The notes under the pieces were generated by a model. It was not told where the DNA came from. It did no database searches and saw only the letters and a program-made list of their open reading frames with translations. The position numbers and the translations under genes were made by a program. A stretch of DNA of 64,000 bases from Hyphomicrobium sp. (lineage in GTDB: Bacteria > Pseudomonadota > Alphaproteobacteria > Rhizobiales > Hyphomicrobiaceae). Of this stretch, positions 1 to 64,000 are shown one piece after another. The first letter of the stretch is position 1. Each line of letters opens with the position of its first letter. The DNA is taken from assembly GCA_002928735.1 (NCBI GenBank), contig PERL01000007.1, positions 109,400-173,399 of the forward strand, given 5' to 3'.

Positions 1-376
1 CCACCAGCACGTCCGCTTCGCGCGTGGCCTCGAGCGCCGCCGTGCAGATGTAGCGCGGCTCCTTGCCCGAGGTGGAAACCGCGATCCGCGCGGGTTTATC
101 GGCGTGCTCCATAATGACGAGCCGCCCCTCGACCCCTTCGCTGGCGGCTTCGTAGCGGCCGTTCAACGCTGCCCCGGGGCTCAACTCTTCGACCGCCTTC
201 CAGTCGCACGGCACGTTCGTGGGATTGGATTTGGTGGCGGCCTCAACAGCGGCCGCGTAGCACGCCTCTGGTGTCGTCGCGGCCACCCGGTCCACCGCCG
301 GCCCGAACATGCCCGAGACATAAGCGGCCAGCCCCAGCAATAATGCCACGATTGCGATGGTGCTCAGCGTTCGCAT
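1..376 (-). CDS. Hypothetical exported or membrane-anchored protein, 3' end off the window
   Basis: An open frame starts with ATG at 376, ten bases after the trpD stop, and runs off the left edge after about 125 codons without a stop. The first 20 or so residues form a hydrophobic segment (TIAIVALLLGLAAYVSG), so a signal peptide or membrane anchor is likely. The rest is soluble and has two or three Cys (EACYAAA, VPCDW, YICTAA). I do not recognise a family. The tight spacing suggests it is the last visible member of the trp transcript, at a place where many relatives carry trpC. Because the C-terminus is missing, its length and role cannot be judged. Confidence 0.65.
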   Translation of the reverse strand, partial: MRTLSTIAIVALLLGLAAYVSGMFGPAVDRVAATTPEACYAAAVEAATKSNPTNVPCDWKAVEELSPGAALNGRYEAASEGVEGRLVIMEHADKPARIAVSTSGKEPRYICTAALEATREADVLV

Positions 377-386
377 GGCCTGCCCT

Positions 387-1421
387 CTATGAAACCGAAT
401 TGCTCGCCGACACCAGACGCTCAAGCGCAGCCCGTGCCGCGCCACTATCGATCGCCGCCGCCGCCAGCCCAACGCCGTCCCGCAGGTCCGCCGCTTTCCC
501 GCCCACGACCAGCGCCGCCCCCGCATTCATCAACACGATATCGCGGTAGGCACCCTTTGCCCCGCCGAGCACATCGCGCAACGCCGCCGCATTCGCCGCC
601 GCATCCCCGCCCCTGAGATCCGCAATCGACGCTCGCGGGAGACCCGCATCTTCCGGCGACACCTCGAACGTCGTCACCGCGCCGCCCCTCAATTCCGCCA
701 CCAGCGTCGGCCCCGTCGTCGATAACTCATCGAGCCCGTCGCGCCCGTGCACGACCCACGCGTGCCGCGACCCGAGCCGGCCCAGCACCTGTGCAATCGG
801 CTCCACCCAGTCCGCCGCGAACACGCCGACAACCTGCCGCTCGACATTCGCCGGATTGCAAATCGGACCCATCAGGTTGAAGAGCGTGCGCAGTCCAAGC
901 TCCGCCCGGATCGGCGCCCACACCTTCATCGCCGGATGATGCATCGGCGCCCACAGGAACCCGACTCCCGCCTGATCGATCACGGATGCGATCTGCCCAG
1001 AATTGAGATCGATTTTGACGCCGAGCGCCGTCAGCACATCCGACGCCCCCGACAGCGACGACACCGACCGGTTGCCATGCTTGGCCACCGTCAATCCCGC
1101 ACCCGCCGCCACGAAAGCCGCGCAGGTGGAAACGTTATACGTCTTCAATCCATCGCCGCCCGTGCCGACGATATCGACCGCGCCTTCCGGCGCCACGACC
1201 GGTAGCATCCGCATGCGCAACAGCCGCGCGGCCCCCGTCAACTCGTCGACCGTCTCGCCGCGCACGCGCAATCCCATCAGGAATGCGCCCATCTGCGCCG
1301 GCGTCGCCTCACCCGCCGTCATGCGGTCGAGCCCTTCGAACACTTCGTCCTGCGACAGCGTCCGTCCGCCCGCGATAGACCCGAGCAGCACCTTGGCGTC
1401 AAACGATGGCGTTGCAGTCAT
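387..1421 (-). CDS. trpD: Anthranilate phosphoribosyltransferase
   Basis: Transfers phosphoribose from PRPP to anthranilate, the second step of tryptophan synthesis in the cytoplasm. The 344-residue length is normal for the family. The PRPP-binding glycine motif GTGGD is at residues 86-90, the KHGNRSVSS segment is near 114-122, and the later RAELGLRTLFNLMGPICNPA block is also typical. It lies ten bases downstream of trpG on the same strand, so the two are probably co-transcribed and translationally close. The start is the ATG at 1421. Nothing looks broken. Confidence 0.97.
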   Translation of the reverse strand: MTATPSFDAKVLLGSIAGGRTLSQDEVFEGLDRMTAGEATPAQMGAFLMGLRVRGETVDELTGAARLLRMRMLPVVAPEGAVDIVGTGGDGLKTYNVSTCAAFVAAGAGLTVAKHGNRSVSSLSGASDVLTALGVKIDLNSGQIASVIDQAGVGFLWAPMHHPAMKVWAPIRAELGLRTLFNLMGPICNPANVERQVVGVFAADWVEPIAQVLGRLGSRHAWVVHGRDGLDELSTTGPTLVAELRGGAVTTFEVSPEDAGLPRASIADLRGGDAAANAAALRDVLGGAKGAYRDIVLMNAGAALVVGGKAADLRDGVGLAAAAIDSGAARAALERLVSASNSVS

Positions 1422-1431
1422 GGAATGGATC

Positions 1432-2043
1432 TCACGCCGCCGGCCGCTGCGATGCCGGCCGCTTCTTCGGCGTCATGCCGGCAAGCGTAAGGAAGTTGGC
1501 AAGCAGCGCATGCCCCTGTTCCGAAGCGATGCTCTCGGGATGGAACTGCACACCATGCACGGGATGCGTCTTGTGCATCAGCCCCATGATGATGCCGTCG
1601 TCGGTCTCCGCCGTAATGTCGAGACAGTCGGGCAAACTTTTCCGCTCCACGATCAGCGAATGATAGCGCGTCACCTGGAACCGCTCGGGCAGCCCTTTGA
1701 ACACGCTCGTATTGAAATGCCGGATGGTCGACAGCTTGCCGTGCAGCGGTTCCGGCGCGCGGATCACCTTGCCGCCATAGACCTGCCCAATCGACTGATG
1801 CCCGAGACAAACCCCGAGCAGCGGGATCTTTGGACCCGCCTTGGCAATGAGATCAAGGCAGATGCCCGCCTCGTTCGGCGTGCACGGCCCCGGCGACAGC
1901 ACGATCGCCTTCGGCTTCTTCTTCAAGACCTCCTCGGTGGTGATCTTGTCGTTCCGGTGCACCTCACATGGTGCGCCCAGTTCACCCAGGAAGTGCACCA
2001 GATTATACGTAAAGCTATCGTAGTTATCGATCAGCAGCAGCAT
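1432..2043 (-). CDS. trpG: Anthranilate synthase component II (glutamine amidotransferase)
   Basis: Supplies ammonia from glutamine to TrpE for anthranilate formation. The class I amidotransferase features are complete: the N-terminal [14 protein letters not shown] block, nucleophile Cys79 in GVCLGHQ, and the His168/Glu170 pair in GVQFHPES. The 203-residue length fits a stand-alone TrpG, and its partner TrpE is encoded just upstream, separated by a SixA-like gene. It is not fused to trpD or trpE. The C-terminal tail (after [10 protein letters not shown]) is short and basic. Confidence 0.97.
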
Positions 2044-2097
2044 GGATTATCCTCTAGCGGCAGCCGTGCCACCCAAATCGCCATCGACCCTAGCGCC

Positions 2098-2625
2098 TCA
2101 AAGCGCCTCGCTCAACCGCCGCGGCGTGGCGAAGTGAATGACGCGGCCCTTGCGCGGCGCCACGTCGGCCCATTTGTCCGTGTCAAAGGTGTAAAGCGCG
2201 AAGGCGCAGGTCGGAAACTTGCTCTTGGTTGCCCGCTCCGCTTCCGGCGCGCACGCGCCGATGAGCGCGATGTTCAGCTCATGAAAGCCGGGATTATGAC
2301 CAACGAGCAAAACCGAGCGTACCGAATTCGGAATGTCGTGGATTCGGTCGAGAAGCTGCCGTGCGCCAGCCATATAGAGCCGGTCTTCAAACTGGACATC
2401 CCGCGGCGGCGGTACAATGAACGGCGCAGCGAGACCATAAGTCATCCGCGCCCGTACCGCGCTCGAACACAAGACCAGATCCGGCGAAAAGCCAGCCCGC
2501 GCGATCTCCGCGCCCATTCGCGGCGCAGCCTCTAGCCCCCGCGGGGCAAGATCGCGCTCGAAGTCGAGCACGCCCTCGACCTCCCAGTTCGACTTGGCAT
2601 GCCGCAACAGTCCCAGCGTCAGCAT
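2098..2625 (-). CDS. SixA-like histidine phosphatase (phosphohistidine or phosphoesterase)
   Basis: A small member of the histidine phosphatase superfamily, about 175 residues. The catalytic RHAK motif is at the very N-terminus (His9), a second block is LCSSAVRARMT, and the second catalytic His is in LLVGHNPGFHEL. This compact architecture matches SixA, which dephosphorylates phosphohistidine in HPt domains; the actual substrate here is unknown. I chose the ATG at 2625, which puts RHA at residues 8-10. A longer frame to 2772 would overlap trpE and add 49 basic, unconserved residues. It sits 13 bases after the trpE stop and 54 before trpG, inside the trp run, where it has no obvious role. Confidence 0.88.
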   Translation of the reverse strand: MLTLGLLRHAKSNWEVEGVLDFERDLAPRGLEAAPRMGAEIARAGFSPDLVLCSSAVRARMTYGLAAPFIVPPPRDVQFEDRLYMAGARQLLDRIHDIPNSVRSVLLVGHNPGFHELNIALIGACAPEAERATKSKFPTCAFALYTFDTDKWADVAPRKGRVIHFATPRRLSEAL

Positions 2626-2638
2626 CCTGGCAGGTTCC

Positions 2639-4240
2639 TCAACCGAACGGCCCGCCGTTGCCCCGCGAACCGCTCTTTTTCGTTCGCGCCGCGAATTGGA
2701 TTGCATCTTCGGCAGCCCGCACAATGGCCTTGGCTTTGTTGATGCACTCCTGCTGCTCGCTCTCCGGCACACTGTCGTACACGATGCCAGCGCCCGACTG
2801 CACGTGCAGCATCCCGTCCTTCACGATCGCGGTCCGCAACACGATGCACGTGTCCATTTCGCCATCGGCTGTGAAATAGCCAACGCAGCCCGCATAGGGC
2901 CCACGCTTGGCCTTCTCCAACTCGTCGATGACTTCCATCGCGCGCACTTTGGGAGCCCCCGAAACGGTGCCCGCCGGAAAGCCGGCCATCAGCGCATCCA
3001 CGCTGTCGCGCGTCTTGTCGAGCCGGCCGACAACATTCGACACAATGTGCATGACATGGCTATAGCGCTCGATGACGAATTGATCCGTCACATCCACGGT
3101 GCCGATTTCCGCCACCCGGCCGACATCGTTGCGGCCGAGGTCGAGCAGCATGAGATGCTCCGCCCGCTCCTTGGGATCGGAAATGAGGGCCGCCGCCAGC
3201 GCCTTGTCTTCCGCGTCATCCGACCCGCGCCGCGCCGTTCCCGCGATCGGCCGGATGGTGACGCGACCGTCGCGCACGCGCACGAGGATTTCTGGGCTCG
3301 ACCCCACCAGCGAAAAACCACCCAGATCGAGATGAAACAGAAATGGCGACGGGTTCATCCGCCGCAGCGACCGGTAGAGCGCGAACGACGACAACGCGAA
3401 CGGCGCCGAGAAGCGCTGCGAAAGCACGACCTGAAAAATGTCGCCAGCGCGAATGTATTCCTTCGCCTTGGCCACCATCGCTAGGTATTCGGCCTCCGTC
3501 GTGTTTGATTTTGGCTCCGGCGCAACGAGCTTGCGCGCCGGCGGTAGCGCGGCGTGTTCGACCGGCTGATCGAGCGCCGCAATCACCTTTTTCAAGCGTT
3601 TGGTCGCCGCCTTGTAAGCTTTGTCCGCCTTAACGCCGGGCTCGGGACGCACCGGCGTCACCAGCGTCATCTCGTCTTTCACGCTGTCGAAAATCACAAC
3701 GATGGTCGGTCGGATCAGAACCGCATCGGGCACACCGAGCGCATCGGGATTGACGTTGGGCAGATGCTCCACCAGCCGGATCGTGTCATAGCCCATGTAG
3801 CCGAAAACGCCGGCCGCCATGGGTGGCAGTTCCGCCGGCAGTTCGAGGCGGGAGGCATCGAGAAGCGCGCGCAGCGAGGCGAGAGCCGTCTGGGACTCGG
3901 CTTTGAATACCGGCTTCTTTGCGAGCGGATTGACCGACACCTCGGCATGATCGCCCGACGCGCGCCACACCAGGTCCGGCTCGAACGCAATGATCGAGTA
4001 CCGCCCACGCGTCGCCCCGCCCTCCACGCTCTCCAACAGCAGGCTCATGGGCCTGCCCGAGCAAAGCTTCAGATAAGCCGAGACGGGTGTCTCCAGGTCG
4101 GCAACAAGACGAGTCCAGACCACCTGCGTCCGGCCCGCCGCATATGTCTTTGCGAAGGTGTCGAACGCGGGATTGGCCTCACCGGTACCGGCCCTGGCGG
4201 AATGCGTGCTCACGCGGCGGTCGTCCTTCTCGATCTGCAA
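2639..4240 (-). CDS. trpE: Anthranilate synthase component I
   Basis: Converts chorismate to anthranilate with ammonia delivered by TrpG. The 533-residue protein has the N-terminal Anth_synt_I_N region (RMVADLETPVSAYLKL-like start, then SLLLESVEGG, a tryptophan-feedback type element) and the C-terminal chorismate-binding domain with PIAGTARRG, LDLGRNDVGRVAEIG and GTVSGAPKVRAMEVI. It is a complete stand-alone TrpE, 34 bases downstream of ppiD. The start at 4240 is the first available; an alternative GTG ten codons in cannot be excluded. No leader peptide was sought successfully: the ppiD gap is too short to hold a classical attenuator. Confidence 0.96.
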   Translation of the reverse strand: MQIEKDDRRVSTHSARAGTGEANPAFDTFAKTYAAGRTQVVWTRLVADLETPVSAYLKLCSGRPMSLLLESVEGGATRGRYSIIAFEPDLVWRASGDHAEVSVNPLAKKPVFKAESQTALASLRALLDASRLELPAELPPMAAGVFGYMGYDTIRLVEHLPNVNPDALGVPDAVLIRPTIVVIFDSVKDEMTLVTPVRPEPGVKADKAYKAATKRLKKVIAALDQPVEHAALPPARKLVAPEPKSNTTEAEYLAMVAKAKEYIRAGDIFQVVLSQRFSAPFALSSFALYRSLRRMNPSPFLFHLDLGGFSLVGSSPEILVRVRDGRVTIRPIAGTARRGSDDAEDKALAAALISDPKERAEHLMLLDLGRNDVGRVAEIGTVDVTDQFVIERYSHVMHIVSNVVGRLDKTRDSVDALMAGFPAGTVSGAPKVRAMEVIDELEKAKRGPYAGCVGYFTADGEMDTCIVLRTAIVKDGMLHVQSGAGIVYDSVPESEQQECINKAKAIVRAAEDAIQFAARTKKSGSRGNGGPFG

Positions 4241-4274
4241 GTGAACCCGGTTTGGACGCGGGGTCTCAAATACG

Positions 4275-6176
4275 TCAGTTCGCCGTCACGTCGGCGCCGG
4301 TGACCCTGGCGACTTCCTTGTCATTGATGGAAATCCCAAGCCGGTCCTGCAGGCTGGCGACGTAGGCGATCAGCAAATCGTTCTGCAGTCCGCGGCGCAG
4401 GTCCGTGACGAGTTTGTCTTTATCGGCCGGCGGCAACTCGCCCGCAGGCGTGATCTTGGTGATCTGCATGACGACGCGCGATTGGCGATCCACCGTCAGC
4501 GCCGAACCCGCGCCGTTGATCGGCAGCGTAAATGCAATATCCACGGCCTCTTCCGTCAGTCCTGGCGGCACCATGTTGCGCTTCACCGTCTCGACCTTGT
4601 CGGGCGTCCCGCCACCGTCCGCCGCGACCTTGGCGAAGTCCTCGCCAGCCTTAAGCCGCTCGACGAGTTGCTCGGCGAGTTCCCGCACCTTGGTGCGCCG
4701 CTCGCTATCGACGACGGCCGTCTTGACCTCCGCCTTGACCGTGTCGAAGGGCTTTTCCTTCGGCGGATCAATACCGAGAACTTCTACCCAAGCATAGCCG
4801 TCCGACCCGATTTCGACCGGATCTGTCAGCGTGCCGGGCTCGGTCCGCGCCACCAGACGCGTAACGAACTCAGGCGTTGGAATATCGAGAACGGCATTTC
4901 CATCGGGCGATTTCCCGGCGCTGTCTCCAGCTGGAACCTCAATCAGGCGCAGCTTCAATTCGTCCGCGATTTGTTTCTTGGTCTTGCCGGCGTTGCGCCC
5001 CTCTTCGACGAGGTCCACCTTCTCCTGCAGCACCGTCGTGGCTTTGGCGGTCGCAAGTTTGTCGCGCACCTTCTCCTTGGTTTCCTCAAACGTGCTCTCG
5101 CGGCCCGGCGAAATTTCGATGACGCGAATGAGAACCGTCGCAAACCGTCCTTCGATCACCTCCGAGATATCGTCGCGCGCGATTTTGAATGCCGCGTCCG
5201 CGATCTTGGGATCGATCAACTGCGTCTTCGCCACCAGTCCGAGGTTCACGTCGCTCTCTTTGGCGCCGTTGTCCTTGGCCACATCCATGAAGTTCTTGGA
5301 GCCCTTGACGAGCGCATCGCGCGCCGCCTCGGCCGCAGCTTTATCCTTGAAGGCGATCTGCTGCACGCGGCGCTTTTCCGGCGTGTCGTAGGTCTCTTTT
5401 TCCGACTCGTACGACGCCTTAAGTTCCTCGTCTGTCACCACCACGTCCTTCTTCAGGTCCGAGGCCATCGCGACGAGCACATTGTACTTGCGGTACTCCG
5501 GCGTCATGAACGACGCCTTGTTGTCGTTATAGTAGGTTTGCAGCTTGGCGTCGTCCGGCTCGGCGATCGTGACCTTCGCAGCCGAGTCGATCTTGAAAAA
5601 CGCGATGTCGCGCGTCTCGTTCTTGTAGGCGTTCTCGATATCGATCATCGCCTGGGGAACGACCGTCGCACCCAGTACGGCGCTCGAGAATTGCTGCCGC
5701 AGATCATCGTCGAGACGCAGCGACAGGAACATGCTCTCGCTCATACCCAGACGCGCCAGCAGATCGTTGAAGCCCGAGCGCGAGAATTTCCCGTCGGGGC
5801 CAGCGAAGCCCGGATCGGAAAACAGATTTTGCACAACGCGGTCCGACGAGAGCCCAAGGTTGATCTCGCGGGCGTATTCCTTCAGCGCCGTCTGCCCGAT
5901 CATTTTCGACAAGACGAGCCGGTCGATGCCCTGCTTGCGCGCGTCTTCCATCGTTAGCCGGCGATCGGTCTCCGCAGCCAGTCCGTCGATTTCGGCCCGC
6001 AGCACCCGGTCGAAATCGGTGACGGAGATCTTAGCGTCACCCACGGTCGCCACAGCGCCCCGCGAAAAACCCGTAAAGACGTCGGCGATGCCCCAGACGG
6101 CAAAGCTCAAGATGAGAAGGCTCAACAAGAGCTTGGCAATAAGTCCCGTCGAGCCACGTCTCAGTGCGTCTAACAT
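4275..6176 (-). CDS. ppiD: PpiD-type membrane-anchored periplasmic peptidyl-prolyl isomerase/chaperone
   Basis: A 633-residue SurA_N/PpiD family protein. A single membrane segment (residues about 13-34, IAKLLLSLLILSFAVWGIADVF) follows a short cytoplasmic start MLDALRRGSTG. The periplasmic part begins with a helical SurA_N_3-like chaperone region, contains a parvulin-like segment around residues 250-370 (EKRRVQQIAF, NLGLVAKTQLIDPKIADAAF), and has long charged helices afterwards. The role is folding of exported outer-membrane proteins. It faces tpiA across a 174-base divergent promoter region and leads the trp run on the same strand. PpiD parvulin domains are often catalytically weak, and I cannot judge activity here. 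Confidence 0.9.
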   Translation of the reverse strand: MLDALRRGSTGLIAKLLLSLLILSFAVWGIADVFTGFSRGAVATVGDAKISVTDFDRVLRAEIDGLAAETDRRLTMEDARKQGIDRLVLSKMIGQTALKEYAREINLGLSSDRVVQNLFSDPGFAGPDGKFSRSGFNDLLARLGMSESMFLSLRLDDDLRQQFSSAVLGATVVPQAMIDIENAYKNETRDIAFFKIDSAAKVTIAEPDDAKLQTYYNDNKASFMTPEYRKYNVLVAMASDLKKDVVVTDEELKASYESEKETYDTPEKRRVQQIAFKDKAAAEAARDALVKGSKNFMDVAKDNGAKESDVNLGLVAKTQLIDPKIADAAFKIARDDISEVIEGRFATVLIRVIEISPGRESTFEETKEKVRDKLATAKATTVLQEKVDLVEEGRNAGKTKKQIADELKLRLIEVPAGDSAGKSPDGNAVLDIPTPEFVTRLVARTEPGTLTDPVEIGSDGYAWVEVLGIDPPKEKPFDTVKAEVKTAVVDSERRTKVRELAEQLVERLKAGEDFAKVAADGGGTPDKVETVKRNMVPPGLTEEAVDIAFTLPINGAGSALTVDRQSRVVMQITKITPAGELPPADKDKLVTDLRRGLQNDLLIAYVASLQDRLGISINDKEVARVTGADVTAN

Positions 6177-6350
6177 CGGTTCGCTGTCCTGGAAACGCGC
6201 GGACGACCCCGGAGGCGCCGCTCTGGGGGCGCAACGATCCGATGATCATCCGGCAGTTGAAACTCCGAAAACCCGCGCGTGACGCGGGCGCTCGGCGTGA
6301 TATGAAGCCCACCCGGTTCGCGAAAGCAAGAGGCGAGGGAGGGTTAAGAC

Positions 6351-7121
6351 ATGACGGGGGAGGGTGCCCGGCCGCGGCCGCTGGTGGCTGGAAATTGGAA
6401 GATGAATGGCAGGCGGTCAGCGATCGCCGAAGCCAAGGCCGTTGCAGATGCCCTCGCGGCGCGTGAGTCCTCGCCGCGTGCCGATGTTCTGATCTGCCCG
6501 CCCGCCACCCTGGTCATGATCATGGCCGAAATCCTGAAGGATGCACCGCTCAAAATCGGCGCCCAGGACTGCCATTGGGCCGAATCCGGGGCTCACACCG
6601 GCGATCTGTCCGCCGAAATCCTTGCCGACGCCGGCGCCTCCGCCATCATCGTCGGACACTCCGAACGCCGCGCCGACCATGCCGAAACCGACCTTGTCGT
6701 GAGAACCAAGCAAGAGGCGGTCCACCGGGCCGGTCTCACCGCCATCGTCTGTATCGGCGAAACCAAAGGCCAGCGGCTCGCTGGCCAGACCATCGACGTG
6801 GTGGTCCGGCAACTCGAACGATCCCTCTGCGATGCGACGACCCCAGAGAATACCGTCGTCGCCTACGAACCCGTTTGGGCGATTGGCACGGGGCTAACGC
6901 CAACAAACGCAGACGTGGCCGACGTCCACTCCGCAATCCGCGACCGTCTCGTCGCCCGCTTTGGCGAAGCCGGTCACGCCATCCGCATTCTGTATGGTGG
7001 ATCGGTGAAGCACCAGAACGCCACGGAACTTATGGCCGTCGCGAATGTGGATGGTGCCCTTGTCGGCGGCGCCAGCCTCAAGGCCGCCGACTTTCTCGGC
7101 ATCATCGCGGCTTACGAATGA
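6351..7121 (+). CDS. tpiA: Triosephosphate isomerase
   Basis: Interconverts dihydroxyacetone phosphate and glyceraldehyde 3-phosphate in glycolysis and gluconeogenesis. The catalytic Lys17 (GNWKMNG), His103 (VGHSERR) and Glu173 ([11 protein letters not shown]) are all present, as is the phosphate-binding YGGSVK near the end. The length of 256 residues is normal. A good ribosome site (GGGAGGG) precedes the ATG at 6351. It begins the plus-strand run that leads to secG and pyrG, an order common in alphaproteobacteria. Confidence 0.97.
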
Positions 7122-7189
7122 ATCCGGGCATTGCTCCCGGTTCCCGCACGCGCCATAACACCCCAGAGTTGAGCAACGGACAGCCCGTG

Positions 7190-7735
7190 ATGATCCGCGC
7201 CCTGCGCCCCCTTGTTCTCGCGATCGGCACAATGAGCGGCTTCGCCACGGGAGCTCACGCCCTGCCCATGGCGCCGGAAGCGTGCGATCAGGCCAAGGCT
7301 GAGCAAACCTCTCTGGAAACCTCCGGAGTAGCCCGCGACATGGCGCAAGGGCCGGAATGGGCGCGTGCCAATCTCTCCGTAGATCGTCTGCAGCGGGTCG
7401 CCCGCTGGATTGAACTGCAGGAGCAGATCCTGTTCCGCTGCCCGCGCCCCGCACCGCCCCCCGCACCGGCGACGGCCGCCGCCCCCACCCCTGGAGCAAA
7501 ACCAGAAAAAAGCAAGTTAGATCAGAAGACTAAGCAAAAGCCGGCGACGCTGTCCGAAACGGGAGACGCGGGCGAGACCCCGCCGAAGCCTGCGAAACCC
7601 AAGCCCCCATCCATTAAAAAGCCAAAAGCCGACGACGCCTACCGCTCACCGTCTCCCTTCTCTGGTGAGGACGTCCAGCACGCCATCCCAGGTATGCCCG
7701 GGCAACCCACTGGCGGTGCCAGCCTTGCACCCTAA
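7190..7735 (+). CDS. Hypothetical exported protein, proline/lysine-rich C-terminus
   Basis: About 181 residues from the ATG at 7190 (a GTG at 7187 is equally possible). Residues 1-22 look like a signal peptide (LRPLVLAIGTMSGFATGAHA). The mature part has a short Cys-containing helical region (EACDQAKAEQTSL, LQRVARWIELQEQILFRC) that is followed by a low-complexity Pro/Ala/Lys tail. Two Cys may form a disulfide. No known family is recognised. The longer frame that runs back into tpiA is out of phase and is not coding there. It sits between tpiA and secG with no obvious partner. Confidence 0.7.
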   Translation: MIRALRPLVLAIGTMSGFATGAHALPMAPEACDQAKAEQTSLETSGVARDMAQGPEWARANLSVDRLQRVARWIELQEQILFRCPRPAPPPAPATAAAPTPGAKPEKSKLDQKTKQKPATLSETGDAGETPPKPAKPKPPSIKKPKADDAYRSPSPFSGEDVQHAIPGMPGQPTGGASLAP

Positions 7736-7865
7736 GGTGTTGGATCCGATATGAGACCGGAACGCGGTCAGATAGACGCGTCCACCGGCCCCTAGCCGTC
7801 GCCTCCGAATTCCGCTATTGACCCCGGTCTCCCAAATCCGCCGACCCGGCAGAAGGCCCTAAACA

Positions 7866-8228
7866 ATGTCCACCGTGCTGCTCGTCATCCACCTCATGAT
7901 CGCCGCCGCCCTTGTCGGCATCGTGCTCGTGCAGAAGTCCGAAGGTGGCGCGCTGGGCATCGGCGGTGGTGGCGGCATGTTTGCCGGCCGCGGCAAGGCC
8001 AACCTGATGACCCGGGCGACCGCCGCACTCGGGGCGGCATTCTTTACCACCAGCCTTCTGCTCACCGTCGTCTCGCAGCGCGCGACGGCTCCCGCCTCCG
8101 TTCTTGATCAGCCAGCTGCGACCGCGCCCGCAACGCCGGGCAGCGCACCTGCCGCTCCCACTGGCGACGCCCCCGCAGCCCCCGCCGGCGATGCACCGCG
8201 CGGCGGCATTCTCGACAAGCTGCGCTAA
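7866..8228 (+). CDS. secG: Protein translocase subunit SecG
   Basis: A small inner-membrane subunit of the SecYEG translocon that assists preprotein export. It shows the family pattern: an N-terminal membrane helix (LLVIHLMIAAALVGIVLVQ), the conserved glycine-rich segment KSEGGALGIGGGGG, then a second helix (ALGAAFFTTSLLLTVVSQ). The Ala/Pro-rich C-terminal tail after residue 80 is typical of alphaproteobacterial SecG. Its position upstream of pyrG is the usual alphaproteobacterial arrangement. Confidence 0.94.
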   Translation: MSTVLLVIHLMIAAALVGIVLVQKSEGGALGIGGGGGMFAGRGKANLMTRATAALGAAFFTTSLLLTVVSQRATAPASVLDQPAATAPATPGSAPAAPTGDAPAAPAGDAPRGGILDKLR

Positions 8229-8311
8229 GTCCCTTCAATCCGCCATGCGGAACATGGACAACCCGCACGCGTCCGGCCACAGTTGGCCGGGGCGGCCGGG
8301 GATACGCAGAC

Positions 8312-8890
8312 ATGGCAAAATTCACGCAGCGCGGATGTGACGTCCTAAGCGTCCTCACCGCAATCGGGTCGCTGGCGGTGCTTAATGGCTGCGCTTCGGG
8401 CGGCCAGCCGCTCTCCCTGACGCCCGGCGGCCTGCCCGCCGTGACGGGCTATACGGAAGGCAATGCGGTCATGCCGCAAGGATATCAGGTGTCCGGCGGC
8501 GGCGACAACGCACTCCGCGTTACGGTCACAGGCTCGGCAACAACCCCCAACGAACGCCTCCTCAAAATCGCGCTCGCCCGTGCCGCGCAATATGGCACCG
8601 AGCAGAATAGCAAGACCTTCCGCGCAGCCGAGCCGGCCTATTCCGTGCGCTGCGGCAAGACCAGCGTGTCCGAGCGCGGCGCCACGCGCGCCCTCTCCCC
8701 CACCGACTATCGCGTCGTCACCCTCGACGTAACCTTCGGCAAATCCTCCTCCGCCGATCCGGCCGACCGGCCCACCAAACCAACCGCCGCCGCACTGCTT
8801 GCTGAAATCCAGGCCGAGCAGATCCCGCAGGAAACGCAGGCCGCCCTGGCCGCCCAGTTGGCACAAGCCTGCGGCCGTTCCGCGCCGTAG
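8312..8890 (+). CDS. Putative outer-membrane lipoprotein
   Basis: A 192-residue protein whose N-terminus ends in a lipobox-like LNGC at residues 25-28, so Cys28 would be lipidated after cleavage. The n-region is rather long and contains Cys9, so an internal start is possible. The mature sequence has a repeated GYQVSGGGDNALRVTVTGSATTPNERLLKIALARAAQYG pattern and two further Cys (VRCGKT and QACGRS) that could pair. I do not recognise the family beyond a general resemblance to alphaproteobacterial lipoproteins found beside pyrG. Confidence 0.7.
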   Translation: MAKFTQRGCDVLSVLTAIGSLAVLNGCASGGQPLSLTPGGLPAVTGYTEGNAVMPQGYQVSGGGDNALRVTVTGSATTPNERLLKIALARAAQYGTEQNSKTFRAAEPAYSVRCGKTSVSERGATRALSPTDYRVVTLDVTFGKSSSADPADRPTKPTAAALLAEIQAEQIPQETQAALAAQLAQACGRSAP

Positions 8891-8993
8891 CGGCAACCGA
8901 CTCGGTTGTTTGGCACACAACTCGAACGCGGCTGCTTAACCTCCCGTGGATGTGGCCATAAAGCCGCTTCGAATCGTGGCGGCGGTCGTGTAA

Positions 8994-10634
<1,641 letters not shown>

Positions 10635-10760
10635 CCAGCGCGGGCAACGATCCGGCTACGGGCTGAAACTGACGGCCGCCATTGCGCGTATGTGCTAACA
10701 GGTGGCTTCGGGAGAAGCCGGGCTGCCGGTCCCGCATGCCATTCGGATGAGGTTTGAGCT

Positions 10761-10910
10761 ATGATCAAAGCCATCGTTGCCCTCTTTGCCGCCGCCACGC
10801 TTGTGGCCACACCTGTCCTGGCCGACAGCAAAAAGAAGACCAAGTGCCCGGAAGGCATGGTCTATAAGCCCTCCACCAAAAAGTGCGTCTGGCCGTCCGG
10901 CTCCTTCTGA
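10761..10910 (+). CDS. Small secreted peptide with a Cys pair
   Basis: A 49-residue frame with a convincing signal peptide (MIKAIVALFAAATLVATPVLA, cut after residue 21). The mature peptide of about 28 residues is lysine-rich and has two Cys (KCPEGM and KKCVWP). A ribosome site GATGAGG lies upstream of the ATG. The stop is ten bases before the next gene. The CPEGxVYxxxxKxCV pattern recalls short chitin-binding or metal-binding modules, but it is too short for a firm assignment. The function is unknown. Confidence 0.65.
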   Translation: MIKAIVALFAAATLVATPVLADSKKKTKCPEGMVYKPSTKKCVWPSGSF

Positions 10911-10919
10911 GCCGAAGCG

Positions 10920-12362
10920 ATGGCGCGGAGCGGGCAGGGGGCCGGCCGGCTGCCTCAATGCCTCTCCACCTCCGTCACACGTCCTCACGCGCCCTGGATC
11001 ATCGGTGGCGGCGCCCTCATCGGCGCCGCCATTTTACTCGCATGGATGTCTCCGCGCTTCGCCTATGACATCGACCTGATGAATAAGCCGGTGCTCTGGT
11101 TCGCCGCCGGCCTCATCGCAGCGGGCCTGATCTACGCCGCCGCCACGCCGAACCTCATCGCCCATGCGCTTGATCGGCGCGACGCGTCCACGGCCGCCGT
11201 CCTTGCCATCATCATCGGCGCGGGACTTCTGGCCCGCCTCATCCTCTTTGCCAGCGAACCGGTCCTGGAGGACGACTTCTACCGCTATCTGTGGGACGGC
11301 TCGGCCACCGCGATCGGCAACAATCCCTATGCGGTCGCCCCCGCCGACGCGGCGGCCTCGGCCAAGCTCCCGCCCGATGCCGCCCAGGTCCTCGACCGCG
11401 TCGGCCACGCCGATCTGCGCACTGTCTATCCCCCCGTTGCCCAGCTGGCCTTCGCCGCGGCCCACCAGATCGCACCCTGGAGCCTCACCGCATGGCGCGG
11501 CATCGTGTTGGCATTGGATCTGGCCACGCTCGGGATCCTGCTCGTGCTTTTGAAAGACGCCGGCCGCTCTCCCATGTGGTCCGCGCTCTATTGGTGGAAC
11601 CCGCTCGTCATCTTTGCGCTGGCGAACGGCGCCCACATGGACGTCGTCGTTCTGCCGCCGCTCGTGCTGGCCCTGCTCCTCGCAGCCCGCGGCCGGACGG
11701 TCCTCGCCGCCGCCGCGCTTGCTGTGGCGATCGGAGCTAAGATCTGGCCGGTCCTGCTGCTGCCCCTCGTCCTGCGCCCCGCTCTCAAATCCCCCGCCCG
11801 CCTCATCGCAGCCACCAGCGTGCTAGCGGCCCTGCTCGCGCTGCAAGCCTGGCCGATCCTCGCTGCCGGCATCGATCAATCGTCGGGGTTCGTCGCCTAT
11901 GCGCAATCCTGGCAACGCAACAGCGCCTTGTTCCCGCTTATCGAGACGATGGCCTCATGGATCGTCGGCAGCGAAGCGGCCGGTTCAGTAAGCCGCGCGG
12001 CCTTGGCTCTCCTTTGTGGCGCCGTGGCCCTCGCGGTCGCATGGCGGCCCTATGTCACGACAGAGCAACTCATGACCCGGGCGGCCATCGTCGTGGCCAC
12101 GCTCCTTCTCGCGGCGCCCGCCCAATACCCCTGGTATCTGGTCTGGCTCGCTCCGTTTCTCCCGTTTTTGCCTTTACCGGGCCTGCTGCTGCTCGCCGGC
12201 ACCTTGCCCCTCTACTACACCGCGTTCCACTTCGCGCCGCGCCAGCAGATCGGCATCTATAACGGCATCGTCGTTTGGATCGCCTGGCTACCGGTATGGG
12301 CCCTGCTAACGCGCGATGTTTGGCGACGACGCCGCGCGGGCCGCCGGCTGATCTCGCCCTGA
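10920..12362 (+). CDS. GT-C type membrane glycosyltransferase (GT87/DUF2029-like)
   Basis: A 480-residue polytopic membrane protein with about eleven hydrophobic segments. Between the early helices it has the acidic loop EPVLEDDFYRYLWDG (residues about 119-133), typical of polyprenyl-phosphate-sugar dependent GT-C enzymes, where Asp/Glu residues bind metal and the donor. Later there are SALYWWNPLVIF and AAPAQYPWYLVWLAPF, both common in GT87-like mannosyltransferases. The donor and acceptor are unknown. The start at 10920 gives a 25-residue hydrophilic lead; a later start is possible. It closes the tpiA-pyrG run. Confidence 0.75.
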   Translation: MARSGQGAGRLPQCLSTSVTRPHAPWIIGGGALIGAAILLAWMSPRFAYDIDLMNKPVLWFAAGLIAAGLIYAAATPNLIAHALDRRDASTAAVLAIIIGAGLLARLILFASEPVLEDDFYRYLWDGSATAIGNNPYAVAPADAAASAKLPPDAAQVLDRVGHADLRTVYPPVAQLAFAAAHQIAPWSLTAWRGIVLALDLATLGILLVLLKDAGRSPMWSALYWWNPLVIFALANGAHMDVVVLPPLVLALLLAARGRTVLAAAALAVAIGAKIWPVLLLPLVLRPALKSPARLIAATSVLAALLALQAWPILAAGIDQSSGFVAYAQSWQRNSALFPLIETMASWIVGSEAAGSVSRAALALLCGAVALAVAWRPYVTTEQLMTRAAIVVATLLLAAPAQYPWYLVWLAPFLPFLPLPGLLLLAGTLPLYYTAFHFAPRQQIGIYNGIVVWIAWLPVWALLTRDVWRRRRAGRRLISP

Positions 12363-12410
12363 CGTGTCAGATCGATTGCCAGCCCACAGAGACTGCGCGC
12401 GGCCCCAGCT

Positions 12411-12974
12411 TCAGAGCGGGTTGATCAACAGCTTCACGAGACTGGTGTGCGGCTTTTTTGGCGGCTCTGGCCGCTTCATCGGCTGCTGCTTGGCCGTGCG
12501 CCGTGTCGGCGAGGTGTAGCGCACGCCGACAAGGAGGCCCTGCCGCCACATCACCTCGCAGTCGACCTCCAGCCGGTCGGCCGGCATGAACAGCGTGAAC
12601 TGATCCGGCACCCGGTCACGGGAAATGTTGCCGCCGCGCTGGGCCGCCACTTCCAATCGCGCGCCCGTCGAAGACGTATCGCGAATGGTGCATAGGATCG
12701 ACGCCGTAAGGCTAGAATGTACGATCTGAGCGCCAAGACGCGTGGGCGTCCGCCGCGCCCACCGTGCCTCTGACCCGGCCTGTACCTCTTGCGACAGCAT
12801 GCTTGGCTGCGAGGTCATGGCCATAGCGGGAGCCACCGGGCTGTCTGAAACGGGCGCAGCCGCCTCTGCAGCCTGCACGGGTTCGACAGGTGCCGTCGCG
12901 GCTGGAGCGCGCGGCGCAGGAGCGGATTGGCGCAACGCGGAACGCTGGCCGAATGTCGGAGTCTTAGGAAGCAT
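12411..12974 (-). CDS. PilZ domain protein
   Basis: About 187 residues. The C-terminal half matches a PilZ domain, a cyclic-di-GMP receptor fold: RRTPTRLGAQIV, then IRDTSSTGARLEV, then a hydrophobic core ending in DCEVMWRQGLLVGVRYTSP. The N-terminal third is Ala/Pro-rich and probably disordered. I chose the ATG at 12974, which has a good GAGGTG site eight bases upstream, over a GTG at 13007. The arginine pattern needed for c-di-GMP (RxxxR and D/NxSxxG) is present as RRxPxR and DTSSTG. Its partner is unknown; the adjacent acyl-CoA ligase is probably unrelated. Confidence 0.8.
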   Translation of the reverse strand: MLPKTPTFGQRSALRQSAPAPRAPAATAPVEPVQAAEAAAPVSDSPVAPAMAMTSQPSMLSQEVQAGSEARWARRTPTRLGAQIVHSSLTASILCTIRDTSSTGARLEVAAQRGGNISRDRVPDQFTLFMPADRLEVDCEVMWRQGLLVGVRYTSPTRRTAKQQPMKRPEPPKKPHTSLVKLLINPL

Positions 12975-13109
12975 CACCCACCTCGATGCAAGAAATACCG
13001 TCTTCACTGTAGTCGGAAGGCGTTTCGAGGCCGTTTGCAGATTTCCTAAATTTTTAAGTAACTCTTCGTTCTTTCACGGTTCGCAGACGCGCCGGGCCAA
13101 CCAGTGCCC

Positions 13110-14834
13110 TCAGCCAGACCTGTTTTGCAGTTCCTCGGCCTTCAGTTCCTTCTTCGACAACTTGCCGATCATCGTCTTCGGCAGGCTATCCCGGAACTCG
13201 ATGGCCGCGGGCATCTCAATCTTGGACAACTTCGGGCCCAAATGGCGCCGGATATCGTCTTCCGTCGCCGCGTGACCAGCCTTCAACTTGATGAACGCCT
13301 TTGGCGCCTCGCCCCTATTCGGGTCGGGGATGCCAATCACCGTCACCTCTTCGACTGCCGGATACTCGTAGATCGCCTCTTCAACCCGCCGCGGATAGAC
13401 GTTGTAGCCAGAGCAGATGATGAGATCCTTGATCCGGTCGACGATCTGGAAAAAGCCGTTCTCGTCCATGATGGCGACATCGCCCGTCCGCAGAAAGTCG
13501 CCCACGAACTGGTTGGCCGTCTCATCCGGCTTCTTCCAATATCCACGCATGACCTGCGGTCCCTTGATGCACAACTCCCCGCGTTCGCCCGGCGCCACCG
13601 GCAACGTCGGGTCGCCAAGATTGCGCAGGGACACGATCGTGCCGGGCAGGGGCAAGCCGATGGACCCGGGCGGCGGAGGCACACCTTCGATCGGATTGCA
13701 CGTCACAACGGGCGAGGCCTCAGAAAGTCCATAGCCTTCGACGAGTTTGCACCCCGTCGTCGCTTCGAACTTCTGCTTCACTTCCAAGGGAAGCGGTGCG
13801 CCGCCCGACAAACAGAATTTCAGCGATGTCAGGTCGTAGGACTTGATCTTCGGATGGTTCTGGATCGCGTTAAAGAGCGTCGGCACGCCCGGCATGATGG
13901 TGGGCTTCACCTTTGCGATCAGCGCCAGTCCCTCATCCAGCGTAAAGCGCGGCATCATCACGATTTCGGCGGCTTTTGCGATGCCGAAATTCATGACAAC
14001 AGTCATCGCGAACACGTGGAAGAACGGCAGCACGCCCATCACGCGCTCTTGGCCCTGTCCAAGATCGGGCGCCCACATCATCACCTGCCGCGTATTGCGG
14101 GTCAGGTTCGCGTGCGTCAGCATCGCACCCTTCGGCGTTCCCGTGGTGCCGCCCGTGTATTGCAGGACAGCGATGTCTTGTTCGGGATCGATGGCCACCG
14201 GCGCGGGCTTGGCGCCTTTCACCAGCATGGCACTTTCCAGCACGATGTGCTGCGCGGCCGCCGAGGCTTTTGGCTTGGCGATCTGCTTGCGCTTGAACAG
14301 TTTGAACAACGTGCTCTTGGGCGACGGCAGCAGATGGGCAAACGAGCACACGATAGCCCGCGGCAGGACGCCTTTCGTCAGCAGCGCATCCACCTTCTCA
14401 AACAGCATTTGAAGGTCGAGCGTCACCATGATCTCGGTCTCGCTGTCCTTCACCTGGAAGGTCAGTTCCTCGACCGTGTAGAGCGGATTGTAATTGACGA
14501 CCGTGGCGCCTGCTTTCAGTGCCGCATAATAGTAAACGATGAAGGTCGGCGAATTGGGCAGAAACAGTCCGACCTTGGTTCCTTTGCGCACGCCGAGACG
14601 TTGGAGCCCCGCCGCCGCCGCATCAACCGTGGCGCCCATCTCGGCATAAGAGGTGATCCGCCCGAAGAAATTCGTGCACGGGCGCTTAGGGTAGGCGCGC
14701 ACGGCATCGTCCAAGAGACTGAAGACTGGGCCATCGGGAATCTCAGCGAACCAGTCGACATTCGAAGGATAGCGGCGCAGCCACGCATGGGGTGCGGCAC
14801 TGTCGATCGGGGTGGAAGGAGCCATCTCGGTCAT
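13110..14834 (-). CDS. Long-chain acyl-CoA ligase (AMP-forming)
   Basis: Activates a fatty acid to its acyl-CoA by an acyl-adenylate. The adenylate-forming signature TGGTTGTPKGAM, the GYGLSEASPV motif, TGDVAIMDENGFF and the C-terminal catalytic Lys in PKTMIGKLSKKEL are all present. The start at 14834 (574 residues) has a GCAGGTG site; the 10-residue longer form lacks one. It belongs to the FadD-like family, but the acyl chain preference cannot be read. It faces the acyl carrier protein gene across a 480-base divergent region, so a link to lipid remodelling is plausible. Confidence 0.9.
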   Translation of the reverse strand: MTEMAPSTPIDSAAPHAWLRRYPSNVDWFAEIPDGPVFSLLDDAVRAYPKRPCTNFFGRITSYAEMGATVDAAAAGLQRLGVRKGTKVGLFLPNSPTFIVYYYAALKAGATVVNYNPLYTVEELTFQVKDSETEIMVTLDLQMLFEKVDALLTKGVLPRAIVCSFAHLLPSPKSTLFKLFKRKQIAKPKASAAAQHIVLESAMLVKGAKPAPVAIDPEQDIAVLQYTGGTTGTPKGAMLTHANLTRNTRQVMMWAPDLGQGQERVMGVLPFFHVFAMTVVMNFGIAKAAEIVMMPRFTLDEGLALIAKVKPTIMPGVPTLFNAIQNHPKIKSYDLTSLKFCLSGGAPLPLEVKQKFEATTGCKLVEGYGLSEASPVVTCNPIEGVPPPPGSIGLPLPGTIVSLRNLGDPTLPVAPGERGELCIKGPQVMRGYWKKPDETANQFVGDFLRTGDVAIMDENGFFQIVDRIKDLIICSGYNVYPRRVEEAIYEYPAVEEVTVIGIPDPNRGEAPKAFIKLKAGHAATEDDIRRHLGPKLSKIEMPAAIEFRDSLPKTMIGKLSKKELKAEELQNRSG

Positions 14835-15315
14835 CACCTGCCTGCCAATGGGTTGACGCAGCACACTTTTTCAGTCGATGCGCGGCCCATGGCGCCGCCG
14901 GTCTTGTGGTCCTTGATACAACTTGGCCCGATGCGGCGCCAAGACCACTTCTCTCCGCTGCTGAACAATGCTCGAAAGCAGCCCGTAGGGCCTAGCTCAC
15001 CGGCACCATTGAACACTTTTTCATGGTTTCGGACTAGACCAATGACGAGCCAGGGGCATCGAACCTGGGGACGGCTGTGTCGGCCGGCCTGACGCCGGCG
15101 CCAGTTTGCCGGACACGGAAGGTCTGCGGTGGCCATCGACGGCACTGGAGGGCATTTGCTCCGTGTAGCCGGGCTTTGGTCGGCTGGACTTGGAATGCCT
15201 TTAAGGTTATGTGACGGCCTAGCTTGTTGCGAAATCTGTCGTGACCTAGGAACAGATTAGGGAACCTGTATCCAGTGCCGGCCTTCAAGGGGCGGGGACT
15301 GGTGTGGAGAGCGAT
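14835..15315. other. Intergenic divergent region, about 480 bases
   Basis: This lies between the acyl-CoA ligase (minus) and the acyl carrier protein (plus). No frame with a ribosome site and coding bias was found; the open frames are short or are continuations of antisense frames. It presumably holds two divergent promoters. I did not find a convincing -35/-10 pair or a clear operator. Confidence 0.4.
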
Positions 15316-15585
15316 ATGGACGAAGTGGCGACCAAGATCATCGAGATCCTCAAGAAGCACATGAAGGAACCTCGTGACGACATTTCGCTTTCGACGCAGC
15401 TGACGGATCTCAAGATCGAATCGCTCGACCTCGCGATGATCGTGTTCGACATCGAAGACACCTTCGGTATCGAGATCCCTTACAACGCCAACGAAGACGT
15501 TGAAGACTTCAAAACCGTCGGCTCCGTGGTCGATCGCGTGAAGTCGCTGATGGCTGGCGGCCCCGCCGCCGCCGCGAAGGCCTGA
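15316..15585 (+). CDS. Acyl carrier protein, specialised
   Basis: About 89 residues, helical and acidic. The phosphopantetheine serine is Ser36 in KIESLDLAMI, where the usual DSL is replaced by ESL. The following IVFDIEDTFGIEIP is the standard helix II region. I chose ATG 15316, which has GGAG six bases upstream, over the GTG at 15304. The next gene, 130 bases downstream, is a NodE/FabF-type ketosynthase, so this ACP probably serves a dedicated acyl chain, as NodF or similar secondary ACPs do in Hyphomicrobiales. It is not the AcpXL type. Confidence 0.88.
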   Translation: MDEVATKIIEILKKHMKEPRDDISLSTQLTDLKIESLDLAMIVFDIEDTFGIEIPYNANEDVEDFKTVGSVVDRVKSLMAGGPAAAAKA

Positions 15586-15715
15586 TGTTGGCCGGGACGG
15601 CATCAGCCGTCCCATCGCTCGCGCCAGCAAACGATTTCTGCCCGGCAGCGAAGCGTCATCGTGCGAATGAAAATTTTGCGGTCCGGCATCCGCCGGCCAA
15701 AGCGTGAGTCTTGTC

Positions 15716-16954
15716 ATGTCCGAAGCAAAGCGCCGCGTCGTCATTACCGGGATGGGCGCCGTCACGCCGATCGGCACCACGGTCGATGAATTCTGGGCCA
15801 GCCTCCGCGCCGGCAAGTCGGGGGTCAGCGAATTGGGCGGCTTCCCGCTCGAAGATCTAAAAATCCTCATCGCCGCCCAGATCAAGGACCTCGACCACAA
15901 GGCCCGCCTCAAGCACTTCAAGCGCGATCGCATCATTTCGCTCGCCGACCGCTACTCATGGTTCGCAGCCATCGCCGCCGACGAAGCCGTGCGCATGTCC
16001 GGCCTCGAGATGCCGATTGCCGACCCCTATCGCTCGGCCTGCATCATCGGCTCCGGCGCCGGAGGCCTCGTCACCTTTGAGACCGCCTACCGCGATCTCT
16101 TCATCTTGAACAAGCGCGCCACGCACCCCCTCACACTGTTGCGCATCATCGGCTCCTCGGCCGCCGCCCACGTCGGCATCGAATTCGGCGTCAAGGGCCC
16201 GACGTTCGCCACCTGCTCGGCGTGCTCGACCGCCACGCACGCCATCGGCATCGCCCGCGACTACATCCAGAGCGGCATGGTCGATGTCGCCATCGCCGGC
16301 GCCTCCGAGAGCGTCATCAACTACGGCACCATGAAAGCCTGGCAGGCGCTCCACGTCCTCTCGCCGGAAGGCTGCTTCCCCTTCGCCAAGAAGCGCAACG
16401 GCACCGTGCTCGGTGAAGGCGCCGGTATCCTGGTCATGGAAAGCCTCGAACACGCCCAGGCGCGCGGCGCCACCATCCTCGCCGAACTCGTCGGCTACGG
16501 CATGGCCTCCGACAGCCAGGACATGGTCAAGCCCACCGTCGAGGGCCCCTCTGTCGCCATGCAGAACGCGCTGAACGACGCCGGCCTCAAGCCTGACGCC
16601 ATCCAGTATCTCAATGCCCATGGCACCGCGACCATGGACAACGACATCAACGAGACCAAGGCGATCAAGAACGTCTTCGGCGAGCACGCCTACAAGCTCG
16701 CCATCTCGTCGACGAAGTCCATGCACGGACACCCGCTGGGTGCCGGCGGCGGCATCGAAGCCGTGGCCTGCATCAAGGCCATGCAAGAGAGCTGGGTTCC
16801 TCCGACCATTGGCCTCGACGAGCCGGGCGAGGGTTGCGACCTCGACTATGTCCCCAACGTCGGCCGCGACCTCAAAGTCACCCACGCCATGTCGAACTCG
16901 TTCGCGTTCGGCGGCCTCAACGCCGTGCTCGTATTCGGCCCCCCGCCCGCCTGA
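15716..16954 (+). CDS. Beta-ketoacyl-ACP synthase, FabF/NodE-like
   Basis: Condensing enzyme of thiolase fold. The catalytic Cys is in TCSACSTATHAIG, and the two His are in NAHGTATMDND and MHGHPLGAGGG, so the Cys-His-His triad is complete. The length of about 412 residues is that of FabF. The N-terminus RRVVITGMGAVTPIG fits the start at ATG 15716 better than the upstream GTG 15704. Together with the ACP just before it, it probably elongates a special acyl chain; the substrate is not readable from sequence. Confidence 0.9.
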   Translation: MSEAKRRVVITGMGAVTPIGTTVDEFWASLRAGKSGVSELGGFPLEDLKILIAAQIKDLDHKARLKHFKRDRIISLADRYSWFAAIAADEAVRMSGLEMPIADPYRSACIIGSGAGGLVTFETAYRDLFILNKRATHPLTLLRIIGSSAAAHVGIEFGVKGPTFATCSACSTATHAIGIARDYIQSGMVDVAIAGASESVINYGTMKAWQALHVLSPEGCFPFAKKRNGTVLGEGAGILVMESLEHAQARGATILAELVGYGMASDSQDMVKPTVEGPSVAMQNALNDAGLKPDAIQYLNAHGTATMDNDINETKAIKNVFGEHAYKLAISSTKSMHGHPLGAGGGIEAVACIKAMQESWVPPTIGLDEPGEGCDLDYVPNVGRDLKVTHAMSNSFAFGGLNAVLVFGPPPA

Positions 16955-17096
16955 TCGGGCCGAACGACCACAAGTCCATGTTTTACGATGTCGAAGATTG
17001 AGGTTCGCCAATTCATCGGCGCAGCATCTAAAAAGTTCCGTGCCTAAAGCGAGATCGCCATCCCAACGAGCAACACGAATTGGCCGTGCTTAGCGA

Positions 17097-17750
17097 TCAG
17101 CTAAAGCCGAGACGTCGTATCTTCGTTGCGTACTCAGTGAGGGCCACCAGTATAAATAGAGGGATGGAGAGCTCGAGTACCTCTTCGAGAAGCTGCAAAG
17201 CGATGACAGAATGGTCTGTAAGCTCAGCGCCGATATATCCAAACTTGCGTCTGGGCCCATCAATCAGCTTAGAAAGGGCTGCGGCAAGTATGGCAAGGAT
17301 CGAAGCCATGGCGCAAGAAGACGCAGCTTTTGCCTCGACCAGGAGGTTCTTTAGATGGACCGTTGCCACTTTGAAGGCAACGAAGGCACCGAAAGCCAGC
17401 AGAGAAAATCCGTAAATAGTCTGCAACCAAGAAATATCGGGGTTCAAGAGGAACTCCCACTTGGTGATTTTTGCGTCCGTGAAGCGTGCGTCAAAATCAA
17501 GCTCACGCATAGCAAGCAGAACGATTAGCCAGAAAATCCATTTGAGCTGGGCGTATAGCCGATAGGCGAGAATGTAGATCAGTGCTGCGACGTATGCAGC
17601 CAACGTTGTAAGTTCGATCCAGGAGTCCTCTTTCTTGAGAGACGTTTGCACCTCCAGCGGGGCCAAAAGAGATAGGATGTAGATTGCCGCCACTGCGGCG
17701 ATCACGAGTCCAATCTTCATGTGAGCAGACCAAAAAACCTTGTCGTGCAT
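17097..17750 (-). CDS. Hypothetical membrane protein
   Basis: A 217-residue protein with about five hydrophobic segments (GLVIAAVAAIYILSLLAPL, TLAAYVAALIYILAY, WIFWLIVLLAMRELD, TIYGFSLLAFGAFVAF and a C-terminal LELSIPLFILVALTEYA). The ATG at 17750 has a strong GGGGAG seven bases upstream, better than the longer frame to 17816. Base composition is lower in GC than its neighbours. It is convergent with the ketosynthase gene. No family is recognised, and nothing in the context points to a function. Confidence 0.7.
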   Translation of the reverse strand: MHDKVFWSAHMKIGLVIAAVAAIYILSLLAPLEVQTSLKKEDSWIELTTLAAYVAALIYILAYRLYAQLKWIFWLIVLLAMRELDFDARFTDAKITKWEFLLNPDISWLQTIYGFSLLAFGAFVAFKVATVHLKNLLVEAKAASSCAMASILAILAAALSKLIDGPRRKFGYIGAELTDHSVIALQLLEEVLELSIPLFILVALTEYATKIRRLGFS

Positions 17751-18071
17751 AAAACTACTCCCCACCCTCCCAGCGTCGTAAGTTGCCTTGAAGTCGAACG
17801 CAAGAAATCCAGGCAACGCCGTCCATGGCAGAGTCGGGCAGGGTGCGGTGCAACATCGGCACGTTCCCTTCCGTCACCAGCCAATTGGGTGTGGATACTC
17901 AGTTTTTTCGATCGGGTCGCCGCGATCGCAGCCTTCCGGGTTGGGAATGTTCGTACCGGCACTTACTCCCGCCCTATGGTCGCTCATATCAGCCACAGCT
18001 CTTGAAGGATCGCCATTCTGGTGACAGACTATCGCTTATGGCTCGGTCAGCGGGAGCCGCTGGAGGATTGA
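17751..18071. other. Intergenic divergent region, about 320 bases
   Basis: This separates the hypothetical membrane protein (minus) from the cyclophilin-like gene (plus). No credible coding frame was seen. It may hold both promoters; a short T-run with TTTTTTCG near 17903 is present but not diagnostic. Confidence 0.35.
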
Positions 18072-18446
18072 GTGCGTGAGGTCCTGATTCATGCAGGGGG
18101 TATAGCAATACGCGCCCGTCTGTTGCAGACCCCGACTGCTGATGAAATCTGGCGATCATTGCCAATTCACGGTTCAGCACTCACCTGGGGACCGGAGATC
18201 TATTTCCACACCACTCTCCAGTCCGAAGCCGAGCCAGAGGCGCGGGACGTGGTCAGTCTAGGCGAGATCGTTTTCTGGCCCCAAGGGGAAGCGATCGCAA
18301 TAGCCTTCGGCCCCACGCCATTGTCGCGTAATGGGGAGTTGCGGCTCGCCGCGCCGTGCAATATCTGGGCGCATGCTCTTGACGACGTCGCCAAGCTCCG
18401 CTCCGTTCATGCTGGCGAAGCTATTTCGGTATCGATGGCGCCATGA
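18072..18446 (+). CDS. Cyclophilin-like fold protein (Cyclophil_like family)
   Basis: A 124-residue protein matching the small bacterial cyclophilin-like family (TM1367-type). Diagnostic runs are PTADEIWRSLPIHGSALTWGPEIYF, then VSLGEIVFWPQGEAIAIAFGPTPLS and a GELRLAAPCNIWAH tail. The family has a cyclophilin barrel but usually no isomerase active site; its cellular role is unsettled. The start is GTG at 18072, supported by GGAGG five bases before it. It converges with the ELM1-like gene. Confidence 0.75.
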   Translation: MREVLIHAGGIAIRARLLQTPTADEIWRSLPIHGSALTWGPEIYFHTTLQSEAEPEARDVVSLGEIVFWPQGEAIAIAFGPTPLSRNGELRLAAPCNIWAHALDDVAKLRSVHAGEAISVSMAP

Positions 18447-18477
18447 ACGCCTGACCGCTTGTCTGCACCACCGCCGG

Positions 18478-19521
18478 CTAAGACACGTTGGAGATTTTCG
18501 GGAAGACGCCGGGCAATCGGTCGGCTAGCAGGCGCGCCAATTCGGCCTGAGGATTTTCTAAAAGCGGATTGACCTCACGCAACGCCGACGTGAACCGCTC
18601 CGGCGTGATGTCGACGAGGTCAATCTCGCGGAACAAATTGCGGTCCTCCAGCCAGCGCCGGTATTCCAACTCCTTCGGGGGCAGAGCCATCTGCTTGGGT
18701 TTCAAAACGATCGTTGGTCTGCGCATCCAGATGGCTTCGGAAACCATGGCGCTGGAATCGGAGGTGACCACGATCGCTCCGCTCTCGGCGAACAGCGCGC
18801 CGAGCGTCCCCGACCCCGCCGTCCTCACGTCGACGAAGCGAAGGATGGTTCCGCCGGGCTTGGCCGCCAAGGCCGCGATACGGTCGCTGACGCCCGCTGG
18901 CGTGCGCCGCGAGTTCGAAACGATCCACGCAAGGCCCAGACGCAGCCGCGTCTCGCCCAGAAACGTCAGCAGGTGAGTCCACTCCCGCTCGTCGAACCGC
19001 CCATCGCCGGATGGTCCTCCGACAAGCAACCCCGCGACCCGAGGCAACCGCCGGTGGTCGAGAACGGCGGAGGGCAGCAACGCCGGATCGCCGGCTGCGG
19101 GTTTCAAGATGCGCACCTGGTTCGGCGCGGCGTTGTCCGTCGTGTACGAGTTGAGCGCCAGCGTAAAATCGGCAGCCATGAAGCGCCGCAGCGACCCGAA
19201 AAAGATATTCGGTGTGCCCGTGAGCCGCGCCAAAGCGATGTTGGCTGCAATCGTATCGCCACCGGCGGATACGATAAGATCGGCTTTCGGCACCGATGCG
19301 GCATCGATGCCGTAGACCAACTTCAGAACGGTTGCTGGGGAGACTGAGCGGTTGACCATCCAGCTCACAGCCCGTGCCGGAACTAGCTTAGACCGCTCAA
19401 CCGCCACCCACATCGCGTTGACGGCTTGGATCCGAGCCAACGCATTGCAAACGCCCTCCGAGCAGTGGAAATGGCCCGGCGTGCCGTCGGTCAGCAGGAG
19501 GACGTCCATCGTGTCAGCCAT
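18478..19521 (-). CDS. ELM1-like protein (mitochondrial fission ELM1 family, PF06258-type)
   Basis: A 347-residue protein of the family also known from alphaproteobacteria as ELM1-like, with a GT-B-like fold. Recognisable blocks are LTDGTPGHFHCSEGV, then LIVSAGGDTIAANIALARLTGTPNIFFGSLRR, then VTSDSSAMVSEAIWMRRPTIVLKPK. The function in bacteria is unclear; a glycosyltransferase-like role in surface glycan synthesis is a reasonable guess. It is the last gene of a minus-strand group with the nucleotidyltransferase/NDPK-like gene and the P-loop gene, separated by about 100 bases. Confidence 0.75.
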   Translation of the reverse strand: MADTMDVLLLTDGTPGHFHCSEGVCNALARIQAVNAMWVAVERSKLVPARAVSWMVNRSVSPATVLKLVYGIDAASVPKADLIVSAGGDTIAANIALARLTGTPNIFFGSLRRFMAADFTLALNSYTTDNAAPNQVRILKPAAGDPALLPSAVLDHRRLPRVAGLLVGGPSGDGRFDEREWTHLLTFLGETRLRLGLAWIVSNSRRTPAGVSDRIAALAAKPGGTILRFVDVRTAGSGTLGALFAESGAIVVTSDSSAMVSEAIWMRRPTIVLKPKQMALPPKELEYRRWLEDRNLFREIDLVDITPERFTSALREVNPLLENPQAELARLLADRLPGVFPKISNVS

Positions 19522-19623
19522 TGCCGATGCTGTTGTCGGTTTGATTTGAGCGACCTTTCATGCAGAGTAAGGGCAACATCAGGGCCAACGACCTATGCCG
19601 GCAAGGCATGCTCTGGTCGAGGC

Positions 19624-21138
19624 TCAATCAACGCGAAATCTTGCAGCCAGCGCCTCCATACCGGTGATATCCAGGAAGCCGATATGTTCCAGGGCTTCCG
19701 TGGAATTGTCGCTCGAGTGCACGATCCGTTGCTCTTTGACGCCCCGAGCCCCCACCGCTAGACGGATCGTATGTTTGAAATTGGTGTTTTCGTTGTCGAA
19801 ACGCGCACGCTTGCGGCGCGTCCGCGCGCTGGGAGGCGCGGGCTTAGGATCGATGCACACGAACCAATAGACAGGCTTCGCCGTGCCGTTTGGTGCCGTC
19901 GGGTCGGACCAGTTCCCGCCACGCACGCCATTCTCTATTCTTTGTCGATTGGCCTCTGTCACGGACCCCTCGGCCCATATTTCAAATTTCTCCCGAAGGT
20001 GATCGCGGATCGCGGGGACCGGCGACAAGCCGCCACCGAAGTCGCGCACGAACACGGTCATCAGTCCCGGACGGTATTGAGTTCGCCCGAAATACCGGTG
20101 CTTGAGGAATGGGTTCTTCTCCGCATAGAAGCCGAGAAGGTCGAAGCTCGGCCAGCAGTCGGCACGCCGCAAAGCCTGCTCCAGATCGTCGAATGTTCGC
20201 GGCTCCTCCGCGCCTGCAACACGCGCCAGGCGCAAAAGCTCTTCGTAATACTTCGGCGATCGGAAGGTGCCGGGCCCGAGGATGTTCGTTCCCGGCGGAA
20301 CCCGCCGCGACTTGATGTGCAGCAGAAGATGGTACGCAAACGACAGGAAGCGGAACTGATCAGACGGCACGCGCAACCCCGACGCCCGCGTCACCGCCGA
20401 CTGGAGCAACTGCCGCGCCATGGACGGCTTCAAGTACGGCGCCTGAGCAAAGAAGAAGCCGCCGCTTCCGTCCTCCGAATAGATGTCGAGCGGCCACGTT
20501 GCCACGCGATCACGGAACAGTTCGGCGACCTTCGGCGCATCCGCAGCCGAAACAACGATGTCGATGTCGCCCTCGTGTGTCCCGGCCTCGATGCTATCTA
20601 CCCATCGCAAGATAGCATAGTCGAGTCCGGCGAGCCGCTGAAGGAAATCGAGCGGCTGTGTTCCCGCTGGGCCGTACTGCCGCCGATTGTCGAGGGACTT
20701 AACGAGCGTCTCGATGACCCAATATCTGCCGGACGCAAGCTCCGTCTGTCCCCGCACACGCAGACGTCCCCGCCGCGCATGCCGGAAGATTGCGGGCCGC
20801 GCTAAAGCATATGGTATCCCCGCCGGCACAAGAATGGTCTCGAACCTCACAAGAACTTTCGTCTTCATTAAAGCGAGAGCTGACAACCCGTGCAGTAGGA
20901 CGGCGTTGCAGTTGTTCTCCACAATGCTCTGCTGCGACGGGTAGCCGAGCCGGACATGCGACTCGAGACGGTGCGCCTGCGCCGGGCCGCCCTTCTCGAG
21001 GTATAGAAGGTCCCTCGCATGCAACACGTCTAGCGCTGGTGGCGCGAGAGCGGCAGGCGGCAGCGCCACGCAGACCAGCTTGTCCTTAAGGACGATTGAT
21101 GGGTCGAGATCCGGCACGTCACGCATGAACGTTCTCAT
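19624..21138 (-). CDS. Nucleotidyltransferase-like protein with NDP-kinase-like C-terminal domain
   Basis: About 504 residues. The middle holds GDIDIVVS (residues 190-197), the G-D-x-D core of the nucleotidyltransferase superfamily. The C-terminal part from about 355 reads like a diverged NDP kinase: a beta strand MTVFVRDF, another YWFVCIDP, HTIRL around 456-460, and RIVHSSDNSTEALEHIGFL at 471-489. The last corresponds to the NDPK active-site block N-x-x-H-G-S-D-S, with catalytic His at 474. The strict KPD of true NDP kinases is not kept. I see no other domain. The ATG at 21138 follows the preceding gene by two bases; ATG 21126 is an alternative. The substrate is unknown, and the neighbours suggest surface-glycan work. 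Confidence 0.65.
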   Translation of the reverse strand: MRTFMRDVPDLDPSIVLKDKLVCVALPPAALAPPALDVLHARDLLYLEKGGPAQAHRLESHVRLGYPSQQSIVENNCNAVLLHGLSALALMKTKVLVRFETILVPAGIPYALARPAIFRHARRGRLRVRGQTELASGRYWVIETLVKSLDNRRQYGPAGTQPLDFLQRLAGLDYAILRWVDSIEAGTHEGDIDIVVSAADAPKVAELFRDRVATWPLDIYSEDGSGGFFFAQAPYLKPSMARQLLQSAVTRASGLRVPSDQFRFLSFAYHLLLHIKSRRVPPGTNILGPGTFRSPKYYEELLRLARVAGAEEPRTFDDLEQALRRADCWPSFDLLGFYAEKNPFLKHRYFGRTQYRPGLMTVFVRDFGGGLSPVPAIRDHLREKFEIWAEGSVTEANRQRIENGVRGGNWSDPTAPNGTAKPVYWFVCIDPKPAPPSARTRRKRARFDNENTNFKHTIRLAVGARGVKEQRIVHSSDNSTEALEHIGFLDITGMEALAARFRVD

Positions 21139-21140
21139 CC

Positions 21141-21785
21141 CTATCTGGAGCGCTTTGAATGACCACACCCGGACGCCGACAACCCAACCCGCACCACTTC
21201 GAAGTCAGGTTTGCGCGCACCGCCGGAAACGGGGCGGAGTTCGATGACGGGTCGGTTGCCGTGCTTGGCGGCGATCTGCCCGGCGAAGTCGCCCCACCTA
21301 TCGCAAATCTCCCCAATTGCATCGGCATCTGCGTAGAGCTTTTGCTCGAATTTCGGCCGCAACAAACGAGTCCAGACCCTCGATAGGATGAACTTCTCAG
21401 CCTGCCGCGCTTCAAGCCGCGTGCTGAATTGCTGCAGAAGCTGGTCGGGCGCGGGCCGCAGGAACACGAACTGCACGTCGTCGAGACCGCCGATAAAGTC
21501 AAACGTCGGATCGTCGGCGTAGGTGGCCTGCCCCGAGCGCGGCACGGAGACGATATTTTAGTGGATGACCCGGCGATCCGGCGCTCCGATCCGCGACCAG
21601 ACCGCCTCGGCCCCGTCTCGCTTGATCGCGTCACGCAGTTCGTTGGTCATGTCAAGAACCGGCCAGTCCGCAGCGCCGGGCTCGAACATCGACTGCAGAT
21701 GCGGGGCGAGCTCCCCACGTCGCAATAGTTGAAGAAACGTTGTCTTGCCCGCTCCGGAAGGACCCGAGAGAAACAGGATGCTCAT
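21141..21785 (-). pseudogene. P-loop NTPase/kinase gene interrupted by an in-frame stop
   Basis: One reading frame of about 214 codons. The ATG at 21785 opens with MSILFLSGPSGAGKTTFLQL, a clear Walker A (GPSGAGKT). After 75 codons there is a TAA at 21558-21560 (RRVIH-stop-NIVSVPR), and the same frame then continues open to a stop at 21141. The continuation carries strong codon bias and plausible protein (FIGGLDDVQFVFLRPAPDQLLQQF). A Tyr codon (TAC or TAT) would restore it. It could be a recent nonsense mutation, a sequencing error, or two separate products. The downstream nucleotidyltransferase gene follows at two bases, so they form one unit. The substrate is unknown. Confidence 0.6.
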
Positions 21786-22144
21786 CCGCCCTCCAATCGG
21801 TCGGCAGGTCTTGGGACCAGCCGCGGCCGGCGGTTCGCCAAGTGATCATCGGTAGGAAGAGGAGCGGTTCGAGACATGCGCATCACAGCCAGCGCGGAGA
21901 AGGCGCCAATCGGCCTCCAGCGACAAATCTTGGGCGTGTGCACTTGCCGGCAGCACGCGAGCGAACGCTTCCTTTACTCCAGATTTCAGGCTACCGCGAG
22001 GTGTCTGATCGCCCACCGAATCCAGGCTGCGATTCAAGGCACACTTGCCCTAGCGCCCCTCTTGTGTCGATATGCGGGCCGCTCCCCGGGGTGTCGACTC
22101 GCCCCGCCGCTTGGCGATTGAAATCGCTCTGGGATTTGCCATCG
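21786..22144. other. Intergenic divergent region, about 360 bases
   Basis: This lies between the P-loop gene (minus) and the ABC exporter (plus). An open plus-strand frame from 21740 runs into the exporter without a start with a ribosome site or domain match, so I treat its N-terminal 135 codons as non-coding. It probably carries both promoters; none was identified securely. Confidence 0.4.
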
Positions 22145-23899
22145 ATGAAGAAGCAGAAGCCACCCACCGACCTCTGGCCGGTCATGAAACGGGTCCTGCG
22201 CGAGGACGGCTCGCGCTATTGGCCTAAATATGTGTTGGCGAGCCTCTTTCTCGCCATTTCCGGGGGCTGCACGGCCCTGGCGGCCTGGATCATGAAGGAT
22301 GTCATCGACGATATTTTCGTCGCCCGCGATCAGACTGCAATGATGCTGATCCCGCTCGCGATCGCAGGTCTGTTCCTGCTTCGCGGCATCACGATCTATG
22401 CCGGCGAAGTCATGTTGAACCGTGTCGGCAACAAGATTGTCGCCGAGACCCAGGTCAAACTCTACAGCCACTTGCTGAAACAAGACATCGCCTTCTTCAA
22501 GACGCACCCGTCCGGCGATCTCTTGAACCGCATGACGGTGAACGCGACCGCGTTGCGCACGATGCTAAACCAGATCGCGCTGAGCCTCGGCCGGGATGTC
22601 ATGACCCTCCTCGCCCTGCTCTGCGTCATGCTGGCTCAGGACCTCACGTTGTCGCTCATCGTCTTCGCGGTCGGCCCGCTGGCCTTCCTTTCACTCAGAC
22701 TGTTGACGCAGCGCATTCAGGGCCTGGCGCGGCGCGGATTCACAAAGGGCGCTGAGATCCTGACCACGGTTCGCGATTCCGTGCAGGGCGTGCAAACGGT
22801 TAAGTCCTACCAGCTCGAGGCGATTTTCAATCAACGGCTCCAAAGCGAGGTCGACGCCATGCGCCGCAACAGCAATCGCATGGGAGCAATCCAGGCCACC
22901 ATCGCGCCGCTGATCGAAATATTTGCCGGCGCGGCCGTGGCCGCAGTCATTTTCTACGCGGGCTGGCGCCTGAACGCCGCAGACAATCCCCCAGGCTCGT
23001 TTTTCGCTTTCGTCACGGCACTCCTGATGGCCGCCGAACCCGGGCGCCGCCTCGCCCGCGTCCAGGGACAGTTGATCGCAAGCGCAACCGGAGTGCGCAT
23101 GATCCACGAAATCATCGATCTCCCGGAAGCCGAGGGCGCCGATGGTGACCGGCCCCCGCTCGCCATTAGCTCCGGCGAGATCGCGTTCAAGAACGTGTCC
23201 TTCAGCTACCTTGACGACATCGGCATCCTGTCGGGCATCACCTTCACCGCTCCAGGCGGCAAGACGACGGCTCTCGTCGGCCTATCGGGCAGCGGAAAAT
23301 CGACCACCCTCGCGCTTCTCGAGCGCTTCTGGTCGCCGAATGCGGGCACCATCGAAATCGATGGCCAGAACATTGCCGATGTCACGCTCGAAAGCCTGCG
23401 CCGCAACATCGCCTTCGTCAGCCAGGACACATTCCTGTTCCAGGGTACGATCAAGGAGAACCTCGTCGCCGGCACGCAGGACCGGACGATGGAAGACATC
23501 GTGGCCGCCGCGAGGTCGGCACAGATCCACGACTTCATCGCGGGCCTGCCCGAAGGCTACGACACGCCCGTGGGTGAAATGGGGTCCCGCCTCTCGGGCG
23601 GTCAACGCCAGCGCATTTCGATTGCCCGCGCATTCCTAAAAGATGCCCCGATCCTTCTACTCGACGAACCGACCTCGGCCCTCGACAGCGAAACCGAATT
23701 GGCGCTCCGCCAGTCTCTCGATAAGCTGTCCGAAGGGCGGACCGCCATCGTCATCGCCCATCGCCTCGCGACCATCGTCGGCGCCGACCAGATCCTCGTT
23801 CTGGAAAATGGCCGCATTGTCGAGAACGGTACCCACCGCGATCTCATCGGACGTGGCGCCACATACGCCCGTATATACGACCTTCAAAAGCTGCATTGA
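22145..23899 (+). CDS. MsbA-type ABC exporter (fused TMD and NBD)
   Basis: A half-transporter of 584 residues that should act as a homodimer in the inner membrane. The N-terminal half has about six membrane helices (starting YVLASLFLAISGGCTALAAWIM). The C-terminal ATPase domain has Walker A GLSGSGKSTT, signature LSGGQRQR, Walker [13 protein letters not shown] and a switch His in VIAHRLATI. It resembles lipid A/lipid-linked glycan exporters; the substrate is not determined. The start is ATG 22145 (MKKQKPPTDLWPVMKRVLRED). It faces the minus-strand glycan-like gene group, and a tRNA follows 63 bases downstream. Confidence 0.88.
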   Translation: MKKQKPPTDLWPVMKRVLREDGSRYWPKYVLASLFLAISGGCTALAAWIMKDVIDDIFVARDQTAMMLIPLAIAGLFLLRGITIYAGEVMLNRVGNKIVAETQVKLYSHLLKQDIAFFKTHPSGDLLNRMTVNATALRTMLNQIALSLGRDVMTLLALLCVMLAQDLTLSLIVFAVGPLAFLSLRLLTQRIQGLARRGFTKGAEILTTVRDSVQGVQTVKSYQLEAIFNQRLQSEVDAMRRNSNRMGAIQATIAPLIEIFAGAAVAAVIFYAGWRLNAADNPPGSFFAFVTALLMAAEPGRRLARVQGQLIASATGVRMIHEIIDLPEAEGADGDRPPLAISSGEIAFKNVSFSYLDDIGILSGITFTAPGGKTTALVGLSGSGKSTTLALLERFWSPNAGTIEIDGQNIADVTLESLRRNIAFVSQDTFLFQGTIKENLVAGTQDRTMEDIVAAARSAQIHDFIAGLPEGYDTPVGEMGSRLSGGQRQRISIARAFLKDAPILLLDEPTSALDSETELALRQSLDKLSEGRTAIVIAHRLATIVGADQILVLENGRIVENGTHRDLIGRGATYARIYDLQKLH

Positions 23900-23962
23900 T
23901 CCCGGCTCCAGGCACGTCTTGCGAAAATCGCCGCAAAATGATGTAGAAGGGGTAGCCCATCC

Positions 23963-24038
23963 GGGCTCGTAGCTCAATGGTTAGAGCTGGCGGCTCATAA
24001 CCGCCTGGTTCCAGGTTCGAGTCCTGGCGAGCCCACCA
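23963..24038 (+). tRNA. tRNA with CAU anticodon (Met or lysidine-modified Ile)
   Basis: A complete cloverleaf of 76 bases: acceptor GGGCTCG pairs with CGAGCCC, D-stem GCTC/GAGC, anticodon stem GGCGG/CCGCC around CTCATAA (CAT at 23996-23998), T-stem CCAGG/CCTGG with TTCGAGT loop, discriminator A and encoded CCA. A CAU anticodon fits elongator Met or tRNA-Ile2. The GGCGG anticodon stem recalls Ile2, but I cannot settle it by eye. The accessory segment of IS remnants and glycan genes begins just downstream, so the tRNA could mark an island edge. Confidence 0.95.
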
Positions 24039-24139
24039 AAGCAACAATTAAAACACGAACTTAGGCGCATCCAGTGAGGACATCTCCTGCCGGGGTTGCG
24101 CGGAAGCGCGCGACGTTCCCCGGCGCCCCGTGGACAATA

Positions 24140-25048
24140 CTACGCTGACAATGCCAATTCGTGCTTCTGCCGAAACGCGGGCTTCAAATGTGCTGCTACA
24201 CCGACCTGGCTGAGGCGTTCAGCAAAGTCTAGATTGAGCGAACGAAACTGCGCGCGCGTTTCAGCGGGAGATCGCAATTGAAGCGGTGCGCGGTGTAAAC
24301 AAGATTCGATTGCGTTATTCAGAGATTCTGTATCTCCCCTGGAGCATTTCACAACCGCGCTTTCCGGGAAGCCAAACAACTTGGCAAGGCTCGTGAATTT
24401 GGTCGAGTATCCGATGATATGAACTTTGCGCCCCGAAAGCAGTCCCCAGTAGGCCGCGTGATATGAATTCGTGGTCACAATTTGCATCCGGCTAAAGGCA
24501 TCGGTGAAATCTTGAACCCCTAGTTCATTGGTGGCAAATATGTACTTTTCGGACCCTTGACCCCGCTGAGACGCCATCGTGGCGGCTAGTGAGCCCGACA
24601 CGCGCGGATTTCCGTTTAAGATAATGCCGCGCCGTGTTCCCGGCGGAAGTTCTGAGAGCGGGTGATAGGCGGACGGACATGGTACCAGCGGCAGCCTTAG
24701 AGATGCCATGGCAGGGTCGCGTGTCGATGCGCGGCAATAGGTGACGCGTCGCAGCAGCTGCTTAAGCGTGACGTCGATGCTGGAGGGCACTTTTTCGAAG
24801 GGCCAGCTTTGTCCGACGGCCCAAGCAATTCGTACCTTGGCCTTGTGTCGAAGTGCGCGCTTAGCAAAAAAATTGTTTGAGGCGCCGCCACCGGCAATGA
24901 GCACCGTCCGCTGCGCTCCGAAATCAAAGTAGTGTTGCGGGGAGGCGAGGAAATCGCCGATGTTTGTCATGTCACCATAGTGGAGAAAAGCAACCGATGC
25001 GTTGCGATCCTCCGCATCGACTGCGCGATGCACGTTCGACAACTCCAT
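24140..25048 (-). CDS. Polysaccharide pyruvyltransferase family protein
   Basis: About 302 residues. It has typical family blocks: FLHYGDMTNIGDFLASPQ near the N-terminus, VLIAGGGASNNFF, and the late ITTNSYHAAYWGLLSGRKVHIIGYSTKF block. These proteins add pyruvate ketals to exopolysaccharide sugars from PEP; the acceptor here is unknown. I chose ATG 25048; the longer frame to 25198 adds 50 residues with no family match. It lies downstream of the tRNA and opens the accessory segment. GC is lower than in core genes, consistent with acquired DNA. Confidence 0.8.
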   Translation of the reverse strand: MELSNVHRAVDAEDRNASVAFLHYGDMTNIGDFLASPQHYFDFGAQRTVLIAGGGASNNFFAKRALRHKAKVRIAWAVGQSWPFEKVPSSIDVTLKQLLRRVTYCRASTRDPAMASLRLPLVPCPSAYHPLSELPPGTRRGIILNGNPRVSGSLAATMASQRGQGSEKYIFATNELGVQDFTDAFSRMQIVTTNSYHAAYWGLLSGRKVHIIGYSTKFTSLAKLFGFPESAVVKCSRGDTESLNNAIESCLHRAPLQLRSPAETRAQFRSLNLDFAERLSQVGVAAHLKPAFRQKHELALSA

Positions 25049-25189
25049 TCGAGCCCCCGTCGCTGCTTGAAAGACAAGCACAAATCTCGCTTTCCGCGGA
25101 TCACGAAAGAGGCGTAACAAATTCGAACGACAGATCAGTGACTGATCTGTGACTTGCGTATTACTAGCCTTAAGCTTTGCTACTCGTGA

Positions 25190-25459
25190 ATGACCCAATC
25201 GGTCATCAGCGCCATTCGTGACCCTTTGCAGCTATCCGCGAGGCTCAACGGTGCGCGGCTTGCGTTCCATTCAGGAGTAGCAGGGCTCAACCTCAACGCC
25301 ATGCGCTTCGACCCGGACCCCACCAAGCCCGCGTTCGACAAGCACGTGGCGGCCGCTCTGAAGTCGGGCCGGTTCAAGATGCCCGAGATCGACACGAAGC
25401 CCTTTTGCTGTCAATTAGCTGGGGAACTTCTGATCAACCAGCGGATCATGGCACGCTAG
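25190..25459 (+). pseudogene. Possible gene fragment cut by an IS end
   Basis: An 89-codon plus-strand frame. From about 25280 to 25405 codon choice is strongly GC-rich at third positions (GLNLNAMRFDPDPTKPAFDKHVAAALKSG), unlike its surroundings, and the frame then runs into the IS end at 25422. It looks like the 3' remains of a larger gene truncated by the element. No family is recognised. It could equally be a chance frame. Confidence 0.25.
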
Positions 25460-25500
25460 AATCCGTGATTCGAGGGGGCTTTGATGAGCGAGACCGGGGA
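25422..25500 (+). mobile_element. Solo left end of an IS5-family element (about 79 bases)
   Basis: GGGAACTTCTGATCAACC followed by a segment ending in GAGCGAGACCGGGGA. It matches, with about ten differences and one indel, the start of the IS5-family remnant at 26521-26600, in the same orientation. Homology stops abruptly at about 25500, so only the terminal inverted repeat and the first codons of the transposase (ATGAGCGAGACC) survive. It encloses the last codons of the methyltransferase gene on the other strand. Confidence 0.75.
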
Positions 25501-26555
25501 GTGGCACTTCTGAAATGCTGCATAAAGCCTGAAGCGGCACCGATCACCGATGCCACCAGGGACTTTCGCCCGTAATCTTTGCGATTACGCGAAGCGACGG
25601 CGGCCAAATTCAAATCCAGCACGTCGTCAGCCTTTCGCTTGCGGAAGACGAACGAAACTTGGGAGCGCATCTTCCCGATCTCCTCCTTTGTCACGGTGCG
25701 AACTGGATAAAAGCCCGCCGTCCATGCCGCAGCGAGCAAGTTATCTCGGCTGAAGCCGAGAACATGAGCGAAATGAAAGCGGGTGTAATTCTTGCTCTCG
25801 TAAGCCTGCATATCAGGGACTTCAATCCACAAGAGACCATCGTCCTTAAGCAGCTGCTCGATCTTGGCGAGGCAGTCCAAAGGAGCCCGCAGATGCTCGA
25901 GAACATGGATGATCGAGATGAAATCGAAAGATTTCACGCCGTAGTTGGCAGACTGCCAGTCGCCCTGTTTGATCTTGGCGCTACGCGCATGCTGTGACCA
26001 GACTTCGCCGGGCTCGAACCCATAGGCATCGAAACCCAATGTTTCGATCGCCAAGACCAGCTCTCCAAGACCACACCCGAAATCGAGCGTCCGGCGTCCT
26101 GTCGGATCCCTGAATAAACTGCGGACAATCGCCGCGCGCCTTGCGGCATCCTTCTTTTTCTTTGCGACGTGCTGAGCCGGAACAGTGTCGACGACACCCA
26201 TGTAGGCCGCCCGATACGTTGCACGATAATAGTCCTTCAACTCATCATCCGTCGGCATCGGGTTGGTGAAGAAAAGTCCGCAGCTCTCGCATAGATCCGT
26301 TGAGAGCGGCTTCCACTCCCGATCTAAATTCATGATGTTGTGACCCTTGCCTCCACAGACGGGGCAATCGATGCGCTGTCCCTCGAACGGGTAGGGAACG
26401 AACGGTTTCGTGTTCGAGCGTTGCAGGAGAAGTTTGAAAGCCAAACTGCATACTCCGAAAAACAAATGTTGAGTTGCGAGGCCACTCGCAAATTGATCAG
26501 AGAAAGACGCAGGCCCCCTAGGGAACCTCTGATCAATCAGCGGATCATGGCACAA
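25446..26555 (-). CDS. Class I SAM methyltransferase with N-terminal zinc ribbon, both ends set by IS sequence
   Basis: The 369-codon frame has a zinc-ribbon start (CPVCGGKGHN with a second CESCGLFF pair) and then a Methyltransf_23-like core: TLDFGCGLGELVLAIETLGF, then FDFISIIHVLEHLRAPLD and a LLWIEVPDMQAYE tail. Such proteins methylate sugars or nucleotide-sugar-linked groups in surface-glycan loci. The first 12 codons (MCHDPLIDQRFP) are the reverse complement of the IS5 left end at 26521, and the last codons are read from the solo end at 25422. The native start and stop have therefore probably been lost. No good internal start with a ribosome site precedes the zinc ribbon. It may be expressed or decaying. 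Confidence 0.7.
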   Translation of the reverse strand: MCHDPLIDQRFPRGPASFSDQFASGLATQHLFFGVCSLAFKLLLQRSNTKPFVPYPFEGQRIDCPVCGGKGHNIMNLDREWKPLSTDLCESCGLFFTNPMPTDDELKDYYRATYRAAYMGVVDTVPAQHVAKKKKDAARRAAIVRSLFRDPTGRRTLDFGCGLGELVLAIETLGFDAYGFEPGEVWSQHARSAKIKQGDWQSANYGVKSFDFISIIHVLEHLRAPLDCLAKIEQLLKDDGLLWIEVPDMQAYESKNYTRFHFAHVLGFSRDNLLAAAWTAGFYPVRTVTKEEIGKMRSQVSFVFRKRKADDVLDLNLAAVASRNRKDYGRKSLVASVIGAASGFMQHFRSATPRSRSSKPPRITDSSVP

Positions 26556-27367
26556 TTGAATACTTGATTCGAGGGGGGCTTTGATGGGCGAGACCGGGGA
26601 TCAGCTGAGCTTTGCATATCTTGACTATGCGGCGAAGAAGAAGCTGACGAAGCGCGCGTGTTCTTGGCCGAGATGGCAGCGGCAGTGCCATGGGCAGCAC
26701 TGGAATCGTTGATTGACCCGCACTGTCCGAGGATGGGCTGACAGGGCGGACGGCGGGCGTTCCCGCTTTTTATGATGTTGCAGATCTACTGCTTGCAGCA
26801 ATGGTACCAGCTGTCCAATCCTGGCGCGGAAGAAGCACTTTACGATCTCCAGTCCATGCGAGCGTTTGCGGGACGTCAACTTGGCCATGATGCCGTTCCC
26901 GACGAGACGACGATCTTGAACCTCCGTCATCTGCTTGAGCGTCACGACCTGACGAAGGCGATTTTAGCAGACGTAGCGGAGCATCTGGAGAAACGGTGAG
27001 CGCTTTTACGCGGCGGCACAATCGTGGATGCGACGCTCATTGTGGTCTCGCCCTCGACTAAGAACAAGGAGCAGAAGCGCGATCCTGAGATGCGCCAATC
27101 GACGAAGGGCCTCAAGCGGTCTCGTGCATACGGGTGGCGTGCATGACGCGAAGGTGATGGACAATTTGATCCGCGAGGATGACCGCGCGGTCTATGGCGT
27201 CAGGGGTTATGCGAGCGAGAAAAAGAAGCGAGCGGCGCGGCGCGCCAGGGTACTTGCGTGACATCGGGCGAAGAACAAACGGCTTGGCAAAGTGCGCAAT
27301 AAAATGAGCACGTCTTCCGCGTTCTCAAGTGCCAGTTTAGATACCGAAAGGTGCACTACCGGCAGGA
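26521..27367 (+). mobile_element. Degenerate IS5-family insertion sequence
   Basis: It starts with the terminal repeat GGGAACCTCTGATCAATC, next to CTAG (a typical IS5-type target). A transposase follows in pieces from the ATG at 26584: MGETGDQLSFAYLDYAAKKKLTKRA, then in other frames MLQIYCLQQWYQLSNPGAEEALYD and IPDETTILN-like text, [19 protein letters not shown], and a final HVFRVLKCQFRYRKVHYR near 27310-27365. Several frameshifts and deletions make it inactive. The right terminal repeat is not found, so the 3' end has been deleted. Confidence 0.85.
26584..27367 (+). pseudogene. IS5-family transposase, frameshifted
   Basis: The DDE transposase body of the element above. Readable blocks are spread over at least three frames, with an internal deletion between the [22 protein letters not shown] region and the [12 protein letters not shown] region, which replaces the usual HFGMKAHIGVD segment. 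No complete product can be made. The remaining right part abuts the chimeric glycosyltransferase-epimerase frame. Confidence 0.85.
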
Positions 27368-27394
27368 ATTACTTCTGCATAAGCACTGCCGCGA

Positions 27395-28885
27395 TCATGG
27401 GCCGCGAGGTGTGGCCGGAGCAACACTAAGCCTAATGGCCTCACGGAATGCGACCGGGGCCGTCCAATTGGCCCACTCGGAAAAAGGCTTGCTATCGATC
27501 ACGAACGGAGCAAACAGCTTCTCCCATTCCTCTCGCAACCCAAACGAAATGAACACCCATTTCAGAGTAGCGTGGGGCAATCGAAAGAGTGGCGCCGTTC
27601 CATTTGCCTGCATCGCGATCTCCCGCAAGAGGTCGGCGGTGGACGTGTCGTCGCCATCGCTGACCAAGAAGGTACTGTTTGTTCTGGGTGGCGTCCTGGC
27701 GACAGCCGCAGTGATGGCCGAGGCTAGGTTGTCTACGAAGATGAAGCTCTTGGCCGCAATTGCGCCGCCAAGAGGCAAAGGAAGACCACTACGAGCGAGT
27801 TTGGCCAATCTGGCAAAATTGCCCTTTGCTGCGGGGCCATAGACCATGGGGGGACGAAGGATGGTGTATTGTAGCCACGAGTGCAACTCGGGCACCAAGC
27901 CAACGAAGCAGTCTCGAAACGGTTCGTGCAGTTGGTCGTTGTACATTGCGAATAGTGCATCAATGTTACCGACGATCTTCAAGGAACGTTTGCCCGCGAG
28001 CTTCGGCGCCCAGACTTCACGCAAAAAGCAGCTGACGCTGTGATAATTCGGATCGTTGGCTGAGGCGACAATCAAAAAATCGAAAGGCTCGCCCGCGTTT
28101 TCCACGGGTGGAGATTGATAATTCCGGGCCAGCGCCGGGTAGATGGTTACGTGCCGCGAGTGCGGTAGATGCGACTTGAAGATTTTCGTCTCACGATCAT
28201 TGTAGTGGATGAGCACATCGGCGTCACCCGAGATCCGCATCTCGTCTCTCAACATTGCTTTTTCACTACTCACCCGACGCGTGAGCGGATGCTTGGCTTG
28301 CTGTGATAGGTAGTGGTTGGTCTGAACGTCCTGGGTCTCAAGTATGATTTGGGCATGCGGGAGCAGGCGCCGGATCTTCTTTGCCAGCGGCATATCGAAG
28401 AAGTGATGACAGATGATGGTTTCAACATCGTGTTCGTTGATGAACTGACGCAAGTTATCCGGAATTGTCATCAAGCGCGTATGCACGCTTTTCCAGAATG
28501 CGACACTTCGGAATGCGCCCGGAACAACTTGGGTGAGCAATTCTGGATGCTTAAATATGTTGGCCGATCGAGCCGAATGACCCCTCTCATCGGCGCCCAG
28601 ATTTTCCGTGTGTCGGTAGTAATAGTCCCAGTAATTACTGGATTCTGTGATCCCTAACGTCGGGCCGACTGACAGAAAAAAAGTACGCAAGCCAAGCTCT
28701 CGGCAGCACTGCATCTGGCGGCGAAAAACTTCGTAACTGCCACAAGCGATCCAGGCGGGACCGAGGACGACGATCCCCTTAGGCCGCTTCATTGTGACCT
28801 GACCTGTGGTTGGCTGCAGTTGAACTTCCCCGTCTTGCAGGCCAACCGACTGAGCAACTTGTTCAACGTCAGCCGTTTCCTGCAT
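27395..28885 (-). CDS. Chimeric ORF: glycosyltransferase N-part joined to NAD-dependent epimerase C-part
   Basis: A 496-codon frame. Residues about 32-338 read as a GT-B type glycosyltransferase: KGIVVLGPAWIACGSYEVFRRQ, ETQDVQTNHYLSQ, DFLIVASANDPNYHSV, SLKIVGNIDAL and FVGLVPELHSW. Normally a C-terminal sugar-binding half would follow. Instead, from about residue 340 (DNA near 27868), the text becomes ILRPPMVYGP, then FARLAKLARSGLPLPLG and SFIFVDNLASAITAAV, which is the C-terminal part of a UDP-sugar epimerase/dehydratase family protein. The Rossmann fold with its GxxGxxG is absent. An in-frame deletion that fused two neighbouring genes explains this. It starts five bases after the upstream methyltransferase stop; ATG 28792 is an alternative start. 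Enzyme activity is doubtful. Confidence 0.75.
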   Translation of the reverse strand: MQETADVEQVAQSVGLQDGEVQLQPTTGQVTMKRPKGIVVLGPAWIACGSYEVFRRQMQCCRELGLRTFFLSVGPTLGITESSNYWDYYYRHTENLGADERGHSARSANIFKHPELLTQVVPGAFRSVAFWKSVHTRLMTIPDNLRQFINEHDVETIICHHFFDMPLAKKIRRLLPHAQIILETQDVQTNHYLSQQAKHPLTRRVSSEKAMLRDEMRISGDADVLIHYNDRETKIFKSHLPHSRHVTIYPALARNYQSPPVENAGEPFDFLIVASANDPNYHSVSCFLREVWAPKLAGKRSLKIVGNIDALFAMYNDQLHEPFRDCFVGLVPELHSWLQYTILRPPMVYGPAAKGNFARLAKLARSGLPLPLGGAIAAKSFIFVDNLASAITAAVARTPPRTNSTFLVSDGDDTSTADLLREIAMQANGTAPLFRLPHATLKWVFISFGLREEWEKLFAPFVIDSKPFSEWANWTAPVAFREAIRLSVAPATPRGP

Positions 28886-28889
28886 CGCC

Positions 28890-29645
28890 TCACTCGCCGT
28901 TGTTGAGAATTTTGGAAACCTGAGATTTCAGAAATCCTCCAGCGGCCTTGGTCGGAGTTGTTTCGAAATGGCTTGCATACGCGGGACGTTCATTCTTGTC
29001 GTCGAGCACGTACTCGGCCAGATAGGGCATGTGACGAGGAATGCGGCGGTGATTATACTGCTGGGTCCACCACCCATCACCAAGTGGATCAAACACAGGT
29101 GCTTCAGTGCGACGGAAGACGGCTGTGGTGGATACAAGCTCGACAGGCTCGAACATTTCATCTTCACCGATAAAGTCGGCCAAACGACCGATACTTGCAA
29201 TGTGCACGTCATCAACAATCAGAATGCCACCAGCCCGCATGTGGGGGTAGAAATAATAGTATTCAATTTCCGGGAAAGGATACCCGTGCGGGCCGTCAAT
29301 CAGCACGACGTCGTATGGTTTGAAATCCTGGAAGACCGGCAGCGTCTTTTGCGTCGGTCCGAAGACCATGTGGACGCGCTCATTCTTGGTCAGTGAGCAA
29401 GATTGAAAATATGTGACGCTGGAATTTTCACCATGCACACGATCATCAAGACAAAAAACGGTGTGATGATCTGAAACATTGGAAAATAGAATTGTCGATT
29501 TTCCACAGCCGGTTTCGGCTGAATGTTTGATTGATGCCGGCAAAAGTTCTTCCAGTCGGCGCAACACTGAGGTCGAGAAAGCGCCCGCTACATGGGGCTT
29601 ATAGTTGACATCCGTTTGTGCAATCAAATCCGTAATCAAGGTCAT
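28890..29645 (-). CDS. Class I SAM methyltransferase, Methyltransf_24-like
   Basis: About 251 residues. SAETGCGKSTILFSN is a glycine-rich SAM motif, then DYVVLIDGPHGYPFPEIEYYYFYPHMRAGGILIVDDVH-like text (as VVLIDGPHGYPFP and LIVDDVHIASI) matches the Methyltransf_24 family. I selected the ATG at 29645 because GGAG lies six bases upstream; the longer frame to 29714 has no such site. It precedes the chimeric glycosyltransferase by four bases, so they are probably one operon. The acceptor is unknown; the context suggests surface-glycan methylation. Confidence 0.8.
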   Translation of the reverse strand: MTLITDLIAQTDVNYKPHVAGAFSTSVLRRLEELLPASIKHSAETGCGKSTILFSNVSDHHTVFCLDDRVHGENSSVTYFQSCSLTKNERVHMVFGPTQKTLPVFQDFKPYDVVLIDGPHGYPFPEIEYYYFYPHMRAGGILIVDDVHIASIGRLADFIGEDEMFEPVELVSTTAVFRRTEAPVFDPLGDGWWTQQYNHRRIPRHMPYLAEYVLDDKNERPAYASHFETTPTKAAGGFLKSQVSKILNNGE

Positions 29646-30070
29646 CTTAAGCTCCATGCGCCAACTCGTCCCGGAAGAACAATCTATCCGACCACCAACA
29701 AAATTGAAAGGCAACCATGCTGCAGCATATTACCGCCAACATGGTCACATCAAAAAACGATAGATGCGTCTATATGGTCACACGTACCTCTGTTCTTTCT
29801 TGAAGTGGAGTCATCTAGATCAACCGATCCGGCTCAGCAGACCTCGTCGACGCAGGCTGCGTCGACCACACGGCGGAAGTCATCAAGTTTGCGTAAGCGT
29901 TCGCTGCGGGCACGCGTTCGGTCTATCATTCCAGTTCTGCAACAGGATCGGCTCAAAGCGGCTGCTGGGGCTATTATCATCATCCAAGCCCTGCCTCACG
30001 CCCCAACTTGAAAGTCAACAGAGCGATAACACGTCGGCGCAAGATCCCACCCGGTCTGACGCCTTAAAGA
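29646..30070. other. Intergenic region, about 425 bases, with a perfect palindrome
   Basis: No coding frame is supported. A perfect inverted repeat lies at 29846-29866, arms GTCGACGCAG and CTGCGTCGAC around a single G. It has no T-run, so it is not a standard terminator. Confidence 0.5.
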
Positions 30071-30667
30071 TCACGGCGCATCGCCCTTAAAAATCCCCAG
30101 CCGGCGATATTCCGAAATTTTTTCGGGGTGGACCCAAAAGCCGTCATTCATCATCGATATTTCGCTGTGGGCGACAAGGCATCCATTGTGCCGCTCGCAG
30201 TGAAAATAGCCATAACCCGTCATGACTTTGACCACTTCGGGATTTCGGTTGGCTTCTTCGATCATCAACAACGGCTTGGTGCGCGCGAATATCCGCTCAG
30301 CTCCCCTGAGCGCGGGTGCCTCGTGTCCTTCGAGGTCCAGCTTTACAGCAACGATCCGCTGCATTTCGTCGCCCCGCGCTTCGAATACATCGTCGAGCCG
30401 CGCAGCGTTTATCTCCAAAATCGCAATTCTCGGGTCGTGTAAACCGCTGGCTTGGCGGCTGGGATATTGGACAGACTCAAGCGCAAAATGCGCGCCGAAG
30501 CCATCATAAGTATCGGTCAGAGTAGCACCAGTGGATGCCAGCCCCGTCAAGCCAAAACCATTCATTGGCATCGGTCGTTCGACATCAGCGAAGTGGAAGG
30601 AACCCTCGGCACGTAACTCAGATACTCGCCTCGACGGTAGACCCCAAGACGACCCCACGGCTCGCAC
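30071..30667 (-). pseudogene. FkbM-family methyltransferase, 5'-truncated
   Basis: A 198-codon frame whose C-terminal half has the FkbM marks: RIVAVKLDLEGHEAPALRGAERIF and PLLMIEEANRNPEVV, then KVMTGYGYFHCERHNGCL. The N-terminal SAM-binding part, normally a DIGANVGFYS-type block, is missing, and the first 15 or so codons come from sequence next to the IS3-like remnant. It was probably cut by that insertion. No ribosome site is seen at 30667. Confidence 0.65.
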
Positions 30668-30669
30668 CT

Positions 30670-31010
30670 TCCCGTCTCGGAGCGTCGGGTGTGTTCGGTT
30701 GTCGGTCAGCCCTGCGCAACGCAGCGCCGAAAGCCTAAGACCCGTGACGACGAGGCCTCACTGACCGTAGCCTGGATCACCAGGGGAGAACGGCTATTGC
30801 GAGAGCTTCAACCTAAAGCTCCGGGACGAACCACTGGAGGGGGAGCAGTTCTCGACGATCTAAGAGGCTCAGGTGCTCGTTGAGCGCTGGCGGCGCCATT
30901 ATTATGCGGTCCTGCCTCATTCCTCGCTCGGTTATCGTCCGCTGGCCCCAGAAACGAATCTTGCCGCTAGCATTTGGTCTCGCCTACGCTCCGCTCCGGC
31001 CAGCCCAAAC
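30670..31010 (+). mobile_element. Remnant of an IS3-family transposase (OrfB)
   Basis: A first block, SERRVCSVVGQPCATQRRKPKTRDDEASLT, reads from about 30674. Then, after a large internal deletion and a frame change, the C-terminal block GENGYCESFNLKLRDEPLEGEQF (with a stop just after) and EAQVLVERWRRHYYAVLPHSSLGYRPLAPET reads to about 30960. These are standard OrfB landmarks. The element is inactive. It abuts the truncated FkbM gene and lies in the intergenic stretch before an intact FkbM gene. Confidence 0.8.
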
Positions 31011-31349
31011 GAGCGGCCGGGTTCTAACTTAATCCCTGGTATCGAGATGAGGAGCAGGCCATGCGACCGACCACGCCGCCTACGAATGGCGCCGTTTAGC
31101 AGCCAAGTCAGCATGCAGCCAACAGGGTTTCACAGGCAAACTGAAATATCTCGGTGATAACGCCAACTCAGACACCAGAACCAGCCGATCATTGTTTTTG
31201 GGCTGGCAATCCTGGGTGGCAACTGGGACAATCAGCCTTCGGGGAGGGGGCCATCACCGCTTTGCGAGACGTTTTGTCTGAAAACGGTTTGTTGCCCCCT
31301 GGTATGTGTTAAACGTGCGCCCCCTGGACATCACGCGACAAGGGTTTTG
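31011..31349. other. Intergenic region, about 340 bases
   Basis: It follows the IS3 remnant and precedes an intact FkbM-type gene. I see no coding frame or clear motif. It probably includes the promoter of the next gene. Confidence 0.35.
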
Positions 31350-32213
31350 ATGATGGTGATGGGGCGAGGAGACCACGTGACGGACCTTGACGCTCATCCC
31401 TTCGGAACCTACCAGCCGACATCGGTACAGGCCGTTTTGATAGCACTCGGGCGGCGGCTACCACCAACTTGGGCGGGAAAGCGGACAGCATCGTTCATTC
31501 GGTCGGCGTTGCGACGGCTGCGTTCGGACCCGCTTGATCTTGAAGTTATCGGCCAGAAGATGCGGCTCTACGCCGGCAACAATGCCTGCGAAAAGCGGTT
31601 GATCGTAACTCCACAGTTCTTTGATCCATTAGAACTCAGCTTTCTGAAGGCCCGACTACACCCGACGTTCGTGTTCTTGGATATCGGCAGCAATGTGGGA
31701 GCTTACAGCATTTTCGTCGCATTAAATGCCGGAGCCGGTGCGCGCGTTGTTGCGATAGATCCCAATGCCATCGTCTTAAGGCGGCTCCAGTTCAACGCGG
31801 CAGTAAATGGGCTCTCAAATATTCAAACCGTTCAAGCTGCCATTGCTGGAATGGATGGGGAGATGGAATTTGCCCTTGAGGAGAGCAACATGGGCGGCTC
31901 CTCGCTGCAGCTTAGTCGCGACGCTCGTGGGGGAAAGACAATTTTTAAGGTGCCTGTCAAGACCCTCAACAGCGTCGTAGCCGAGGCTGGAATCGAGCAT
32001 GTGGATGCCGTCAAGATCGACGTCGAAGGTTTTGAAGATCAGGTTCTAATCCCTTATCTCAACGCCGTCCCTCGAAGCCTCTATCCGAGATCAGTCATTC
32101 TTGAAGCCAATATTGACAGCTGGGATAGTGATCTTTTGGGCGCGCTGACGAAAGCTGGATATCGGACATCAGACAACTTGGCACAAAACGGCATCTTCGT
32201 TCTGCCGGATTGA
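31350..32213 (+). CDS. FkbM-family methyltransferase
   Basis: A complete member of about 287 residues. The SAM-binding FLDIGSNVGAYSIFVALNAG is followed by ARVVAIDPNAIVLRRLQFNAAVN and the late VDAVKIDVEGFEDQVL, all typical. The start cluster has TTG 31347, ATG 31350, ATG 31353 and ATG 31359; AAGGG just upstream favours 31350. The 80-residue N-terminal extension precedes the SAM domain. The acceptor is probably a surface-glycan sugar hydroxyl, inferred from context only. It is the last gene of the accessory segment. Confidence 0.8.
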   Translation: MMVMGRGDHVTDLDAHPFGTYQPTSVQAVLIALGRRLPPTWAGKRTASFIRSALRRLRSDPLDLEVIGQKMRLYAGNNACEKRLIVTPQFFDPLELSFLKARLHPTFVFLDIGSNVGAYSIFVALNAGAGARVVAIDPNAIVLRRLQFNAAVNGLSNIQTVQAAIAGMDGEMEFALEESNMGGSSLQLSRDARGGKTIFKVPVKTLNSVVAEAGIEHVDAVKIDVEGFEDQVLIPYLNAVPRSLYPRSVILEANIDSWDSDLLGALTKAGYRTSDNLAQNGIFVLPD

Positions 32214-32328
32214 ACCCTTACCCGATTGTCTGCCGGGCTTCCGAGTTGCGTCTGTTCCGACCTCAGAGCAGACATGACATGGCTGAGGGCTTCCCCTAGT
32301 GGTTCTACCACGAGGAGAAAGGGAGATA

Positions 32329-33090
32329 ATGTCTGGCGCTAAGCCATCTACTCTGCGCAAAAGGACCCAAATCATGGTCAGTCTCCGTCGCACTTTCCCG
32401 ACCATTCTGTTGGTCCTCTCGGCCATTGCATTTTTTACGACGCCCATAGCAGCCGAGGAAGCACGCATGGACCGGACAATCACCGTATTCGCAACCGGAA
32501 CCGCAACCGCCGTCCCTGATGCAGCACGTATCCAAACCGGCGTCGTCGCAGAAGCCGCAACCGCCCGCGAGGCGCTGTCCGCCAACAACGCCGCCATGGC
32601 CAAGCTCATCGCCGGCCTCAAGGAGAACGGCATCGACCCCAAAGACATCCAGACCGCCAACTTCAACTTGAATCCGCGCTACACCAATCCCCCCGACGGC
32701 AAGCCTCCCGTCATCGACGGCTACCAGGCCTCCAATCAGGTCGAAGTCCACGTCCGCAATCTCGGTAAGATCGGCGAGGTGCTGGACAAGCTTGTGACGC
32801 TGGGCGCCAACCAGATGAACGGCATCACCTTCGAGGTCAGCGCCGCGGAAACGTTGCGCGATGCCGCCCGCAAGGACGCCATTGCCAATGCGCGCCGCCG
32901 GGCCGAACTTTACGCCGCCGCAGCCGGCGCCAAAGTCGGCAAGGTCATGGCCATCAACGAAGGCGGCAGCACCGACCCGCGCCCGTACTTCAAAGCCGGC
33001 CGCGTGGCCGCCGCCATGGACTCAGTCCCCGTGGAACGCGGCACCCAATCGCTTGAGGCTAACGTGACCGTCACCTGGGAACTCGAGTAG
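32329..33090 (+). CDS. SIMPL (DUF541) domain exported protein
   Basis: A 253-residue exported protein. Residues 15-45 form a signal peptide with a long basic start (SLRRTFPTILLVLSAIAFFTTPIAA), so ATG 32374 could be the true start. The mature part is a SIMPL/DUF541 domain: VFATGTATAVPDAARIQTGVVAE, then LKENGIDPKDIQTANFNLNPRY and the DAARKDAIANARRRAELYAAAAG block. GGGAG precedes ATG 32329. The family occurs in the periplasm in stress and outer-membrane contexts, and its molecular role is unclear. It converges with the nitrilase gene at seven bases. Confidence 0.85.
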   Translation: MSGAKPSTLRKRTQIMVSLRRTFPTILLVLSAIAFFTTPIAAEEARMDRTITVFATGTATAVPDAARIQTGVVAEAATAREALSANNAAMAKLIAGLKENGIDPKDIQTANFNLNPRYTNPPDGKPPVIDGYQASNQVEVHVRNLGKIGEVLDKLVTLGANQMNGITFEVSAAETLRDAARKDAIANARRRAELYAAAAGAKVGKVMAINEGGSTDPRPYFKAGRVAAAMDSVPVERGTQSLEANVTVTWELE

Positions 33091-33097
33091 CAAAACG

Positions 33098-34009
33098 TCA
33101 AACCAGCGACACGATCTCAACCGGCTGTCCCAGCGGCGCCGCGCCCGGCTGCGTGCTCCAGTCGGCGAAGTTCCGCATCTCGCCCGTCGTACGGACTCGA
33201 TGCAGCCGTTCCAGATCGATCGTCGCCGTCACCCACTGCGCGACACTGAGCGGCCCCTCGGCCAGTACGCCCGTGTCCGACACGCCATGCTCAGACGGCA
33301 CGTAAATTCCCGCCGAACCCTCATTCTTGTCGACCGCCGGCGACCACAGCGCATCGCCCACCGTCGGGCTCTGCACGGTCGCGATCGTGTTCTCCAAGGC
33401 GCGCGCCATCGACCCCGTGCGGACGCGATGAAACCCCGACACCCGCTCTGTGCACGACGGCACGAGCACGACCTCCGCGCCCGCCTCTGCCAGCGCACGC
33501 GCCAGCAACGGAAATTCGCTGTCGTAGCAAATCAAGACGGCGATCTTCCCGAGCGCCGTCTCAAACACGCGCAACGGCGTACCGCCCGAGATACCCCAGT
33601 CGCGTTCGAACGGAGTCATGATGATTTTTTCTTGCTCGCCCACGAGCCCGGTCGGCGTGACGAGCTGCGCCGCGTTCACGAACCGCCCGTCCGACTTCAA
33701 AACCGGCCCGGACCCGACGAGGATATGCACGTTGTGCCGGGCAGCTAGATCGATATGCAACTGAACGCGCGAGGCTGCCAGTTCGGCCACAGTGTGCAAG
33801 GTCTTCTGCAGATCCGAATAGACCTCCGGCCCGAAGCACGCCGCCTGCTCGATCGCCGCATACTCCGGAAACACGAGCAACTGCGCCCCCGTCGCAGCCC
33901 CCTTCGCCACCCAGTCCGCAATCTTATCTTCCCATGCATCGAGCGACGTGGGTTGCCCGATGGGGTACTGGGCACTGGCGACGGTGAGGGGAGGGCGTGC
34001 CAAGGTCAA
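33098..34009 (-). CDS. Carbon-nitrogen hydrolase (nitrilase superfamily)
   Basis: 303 residues with the full nitrilase triad: Glu49 in VFPEYA, Lys128 in GEQEKIIMTP and Cys161 in AVLICYDSEFP. The substrate is an amide or nitrile, unknown. The gene overlaps the following GNAT gene end by four bases (ATGA), so translation is coupled. Together with the GNAT protein and the SnoaL protein it forms a three-gene operon with tight spacing. Confidence 0.9.
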   Translation of the reverse strand: MTLARPPLTVASAQYPIGQPTSLDAWEDKIADWVAKGAATGAQLLVFPEYAAIEQAACFGPEVYSDLQKTLHTVAELAASRVQLHIDLAARHNVHILVGSGPVLKSDGRFVNAAQLVTPTGLVGEQEKIIMTPFERDWGISGGTPLRVFETALGKIAVLICYDSEFPLLARALAEAGAEVVLVPSCTERVSGFHRVRTGSMARALENTIATVQSPTVGDALWSPAVDKNEGSAGIYVPSEHGVSDTGVLAEGPLSVAQWVTATIDLERLHRVRTTGEMRNFADWSTQPGAAPLGQPVEIVSLV

Positions 34010-34602
34010 AGCGCCTTCATCCAGAATTGCATACGGTGCGTGGTCTCGGCCGCCTGATCGATGTCTTTCCAGTCGTAGGTGGCAAAGATGTCGACGGGCT
34101 CATAGCCCCGCTTTCTCCAGAACGGATCGAGCGGCGCGTAATCCTTCGGCTTCAAGGGATGATCGTCGGGCCGCACGACACGGCAGAACGTCGAATGCGT
34201 AAACCCGCCGAGCCGGTGCGCCTGCGCCTCCCGTCCGTCGAAGAAGGCGTGCCCCAGCCCATAGCCGCGATGGCTCGTCAGCAGCACGCTCTCCCCACAG
34301 TAGAAGATCCGGGCGATGTCGTAGCCCGCGTCCCGAAACGGCCCGCCGAACTCATCCGCGTGCTCGATCATCGGCGCCCCGGTCGATGCGCCGACCATGA
34401 GGTCGCCATCATACGCGGCAATCACCACGGCACCCTTGGCCGCAGCAAACGTCGCCAGATACTTCTCCTCATACTCCAGCGTGCCGTCGTAGAGGTACGG
34501 CCAATCGCGGAAGACGGTGATGCGAAGCCGCGCAAGGTCCGGCAGGATCGGAACGATGTCTGCTCCCGTCAGCGACCGCACGTCGAGCTTCTTCTTCTCC
34601 AT
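34006..34602 (-). CDS. GNAT-family N-acetyltransferase
   Basis: About 198 residues, with a GNAT-like core (VVIAAYDGDLMVGASTGAPM, IFYCGESVLLTSHRGYGLGHAFF). The YGLGHAFF block corresponds to the acetyl-CoA binding loop. Two ATGs are possible, at 34608 and 34602; GGGAG sits directly against 34608 but six bases from 34602, so I chose 34602. Its end overlaps the nitrilase start. The substrate is unknown, but pairing with the nitrilase suggests a small amine or amide pathway. Confidence 0.8.
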   Translation of the reverse strand: MEKKKLDVRSLTGADIVPILPDLARLRITVFRDWPYLYDGTLEYEEKYLATFAAAKGAVVIAAYDGDLMVGASTGAPMIEHADEFGGPFRDAGYDIARIFYCGESVLLTSHRGYGLGHAFFDGREAQAHRLGGFTHSTFCRVVRPDDHPLKPKDYAPLDPFWRKRGYEPVDIFATYDWKDIDQAAETTHRMQFWMKAL

Positions 34603-34624
34603 CTCCATCTCCCGCCGGTCAACC

Positions 34625-35059
34625 TTAGCCCACGACCTGCGTGATCCAGTCCGTCAGATTGTAATACGTCGTCACGCGCGCGATCTTGCCGTCGCGGATG
34701 GCAAAAAACGTTCCGGCCGGCAGCACATACTTCTGACCCGTCGCCGGCGGCAGACCCTCGTCCGTATTCTTGTACACGCCATGCACGTTGAACTCGGCCG
34801 AAGCGCGCGTGCCGTCCTTCGACACCATCACGACGATGTCCTTCAGCTCTTCCTTATAGTTGTGATCCATGCGCGCGTTGAACGCCCGGAACTTCTCCTT
34901 GCCCACGCGGCGCTCGCCCTGGTTCACGTCGTGGATGACGTCCTCGGTCAGGAAGTCCAGCATCGCGTCGGTCTTACCGGCGTTGAAGGCTGCGTAGTAA
35001 TCGCGGATCAGGGCGGCGGTCTTGGCGCGGGCGGCGCTCTCGGCAGGGGTCTCGGACAT
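34625..35059 (-). CDS. SnoaL-like (NTF2 fold) protein
   Basis: About 144 residues with the cone-shaped alpha+beta barrel pattern: IRDYYAAFNAGKTDAMLDFLTEDVIHDVN at the start, then EELKDIVVMVSKDGTRASAEFNVHGVYKN, then FFAIRDGKIARVTTYYN at the end. I chose ATG 35059 after GGAGG at about -5; the longer frame to 35125 has no ribosome site. It heads the nitrilase operon; a 22-base gap separates it from the GNAT gene. Catalysis cannot be inferred. Confidence 0.8.
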   Translation of the reverse strand: MSETPAESAARAKTAALIRDYYAAFNAGKTDAMLDFLTEDVIHDVNQGERRVGKEKFRAFNARMDHNYKEELKDIVVMVSKDGTRASAEFNVHGVYKNTDEGLPPATGQKYVLPAGTFFAIRDGKIARVTTYYNLTDWITQVVG

Positions 35060-35283
35060 GGGGCCTCCAGGGGTTGATAAGCGTGAAATCTGCGGCCTGA
35101 TTAACAGGTTCGCCCCCGCTGACAAGGCCCGCCGCTGCGGCCGGTGAACGCGGAACTTTAGCGGCTCGCGGCCGCCCTATCCGTCTGATGCTCCGGATGC
35201 CCCACTTTTTTGTTGATTTACGTCACAGTCTGGCACTCCCGTGGGGCGTTTACTCTCTGGAACAGCACGCAAGGGAGAAACAA

Positions 35284-35733
35284 ATGAAAATCAAATCCGG
35301 CATGTGGATCGTCGTCGCCGACGGCGCGCGCGGCCTCGTCCTCGTCAACGACGGCAATGCGCTCGAACCCGCGCTGAAGGTCGTGCGCGTCTACGAACAG
35401 GACAATCCCAAGACGAGCGAACAGGGCCGCGACCGGCCGGCGCGCTCCTTCCAGTCATTCAGCGACAGCCGCTCGGCGATCGCATCGGTCGACCTCCACC
35501 GCCGCGCCGAAGACCGCTTCGTCGACCAAATTGTCGCTGACCTCGCCAAGGACTCCGAAGCCGGCGCGTTCGACGATCTCGTCATCGTCGCACCTCCCGT
35601 CGCGCTGGGTGAAATGCGCAAAGCCGCCAACGGCGCGCTTTCTAAAAAAATCGTCGCCACCCTCGACAAAGACCTCACCAGTCACACCATCCCCGACATC
35701 ACCGCCGCGGTGGCCAAAGTGTTGGAGGGCTGA
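35284..35733 (+). CDS. Host-attachment (Host_attach) family protein
   Basis: 149 residues. It opens with MKIKSGMWIVVADGARGLVLVNDG, a conserved start of this family, and continues with ASVDLHRRAEDRFVDQIVADLAK and DDLVIVAPPVALGEMRKA. AAGGGAG before ATG 35284 is a good ribosome site. The family was named for a role in attachment to host cells in Agrobacterium-like bacteria, but the biochemical activity resembles eRF1-like/BaeRF folds and is unproven. It converges with the next, minus-strand operon. Confidence 0.85.
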   Translation: MKIKSGMWIVVADGARGLVLVNDGNALEPALKVVRVYEQDNPKTSEQGRDRPARSFQSFSDSRSAIASVDLHRRAEDRFVDQIVADLAKDSEAGAFDDLVIVAPPVALGEMRKAANGALSKKIVATLDKDLTSHTIPDITAAVAKVLEG

Positions 35734-37497
35734 TCACCGGCTCACATCGGCGCAAACTGTTTCAGCAGGCACGAACTCCGGTTCGCTGTTCCGCGAGAAC
35801 CAGCCAGTCCCTGCCGGAGTGTCATCCCCCCGCTGGGCCTGCTGGAGGTAACCACGATAGTGGGCCAGCAGCGCCCCGCCGGGCAAGGCGAGCCTGACGT
35901 CGAAGCGGAAACGGCCGGCGTGGTCGACGGCTTCCGACGCTTTCGAGCGCGGCGCAAGCCAAAGCGGCATGGGAATGCCGAGGATCGACCAGCCCGAGAC
36001 CGGCAGCGTCACCGCGCCGTCCCGCGCCGCTGCGGCGAGCCGGATCCGGATAGGGCCGAAGCGCTCAGTCACCTCACCAGTCCCTGTGCTTCCCAGAACG
36101 GACCGGAATTTGCGGCCGTCGAAATCGCGGCACCAGGTCTCGATCATGGGGGCGGAGGGGCGCGCGCGTGTTTTCTCGACAGTCACGCGGACCGGCACAT
36201 CCGCGCCAGCTTTTGGTAAGCCAAGGAGCCGTTGAATGATGCGCGCCGGCAAGCTGGTTCCGGCCTCGACGCTCGCCCGGCCCTCCCAGACCGGCGCGGC
36301 GTCGGCGTCGTGGAACGCTTTGAGCGGCGATGGCAGCGATGGATACGCGTCGCCAAGCGAACGGGAGAAGACACTGTCCGCCGGCAGCGGGGTCCGCTGT
36401 TGGCGGGTGCGGATGGCGTAGGCCTTCATCTCTTGTTCGATTGTGTCAAGCGAGAGCGCGCCGACACAGGGTCGTGCACCGGCAGGCAACCCGCCATCCA
36501 GCAGGGCGCGCACCGCAGCGGCGGCGGGAAGCGTCGGGACCTGGGGGCCATGGCCGTTCTCCGCCAGCAGCGACCACTGCGCCACCACCGGCCGGCCTGC
36601 CTCATCGAGGCCTGACGCTTCGACCAGCATCGCGCCACGATCCTGCGTGAAAGGCTTCGTTAGCGCTCGCGCCCGGAGCAGCAGCGGTGCCAACGGCACG
36701 AGTGAGCGCAGCAGTCCAAGGCGGCGAAGATGCGCCAGGAAAGTGAGCCCCCACTGCTCAAGTGGCGATTCCAGCCCGGCCTGGAAACGGACCAGGGATC
36801 GGATGCCGAAATGCGCCGACAGAAGCTTGGCATCCGCGGTTTCCACGGGCGCAACGCGCCGGTGGCCTAGCGCGGGGATGGCGCGGCGGCTGGAGCTTGA
36901 CCAAGCGATGACATGCCCAAGTTGCCCGTTGCGAAAAGTCTCAACCGCCGTTCCCGCATAGCTCAGGATCGCCTCCAGAACGGCCGGTCCAACATCGCTC
37001 TTGCCGCCCGGCGTGATCGCTATGTCGACCGTGTCGATCCGGCGCCAGCCGCGCGTGATCTCCGCCATCGCTGCGGAGGACAAAGCAGGCGTCGAACTCG
37101 CGCCCGCGAGCGCGACAAGATTGCGTGCTTTCGCCACGCCGTCGAGTTCGGCAAAACCGAGGAGATAATCCCGGGCATCGGCCAGATCGAGATAATGCGC
37201 CCCTCCCTCAAGAACCGCCCTTGGAAAGGAGAGATCGGTTTGCTGAAAGGGGCCCGAAGCATCGATCACCAGCCAAGGCCTGTGGGCGCTGAGAATGGCA
37301 AATCCGGCTGACTTCTCGAACGCCAGGGGCTCTAGCTGTGCCGCACCGCCGTCGACTTCGATCGTGCGGCACATAGCTTGCGCCTTGGAGGGATCGCGCG
37401 AGGTCAGCAGCAGCCGGATGCCCTGAAAGCCGGCGAGATGCCGCGCGAGCCGTTGGCCGAAGACGCCGGTCGCTCCAACAAGAAGAATGGTCTTCAT
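35734..37497 (-). CDS. Saccharopine dehydrogenase-like NAD(P) domain fused to DUF4166
   Basis: 587 residues from the ATG at 37497. Residues 1-180 carry a Rossmann fold (ILLVGATGVFGQRLARHL, then LVIDASGPFQQ and VALAGASSTPALSSAAM) of the saccharopine dehydrogenase NADP-binding type. The C-terminal part (about 415-570) matches DUF4166: VTVEKTRARPSAPMIETWCRDF, then RKFRSVLGSTGTG and RIRLAAAARDGAV. Its ATG shares one base with the stop of the DCC-family gene upstream. A second DUF4166 protein is encoded two genes up. The function of DUF4166 is not known; together they suggest a membrane or lipid-associated redox process. Confidence 0.8.
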   Translation of the reverse strand: MKTILLVGATGVFGQRLARHLAGFQGIRLLLTSRDPSKAQAMCRTIEVDGGAAQLEPLAFEKSAGFAILSAHRPWLVIDASGPFQQTDLSFPRAVLEGGAHYLDLADARDYLLGFAELDGVAKARNLVALAGASSTPALSSAAMAEITRGWRRIDTVDIAITPGGKSDVGPAVLEAILSYAGTAVETFRNGQLGHVIAWSSSSRRAIPALGHRRVAPVETADAKLLSAHFGIRSLVRFQAGLESPLEQWGLTFLAHLRRLGLLRSLVPLAPLLLRARALTKPFTQDRGAMLVEASGLDEAGRPVVAQWSLLAENGHGPQVPTLPAAAAVRALLDGGLPAGARPCVGALSLDTIEQEMKAYAIRTRQQRTPLPADSVFSRSLGDAYPSLPSPLKAFHDADAAPVWEGRASVEAGTSLPARIIQRLLGLPKAGADVPVRVTVEKTRARPSAPMIETWCRDFDGRKFRSVLGSTGTGEVTERFGPIRIRLAAAARDGAVTLPVSGWSILGIPMPLWLAPRSKASEAVDHAGRFRFDVRLALPGGALLAHYRGYLQQAQRGDDTPAGTGWFSRNSEPEFVPAETVCADVSR

Positions 37498-37913
37498 TAC
37501 GCGAGCTCCTCGGGAAGCACGAACCTCCCGCGCGTGGCGGCATCGGGACGAAGGCACGTTTCTGACCGGCCGAAGAGCCGGTAACGGTTGCCAGCGATGC
37601 GATCGTAAAGCCAATCGCGGACGATGCGGGGAACGACGCGGCCGATTGTGGCAAGCCTCGCTGGACCGTTGAGATGCTGAACGAGGGCAAGCACGCCGTC
37701 CGACTTCGTCAGCGCCCGTCCATCCTCGATGAACAGGAAGCTGTCCGGCTCATCCGGGTCGATGCCATACTGGCGAGCCCGCGTACGTCCATCTCTGGAT
37801 TGAATGGCGACAAAGCGGATGGTCGGCGCTTTTTCATGCTGCAAGGTGTAGCGCACAGCCCCCGAGCACAGCAGGCAGACGCTGTCGAACAACCAGATCG
37901 CCTCCCTGTTCAT
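37497..37913 (-). CDS. DCC-family thiol-disulfide oxidoreductase-like protein (DUF393)
   Basis: 138 residues with the diagnostic D-x-x-C-x-x-C: DSVCLLCSG at about residues 10-18. Later landmarks are FVAIQSRDGRTRARQYG, LIFIEDGRA-like text and the NGPARLATIGRVVPR block, then DWLYDRIAGNRYRLFGR. The family is thioredoxin-like in outline. It overlaps the DUF4166 gene upstream (stop at 37910) by four bases and the saccharopine-like gene downstream by one, so all three are translationally coupled. Confidence 0.85.
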   Translation of the reverse strand: MNREAIWLFDSVCLLCSGAVRYTLQHEKAPTIRFVAIQSRDGRTRARQYGIDPDEPDSFLFIEDGRALTKSDGVLALVQHLNGPARLATIGRVVPRIVRDWLYDRIAGNRYRLFGRSETCLRPDAATRGRFVLPEELA

Positions 37914-38587
37914 TGCACCTTAGCCTCCTGGAACACGCCAGATTGCTCAATCATTGCGCCAAGCAGCGGATGGTCGAGGCTCAGGGTGAAGCGGAAGCTG
38001 TGCTCCGTCACATACGCGTGCGTGACCGTGACATGACCGGGCGAGACGAAGGCAGGCAGTCGAACGCGCCATCCGCCAAGGCGCAAGAAATAGCCGGCGC
38101 TTTCGAAGATGAGCGCAGTCTCACTGGCTTTGGGCCGCAGCGCCATGGCGATCCCGAAACCGATGTATTCCTCAAGGCCCGTAGGTCCCGTGAAGCGCTT
38201 GGACGATTGTATGATCTGCGGGAAGCCGCTGCGGTGGGCGTAAAGCCGCGTCCAGACTTGCCCGCCCGTGGTCATGTCTTCCGTAACGGTGACGACGCTT
38301 GCCACCCCGGTGTCAATATGAAGGGGTAGCGGCGCACCAATGAGTCGGAAGACCTGCGCGACGAAGCGGCCAATGCGACTAGAGTTCATTGTGTCGATCA
38401 CACCGGCATAAACTGCGGTGTCCCCCCCTGCGAGCCTCTTTGAGAAGCGCCGGCGGATGGCGGCAGGCAGTCTGTCCCACTCGCTTGCGGGCAGGAGCGC
38501 GCGAAAGCGCAGGTCGCAAAGGTCAAGCACCTCAATTCGCGGCGGCGCCGTGTGATTTGAGATGGGCCTGACAGGAACGCGGCGCAT
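37910..38587 (-). CDS. DUF4166 protein
   Basis: About 225 residues. Recognisable DUF4166 text: LPAAIRRRFSKRLAGGDTAVYAG, then FVAQVFRLIGAPLPLHIDTGVAS, VWTRLYAHRSGFPQIIQSSKRF and GFGIAMALRPKASETALIFESAGYFLRLG. The start at ATG 38587 follows AGGAGG seven bases upstream. The stop overlaps the DCC-family ATG by four bases (ATGA). Together with the two genes downstream it forms an operon that is next to the MarR/GbsR regulator. Confidence 0.8.
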   Translation of the reverse strand: MRRVPVRPISNHTAPPRIEVLDLCDLRFRALLPASEWDRLPAAIRRRFSKRLAGGDTAVYAGVIDTMNSSRIGRFVAQVFRLIGAPLPLHIDTGVASVVTVTEDMTTGGQVWTRLYAHRSGFPQIIQSSKRFTGPTGLEEYIGFGIAMALRPKASETALIFESAGYFLRLGGWRVRLPAFVSPGHVTVTHAYVTEHSFRFTLSLDHPLLGAMIEQSGVFQEAKVQ

Positions 38588-38616
38588 GAAGCGCCTCCTC
38601 AATTAGACAGTTGGGC

Positions 38617-39180
38617 TCAACTCTTGGAGCCGGGCAGGTAGGATAGGATTTTTGACCCCAGCTTGAGCACGATGTCGCGCTTGGCCCGCGGCATGGAGAG
38701 CATCTGCGAATACCAGCGATCGACGTCCTGCATGAAGCCATGCATGTCGCCGAGGCGCTTGCGCGCAGTCGCGCTAACGGCCTTGTCGGTCTTAGCCTCC
38801 GCGACACAAGCGCTGAGAATGGCCATTGCTGGATCAATCTCGCGCGCCTTGCGGCCAGCAGCGATCTTGGCGGCCATCTCCCACAGATCGACTTCCGCTT
38901 CGTAATGATCGCGCCGGTCGTTGCGCATCGGGACGCGGCGAATGAGATTCCAGGAGAGAAGCTCTTTCAGCGAGGTCGAGACGTTGGAGCGCGCCATGCC
39001 GAGTTGCTCGGCGATCTGCTCCGCAGTCAGCGGCTTTTCGGACAGATAGAGCAACGCTTGTATCTGGCTCACCGAGCGGTTAACGCCCCACTGCCCGCCC
39101 AGATCGCCCCATTGAAGGATGAAGCGCTCCACGGGTTCGGGAAGTTTCGCAACGCTTGTCTTGTCCGTAATTTCTGTCAT
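38617..39180 (-). CDS. GbsR/MarR-type transcriptional regulator
   Basis: 187 residues with a winged helix-turn-helix: QIQALLYLSEKPLTAEQIAEQLGMARSNVSTSLKELLSWNLIRRV, followed by a coiled C-terminal half (DHYEAEVDLWEMAAKIA, then DRWYSQMLSMPRAKRDIVLK). This layout fits the GbsR group. It is the first gene of the DUF4166 operon, 29 bases upstream, and a perfect 20-base palindrome covers its own ATG (39170-39189), so it probably represses itself and the operon. The signal is unknown. Confidence 0.85.
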   Translation of the reverse strand: MTEITDKTSVAKLPEPVERFILQWGDLGGQWGVNRSVSQIQALLYLSEKPLTAEQIAEQLGMARSNVSTSLKELLSWNLIRRVPMRNDRRDHYEAEVDLWEMAAKIAAGRKAREIDPAMAILSACVAEAKTDKAVSATARKRLGDMHGFMQDVDRWYSQMLSMPRAKRDIVLKLGSKILSYLPGSKS

Positions 39181-39189
39181 GACAGAAAT
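39170..39189. promoter_or_regulatory. Perfect palindromic operator over the GbsR-type start codon
   Basis: The 20-base sequence ATTTCTGTCATGACAGAAAT is self-complementary, and its centre overlaps the ATG (CAT on the plus strand) of the regulator. A further half-like CGACAGAA is found at about 39193. Its position suggests negative autoregulation by blocking transcription or translation start. Confidence 0.75.
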
Positions 39190-39251
39190 ATACGACAGAA
39201 GAGATAGGCCGTCAAGCCGGGCCGCAGGCGGGTCGCAAAAGCGTTGGAGAG

Positions 39252-40595
39252 TTAAAGCGCCAGCACCGCTTGTGCAGCAGTCTGACCCGAGAGCAACGCG
39301 CCGTGTGCGGTCCCAAAATAAGACCCGTCACAGGCCTCTCCGGCAAAGGAGAGGCGTCCATCCCAATCGAAGCCGGAGAGGGCCTTGCGGGTCGCGGGAG
39401 TCGTGCCGACGGCGTTGAACGAGTAGGCCCCATGGGTAAACGGATCCTGCGCCCACCGCGTCACTTGGACGGCGTTTGGCGCTGGAAAATCCGATCCGAA
39501 CATCGATTGCAAGGCGCGATGCGCTTCATTTGCCATGTGCGCATCCGAGAGCGGTTCCAACGACCGCGCGGCGTCGGCGGCATGGAAGGCAAGCAGCACG
39601 GGTGCGCCAGTCACGCGGGCCAAGCTCACCCATTGCGACCAGTATCCGGGCTTTGGCCCCACCCATTCGATCCAATCGACGTCAGCGGGCCACGCCACGC
39701 GGTCGAAACGCAGCCAGCACTTGTTCAAAAGCCCCATGCCGATCGTTTCAATCGCCCTTTGCCGCGAGGTCGCAAGAGGCCGGCCAAAGGCGATGTCTCC
39801 CTTTTTTAGGACGCCCAGCGGGACCGTCACCAGCGCATGACCGGCCCTCAAAATTTCACCGCCACGCAGGGAGACGGCCACGCCCGTGCCCTCCGGTGCA
39901 ATCGCTGCGACCGGCGCGGAGGTCCGTATTGCGAGCCCCCTGGCCAGATGCGCAACGATCTGCGCAAACCCGCCGGGAAAGAAAACATCGCCGCCGCCGA
40001 AGTCTTTGCTGGCGTCGAAAAACCAAGCCGAGACCTCTGACGAAGCCCCACCATACTCGGCCTCAACGCTGCCGTTCAGCACATGGCGGATCAGGCGTCT
40101 GTCGTCCTCCCCCGCCTTCTGCCATGCCGAGCTGACTACGAGTGCCGCTTCCAGCGATTGGTCGGCGTCCCGCGCCTCAACCTTCTTCCGAGCGGCAGCG
40201 ATCATGTTCTCAGCCATGGCATAGGCACGGGCGAGGTCGACGGCCTTGCCGGTCGCATCCAGCGCCATGGACGAGTCATAGCTGGTCGCCAGCCGTTTGG
40301 CCCCGATCGCATCCGCAAGTTTGGTAAGTGGATTGCCCTTCGTCCCATGAATCCAACTCGCACCCAGATCCATCGGCAGTCCCGGCCAGTCGTTCGAGGT
40401 CCATATCCGTCCGCCGATCCGGTTCCGCGCCTCCAAGACGGTTACCTTGACGCCCTGTGCGGCCAAGTCGCGTGCCGCCGCAAGTCCGGCGAGACCCGCC
40501 CCGATGACGATCACTGATCGCTCCGCGGCCTGCCCAGCATGCGAACCGGAAAATGCAGCACCTGCCATGAGCGATAGAACGCTCCTTCGGTTCAT
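39252..40595 (-). CDS. Flavin-containing amine oxidase (FAD-dependent), exported by Tat
   Basis: About 447 residues from the ATG at 40595. The N-terminus MNRRSVLSLMAGAAF has an NRRSVL twin-arginine motif with a hydrophobic stretch, so Tat export is likely. The FAD-binding VIVIGAGLAGLAAARDLAAQG and GGRIWTS blocks follow, and the C-terminal DGRLSFAGEACDGSYFGTAHGALLSGQTAA closes the flavin domain. The substrate is an amine, unspecified. The longer upstream frame (to 40895) overlaps the YjbQ gene and is out of phase, so it is not used. Confidence 0.85.
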   Translation of the reverse strand: MNRRSVLSLMAGAAFSGSHAGQAAERSVIVIGAGLAGLAAARDLAAQGVKVTVLEARNRIGGRIWTSNDWPGLPMDLGASWIHGTKGNPLTKLADAIGAKRLATSYDSSMALDATGKAVDLARAYAMAENMIAAARKKVEARDADQSLEAALVVSSAWQKAGEDDRRLIRHVLNGSVEAEYGGASSEVSAWFFDASKDFGGGDVFFPGGFAQIVAHLARGLAIRTSAPVAAIAPEGTGVAVSLRGGEILRAGHALVTVPLGVLKKGDIAFGRPLATSRQRAIETIGMGLLNKCWLRFDRVAWPADVDWIEWVGPKPGYWSQWVSLARVTGAPVLLAFHAADAARSLEPLSDAHMANEAHRALQSMFGSDFPAPNAVQVTRWAQDPFTHGAYSFNAVGTTPATRKALSGFDWDGRLSFAGEACDGSYFGTAHGALLSGQTAAQAVLAL

Positions 40596-40597
40596 TC

Positions 40598-41017
40598 TCA
40601 ATCCCCAACCACATGCACAACGACCCGCCGCGTATGCGGCGCCGTGCGATGCTCGAACAGGTAGATCCCCTGCCACGTTCCGAGCGCCATCCGCCCGGCC
40701 GAAATGGGAATCGGCAGCGACGTCTGCGTCAACGCCGCCTTGACGTGCGCTGGCATGTCGTCCGGGCCCTCCGTCGTGTGGATGAAAAGGGAATCGCCCT
40801 CCGGCACGAGCCGCCGGAAGAAGGCGGTGAGATCGCGCTGCACGTCCGGGTCCGCATTCTCCTGAATGAGCAGCGACGCCGAGGTGTGCTGGCAAAACAC
40901 CGTCACCAGCCCCGTTCCGATACCCGCCGCCGCAACCACGCGCGCCACTTCGTCCGTGATCTCGATCAGCCCCGGCCCGCGCGTCTTCACCGTGATCGTC
41001 TCTTGATGCTGTCTCAT
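40598..41017 (-). CDS. YjbQ family protein (UPF0047)
   Basis: 139 residues with the family blocks GTGLVTVFCQHTSASLLIQENADPDVQRDL and FFRRLVPEGDSLFIHTTEGPDDMPAHVKAALTQTSLPIPI, then LGTWQGIYLFEHR. The His and Glu cluster binds metal in structures. E. coli YjbQ has been described as a thiamine phosphate synthase-like activity, so the physiological role is unsettled. The start at 41017 is the ATG just before MRQHQETI; the frame to 41128 has no ribosome site. Confidence 0.88.
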   Translation of the reverse strand: MRQHQETITVKTRGPGLIEITDEVARVVAAAGIGTGLVTVFCQHTSASLLIQENADPDVQRDLTAFFRRLVPEGDSLFIHTTEGPDDMPAHVKAALTQTSLPIPISAGRMALGTWQGIYLFEHRTAPHTRRVVVHVVGD

Positions 41018-41053
41018 GCTGTTATCCGCGCCGCAGTGGGCTACACTTCTCCC

Positions 41054-41518
41054 ATGAGCCGAGCATTCGTCAAAGAGGACACGGGTGAAAGCCTTGAAGA
41101 CCTGCCCGACCGGCCGGTCTCCGAGCACCGCAACCTAGTCACTCCCGATGGCCTCGCCGCCATCGAAGCGGAAGTCGAGCGCCTGAGTTCCGCCTACGCC
41201 GAAGCCCAGACCTCGGCCGATCGCGCCGCCTTGCAAAAGGTCGCCCGCGATCTGCGCTACTGGTCGCAGCGGCAGGCCTCCGCCGAATTGATGTCAGCAC
41301 CCATCGACACAGGCACCGTCCAGTTCGGCTCGCGCGTGACGCTGCTGCGCTCAGACGGCCGCCGCGTCGCCTACCGCATCGTCGGCGAAGACGAAGCCGA
41401 CCCCGCCAAAGGCTCGATCTCTTACGTCTCCCCGCTCGCCCGCGCCCTCATCGGCAAAGCCGAAGGCGACACCGTCCCCATGGGCGCCACCGAAGCCGAA
41501 ATCGAACGCATCGCCTGA
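41054..41518 (+). CDS. GreA/GreB-like transcription elongation factor family protein
   Basis: 154 residues. The C-terminal half VQFGSRVTLLRSDGRRVAYRIVGEDEADPAKGSISYVSPLARALIGKAEGD is the GreA/GreB FKBP-like domain. The N-terminal coiled coil (EAEVERLSSAYAEAQTSADRAALQK) is present but its tip lacks the usual acidic DD, so cleavage activity is questionable. A stand-alone paralogue is common in Hyphomicrobiales. It is divergent from YjbQ. Confidence 0.8.
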   Translation: MSRAFVKEDTGESLEDLPDRPVSEHRNLVTPDGLAAIEAEVERLSSAYAEAQTSADRAALQKVARDLRYWSQRQASAELMSAPIDTGTVQFGSRVTLLRSDGRRVAYRIVGEDEADPAKGSISYVSPLARALIGKAEGDTVPMGATEAEIERIA

Positions 41519-41523
41519 CAAAT

Positions 41524-41556
41524 AAAAAACGCCGGAGGCCATAGCCCCCGGCGTCT
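41524..41556 (-). terminator. Rho-independent terminator of efp
   Basis: Stem ACGCCGG/CCGGCGT (41529-41535 with 41548-41554). Read on the minus strand it ends with five to six T (plus-strand AAAAAA at 41523-41528). It lies about 25 bases after the efp stop and could act on greA-like transcripts as well. Confidence 0.7.
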
Positions 41557-41581
41557 CATTCCAACAGCGCCGTCAGACGCC

Positions 41582-42151
41582 TCAATCCTTCGCGCGTTCC
41601 ACGTACGAACCGTCTTCGGTCATGACGACGACCCGGGTGCCGGCACCGATGTGCGAAGGCACCATGACCTTCGCACCATTCGAGAGCTTGGCGGTCTTGT
41701 ATGACGACGACGCCGTCTGTCCCTTCACAACCGGCTCGGCTTCGACGATTTCCAACGTCACGCGTGCCGGCAGTTCGATCGAGATCGGGTTACCTTCGTG
41801 GAGGGAGACCGAGCAGGTCATGCCTTCCTGCAGCCACTGCGCCTGATCGCCGAGCACATCCTTCGAGACCGTGATCTGGTCGAAGGATTCCGGCTGCATG
41901 AAATTGTAGCCCATCTCGTCTTCGTAGAGATAATTGTACTCCCGCTCGTCGAGATAGGCGCGCTCGACCTGATCGGTCGTCCGGTAGCGCTCGACGACCT
42001 TCACGCCGTCCGCGATGCGGCGCAGTTCGAGGTGCGTCACCGGCGTGCCCTTGCCGGGGTGAATGTTTTCGGCGTGCATCACGACGGCGAGCCTGCCGTC
42101 CAGATCGAGCACGTTGCCCTTGCGCACCGAGCTTGCGATAACCTTGCCCAC
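41582..42151 (-). CDS. efp: Elongation factor P
   Basis: Relieves ribosome stalling at polyproline stretches. The 189-residue protein has the KOW-like N-terminal domain with Lys34 in HPGKGTP at the tip, the residue modified by EpmA, then domain II and the C-terminal [29 protein letters not shown]. The frame is complete. It is divergent from epmA, and the two share a 177-base region. A GGTCTCC... leader precedes the ATG at 42151 without a striking ribosome site. Confidence 0.97.
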
Positions 42152-42328
42152 GAGTGGTCTCCATCAATGCCGCCCTGACGAACGCGCTCGCTGCGAGCGC
42201 GTCTGTGCCAAAAGCCTCGAAAGGGGCAGGGCGGCGGGGGATCAGAGCGCCTCTCATACTCTATTCGCTATGAAAAGGCCAAGTGCGGTGGTAGTTCCCC
42301 GCATCTAGCCGCGGAAGTCCCGGAAAAC

Positions 42329-43366
42329 ATGAGCAGAATTTCCCCCTGGTGGAGCCCAGACCGGCACGCGGACCGCCGCCCGTTCCTGACAGCGCGCGGC
42401 CGGATCAAGGCCGCCATCCGGGATTGGTTCACCGCCCAGGGCTTCACCGAGGTCGAGCCGGCCTGCCTCCAGGCGTCCCCGGGCAACGAGGCCCACCTGC
42501 ACGCACTCTCAACCGTCATCGTCGGCCCCGACCTGTCCCGCCGCTGCCGCTACCTCCACACCTCCCCCGAATTTGCCATGAAAAAGCTGCTGGCGGCCGG
42601 CGAGGAGAAAATTTTCGCCTTCACCCCCTGCTTCCGCAATCGCGAGCACGGCCCCCTGCACGCCACCGAATTCACGATGCTGGAATGGTATCGAACCGGC
42701 GCACCCTACGAGCAAGTGATGGACGACGCCGCCGATCTCCTGCGTCTCGCCTGCGCCACGACAGGCCAACGCCTCATCTCCTGGCGCGGCGCCGTCGCCG
42801 TTCCCCAAGGCGCCGCCGACCGTCTCACCGTCGCGCAAGCCTTCCAACGCCACGCCGGCATTGATCTCCTGCGCACCATCACCGATGGCACGCCCGACCG
42901 CGACGCGCTCGCCGAACAGGTGCGCGCCCAAGGCATCACCGTGCGCGACGGCGACAGCTGGTCCGATCTCTATGCCCGCGTGCTGGCAGCCAGCATCGAA
43001 CCCAAGCTCGGCCTCGGCCAACCGCAATTGCTGATTGAGTACCCCGCCGTCGAAGCAGCCCTGGCCCGCCCCACGCCGCACGATCCGAGCGTCGCTGAAC
43101 GGTTCGAGCTCTACTGCTGCGGCGTCGAACTCGCCAACGGCTTCGGCGAGCTGACCGATCCCGTCCTCCAGCGTGCCAACCTCGAAGCCCAGATGGCGCT
43201 CAAAGAAAAGATCTATGGCGAGCGTTATCCCATCGATGAGGATTTCCTCGCAGCCCTTGCCCACATGCCGCCCGCGTCCGGCTGTGCGCTGGGCTTCGAT
43301 CGCCTCGTGATGCTGGCGGCAGGCGCGACACACATCGATCAGGTTCTCTGGACGCCGGATAGTTAA
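42329..43366 (+). CDS. epmA: EF-P--(R)-beta-lysine ligase (EpmA/GenX/PoxA)
   Basis: Attaches (beta-)lysine to Lys34 of EF-P. It is a class II lysyl-tRNA synthetase paralogue without the anticodon-binding domain. The 345-residue sequence shows SPEFAMKKLLAAGEEKIFAFTPCFRNRE (motif 2) and a C-terminal ASGCALGFDRLVML (motif 3). Divergent placement with efp supports a functional pair. EpmB, the lysine 2,3-aminomutase that usually completes the modification, is not seen in this window. Confidence 0.95.
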   Translation: MSRISPWWSPDRHADRRPFLTARGRIKAAIRDWFTAQGFTEVEPACLQASPGNEAHLHALSTVIVGPDLSRRCRYLHTSPEFAMKKLLAAGEEKIFAFTPCFRNREHGPLHATEFTMLEWYRTGAPYEQVMDDAADLLRLACATTGQRLISWRGAVAVPQGAADRLTVAQAFQRHAGIDLLRTITDGTPDRDALAEQVRAQGITVRDGDSWSDLYARVLAASIEPKLGLGQPQLLIEYPAVEAALARPTPHDPSVAERFELYCCGVELANGFGELTDPVLQRANLEAQMALKEKIYGERYPIDEDFLAALAHMPPASGCALGFDRLVMLAAGATHIDQVLWTPDS

Positions 43367-43446
43367 TCAGTCCCCAGCCCAAGCTTTGCCGCAAAGCTGA
43401 TACGGTTAGTGCGGATCGCACAATCGCAGGGCCGGGGGGATTTCAG

Positions 43447-44187
43447 ATGACGCGCATGCCCAATACAGGTCTCGACGACGTCGGCACCCGCCACGCCGTC
43501 GAGCAGGTTAGCCACGGCGGCCGCCTCGCCACCGCGCTCTCCGCCATCGCGCTGATCTTCTCAGGGTTCTCGTTCTACGAGTCCTCGCTCAAGAGCGCCG
43601 ACCTCGCCATCTATGTCCCGCCGATGATCCATTACGCCCGCGACGGCGACAACGACGTGTTCAATGTGCCCGTCACCATCACCAACGATGGCGCCAAATC
43701 GGGCACCGTCCTCAACATGGAACTGGTCGCTGAAAATCTGCGCGATGGCGCCGATCGCAAGACCGCCCGCTTCCACAGCGCCTTTGTTGGCGAACACCCG
43801 CGCACTGACGAGATCATCAACCGCTCGTTCGCGCCCATCTCCATTCCCGGCAACGGCACGTTCACCGAGACGATCCGCTTCTACCCGATGGAAAACCCGC
43901 TGCCCTTTCTCGTCGACGACAAGGGCGATTACCGCTTCACGCTGAAACTCGTCACACCCGAACCGCAGCGCGCGAGCATCCTCGATGTTCTCCCCGCGCG
44001 CACGCCTGCTCCCCTATCCTTCGAGATGAAACTGCCCTTCATCTCCTTTCAGCATCTCTCCTTCCGCCGCGGCACGATTGCCATGTTCAACAAGGATTGG
44101 AAGCCCGCCACATCTGAGTCCCAGGCGGAAACCGAAACGCCCCCAGCACAGTCCGCACCGCAAGCCACACCGCCCGCCGCTCCCTAG
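43447..44187 (+). CDS. Hypothetical protein with one membrane segment
   Basis: 246 residues. A short N-terminal cytoplasmic part is followed by a likely membrane segment (LATALSAIALIFSGFSFY, about residues 28-45). The bulk is an immunoglobulin-like region with beta strands (DVFNVPVTITNDGAKSGTVLNMELVAENL, then NGTFTETIRFYPM and YRFTLKLVTPE). The C-terminal tail is Pro/Ala/Gln/Glu-rich. No family is recognised. It sits after epmA and before a 33-codon membrane peptide. Confidence 0.7.
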   Translation: MTRMPNTGLDDVGTRHAVEQVSHGGRLATALSAIALIFSGFSFYESSLKSADLAIYVPPMIHYARDGDNDVFNVPVTITNDGAKSGTVLNMELVAENLRDGADRKTARFHSAFVGEHPRTDEIINRSFAPISIPGNGTFTETIRFYPMENPLPFLVDDKGDYRFTLKLVTPEPQRASILDVLPARTPAPLSFEMKLPFISFQHLSFRRGTIAMFNKDWKPATSESQAETETPPAQSAPQATPPAAP

Positions 44188-44306
44188 GTGTGATCCTCAG
44201 CCCGCGCCATGAACACCAGATGAATTTGGGCTTCAGTCTCTGTTCACCCCAGAGGGGTTAACGTCATTCCCATGGAGCCAATCAAGGCTCCGGGAGATGA
44301 AGTGTC

Positions 44307-44405
44307 ATGGGCGAGTTTCTTCGTTCGGGCGCGATCCTGCTGATGGGCCTCATCGTCATCGGCGCCGGCATTTTCGTCGTCTTCCACCATGTCGTGATCA
44401 GCTAA
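44307..44405 (+). CDS. Small membrane peptide
   Basis: A 32-residue frame (MGEFLRSGAILLMGLIVI then GAGIFVVFHHVVIS) that is one hydrophobic helix with Met-Gly-Glu at the start. A GGAG lies about ten bases upstream of the ATG. The stop is 43 bases before the ycjX GTG start, so they may be co-transcribed. Its short length means it could be a chance frame. Confidence 0.5.
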   Translation: MGEFLRSGAILLMGLIVIGAGIFVVFHHVVIS

Positions 44406-44448
44406 GGCTGACCGTCGGGCCAAGCACGGCAATCTTGCAGCAGGCCGC

Positions 44449-45930
44449 GTGAGCGCCTACGTAGGGGAACCCGGAGACGTTCCCTTGAGCCGCCCCACAT
44501 TCGAAATTCTGAGCCGCGCGCAGCTTCGCACGGCCGGCCAGAGCCTCAAAGAAGCTCTCACTCCCACCGTCCGCCTCGGCGTCACCGGTCTGTCGCGGGC
44601 CGGCAAGACCGTGTTCATCACCGCCCTCGTGCGCAACCTTATGATTGGCGGCCGCCTGCCGTTTTTCACGCCCGAGGCCGAAGGCCGCGTGCGCGACTGC
44701 AACCTGGAGCCGCAGCCCGACGACGCCATTCCGCGCTTCGACTATGAGGCCCATCTGGCAAGCCTTGCTGCCGACCCGCCCGAATGGCCCGACAGCACGC
44801 GTCGCATTTCCGAACTGCGCCTCTCGCTGGCATTCCGCCCGCGCGACATCGTCCGCCGCACGCTGGGCCTAGACCGCCTCCACATCGATATCGTCGACTA
44901 CCCCGGCGAATGGCTGATCGATCTGGCGCTCCTGGACCAGAGCTACACAACCTGGTCCGCCGACGCGCTGCGCAAGGCCGAAGCCAGGCATCGTGCGAGC
45001 CTCTCCGCCGAGTGGCGCGCGTTCGCCGGCAACGCCGCCGCGCAAGCCGATGCCGAACAGGCCGCCATCGAAGGCGCGCGCAAATTCACCGCCTACCTTG
45101 CCGCCGCCAAAGCCTCCGAACACGGCGTTGGCGCGTTGACGCCCGGCCGGTTCCTCATGCCGGGCGACCTTGCCGGTTCGCCGCTACTGACCTTTTTTCC
45201 GCTTCTAGCAGAAGACACGGCGCTCCATCGCCTCCTGGAAAAGCGCTTCGAAAGCTACAAACGCGAGGTCGTGAAGCCCTTCTTCCGCAATCACTTCCTG
45301 AAACTCGACCGGCAGGTGGTGCTCGTGGACGTGCTCGGCGCCCTCTCGCGCGGACCCGAAAGCGTCACCGATCTCGAAGAAGCACTCACCGGCGTGCTCG
45401 CAGCCTTCCGCCCCGGCACCAACAGCTGGCTGTCTAACCTCTACACCCGCCGCATCGACCGCGTGCTTTTTGCCGCCACCAAAGCCGATCACGTCAGCCG
45501 CGCCAGTCACGACCGCCTTGAAGCGATTCTGATGGCGCTCACCGAACGCGCCGCCCGCCGCGTGACGTCGGCCGGCGGCGACGTGCGCGTCATGGCGCTG
45601 GCCGCCCTGCGCGCCACCCGCGAAGCTGAAGTCAGGCGCGGCACGGAAACGCTGCCCTGCATCGCCGGCATTCCCATGCCGGGCGAGGTGGTCGCCGGCA
45701 AATCCTTCGACGGCAAGCGCGAGGCCGTCATCTTCCCCGGCGATCTGCCCGCCGACCCAAATGACGCGCTCGCCCACCCGGGACAAACAATGACGGGCAC
45801 TGCCGCCACCTTCGTCCGCTTCCGTCCGCCCCGCCTCGCCACCCCCATTGGCGCGCACGAACCCGCACCCACACCGCACATCCGCCTCGACCGCGCGCTT
45901 GATTACCTCATTGGGGATTGGCTGCCATGA
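44449..45930 (+). CDS. ycjX: YcjX family GTPase-like protein
   Basis: A 493-residue member of the YcjX (DUF463) family, which has a P-loop at residues 47-54 (GLSRAGKT) near the N-terminus, followed by FITALVRNLMIGGRLPFFTPEAEGRV and later LHIDIVDYPGEWLIDLALL, which corresponds to a DxxG-type region. The start is GTG 44449; the TTG at 44485 is an alternative. The next gene, ycjF, is 16 bases downstream, and this pair is conserved in proteobacteria in a stress-related setting. Confidence 0.9.
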   Translation: MSAYVGEPGDVPLSRPTFEILSRAQLRTAGQSLKEALTPTVRLGVTGLSRAGKTVFITALVRNLMIGGRLPFFTPEAEGRVRDCNLEPQPDDAIPRFDYEAHLASLAADPPEWPDSTRRISELRLSLAFRPRDIVRRTLGLDRLHIDIVDYPGEWLIDLALLDQSYTTWSADALRKAEARHRASLSAEWRAFAGNAAAQADAEQAAIEGARKFTAYLAAAKASEHGVGALTPGRFLMPGDLAGSPLLTFFPLLAEDTALHRLLEKRFESYKREVVKPFFRNHFLKLDRQVVLVDVLGALSRGPESVTDLEEALTGVLAAFRPGTNSWLSNLYTRRIDRVLFAATKADHVSRASHDRLEAILMALTERAARRVTSAGGDVRVMALAALRATREAEVRRGTETLPCIAGIPMPGEVVAGKSFDGKREAVIFPGDLPADPNDALAHPGQTMTGTAATFVRFRPPRLATPIGAHEPAPTPHIRLDRALDYLIGDWLP

Positions 45931-45946
45931 ACACTTCGATTCAACC

Positions 45947-46984
45947 ATGACCACTGACACGCCAAACCCTTCGCCCCGCGGCCCCGAGGTCTTCGACCTC
46001 AGCGAAGCCACCATCGAAACGGCCGCCACCGCACGCGCCGACGCCAAAGACCGAGCGGTCCCCGGCGAGATCCGTGTCCGCCCCACACCTGAGGAATGGC
46101 GATCCGGCATCCGATGGGGCGCGATCCTGTTCTCCACCCTCGCCGGATTGGCTGCGCTCTCGGCCGGCCTCGCCTTCAGCCGCTTCGTCACCGCAGCCTT
46201 CGCGCGCGACGATTGGGTCGGATGGACCGCCATGGCGCTGGGCGTTACGGCAGGGATTGCAGCCGTCGTCATCGTGTTGCGCGAGATCATCGGTCTTTTC
46301 CGCCTGCAACGCCTCCACAGCCTCAACGAAGCCGTCGCCAGCGCGCTTGCCCGCAAGGATGTGAAGGCCGAGCAAAGCGCTGTTACTGCCCTCCAGCGCG
46401 TGCTGCGCCACCGTCCAGATTGCCGCTGGGGCCTCGCCCGCCTCGCCGAACACGCCAGCGATGGCCGCGACCCGGGCGACCTTTTGCGGCTCGCCGACCG
46501 CGAAGTTATGGCGCCGCTAGATGCGCAGGCCCGCCGCCAGATCCTGAAATCAGCCAAGCGCGTCGCGACCGTCACGGCCATCTCGCCCATGGCCTGGATC
46601 GCCATGCTGTTCGTCGCAGTGGAAAATATGCGCATGCTGCGCACGCTTGCCGCCATCTACGGTGGCAGGCCCGGTTTGACCGGGACACTGCGCCTCGCGC
46701 GCTCCGTCCTCGGCCACATCGTCGCCACTGGCGGCGTCGCCATGACCGACGATCTTCTCGGCCAATTCTTAGGCCAGGACCTGCTGCGCCGCCTCAGCCG
46801 CCGCCTGGGTGAGGGTGCATTCAATGGCGCACTGACCGCACGCATCGGCGTGGCAGCCTTGACGGTGACCCGGCCATTGCCGTTCCTCGATGCGCCCGAA
46901 ATACGCGTGCGCGATCTGATCCCGGAAATCTTCCGCCGCATCAAAGCCGCCGAAGACTCCACCGCGCCGGGCCGCCCGGTCTAG
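45947..46984 (+). CDS. ycjF: YcjF family (TIGR01620/DUF697) membrane protein
   Basis: 345 residues. After an acidic start (EVFDLSEATIETAATARADAK), two close membrane helices (WGAILFSTLAGLAALSAGLAFSRF and WMAMALGVTAGIAAVVIVLRE) precede a DUF697-type C-terminal domain (RIKAA... after TITARIGVAALTVTRPLPF). The ATG at 45947 follows the ycjX stop by 16 bases. It forms a conserved partner pair with YcjX. Confidence 0.88.
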   Translation: MTTDTPNPSPRGPEVFDLSEATIETAATARADAKDRAVPGEIRVRPTPEEWRSGIRWGAILFSTLAGLAALSAGLAFSRFVTAAFARDDWVGWTAMALGVTAGIAAVVIVLREIIGLFRLQRLHSLNEAVASALARKDVKAEQSAVTALQRVLRHRPDCRWGLARLAEHASDGRDPGDLLRLADREVMAPLDAQARRQILKSAKRVATVTAISPMAWIAMLFVAVENMRMLRTLAAIYGGRPGLTGTLRLARSVLGHIVATGGVAMTDDLLGQFLGQDLLRRLSRRLGEGAFNGALTARIGVAALTVTRPLPFLDAPEIRVRDLIPEIFRRIKAAEDSTAPGRPV

Positions 46985-46988
46985 TGAG

Positions 46989-49034
46989 CTACGCGGCGCG
47001 TGGCACCGTGACCGCGCCCGTATCGTTCGCCGGCAGCTTTCGCGCCTTCTCCGCCGCAAACCGCGCCCGCCACTCTTCCGACAACTCGTGCGCCCGCACA
47101 AGGATCGCGGGCTGATCGCGGTCATCCCACGTGCTGAGCAGCGCCGACAGTGCCGGGCCCGCCTTCTGACCCGTCAACCAGTTGAGCGGCCCCGCGAGAA
47201 TGAGCCCCGCCACCACCGGCAGCATCCACAGAAGCAAGCCCGGCGACACCAGCCAGCAGATGCCCGCGATCGCCACGCCCGCCGCCATGTGCCAGGCATG
47301 AAACCGCATCGCAAACTGGAATGGCACGCTGCCATCATCGCGCCGCTGTGCCTTCCAGCCGCTGTCAACGCCCGACAGGATTTGCACCACCGCCGAGGAC
47401 TGCGTGACCATCAGGATCGGCGCGAGAAGCATCGAGAAGAATGTTTCAACCGTCACCGCCGCCAACGCGCGCGGGGTCCCAAAAATTTCGCCCGCATCTG
47501 CTGCCCGTTTCAATTCCAAGGCGAGCCCCAACACCTTGGGCAGCAAAACGACCGCCATCGTGCCAAGGAACAGCCGCATGGCTGCACCCGGATCGATCAT
47601 CGGCCAGATCGGAAACAGCGTCTTGCTATCCTGGAAGTAGCTTGGGATCAGCTGCTGGCTCTGCAGGGCCAGCACGATGCCGGTGGCCAGCGACAGCGCC
47701 CAGATCGCCGACACCAGATAGGCGAACGCACCCATCGACAGATGCACGCGTCCCATCGCGCTCAAACCCCGCCGTGGGATCAGCGCCAAATGCTGCAGGT
47801 TGCCCTGCGCCCACCGCCGGTCGCGCACCACGAGATCGACGAGCCCCGGCGGCATACCTTCGTAAGAGCCCTCAACGCTGGGCACCATATGCACGCCCCA
47901 GCCGGCGCGCTGCAAAAGCGCCGCCTCGACGAAATCATGACTGAGGATCGGCCCGCCGAACGGCTTGCGGCCGGTCAGTATGGGCAGCCCCGCCGCTCCC
48001 GCAAACGCCGCAGTGCGGATGATTGCGTTGTGGCCCCAATAGTTGCCCTGATCGCGGTGCCACGCCGCCAGCCCGCTCGCGACCGCCGGCCCGTACACGT
48101 TGCAAGCATACTGCTGCAGCCGCTGCAAAAGCGTCGTGCCGCCGGTGAGCCGCGGGATCGATTGAATGAGACCTGCGCGCGGATCCCGCTCCATGGCCAA
48201 CGCAAGACGCACGCACGCCTCGCCCGACATGACGCTGTCGCCGTCCAGAATGATGAAATGGTCGTAGGCGCCGCCAAAACGCTCGACCCAATCCTCGATA
48301 TTGCCGGCCTTGCGCGCTGTGTTCTCGATCCGCCGCCGGTAATAGACGCCGAAGATCCCACCCAGCCTCTCGGCCAACGCGCGATAGCAAGCCTCTTCCG
48401 CCTCGCCCTCGTCCGCGCCCCGCGTATCCGACAGCACGAACACGTCAAACTGTTGCGCCTTGCCGAGCCCGATGAGATCCTCCGCCATGGCAGCGATCGT
48501 CCCGGCGATCCGGTGCGGCTCCTCATGATAAACGGGGAACAGAAGCGCGGTTTTCGTCTTCAGCGGTTCACTTGCTGCCGGCACGTCGAGCGTATCGGTC
48601 GTGTCGCCGGCAAAGAGAGGAAGAAAGCCCATGGCCGCGCTCAGCGACCCAAACGCGATCCACCCGAACGTGATCGTCGACAAAACGAGAAACACGAACT
48701 GGATCGGAGTCATCGTGACAAACGAGAGCACGCCGTACAACTCGTATGCGAACGCAAACGTCAGCGACAGCGCACCCACGACCACGGCCGCGCGCGGAAC
48801 CCAAGATCCGCGCCGTTCCCCGTCAATCGCCCGGGCGGCCGGCTTGGAAAAATCCTGCGTCGGCATGTAAAGCACCGCTTCGTCCGGCAAAAGCGCGGGG
48901 TCACTCGCATCCTTGCGTACCGGGGCCGCCGCGACCGGCTGTGTGACGGACGCAACGATAACGGGCGCAGAAACGGGCCCCGAGAATGGGCCGGCAGCGA
49001 TGGCGATATCGTCGGAGTGGTGAGGATCAGGCAT
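46989..49034 (-). CDS. opgH: Glucans biosynthesis glucosyltransferase H
   Basis: The inner-membrane glucosyltransferase that makes osmoregulated periplasmic glucans. 681 residues from the ATG at 49034, which shares one base with the stop of opgG (TGATG). The GT2 domain has FVLSDTRGADEGEAEEAC, IENTARKAGNIEDWVERFGG and IILDGDSVMSGE, with the QXXRW-like element RDRRWAQGNLQHL. Several membrane helices flank it. A longer start (49058) would overlap opgG by 25 bases. It is the partner of the upstream opgG. Confidence 0.93.
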   Translation of the reverse strand: MPDPHHSDDIAIAAGPFSGPVSAPVIVASVTQPVAAAPVRKDASDPALLPDEAVLYMPTQDFSKPAARAIDGERRGSWVPRAAVVVGALSLTFAFAYELYGVLSFVTMTPIQFVFLVLSTITFGWIAFGSLSAAMGFLPLFAGDTTDTLDVPAASEPLKTKTALLFPVYHEEPHRIAGTIAAMAEDLIGLGKAQQFDVFVLSDTRGADEGEAEEACYRALAERLGGIFGVYYRRRIENTARKAGNIEDWVERFGGAYDHFIILDGDSVMSGEACVRLALAMERDPRAGLIQSIPRLTGGTTLLQRLQQYACNVYGPAVASGLAAWHRDQGNYWGHNAIIRTAAFAGAAGLPILTGRKPFGGPILSHDFVEAALLQRAGWGVHMVPSVEGSYEGMPPGLVDLVVRDRRWAQGNLQHLALIPRRGLSAMGRVHLSMGAFAYLVSAIWALSLATGIVLALQSQQLIPSYFQDSKTLFPIWPMIDPGAAMRLFLGTMAVVLLPKVLGLALELKRAADAGEIFGTPRALAAVTVETFFSMLLAPILMVTQSSAVVQILSGVDSGWKAQRRDDGSVPFQFAMRFHAWHMAAGVAIAGICWLVSPGLLLWMLPVVAGLILAGPLNWLTGQKAGPALSALLSTWDDRDQPAILVRAHELSEEWRARFAAEKARKLPANDTGAVTVPRAA

Positions 49035-50593
49035 CAGGCAGTCCAACGGTAAAGCCAAGTTTCGGAGATCGCCTGGTCGCCACGCTTTAAGACCAGCCGC
49101 ATTTCACTCATGTCCGCCCCGCCCGTCTCGAAGTCGAACGATACACGCACGCCGTTAATTCCCGGGTGAGCCTCGACGCGCGCGCCATGCACCGTGCCCG
49201 CGCTCGCCGTCAAATCGATCGCCGGCAATTCGGCGGTCTCACTGATCGCAGGCCCTGCGAAATCAATCGCAAACCGGGCCCAATTCTCTTTGCGCAACGG
49301 TCCCGCCGTCGTCCGCACGATGCGCGCCCCCGGCACCGGCAACGGTTCGTCGGCACCCCAATGCAACCTATAGGAAACCGGAAACGGCTTGCCGGGTTCC
49401 AATGGAACCGACGGCGTCCAATACGCCACGATGTTGTCGTGGATCTCCTCTTCGGAGGGAATTTCGATGAGTTCGACAAACCCATCGCCCCAATTCCCGC
49501 GCGGTTCCACCCAAAGGCTCGGCCGCCGCTCGAAATGCTGGGTGAGATCCTCAAACGTGCCGAACGCACGGTCGCGCTGCACGAGACCAAACCCGCGCGG
49601 CGCCTTATCGATAAATGCACTCGTCTGCAGCGTGCGCGGGTTCGTCAACGGACGCCAGATCCGTTCACCGCGGCCATTCAGAATGGCGAGACCCTCGCTG
49701 TTGTGCACAGCCGGCCTCAGATCGCCGTTGACGCGGCGCTGCGCACGCCCGCGCAGAAACATGCTGGTCAGCGGCGCCAGTCCAACGTGCTTCAAAGCGC
49801 GGCGCGGATAGAGCACCGCATCGACGGACATCGAAGTTGTCTCGCCCTGCGCAATCGTAAAACGGTAAGCACCCGCCACCGACGGACTGTCGAGCAGTGC
49901 GTGCACGATGATTTCGGATCCCGCATTGCGCGGCTTCTCGATCCAGAATGCGCGAAAGATCGGGAACTCTTCACCGGCCGGCTGCGCGGTGTTGACGGCA
50001 AGACCGCGCGCGGAGAGCCCATACGCCTGCCCAAGCCCAATCGCGCGGAAGTAGCTCGCACCCTGAAACACGGCGAATTCATCGACGCGATCTGCGCGGC
50101 TTAGCGGTCCGACAAGCCGAAACCCGGAGAATGCATAAGGTGCTGCTTCGGGCGCAGCCAGGATCGACGGTCCGAACGTAAACATCCGGCTATCGGCAAC
50201 GAGCCGTCGCGCCTGCCCGTCTTCCACCACGCGCACATCGACCGGCGTCTCGTAGATCCACCCGCGCGGCAGCATGTGGACTTCGACGCCCAGCCGTTCC
50301 GACTGCCACAGTGCCTGTTCGTTGCGGAACCGAATATCGCGATACTGCTCAGCCTTGAGCGCGTTGAAAGGTTCGGCCACCTCCACAGCCGGACGCGCGA
50401 AATCCTTCGCGGCCAGATCCTCCGCCAACTTCAAGACATCCTTGGCCGCGAACGGCTCCACCCCCGGCACCGCCTCTTGAGCGGCGACCGTCAAGGGCTC
50501 GCCGGCCAAGCGTGCAACTGCGAAAAGGGTGGCGATGGCTCCGCCACTCATGAGCAAGGCCCGCCGAGTCTGTCCTGTTGGTGTCTTGGTCAT
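49034..50593 (-). CDS. opgG: Glucans biosynthesis protein G/D (MdoG/OpgG family)
   Basis: 519 residues of the periplasmic MdoG family, which shapes or branches the glucan backbone. The N-terminus MTKTPTGQTRRALLMSGGAIATLFAVARL has TRRALL and a hydrophobic run, suggesting Tat export, as described for OpgD, rather than Sec export as for OpgG. The family body starts with FAAKDVLKLAEDLAAKDF and includes AEQYRDIRFRNEQALW. The stop overlaps the opgH start. The two-gene operon matches opgGH, and the Tat-like start points to a D-type member. Confidence 0.9.
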   Translation of the reverse strand: MTKTPTGQTRRALLMSGGAIATLFAVARLAGEPLTVAAQEAVPGVEPFAAKDVLKLAEDLAAKDFARPAVEVAEPFNALKAEQYRDIRFRNEQALWQSERLGVEVHMLPRGWIYETPVDVRVVEDGQARRLVADSRMFTFGPSILAAPEAAPYAFSGFRLVGPLSRADRVDEFAVFQGASYFRAIGLGQAYGLSARGLAVNTAQPAGEEFPIFRAFWIEKPRNAGSEIIVHALLDSPSVAGAYRFTIAQGETTSMSVDAVLYPRRALKHVGLAPLTSMFLRGRAQRRVNGDLRPAVHNSEGLAILNGRGERIWRPLTNPRTLQTSAFIDKAPRGFGLVQRDRAFGTFEDLTQHFERRPSLWVEPRGNWGDGFVELIEIPSEEEIHDNIVAYWTPSVPLEPGKPFPVSYRLHWGADEPLPVPGARIVRTTAGPLRKENWARFAIDFAGPAISETAELPAIDLTASAGTVHGARVEAHPGINGVRVSFDFETGGADMSEMRLVLKRGDQAISETWLYRWTA

Positions 50594-51362
50594 GCAAGGT
50601 GTCGCAATGATGGAACGGTGCAGTCTCGATCGTCCTGACCACGTTCGTCCGGCAAACAGAACATTTGCGTGGAATAACAGGGTCTTTTTTGGATGGAGCG
50701 GTACGTATCGGCGACTGGCCCCCCGGCGCAGATGCTGGACGTGATCATGGATGACCTAGCCGGTAATTGTGGCGACATTGCCAAAACCAGGTGAGACCTT
50801 TTTTCCACAACGGCGCACAGTGACAATGGTTCCACGTGATGGTGCACTGCACAAAACCTAATGCAATTGACGTGGGGGAACAAGACGCGACCTGGGACTC
50901 CAAACCAATAAATTTGCGCACGGCGGGCGGCCAATTAAGAGATTATTTCCCCTGATGAGGTGTCACTAACCACCATGGCATAGCGGCAAAAGGCCCATCG
51001 ATGATGGGGGTGAGTAGTCGCCGGCCGCGGCGATGTGCTGACTGTGGCGCAAAGCCAAATTCGGCGTTGAACGCTGGTCTCTGGAGTGTCAAAGAATCCA
51101 ATTATGCATTTAAAAGCAATAGCTTGGCACCGCCTGTTCAATTCGTGGCTATCGCGCCACAGCCCCACCGGAATCCACAGCTTGAAGCCAGTTTGACGTT
51201 TTAATGGGCGGATCGATCTGCTTAGTATCCTGCCCTGAGCGGTGATTCGGAGCGAGGCTTTGACCGCTGGTCGAAATAGAGCGTTTGGCGTCGGTTGCGT
51301 CTAGTCTAGCAGCAGTTGCGTCACTCGCCCGTTCTTGAAGTTAGTAGACGGGAGAAGGGTAC
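50594..51362. other. Intergenic region, about 770 bases
   Basis: This is a long non-coding gap between the opgG start (minus) and the porin (plus). Its lower GC is patchy. I found no ribosome-site-backed frame. It holds a TTGACG at 51193-51198 without a clear -10, and a repeated TCTAG-type run (tctagtctagcag) near 51300. The porin's own untranslated leader is likely to be long, as is common for abundant outer-membrane proteins. Confidence 0.45.
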
Positions 51363-52727
51363 ATGAAGAAACATAACCTCTACGCACTGGTGGCGGCCGG
51401 CTTGCTCGCAAGCGGCATGTCCGTTTCCAGCGCGTCCGCGGCAGACCTTGGGGGGAACTGCTGCGCTGACCTCGAGGAGCGCATTGCTGAGCTCGAGGCC
51501 ACCACCGCCCGCAAGGGCAACCGCAAGGTCTCCCTCACGGTCTCCGGCTGGGTCGGCCAGCAGGTCACCTTCTGGGATGACGGCGTCGAATCCAACACCT
51601 ACGTCCACGACCTCGGCTCGACGCTGGGCAGCCACGTGAAGTTCACGGGCTCGGCTCAGATCTCGCCCGGCTGGTCGGCTGGCTACGTTCTGCAGCTCGA
51701 AGCCATTGGTTCTGATGGCCTGACCACGGACCAGGGCACAGCTGGCGTGCTTGGCAATGGTCCTGATGGCCCCGGCGCGCTGACCGGAGTGGCGAATAGT
51801 GTCCAGACGCTGCAGTCCTACTGGTTCATCAAATCTGATCAGCTCGGTAAGGTCAGCGTCGGCAAGCAGTCGCAGGCTTCCGACAACACCGCAATCCTCG
51901 TCGACGGCTCGGGCTCGCTCGTCCCCGCCAACTGGGTCGCGTACGATACCAACGCATTCGCGGTTCGCGGCCTTGGTGCCGGCACGATGATTTGGGGTGG
52001 CACGCAAGGCTGCTTCGGTATGGGCGGCGCCTGGGGAGACTGCAATGGTCTCACGCAGAACGTAGTCCGGTATGACTCGCCGACTTTCGGTGGCTTCTCG
52101 ATCAGCGCCTCGTGGGGCGAGGATGACATGTGGGATGTCGCAGGACGTTACGCAGGTGAGTGGGCCGGTTTCAAAGTTGCTGCCGCAGCCGCGTACAACG
52201 AAGTCACCGACAACCGCTATAACCAGGGCACCTTGGCATCGCTTGGCGGCAACCCGGATATGGACTATTTCCAGGCCGGCCTCTTTGTCATGCACGTCCC
52301 GACCGGACTTTTCGGACTCGTGAACTACGGCGATCTTGACGTCGACGCAGCTAACGGTGCCGGTGCATACGATGCTCAGACGTGGTACGGAAAGATTGGT
52401 CTGCGTTCTCGCTTGTCTGCACTTGGCCACACGGTGTTCTACGGCGAATACCTGAACGGTCAGGACGGCGCTATCGACTTGCAGTTCCTTGGCACGACTG
52501 GCGCCTACGGCGTTGCCGGCAACGGTGGATCGTCGGAGCTTGAAGTCTGGGGCGGCGGTATCGTGCAGGAAGTCGACGCTGCAGCCATGTCGGTGTGGGT
52601 CAAGTATCGTCACATGAGCTTTGACGCGACTGGCGTGGATGCTGGTGGTGGCATAGGTGGCGCAACGGTTGGCGTCTCAGCCGAAGACTTCCAGTACGTC
52701 GGCGTCGGCGGCCTGATCAACTTCTAA
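51363..52727 (+). CDS. Porin (Porin_2 family)
   Basis: An outer-membrane beta barrel of 454 residues. The signal peptide (LYALVAAGLLASGMSVSSASAA) is cut after about residue 27. A short coiled-coil ADLEERIAELEATT follows, as in Omp2/Porin_2 proteins. Strands end with a terminal Phe (VGVGGLINF), the sorting signal. Interior Cys (GGTQGCFG and GDCNGL) may form a disulfide. A terminator follows immediately. It is probably a major general porin; the promoter region upstream is long. Confidence 0.92.
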   Translation: MKKHNLYALVAAGLLASGMSVSSASAADLGGNCCADLEERIAELEATTARKGNRKVSLTVSGWVGQQVTFWDDGVESNTYVHDLGSTLGSHVKFTGSAQISPGWSAGYVLQLEAIGSDGLTTDQGTAGVLGNGPDGPGALTGVANSVQTLQSYWFIKSDQLGKVSVGKQSQASDNTAILVDGSGSLVPANWVAYDTNAFAVRGLGAGTMIWGGTQGCFGMGGAWGDCNGLTQNVVRYDSPTFGGFSISASWGEDDMWDVAGRYAGEWAGFKVAAAAAYNEVTDNRYNQGTLASLGGNPDMDYFQAGLFVMHVPTGLFGLVNYGDLDVDAANGAGAYDAQTWYGKIGLRSRLSALGHTVFYGEYLNGQDGAIDLQFLGTTGAYGVAGNGGSSELEVWGGGIVQEVDAAAMSVWVKYRHMSFDATGVDAGGGIGGATVGVSAEDFQYVGVGGLINF

Positions 52728-52755
52728 GCTGATCGCCACGATTTAACGAAATCGG

Positions 52756-52792
52756 AAGGCCGCCCCTCACCGGGCGGCCTTTCTTTTTGTTT
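52756..52792 (+). terminator. Rho-independent terminator of the porin
   Basis: Stem AAGGCCGCCC/GGGCGGCCTT (52756-52765 with 52772-52781) with loop CTCACC, then a T-rich run TTCTTTTTGTTT. It lies 29 bases after the porin stop. Confidence 0.9.
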
Positions 52793-52876
52793 GCATTGGG
52801 GTCAGGCGCCCGGGCACACCCGTCCCCGGTTATCCGCTGATGTCGAGACCCGGTGTCAGACCCAATAGCCACAAAC

Positions 52877-52908
52877 AAAAAGGCCGGCAGCTTTCGCCAC
52901 CGGCCTTT
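52877..52908 (-). terminator. Rho-independent terminator of the small secreted Cys protein
   Basis: Stem AAAGGCCGG/CCGGCCTTT (52879-52887 with 52900-52908). On the minus strand it ends in TTTTTGTTTGT. It is about 26 bases after the stop at 52934. Confidence 0.8.
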
Positions 52909-52933
52909 CCAACTCAATCCGATTGCGCTCGGC

Positions 52934-53224
52934 TTACTCCGTACAGCCGCGCGTCTCGAACTTCTCGCACGAGTAATCGTTGCCGCGGTCGCATTCGCGC
53001 AGCCAGCGATTGCACCGCGACCGCCAACCGCTGCGGCGGTAGCCCCGGTCGCTGGCATACGCGCGGTTCGAATTGGCGATGATGGCGGCGGCCGCGACGC
53101 CGAGGGCAACCCCCACAGCGATATTGCGGCCCTTCCGGCCTGCGTCAGCAGGATTGTCAATCGCGACAATGGACCCCGCAAAAGCGACGAGTCCGGCTGC
53201 GAGAATAGCGGCAGGGCGTTTCAT
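52934..53224 (-). CDS. Small secreted cysteine-containing protein
   Basis: 96 residues from ATG 53224, which has GGAGAG at about -9. A signal peptide (ILAAGLVAFAGSIVAIDNPADA) precedes a basic segment with a possible second hydrophobic stretch (IAVGVALGVAAAAIIANS) and a C-terminal Cys-rich tail (RCNRWLRECDRGNDYSCEKFETRGC, four Cys). The Cys could form two disulfides, but no fold is recognised. A dedicated terminator follows. Confidence 0.75.
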   Translation of the reverse strand: MKRPAAILAAGLVAFAGSIVAIDNPADAGRKGRNIAVGVALGVAAAAIIANSNRAYASDRGYRRSGWRSRCNRWLRECDRGNDYSCEKFETRGCTE

Positions 53225-53315
53225 AGACAAACTCTCCAAAGGCTGAACGTCTTTCAACAGAATAGCAGCAGCCCCGGGATAGGCCCACTCAATAATACAA
53301 GATAAGGTGCAGTGC

Positions 53316-53786
53316 TTAAGCGTCGATCGCGCGCCGCACTTCGAAGATTTCCATGATCCGGCAACCGCGATGCGGGCCGTCACAGACAAACGTCCACTGA
53401 CCTTCTGTGAACGTGTCACACATCTTTACGCCCTTGATCAGGATCCAGTGTCCTTCTTTGCCCTTGTGGATCGCTAGAATGTAGTGCGACCAAGCATTGC
53501 GCGGCTTCTGCATCCACGTCCACACGCTCGGGCGCTTCTTGCGCTCCAAATGCATGAAGCTTTCTTTCAACGTCATCGCATAGCCGTACATGGCCAGCGC
53601 TGCCTCGACCTCGTCGGCGTAGGTGCCCTTCACAGAATGCTTCAGGTCCGGCGGTAACTCCCGGTAGGCGTTAATCGCCCGCTCCACTTTGCTCACCGGA
53701 TAGCCCGTCACGGCCGAAATCACATACGGCCCGCAAAACGCCACGCGCCCGGTGTCGTTCGCCACCTCATGCAGCGACGACGTCAT
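53316..53786 (-). CDS. Papain-like cysteine peptidase-type protein
   Basis: 156 residues from ATG 53786. A likely catalytic Cys18 (VAFCGPYVISAVTG) is followed by His113 (KEGHWILIKG) and Asp124 (CDTFTEGQW), in the order Cys-His-Asp of papain-like enzymes. The first half is alpha-helical, as in this fold. Similar small proteins are often encoded by alphaproteobacterial phages or prophages; here no phage genes are near. The longer TTG start at 53879 has no ribosome site. The target is unknown. Confidence 0.55.
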   Translation of the reverse strand: MTSSLHEVANDTGRVAFCGPYVISAVTGYPVSKVERAINAYRELPPDLKHSVKGTYADEVEAALAMYGYAMTLKESFMHLERKKRPSVWTWMQKPRNAWSHYILAIHKGKEGHWILIKGVKMCDTFTEGQWTFVCDGPHRGCRIMEIFEVRRAIDA

Positions 53787-54429
53787 CTTTCGTGTGGGTT
53801 CCAAATCGTCCACAGGGCGCCTCGCGGGGCAAATCACCGGAAATGGTCGGCGAAAGCTTCGGCCCGCGATGGTTGACAAAAGGTTAATGGCGCCGAGTTG
53901 CCCCCGGGGATTACGGCCGGGCGCCCCTCACTCCGCCTCCCGGTCCAATCTCCGGGCAGCACCCAGCACCGGGCTCGCCTTGACCGGCCGCCGAACGGCC
54001 TTCACCGCCTGCGGCGGCATCGCGTCCAGCGCATCGAGAATATCGGCCGGCTGCAAGGGTGACCGCCGGACGATCGTTTCGCGCACCGGGCGCACACGAA
54101 AGGGGGCAAAGGGCTTCAGGAACATGTTGGAAACTCCACCAGTGTCGGCGCCTCGCAATCATTAAAACATGGGATATGCCACGCGCCCATGGCGCAACAA
54201 CGGCAGCAATTCCAGTCCCACGCGCTATCCACAAGCATGTCCGCTGGCCAAAGCGCTGAAAGTGCGCCCAGACTGCCCGCAGCGAAGCAGTGCGCAGTGG
54301 CAGTTTCTGCCCCCACAGCGAAACGCCAGAAACACGGGATCGCGTTTACTCCCGGCCCGGGCCAAAGTATGGGTAACGGGAACGCCCCAGACTCCACCCC
54401 ACACCTGACGCCACACCATAGAGGCAGCG
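53787..54429. other. Intergenic region with one candidate small gene
   Basis: About 640 bases between the peptidase-like gene and the ypfJ-type gene. A candidate minus-strand gene at 53928-54125 is listed separately. Apart from that I see no structure that supports a gene or RNA. Confidence 0.35.
53928..54125 (-). CDS. Candidate small hypothetical protein
   Basis: 65 residues from ATG 54125, with GGTGGAG about nine bases upstream. The sequence is basic at the start (FAPFRVRPVRETIVRR), then a possible helix (PADILDALDAMPPQAVKAVRRP). Codon usage is GC-rich at third positions. No family is known; a chance frame is possible. Confidence 0.35.
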   Translation of the reverse strand: MFLKPFAPFRVRPVRETIVRRSPLQPADILDALDAMPPQAVKAVRRPVKASPVLGAARRLDREAE

Positions 54430-55383
54430 ATGCGCTACGACGAAAATGACCAGGAGAGCCGCAACGTCGAAGACCGCCGCGGCCAGGGCGGCGGCGGCTT
54501 TGGCGGGCCGGGCGGCATCCAAATTCCAATCGGCGGTCGCGGCGGCATGAGCCTGACCTCGCTCCTGATCATCGGCGCGATCATGCTGCTGTTTGGCATC
54601 AATCCGCTCGATGTTCTGACTGGCGGTGGCGGCGGCCAATTCCCGCAAATTGAAATGCCCCGCCAGCAAACCACCGAACGCCAGAGCGGCCCCAACATCC
54701 CCGGCCTGCCCGGCGAAGGCGGCAAAACCACCGCATCCAACGATGAGATGAAGGTCTTCATCGGCCGCGTGCTCGCCGATACCGAAACGGTTTGGAATCG
54801 CGTTTTCAAGACCTTCGGCGAGGACTACAAAGAACCCCAACTGGTCATCTTCCAGGGCGGCACGCGAACTGCCTGCGGCGTCGGCCAGACGCAGATGGGC
54901 CCCTTCTATTGTCCGCTGGATCAGAAGATCTACATCGATCTGGCTTTCTATGACGAGCTGAAGCGCCGCTTCAACGCGCCGGGCGACTTTGCGCAAGCCT
55001 ACGTCGTCGCCCATGAAGTCGGCCACCACGTGCAAACGCTGCTCGGCATCGCCGGCAAGGTGCAGGCCATGAAACAGCGCATGGATGAGCGCAGCGCCAA
55101 CCAGATCCAGGTCCGCATGGAACTCCAGGCCGACTGCCTCGCCGGCGTTTGGGCGAACCTGAACCACCAGCTCAACAACCGCCTCGAACCCGGCGACATT
55201 GAAGAAGGCCTGCGCGCCGCCAACGCCATCGGCGACGACATGATCCAGAAGAAGACCCAAGGCTACGTCGTTCCCGACGCCTTTACCCACGGTTCGGCCG
55301 AACAACGCATGCGCTGGTTCACCACCGGCTACCAGTCCGGCAAGATGCAGACCTGCGATACCTTCAACACCGACAACCTCTAG
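54430..55383 (+). CDS. Neutral zinc metallopeptidase, YpfJ family
   Basis: 317 residues. Residues 195-199 are HEVGH, the zinc motif, with the following H200 and later Glu in the helix. A Gly-rich linker (residues 15-40) and one membrane segment (SLLIIGAIMLLFG, about 43-57) anchor it, so the catalytic domain is probably periplasmic. Earlier ACGVGQTQMGPFYCPLDQKIYID is a family block with two Cys. The start MRYDENDQESRNVEDRRGQGGG is standard. It is followed by a CPBP protease. Confidence 0.88.
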   Translation: MRYDENDQESRNVEDRRGQGGGGFGGPGGIQIPIGGRGGMSLTSLLIIGAIMLLFGINPLDVLTGGGGGQFPQIEMPRQQTTERQSGPNIPGLPGEGGKTTASNDEMKVFIGRVLADTETVWNRVFKTFGEDYKEPQLVIFQGGTRTACGVGQTQMGPFYCPLDQKIYIDLAFYDELKRRFNAPGDFAQAYVVAHEVGHHVQTLLGIAGKVQAMKQRMDERSANQIQVRMELQADCLAGVWANLNHQLNNRLEPGDIEEGLRAANAIGDDMIQKKTQGYVVPDAFTHGSAEQRMRWFTTGYQSGKMQTCDTFNTDNL

Positions 55384-55385
55384 CC

Positions 55386-56117
55386 ATGGTCCGGGGGCAG
55401 CCCCCTAACCAGGGGTCAGACCCCATATCCGTTGCCGCCGGCGGAACGTTGATCCGCCGGCCGCTTACAGGCGCGCGTGTTGCGTGGCTGGTAACGGAGC
55501 TAGCGCTGCTCTTCATCGCAGCCCCCCTCGCCATGCATGCCGCCGTCCATCAGGCGCGCATTCCCCTCTTCGTCGCCCTTCTGCCTATCCTCGGCATCGT
55601 GCTGACGATTCTGCTCGCCGACCGCACATTCTCCCTCAAAGCCGAACTCGCCCGCAGCATTCCCTGGCGAACCCTGCTTTCGATCCTCGTCGTTTTTGCC
55701 GTTGGCGCGCTGGGCGTCTGGGCCTGGCTGAAGGAGGCCCACCCAGGCTGGCTGTTCGAATTCCCGCGCAACCGCCCGGATCTCTGGCTCACCGTCATGC
55801 TGGCCTATCCGGTCGTCTCGGTCGCCACGCAGGAAATCGTCTACCGCACGTTTTTCTTCCACCGCTATGGCCCCCTCTTTGGCCCCCGCGGGGGACTCGC
55901 GATCGCCGCGAACGGCGTCCTCTTCGGCTTTGCCCACATCGTCATCGGCCAGCCCTTCGCCGTCGTCGCGACCATTCTCGGCGGCTGCCTCTTTGCCGCC
56001 CGCTATCAAGAAACCCGCTCCTTTTGGGCGGTCTTCGTCGAGCACACCCTTTGGGGCGCCTTCATCTTCACCATCGGCCTCGGCCGCTACTTCTTTACGG
56101 GCATTTCGAACGTCTGA
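55386..56117 (+). CDS. CPBP family intramembrane metalloprotease
   Basis: 243 residues with several membrane helices. The catalytic block QEIVYR (Glu150) and the later GFAHIV (His184) fit CPBP; the first of the usual two Glu of EExxxR is Gln here. Late motif FVEHTLWGAFIFTIG is also typical. The family includes CAAX-type peptide processors and bacteriocin immunity proteins, so the function is open. It starts three bases after the ypfJ-type stop, indicating co-transcription. Confidence 0.8.
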   Translation: MVRGQPPNQGSDPISVAAGGTLIRRPLTGARVAWLVTELALLFIAAPLAMHAAVHQARIPLFVALLPILGIVLTILLADRTFSLKAELARSIPWRTLLSILVVFAVGALGVWAWLKEAHPGWLFEFPRNRPDLWLTVMLAYPVVSVATQEIVYRTFFFHRYGPLFGPRGGLAIAANGVLFGFAHIVIGQPFAVVATILGGCLFAARYQETRSFWAVFVEHTLWGAFIFTIGLGRYFFTGISNV

Positions 56118-56205
56118 GCAGCGTGTGGCTGAACCCTTGACCGCGCGCTCCGCATATGGTCTGCGTCACCCATTAGATCTTCCAATTTTGAGCAGCCGTA
56201 TTGCA

Positions 56206-56655
56206 ATGACTGTCACCGATAGCCACGCGTTGGCCCTCGTCCAAAACCTCTACGCCGCGTGGACGGAGCGTGACATGGAGGCCTTCTTCGCGCACGTCCA
56301 CGACGACATTGTCTATGTCCTTCACCTCGATCCGGCCCTCATTCCGATGGGCGGCGAACACCGGGGGCGGGACGCATTTCGGGCGGTTCTCGATCAATTC
56401 AACGCGACCTTCAGCTATTTGCGGTTCAACCGCTCGCTCTTTAGGCAGTCGGGCGACGTCGTCAGTCTCCGCGTCCACTACTCGTGCCTACACAAGGCGA
56501 GCGGGCAGATCCTGTCTGGTAGCTATACGGCCAACATCACCATCCGCGACCGGCAGATCGTGCGCATCGAGGAGTTTCCGGACCAAGCCTTCGTGGAGGC
56601 GTTTTTCCGGTTGATCGCCGCGTCCTCCACGCGCCCCGGCGAGGAAAAGCGCTAA
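56206..56655 (+). CDS. SnoaL-like (NTF2 fold) protein
   Basis: 149 residues with the typical start VQNLYAAWTERDMEAFFAHVHDDIVYVLHLDP and the GRDAFRAVLDQFNATFSYLRF and later SGSYTANITIRDRQIVRIEEF blocks. It is distant from the SnoaL protein at 34625-35059. The ATG at 56206 gives the compact form; the frame continues upstream to 55867 but overlaps the protease gene. Function is unknown. Confidence 0.75.
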   Translation: MTVTDSHALALVQNLYAAWTERDMEAFFAHVHDDIVYVLHLDPALIPMGGEHRGRDAFRAVLDQFNATFSYLRFNRSLFRQSGDVVSLRVHYSCLHKASGQILSGSYTANITIRDRQIVRIEEFPDQAFVEAFFRLIAASSTRPGEEKR

Positions 56656-56752
56656 CGCCGGGCCTGGATCCGGCTGGCGTTGTGCGCTGCCTCCCAATCG
56701 GCTAGAACGCGCACCAACATCCCTGAACCCCTGATTTGACGAGGCGACCCCG

Positions 56753-58414
<1,662 letters not shown>

Positions 58415-58626
58415 CACCCCGCAACACTATTCAACTCTCTATGATTTCAATGCGTTGTCGGCTTAGGCTCGGCAACGCCCAAACGTGTGCGTGTGGTCCA
58501 TCCCGCCGCAGGCGTCGAATTGCCCTGCGGCGTCTGTGACTTCCTGGGTTCTGCTCATCTTTCTTCTGCCGCATTGCTGCGGCGCTAAAGGCCCATCAGA
58601 ACAACTGGAAAAACAGGACCTGATCC

Positions 58627-59094
58627 ATGAGCAAGATTTTCTCAGCCGCACTCGCGGTTCTCGCCGGCATGGCCGTCATCTCGACGGCCGAAGCACGTCC
58701 CTATGAACCAACCCAGTCGCAAGGCTGGCAGCAGACCGAAGCAGGTCAGCCTTCACGCAGCTCGGCGCGCAAGAAAGCCCGTCAGCAGCGTTACGTTCAA
58801 AGCGTCGAACGCGCACCGCGCTCGTCCGGCGTTGGTCCGCGTCCCGGCCGGTGGTGCGGCTGGTGGATGCGCACGCAGAAGGGCGGCGGTCCGGAATACA
58901 ATCTGGCTTGGAACTGGCGCAAGTATGGTTCGCCGTCGGGCCCGCAAGTCGGCGCCGTCGTCGTCTGGCGTCACCACGTCGGCATGATTGTCGGCCGCGC
59001 AGAGAACGGCAAGTGGATCGTCAAGTCGGGCAACGATGGTGGGGCCGTCCGTACCCGCGCCCGTTCCGTTTCTGGCGCCATCTTCCGCATCTGA
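58627..59094 (+). CDS. Secreted CHAP-like peptidoglycan-related protein
   Basis: 155 residues with a signal peptide (FSAALAVLAGMAVISTAEA). After a basic linker (about 45-65), RWCGWWMRTQKGGGPEYNLAWNWRKYGSP has Cys77 and the hydrophobic block VGAVVVWRHHVGMIVGR has His117; VKSGNDGGAVRTRARSVSGAIFR closes it. The Cys-His arrangement matches small CHAP-type proteins in this class. Activity is unproven. A bidirectional terminator follows. Confidence 0.8.
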   Translation: MSKIFSAALAVLAGMAVISTAEARPYEPTQSQGWQQTEAGQPSRSSARKKARQQRYVQSVERAPRSSGVGPRPGRWCGWWMRTQKGGGPEYNLAWNWRKYGSPSGPQVGAVVVWRHHVGMIVGRAENGKWIVKSGNDGGAVRTRARSVSGAIFRI

Positions 59095-59116
59095 TTTCTA
59101 CATCACCCGGAAAACG

Positions 59117-59148
59117 AAAAAGGCCGCCCCACCTGGGCGGCCTTTTTT
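59117..59148. terminator. Bidirectional rho-independent terminator
   Basis: Stem AAAAAGGCCGCCC/GGGCGGCCTTTTT (59117-59129 with 59135-59147) between the convergent CHAP-like and MlaC-like genes. It ends in T-runs on both strands. Confidence 0.9.
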
Positions 59149-59169
59149 GTACCGTCAATCACTGCGGCG

Positions 59170-59763
59170 TCACTGATTGAGCGCCGCCACAAGCGCGCGG
59201 GGATTGTCCTGGTTCTTGCTGATGTAGTCCTGGAACAGGTTGCCGAGCACCGTGGTCATCTGGAACATCAGGATTTCAGCTTCCCGCACTTTGTAGGTGC
59301 TGCCGCGACGGACGATCGTCCAGCGCACATCATAAGCCGAGCCATTCCGCAGCGTCACGGCCGTATCGACATACGTGATGCCGCCCGTACCCGCCGACTG
59401 CCCGACAACGACTGCCTTGGCGACCGGATACTTCGGCGACTCCTTGGCCGCGTAACGCGCGATCCAATTCACCATGCCGGTGTAGTAGGCCGGCCGGTCC
59501 GCCTTCGAGAGCCGGTTGGCATAAGAGCCAAGCGCGGTGAGCCCGATCGCCGGCAGATCCGCATGGCTGCGCAACGCGGTCTGGAACGCGGTGGCCGAAC
59601 TGGATCGCGACGCGGAGACCAGTTCATTGGCAACCCTCTGCATGTAAGCAGCCGGTGTCTCGGCCCAGGCCGGCAACGCCGTCAGGACAAGCGCAGCGCA
59701 GGTGAATAGTGTGCGCAATCCAGCCGGCTGACGAAACGAAATGTGCATCTCAGAAGTACTCAT
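59170..59763 (-). CDS. MlaC-like periplasmic phospholipid-binding protein (toluene tolerance Ttg2D family)
   Basis: About 197 residues from ATG 59763. A signal peptide (LRTLFTCAALVLTALPAWA) is followed by PAAYMQRVANELVSASRSS, and later GMVNWIARYAAKESPKYPVAKAVVVGQSAG, ending in EAEILMFQMTTVLGNLFQDYISKNQDNPRALVAAL. The last block is typical of MlaC/Ttg2D, which ferries phospholipid between inner and outer membrane. The other Mla genes are not adjacent. ATG 59748 is an alternative start. Confidence 0.75.
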   Translation of the reverse strand: MSTSEMHISFRQPAGLRTLFTCAALVLTALPAWAETPAAYMQRVANELVSASRSSSATAFQTALRSHADLPAIGLTALGSYANRLSKADRPAYYTGMVNWIARYAAKESPKYPVAKAVVVGQSAGTGGITYVDTAVTLRNGSAYDVRWTIVRRGSTYKVREAEILMFQMTTVLGNLFQDYISKNQDNPRALVAALNQ

Positions 59764-59922
59764 GTCTGACCCGCGAGGGCGTTGGCATCGACAAAACCAT
59801 GACGCCCGAATGCGGCACGCCGGTGGCCTTGTAGGCTCGCTCATAGAAGCTACACCACTCTGAAGCGATCCCGTCAAATGCTCGCACAGATGCCAAGCGG
59901 CACGTAGCCCGGCCGCCCTGTT

Positions 59923-60522
59923 TCAAGCCGCCGCAAGCGGCCGTTCACGGAGCATTTGCGGTGCCAATTCCGGCAGGCCGAGAGCACTGGCAACCTGATC
60001 CAGTTCAGACTGCATCAGCCGCGGCGCCATGGCGATCAGCAGTGAGCGCGAACGATCTGGATGCACGAGCACCAGTTCATGCCGCACGCCCGACAACGAG
60101 GCTCTGAGATATGGCGCGATACCGAGAAACTCAGTCATGGGGGCCGACCAGGATGTTGCGTGGCCGAAGGCCTGGTCCACGACAGTGACGCGCCCATCAG
60201 CAATCTCAATGGTGCGGCTGCGGGTCAACGTGTTGAGCAGGCGATAGATCGGAAAACCTAGCAGAACGAGCCAAAAGGCGAGCCCAGTGAGAATTTGTAG
60301 CGATGCGATCGGCCGCGTTGAAACCGCGTCCCGCAGCGCTTGATCGGCCAGCGCCGTGGTCGCAATCATATAGAATGGTGACAGCAGGGCGGCGGCGAAC
60401 AGCATGAGTGTGCCGAGCAGAATGCCGGTCGTCCGGCGGGCGGGCAGCTGTTCGATGGTGACGTACAAATTGGCAAAATCAGGCATCGAAGGCGTCATGC
60501 GGTCGATCGCAGCAAGGCGCAT
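59923..60522 (-). CDS. Hypothetical membrane protein
   Basis: 199 residues. GGAGC lies seven bases upstream of ATG 60522. Two hydrophobic segments (GILLGTLMLFAAALLSPFYMIA and LQILTGLAFWLVLLGFPIYRLL) are followed by a soluble C-terminal part (VVDQAFGHATSWSAPMTEFLGIAPYLRASLSGVRHELVLVHPD), which may be PH-like. No family is recognised. It is divergent from the methionine operon. Confidence 0.65.
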   Translation of the reverse strand: MRLAAIDRMTPSMPDFANLYVTIEQLPARRTTGILLGTLMLFAAALLSPFYMIATTALADQALRDAVSTRPIASLQILTGLAFWLVLLGFPIYRLLNTLTRSRTIEIADGRVTVVDQAFGHATSWSAPMTEFLGIAPYLRASLSGVRHELVLVHPDRSRSLLIAMAPRLMQSELDQVASALGLPELAPQMLRERPLAAA

Positions 60523-60651
60523 GGAAAAGCTCCGGAAATCAGGGCGGCTGGGAAGCACCCGCAACATTAGCTTTGGTAATCTTGATGCTGGGTTAAGGTG
60601 TGTCCGAATGCTGTTCCCCGTGGGACAAGCCTCCGCCAGCCAACTTTGCCC

Positions 60652-60680
60652 TTGACGGACATAAACATATCTTTATGTCT
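60652..60680 (+). promoter_or_regulatory. Promoter with palindromic operator upstream of the methionine-cycle operon
   Basis: TTGACG at 60652-60657 may be a -35. Sixteen bases on, TATGTC (60674-60679) could be -10. Between and across them lies an inverted repeat at 60658-60679: GACATAAA, six bases, then TTTATGTC, with perfect eight-base arms. An operator inside the spacer is the expected place for repression. The regulator encoded just downstream is the obvious candidate to bind it. Confidence 0.65.
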
Positions 60681-60707
60681 CTCCGGAACGCCGCCCCGGA
60701 GATTTAG

Positions 60708-61736
60708 GTGACCGAAGCGCTCCCCATGTCCGACCTCGTCGCAGCCCTCAAGGCCGCTGCCGAGCCGACGCGCCTGCGCATCCTCCTCCTGCTTTCGCGC
60801 AGCGAACTCTCCGTCAAGGACCTCACCCAGATCCTCGGCCAGAGCCAGCCCCGCCTGTCCCGGCACCTGAAGCTGCTCACCGAAGCCGGCCTTATAGAGC
60901 GCTTCCGCGATGGCAGCTGGGTCTATTTCCACGTCTCCGACCGCACCGCCGGCGGCCACCTCGCCCGCCGCCTCATCGCCGCCGTCGAAGGCAGTGACGC
61001 CCAGGCCCGCCGCGACCGCGACCGCCTCGAAACTTTAAAGCGAGATCGAGAGCAATCCGCCCAGGCCTACTTCAAAACGCACGCCGCCGACTGGGACCGT
61101 ATCCGCAGCCTTTACGTCCCCGAAGGCGCCGTCGAACAAGCGATGCTTACCTCGCTTGGCAACGGGCCGTTCCGCCTCTTTGTCGATCTCGGCACTGGCA
61201 CCGGCCGCATCCTCGATCTCTTCTCCGGCCGCTACGAGCGAGGGATTGGCTTCGACCTCAATCAGTCGATGCTGGCCTACGCCGAAAGCAAGCTCTCCGC
61301 CGCCGGCCACCGCAACACCGAGGTGCGCCATGGCGACTTGTACGATCTCACCCTGCAGGATGGCGTCGCTGACGCCGTCGTGATGCATCAGGTGCTGCAC
61401 TTCCTAGCCGAACCGGGTGCGGCCATATCCGAAGCCGCGCGTATCTTAGCGCCGGGTGGTAAGCTGCTGATTGTCGACTTCGCCCCGCATGATCTGGAAT
61501 TCCTGCGCGAGGAGCACGCCCATAAGCGTCTCGGCCTCGCTGCCGATCAGGTCGCGCAATGGACCGCCGCCGCCGGTCTCGATCTGAAGCGCACCGAACT
61601 CCTGAGCCGCGAAGGCGGTTCGGACCAGCCAGCACTCACGGTTTCGCTTTGGGTCGCCGAGCGGCCCATGGCCACAATTTCGAACGCAACCAAAAAGGCG
61701 GGCACCGCATCCCGTCACATCGAGGAGGCCCGCTGA
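60708..61736 (+). CDS. ArsR-family regulator fused to a SAM methyltransferase domain
   Basis: 342 residues. An ArsR winged helix (AAAEPTRLRILLLLSRSELSVKDLTQILGQSQPRLSRHLKLLTEAGLIERF, about 15-68) is followed by a class I methyltransferase domain with FVDLGTGTGRILDLFSGRY and later AVVMHQVLHFLAEPGAAISEAARIL. No metal-binding Cys pair is seen in the HTH. Such proteins are thought to sense SAM or SAH in alphaproteobacteria. The ATG of metF overlaps its stop (TGATG), so it heads the metF-metH operon, and a palindrome lies in its promoter. Confidence 0.85.
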   Translation: MTEALPMSDLVAALKAAAEPTRLRILLLLSRSELSVKDLTQILGQSQPRLSRHLKLLTEAGLIERFRDGSWVYFHVSDRTAGGHLARRLIAAVEGSDAQARRDRDRLETLKRDREQSAQAYFKTHAADWDRIRSLYVPEGAVEQAMLTSLGNGPFRLFVDLGTGTGRILDLFSGRYERGIGFDLNQSMLAYAESKLSAAGHRNTEVRHGDLYDLTLQDGVADAVVMHQVLHFLAEPGAAISEAARILAPGGKLLIVDFAPHDLEFLREEHAHKRLGLAADQVAQWTAAAGLDLKRTELLSREGGSDQPALTVSLWVAERPMATISNATKKAGTASRHIEEAR

Positions 61737-62665
61737 TGGTCGAGGGCAAGGAACGCAAAAGCCGCCTATTGGGCGCCGGTGAAATCGCCGTCTCGTTCGA
61801 ATTCTTTCCGCCCAAGACGGAAAAGATGGAAGAGCAGCTGTGGACGGCGATCAATCGCTTAGCCCCGCTCGCCCCTGAATTCGTCTCCGTCACCTATGGA
61901 GCGGGCGGCACCACGCGCGAGCGCACGCACGCCACCGTCGAACGCATCGTGAAGGAAACGGCACTTCGTCCCGCCGCACATCTGACTTGCGTTGACGCCA
62001 CCCGCGAGGAAGTCAACGCCGTCGCGCAGGCCTATTGGAATGCGGGCGTCCGCCACATCGTGGCCCTGCGCGGCGATCCCGCCTCCGGTGCCGGTCAGAA
62101 GTACGAGCCCCATCCCGGCGGTTACGTGAACGCCGCCGAACTCGTCGCCGGCCTCAAGAAGATCGCCAACTTTGAGATCTCCGTGGCCGGCTATCCCGAG
62201 AAGCATCCCGAGAGCCAGACGCTCCAGGCCGACATGGACAACCTCAAGGCCAAGGTCGACGCCGGTGCCGACCGCATCATCACCCAGTTCGGTTTTGATA
62301 ACGCGCATTACCTGCGTTTCCTCGAACGCGCCCGTGCCGCCGGCATCTGGGTGCCGATCACGCCCGGCATCGTGCCGATCCATAATTTCCGTCAGGTCGC
62401 GGGCTTCGCCGTCCGCGCCGGAGCCACCGTGCCAGCCTGGCTTGCCCGCCGCTTTGAAGGCCTCGATAACGACCCCGAGACGACCAAGATGGTCGCCTCC
62501 GCGGTCGCCACCGAGCAGGTCATGCAGCTCGTCGACGAAGGCATCAAGTCCTTCCACTTCTATTCGCTGAACCGCCCTGACCTCGTCTACGCAATCTGCC
62601 ACTTGTTGGGGTTACGTCCGCTCCACACCGCCCCCCTCGAAGACCGCCGCATCATGATCGCGTGA
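61736..62665 (+). CDS. metF: 5,10-methylenetetrahydrofolate reductase
   Basis: 309 residues of the FAD-dependent TIM-barrel family: [18 protein letters not shown] at the start, [18 protein letters not shown], then [33 protein letters not shown], and [22 protein letters not shown]. It supplies methyl-THF to MetH. The start at 61736 overlaps the preceding stop by one base, which implies coupled translation. The frame that extends upstream to 61559 overlaps the regulator and is not used. Confidence 0.96.
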
Positions 62666-62702
62666 TCGTGCATCCGTTCCGCATTCCAAAAAGAGTTCTC
62701 CA

Positions 62703-63764
<1,062 letters not shown>

Positions 63765-63779
63765 GGAAAAGAAACGAAC

Positions 63780-64000
63780 ATGACCTCCGCAGCACAATCT
63801 TTCATCAACGTCGGCGAGCGCACGAACGTCACGGGCTCGGCGAAATTCCGCAAGCTCATCGAGGCGGGCGACTATCAGGCAGCGCTCTCCGTCGCGCGCC
63901 AGCAGGTCGAAAGCGGCGCCCAGATCATCGACGTGAACATGGACGAAGGCCTCCTCGATTCCGAGAAGGCCATGACCACATTCCTCAACATGATCGCGTC
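63780..64000 (+). CDS. metH: Methionine synthase, folate-binding module (split MetH part 2), truncated by the window edge
   Basis: It starts at ATG 63780 after AAGGA and reads [61 protein letters not shown], the pterin-binding domain of MetH. The window ends here, so whether the cobalamin- and SAM-binding modules are on the same polypeptide cannot be seen. Confidence 0.92.

Follow-up and report, generated by a model that had tools for sequence, protein, structure and literature searches.

A nucleotidyltransferase joined to a predicted NDP-kinase fold in a probable surface-glycan island of Hyphomicrobium

Genes and domains at the locus

The DNA analysed here (the window) is a 64,000-nucleotide stretch of Hyphomicrobium sp., in which one minus-strand gene encodes a protein joining a nucleotidyltransferase (NTase) domain to a predicted NDP-kinase (NDPK) fold. 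This NTase-NDPK gene, its parts and its neighbours are as follows.

18478..19521, minus strand: Elm1-family protein (PF06258, E 2.5e-26), downstream of the NTase-NDPK gene
19624..21138, minus strand: NTase-NDPK protein, 504 residues, ATG at 21138-21136 and stop at 19624-19626
20692..21138, minus strand: N-terminal domain with a Rossmann fold like that of SAM methyltransferases, residues 1-149
20089..20691, minus strand: PF14907-related nucleotidyltransferase domain with helical tail, residues 150-350, placed by profile comparison and conservation
20548..20571, minus strand: GDIDIVVS, residues 190-197, with the acidic pair D191/D193 of the NTase, whose third acidic residue is D218
19639..20076, minus strand: predicted NDP-kinase fold, residues 355-500
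19717..19719, minus strand: codon of His474, the equivalent of the NDPK catalytic His118
21141..21785, minus strand: P-loop kinase-like gene, upstream of the NTase-NDPK gene, interrupted at 21558-21560 by an in-frame TAA
21740..23899, plus strand: MsbA-like ABC exporter (TIGR02203, 496.5 bits, below the cut-off of 602), its listed start probably too far upstream
24140..25198, minus strand: polysaccharide pyruvyl transferase family protein (PF04230, 33.3 bits, over the cut-off)

A sequence-only reading had reported a 504-residue ORF with several motifs at 19624-21138. All the quoted motifs are present, on the minus strand; the plus strand across 19624-21138 has several stops. An alternative GTG start at 21168 would give 514 residues. 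Besides GDIDIVVS, the motifs are HTIR (residues 456-459) and RIVHSSDNSTEALEHI (471-486, including His474), together with TVFVRDF (361-367) and YWFVCIDP (424-431), which overlap predicted strands at 359-365 and 422-429. No Pfam or NCBIfam family matches the window protein at E up to 1. That earlier reading did not include the strand, the N-terminal domain resembling methyltransferases, the P-loop gene upstream or a related family with reversed domain order.

On the minus strand the order is P-loop gene, NTase-NDPK gene, Elm1-family gene, and 2 bases separate the final stop of the P-loop gene from the ATG of the NTase-NDPK gene. Homologues of the P-loop gene without the interruption are found in four related loci (L003, L004, L005 and L007), and relatives P0021, P0027 and probably P0048 carry the P-loop domain as an N-terminal fusion. 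Residues 1-149 have the class I Rossmann fold in common with SAM methyltransferases, but not the glycine-rich motif I of those enzymes; by eye, the window protein reads LVCVALPPAAL there. A VLDLGARDG stretch was seen only in L014 among 18 relatives inspected.

Relatives and conserved cores

A protein search with the window protein returned 41 proteins at E <=1e-3 among 7,991 scored candidates, the top match being 99% identical to the window's own protein. Alignment A1 comprises the window protein and 35 of these 41, and a profile search with A3 (21 diverse members) found 66 among 7,999 scored candidates. The conservation set of the window family holds 105 sequences less than 95% identical to each other, with a median pairwise identity of 0.28; its members were picked up through their similarity to the family, a route that favours motif conservation. 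Conservation was counted without a motif filter; selecting locus members by RGGN biased that motif. The NTase and NDPK-fold pair occurs in both domain orders, and for the reversed family 120 of 317 proteins found, plus 8 locus proteins, were thinned to 119 sequences.

The nucleotidyltransferase-like core that had been proposed around GDIDIVVS is borne out by profile comparison, in which the A3 NTase profile matched a PF14907-type profile with probability 95.7 and P 8.9e-9. D191 and D193 are each kept in 102/103 window-family sequences, L009 being the exception at both, and residue 218 is D in 90, E in 13 and R in 1 of 104. In the reversed family the corresponding residues are D201 (118/119), D203 (119/119) and D242 (119/119). 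The likeness to NTP_transf_5 (PF14907), a family of uncharacterised nucleotidyltransferases, extends over the core with D-x-D, the acidic pair with a third acidic residue and the helical part that follows; unlike it, the window family lies below the Pfam cut-off in the members scanned, has LR before the core and is joined to an NDPK fold. The window protein has no PF14907 match, and sub-threshold matches are found in P0036 (E 0.041) and P0062 (E 0.11).

NDP kinases are housekeeping enzymes with regulatory side roles. The structure search with the whole predicted model assigned the C-terminal part to the NDPK fold, with no row at E <=1e-3; the contrary outcome, a model without such a fold, was looked for and not found, and the NDPK-like part named by the sequence-only reading is thus supported. 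Against 29 canonical NDKs, the observed score was reached by 1/300 column-shuffled controls for the A3 profile and by 2/300 for A1, while profile probabilities of the NDPK part were low (4.7 to 20.9%). These comparisons supersede an hhalign run against a poorly cut 15-sequence NDK set, which aligned 29 columns only. When the PDB was searched by sequence with A3, no entry came up at E <=10. PF00334 does not match the window protein at E up to 1, and among the other scanned members it appears only in P0080 (E 0.1, 12.9 bits against a cut-off of 27).

The expected conservation of His474, as of the GDIDIVVS aspartates, was found: the histidine is kept in 104/104 relatives with a letter there. Equally invariant (104/104) are R365, R406, W410, K455, R459 and D477, followed by G407 (105/105), G408 (102/105), N409 (100/105), S476 and N478 (each 101/104) and E481 (98/104). 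In the reversed family W11, K103, R107, H117 and E124 are each found in 119/119. It can be seen that both families have a common signature, made up of K-x3-R, a spacer of 10 to 15 residues, His, and Glu at +7, with spacing taken from the two reference sequences and from alignments A3 and A4.

According to excerpts of PMC7554756 and PMC7461546, the NDPK active site comprises Lys10/12, Tyr50, Arg104/105, Asn114/115, the His, Ser119/120 and Glu128/129, and an excerpt of the latter has Lys12 and Asn115 hydrogen-bonding the ribose. An excerpt of PMC10253429 describes CoA bound in the same pocket of NME1. The window family resembles NDK/NME proteins (PF00334) in the predicted fold, the catalytic-type His in H-x-S-D, the Arg105-type Arg (R459) and the Ser120-type Ser (S476). 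It differs in lacking a Pfam match for the window protein, in the place of Lys12, which is Arg365 in 104/104 and Trp in the reversed-order family, in the Asn115 place, which is variable (Asn 2/97, Arg 60/97), and in position +11 from the His, where no Glu is found (H 80, Y 21, M 2, N 1 of 104). It also adds a conserved RGGNW and a Lys, and is joined to the NTase. This residue pattern suggests that phosphoryl-transfer chemistry may have been retained in the NDPK-like domain with altered binding of the nucleotide acceptor.

NDPK folds and NTases are each well known; the searches made here found no precedent for joining them in both domain orders, frequently within sugar loci. On the NTase and NDPK parts of the members scanned, no model of Pfam or NCBIfam scores over its cut-off. 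A word search of open-licence papers, whose silence carries little weight, found none on the pairing, the NDPK/RP2 papers being off-topic by title and abstract opening. Within these databases and this literature, the earlier statement that no described family has the pairing holds.

Distribution and glycan setting

The two families together span Proteobacteria, Verrucomicrobia, Planctomycetes, Actinobacteria and Firmicutes. Matches were found in 4/103 genomes of the window's taxonomic family and 4/397 of its order, own genome included in each, and two of the latter four are weak NTase-only matches. The phylum of L006 has 22/387 matching genomes (13 strongly, 9 weakly), and the order of L014 has 6/297 (5 strongly, and one weak reversed-order match). 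Among five same-genus genomes, two of them under 90% complete, none has the NTase-NDPK gene. This patchy spread fits horizontal transfer. Plasmid searches with the window protein and with P0129, a reversed-order protein of Paenibacillus kribbensis, and a phage search with P0129 gave no match, and PADLOC gave none for three proteins. Two paralogous short-form NTase-NDPK genes lie about 3.3 kb apart in one locus (L113:8318-9526 and 12873-14078), with an epimerase-like ORF (by eye) near each.

Gene context supports the surface glycan that had been guessed at as the target. Across 38 loci, window included, with two places counted twice and L015-L017 close kin, 8 have the Elm1 cluster and 7 that of the P-loop gene; kinases of Kdo/WaaP type form a cluster found in 12, whose L015 member is over the Pfam cut-off. 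Pfam matches among 129 hand-edited neighbour ORFs from 29 loci, counted without a background set, included Glycos_transf_2 13, Kdo 10, Elm1 8, Glycos_transf_1 6, APH 5 and ABC_tran 4. A family-25 glycosyltransferase gene adjoins the NTase-NDPK gene in L010, and a family-9 (heptosyltransferase type) gene does so in L011; a by-eye assignment of L010:9048-9854 and its context to Kdo synthesis was dropped, as Pfam places it in glycosyltransferase family 25. LPS-core kinases (Kdo/WaaP PF06293, WaaY PF06176, YrbL PF10707) are neighbours in some loci; they are partners and not homologues, and their fold and chemistry differ from those of the NTase-NDPK protein. Fusions in the reversed family, among 120 listed proteins, include 15 proteins with protein-kinase domains, 2 with a family-2 glycosyltransferase and 1 with a methyltransferase. 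By eye, the proteins of L012 and L014 carry a fused kinase-like region at the C-terminus; PF03109 matches L012 at E 2.2e-4, below the cut-off, and L014 has no match.

In the same genus, L173 and L174 have a conserved order of KAS, cyclophilin-like and Elm1-type genes, a variable part, an MsbA-like gene and tRNA-Met; L172 covers the left side of this slot only, and L175 its first genes only. In the variable part of L172-L174 lie a gene of the GDP-mannose 4,6-dehydratase family and one of the epimerase family, which in L174 are gmd and GDP-L-fucose synthase by NCBIfam, both over the cut-off. Since these relatives carry sugar-nucleotide genes in the place of the NTase-NDPK gene, we infer that the slot is a surface-glycan island. 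The island does not replace the Kdo transferase, PF04413 being found in 6/6 genomes searched.

Other genes were noticed around the island. A probable membrane protein (by eye) without a Pfam match is encoded at 17097-17816 on the minus strand of the window; L172 and L173 have homologues of it within their variable glycan part. An AMP-binding enzyme, an acyl carrier protein and a ketoacyl synthase (window 13110-16954), possibly an acyl-chain pathway, adjoin the island; all three are present in 3/4 same-genus stretches, which are partly cut by their ends, and L173 has the ACP and KAS.

Possible function and alternatives

The protein is a glycan-locus protein combining a PF14907-like NTase with a predicted NDP-kinase fold and a conserved His, and we put at about 0.5 the probability that it is bifunctional, adding phosphate and nucleotide groups to surface sugars. 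The analysis itself establishes the domain layout (in a predicted model), shows that both catalytic cores are conserved, and finds the pair again in both orders and in a glycan setting. We know of no activity for any family member, and we infer every catalytic step. The acidic triad of the NTase would move NMP from an NTP onto a sugar phosphate or the hydroxyl of a sugar. By a ping-pong course like that of NDPK, His474 would accept the gamma-phosphate from an NTP; the sugar phosphate or the nucleotide adduct, and not free NDP, would then receive it. Priming of the acceptor would fall to the P-loop kinase-like protein and to the LPS-type kinase, whether neighbouring or fused.

The conserved His and fold, with the NTase adjoining, could also belong to a true local NDP kinase regenerating NTP, with which the NTase would turn sugar phosphate into nucleotide sugar; sugar-nucleotide genes do occupy the same slot in relatives. 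This is unlikely. The NTase resembles PF14907, which to our knowledge is not a sugar-nucleotide pyrophosphorylase family. The genome already encodes a canonical NDK, and the residues that contact NDP-ribose in an excerpt of PMC7461546, Lys12 and Asn115, are replaced or variable.

Replacement of Lys12, a variable Asn115 and the missing Glu at +11 mean that the domain may therefore bind something without NDPK-type transfer, and its divergence beyond Pfam detection agrees with this. A non-catalytic sensor of nucleotide or phospho-sugar gating the NTase is nevertheless quite improbable, because a binding-only domain would not need the His, the Arg105 equivalent and the Lys four residues before that Arg, all kept in 104/104 and 119/119. 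It is very doubtful that the target is a carrier belonging to the locus, be it protein or lipid, with His phosphotransfer and nucleotidylylation regulating the kinases or glycosyltransferases of the operon. Kinases are indeed neighbours or fusion partners, and some NTase-fold enzymes nucleotidylylate proteins. NME1 hands phosphate from H118 to a protein His, according to an excerpt of PMC7461546. Against such a target, Kdo/WaaP sugar-kinase matches among the 129 neighbour ORFs (10) exceed those to Pkinase (3), although the sets may overlap, and no recurring protein-substrate candidate was noticed in a non-systematic look.

There are thus two related families in which the NDPK fold and a nucleotidyltransferase come together, in many cases within sugar loci. 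More tentatively than the bifunctional reading of the window protein, these families might be a large class of enzymes not yet described, one that has turned NDP-kinase chemistry from nucleotides to surface glycans, with the two domains in either order, often with a kinase, and a phospho-histidine route to sugars decorated with phosphate or nucleotide groups, possibly with pyrophosphate. If so, that route would be added to glycan decoration, and a first functional lead would be gained for PF14907-type NTases and several hundred related proteins, most of them without a name.

Two further arrangements were seen in related loci. In L093:1165-2112, an NDPK-like N-terminal region with a HASDN motif and without an NTase is followed by a different domain (by eye). 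In L091:1486-2754 and L006:13509-14879, an NTase-like region is followed by a P-loop region that by eye resembles a kinase, giving NTases of this type a third partner.
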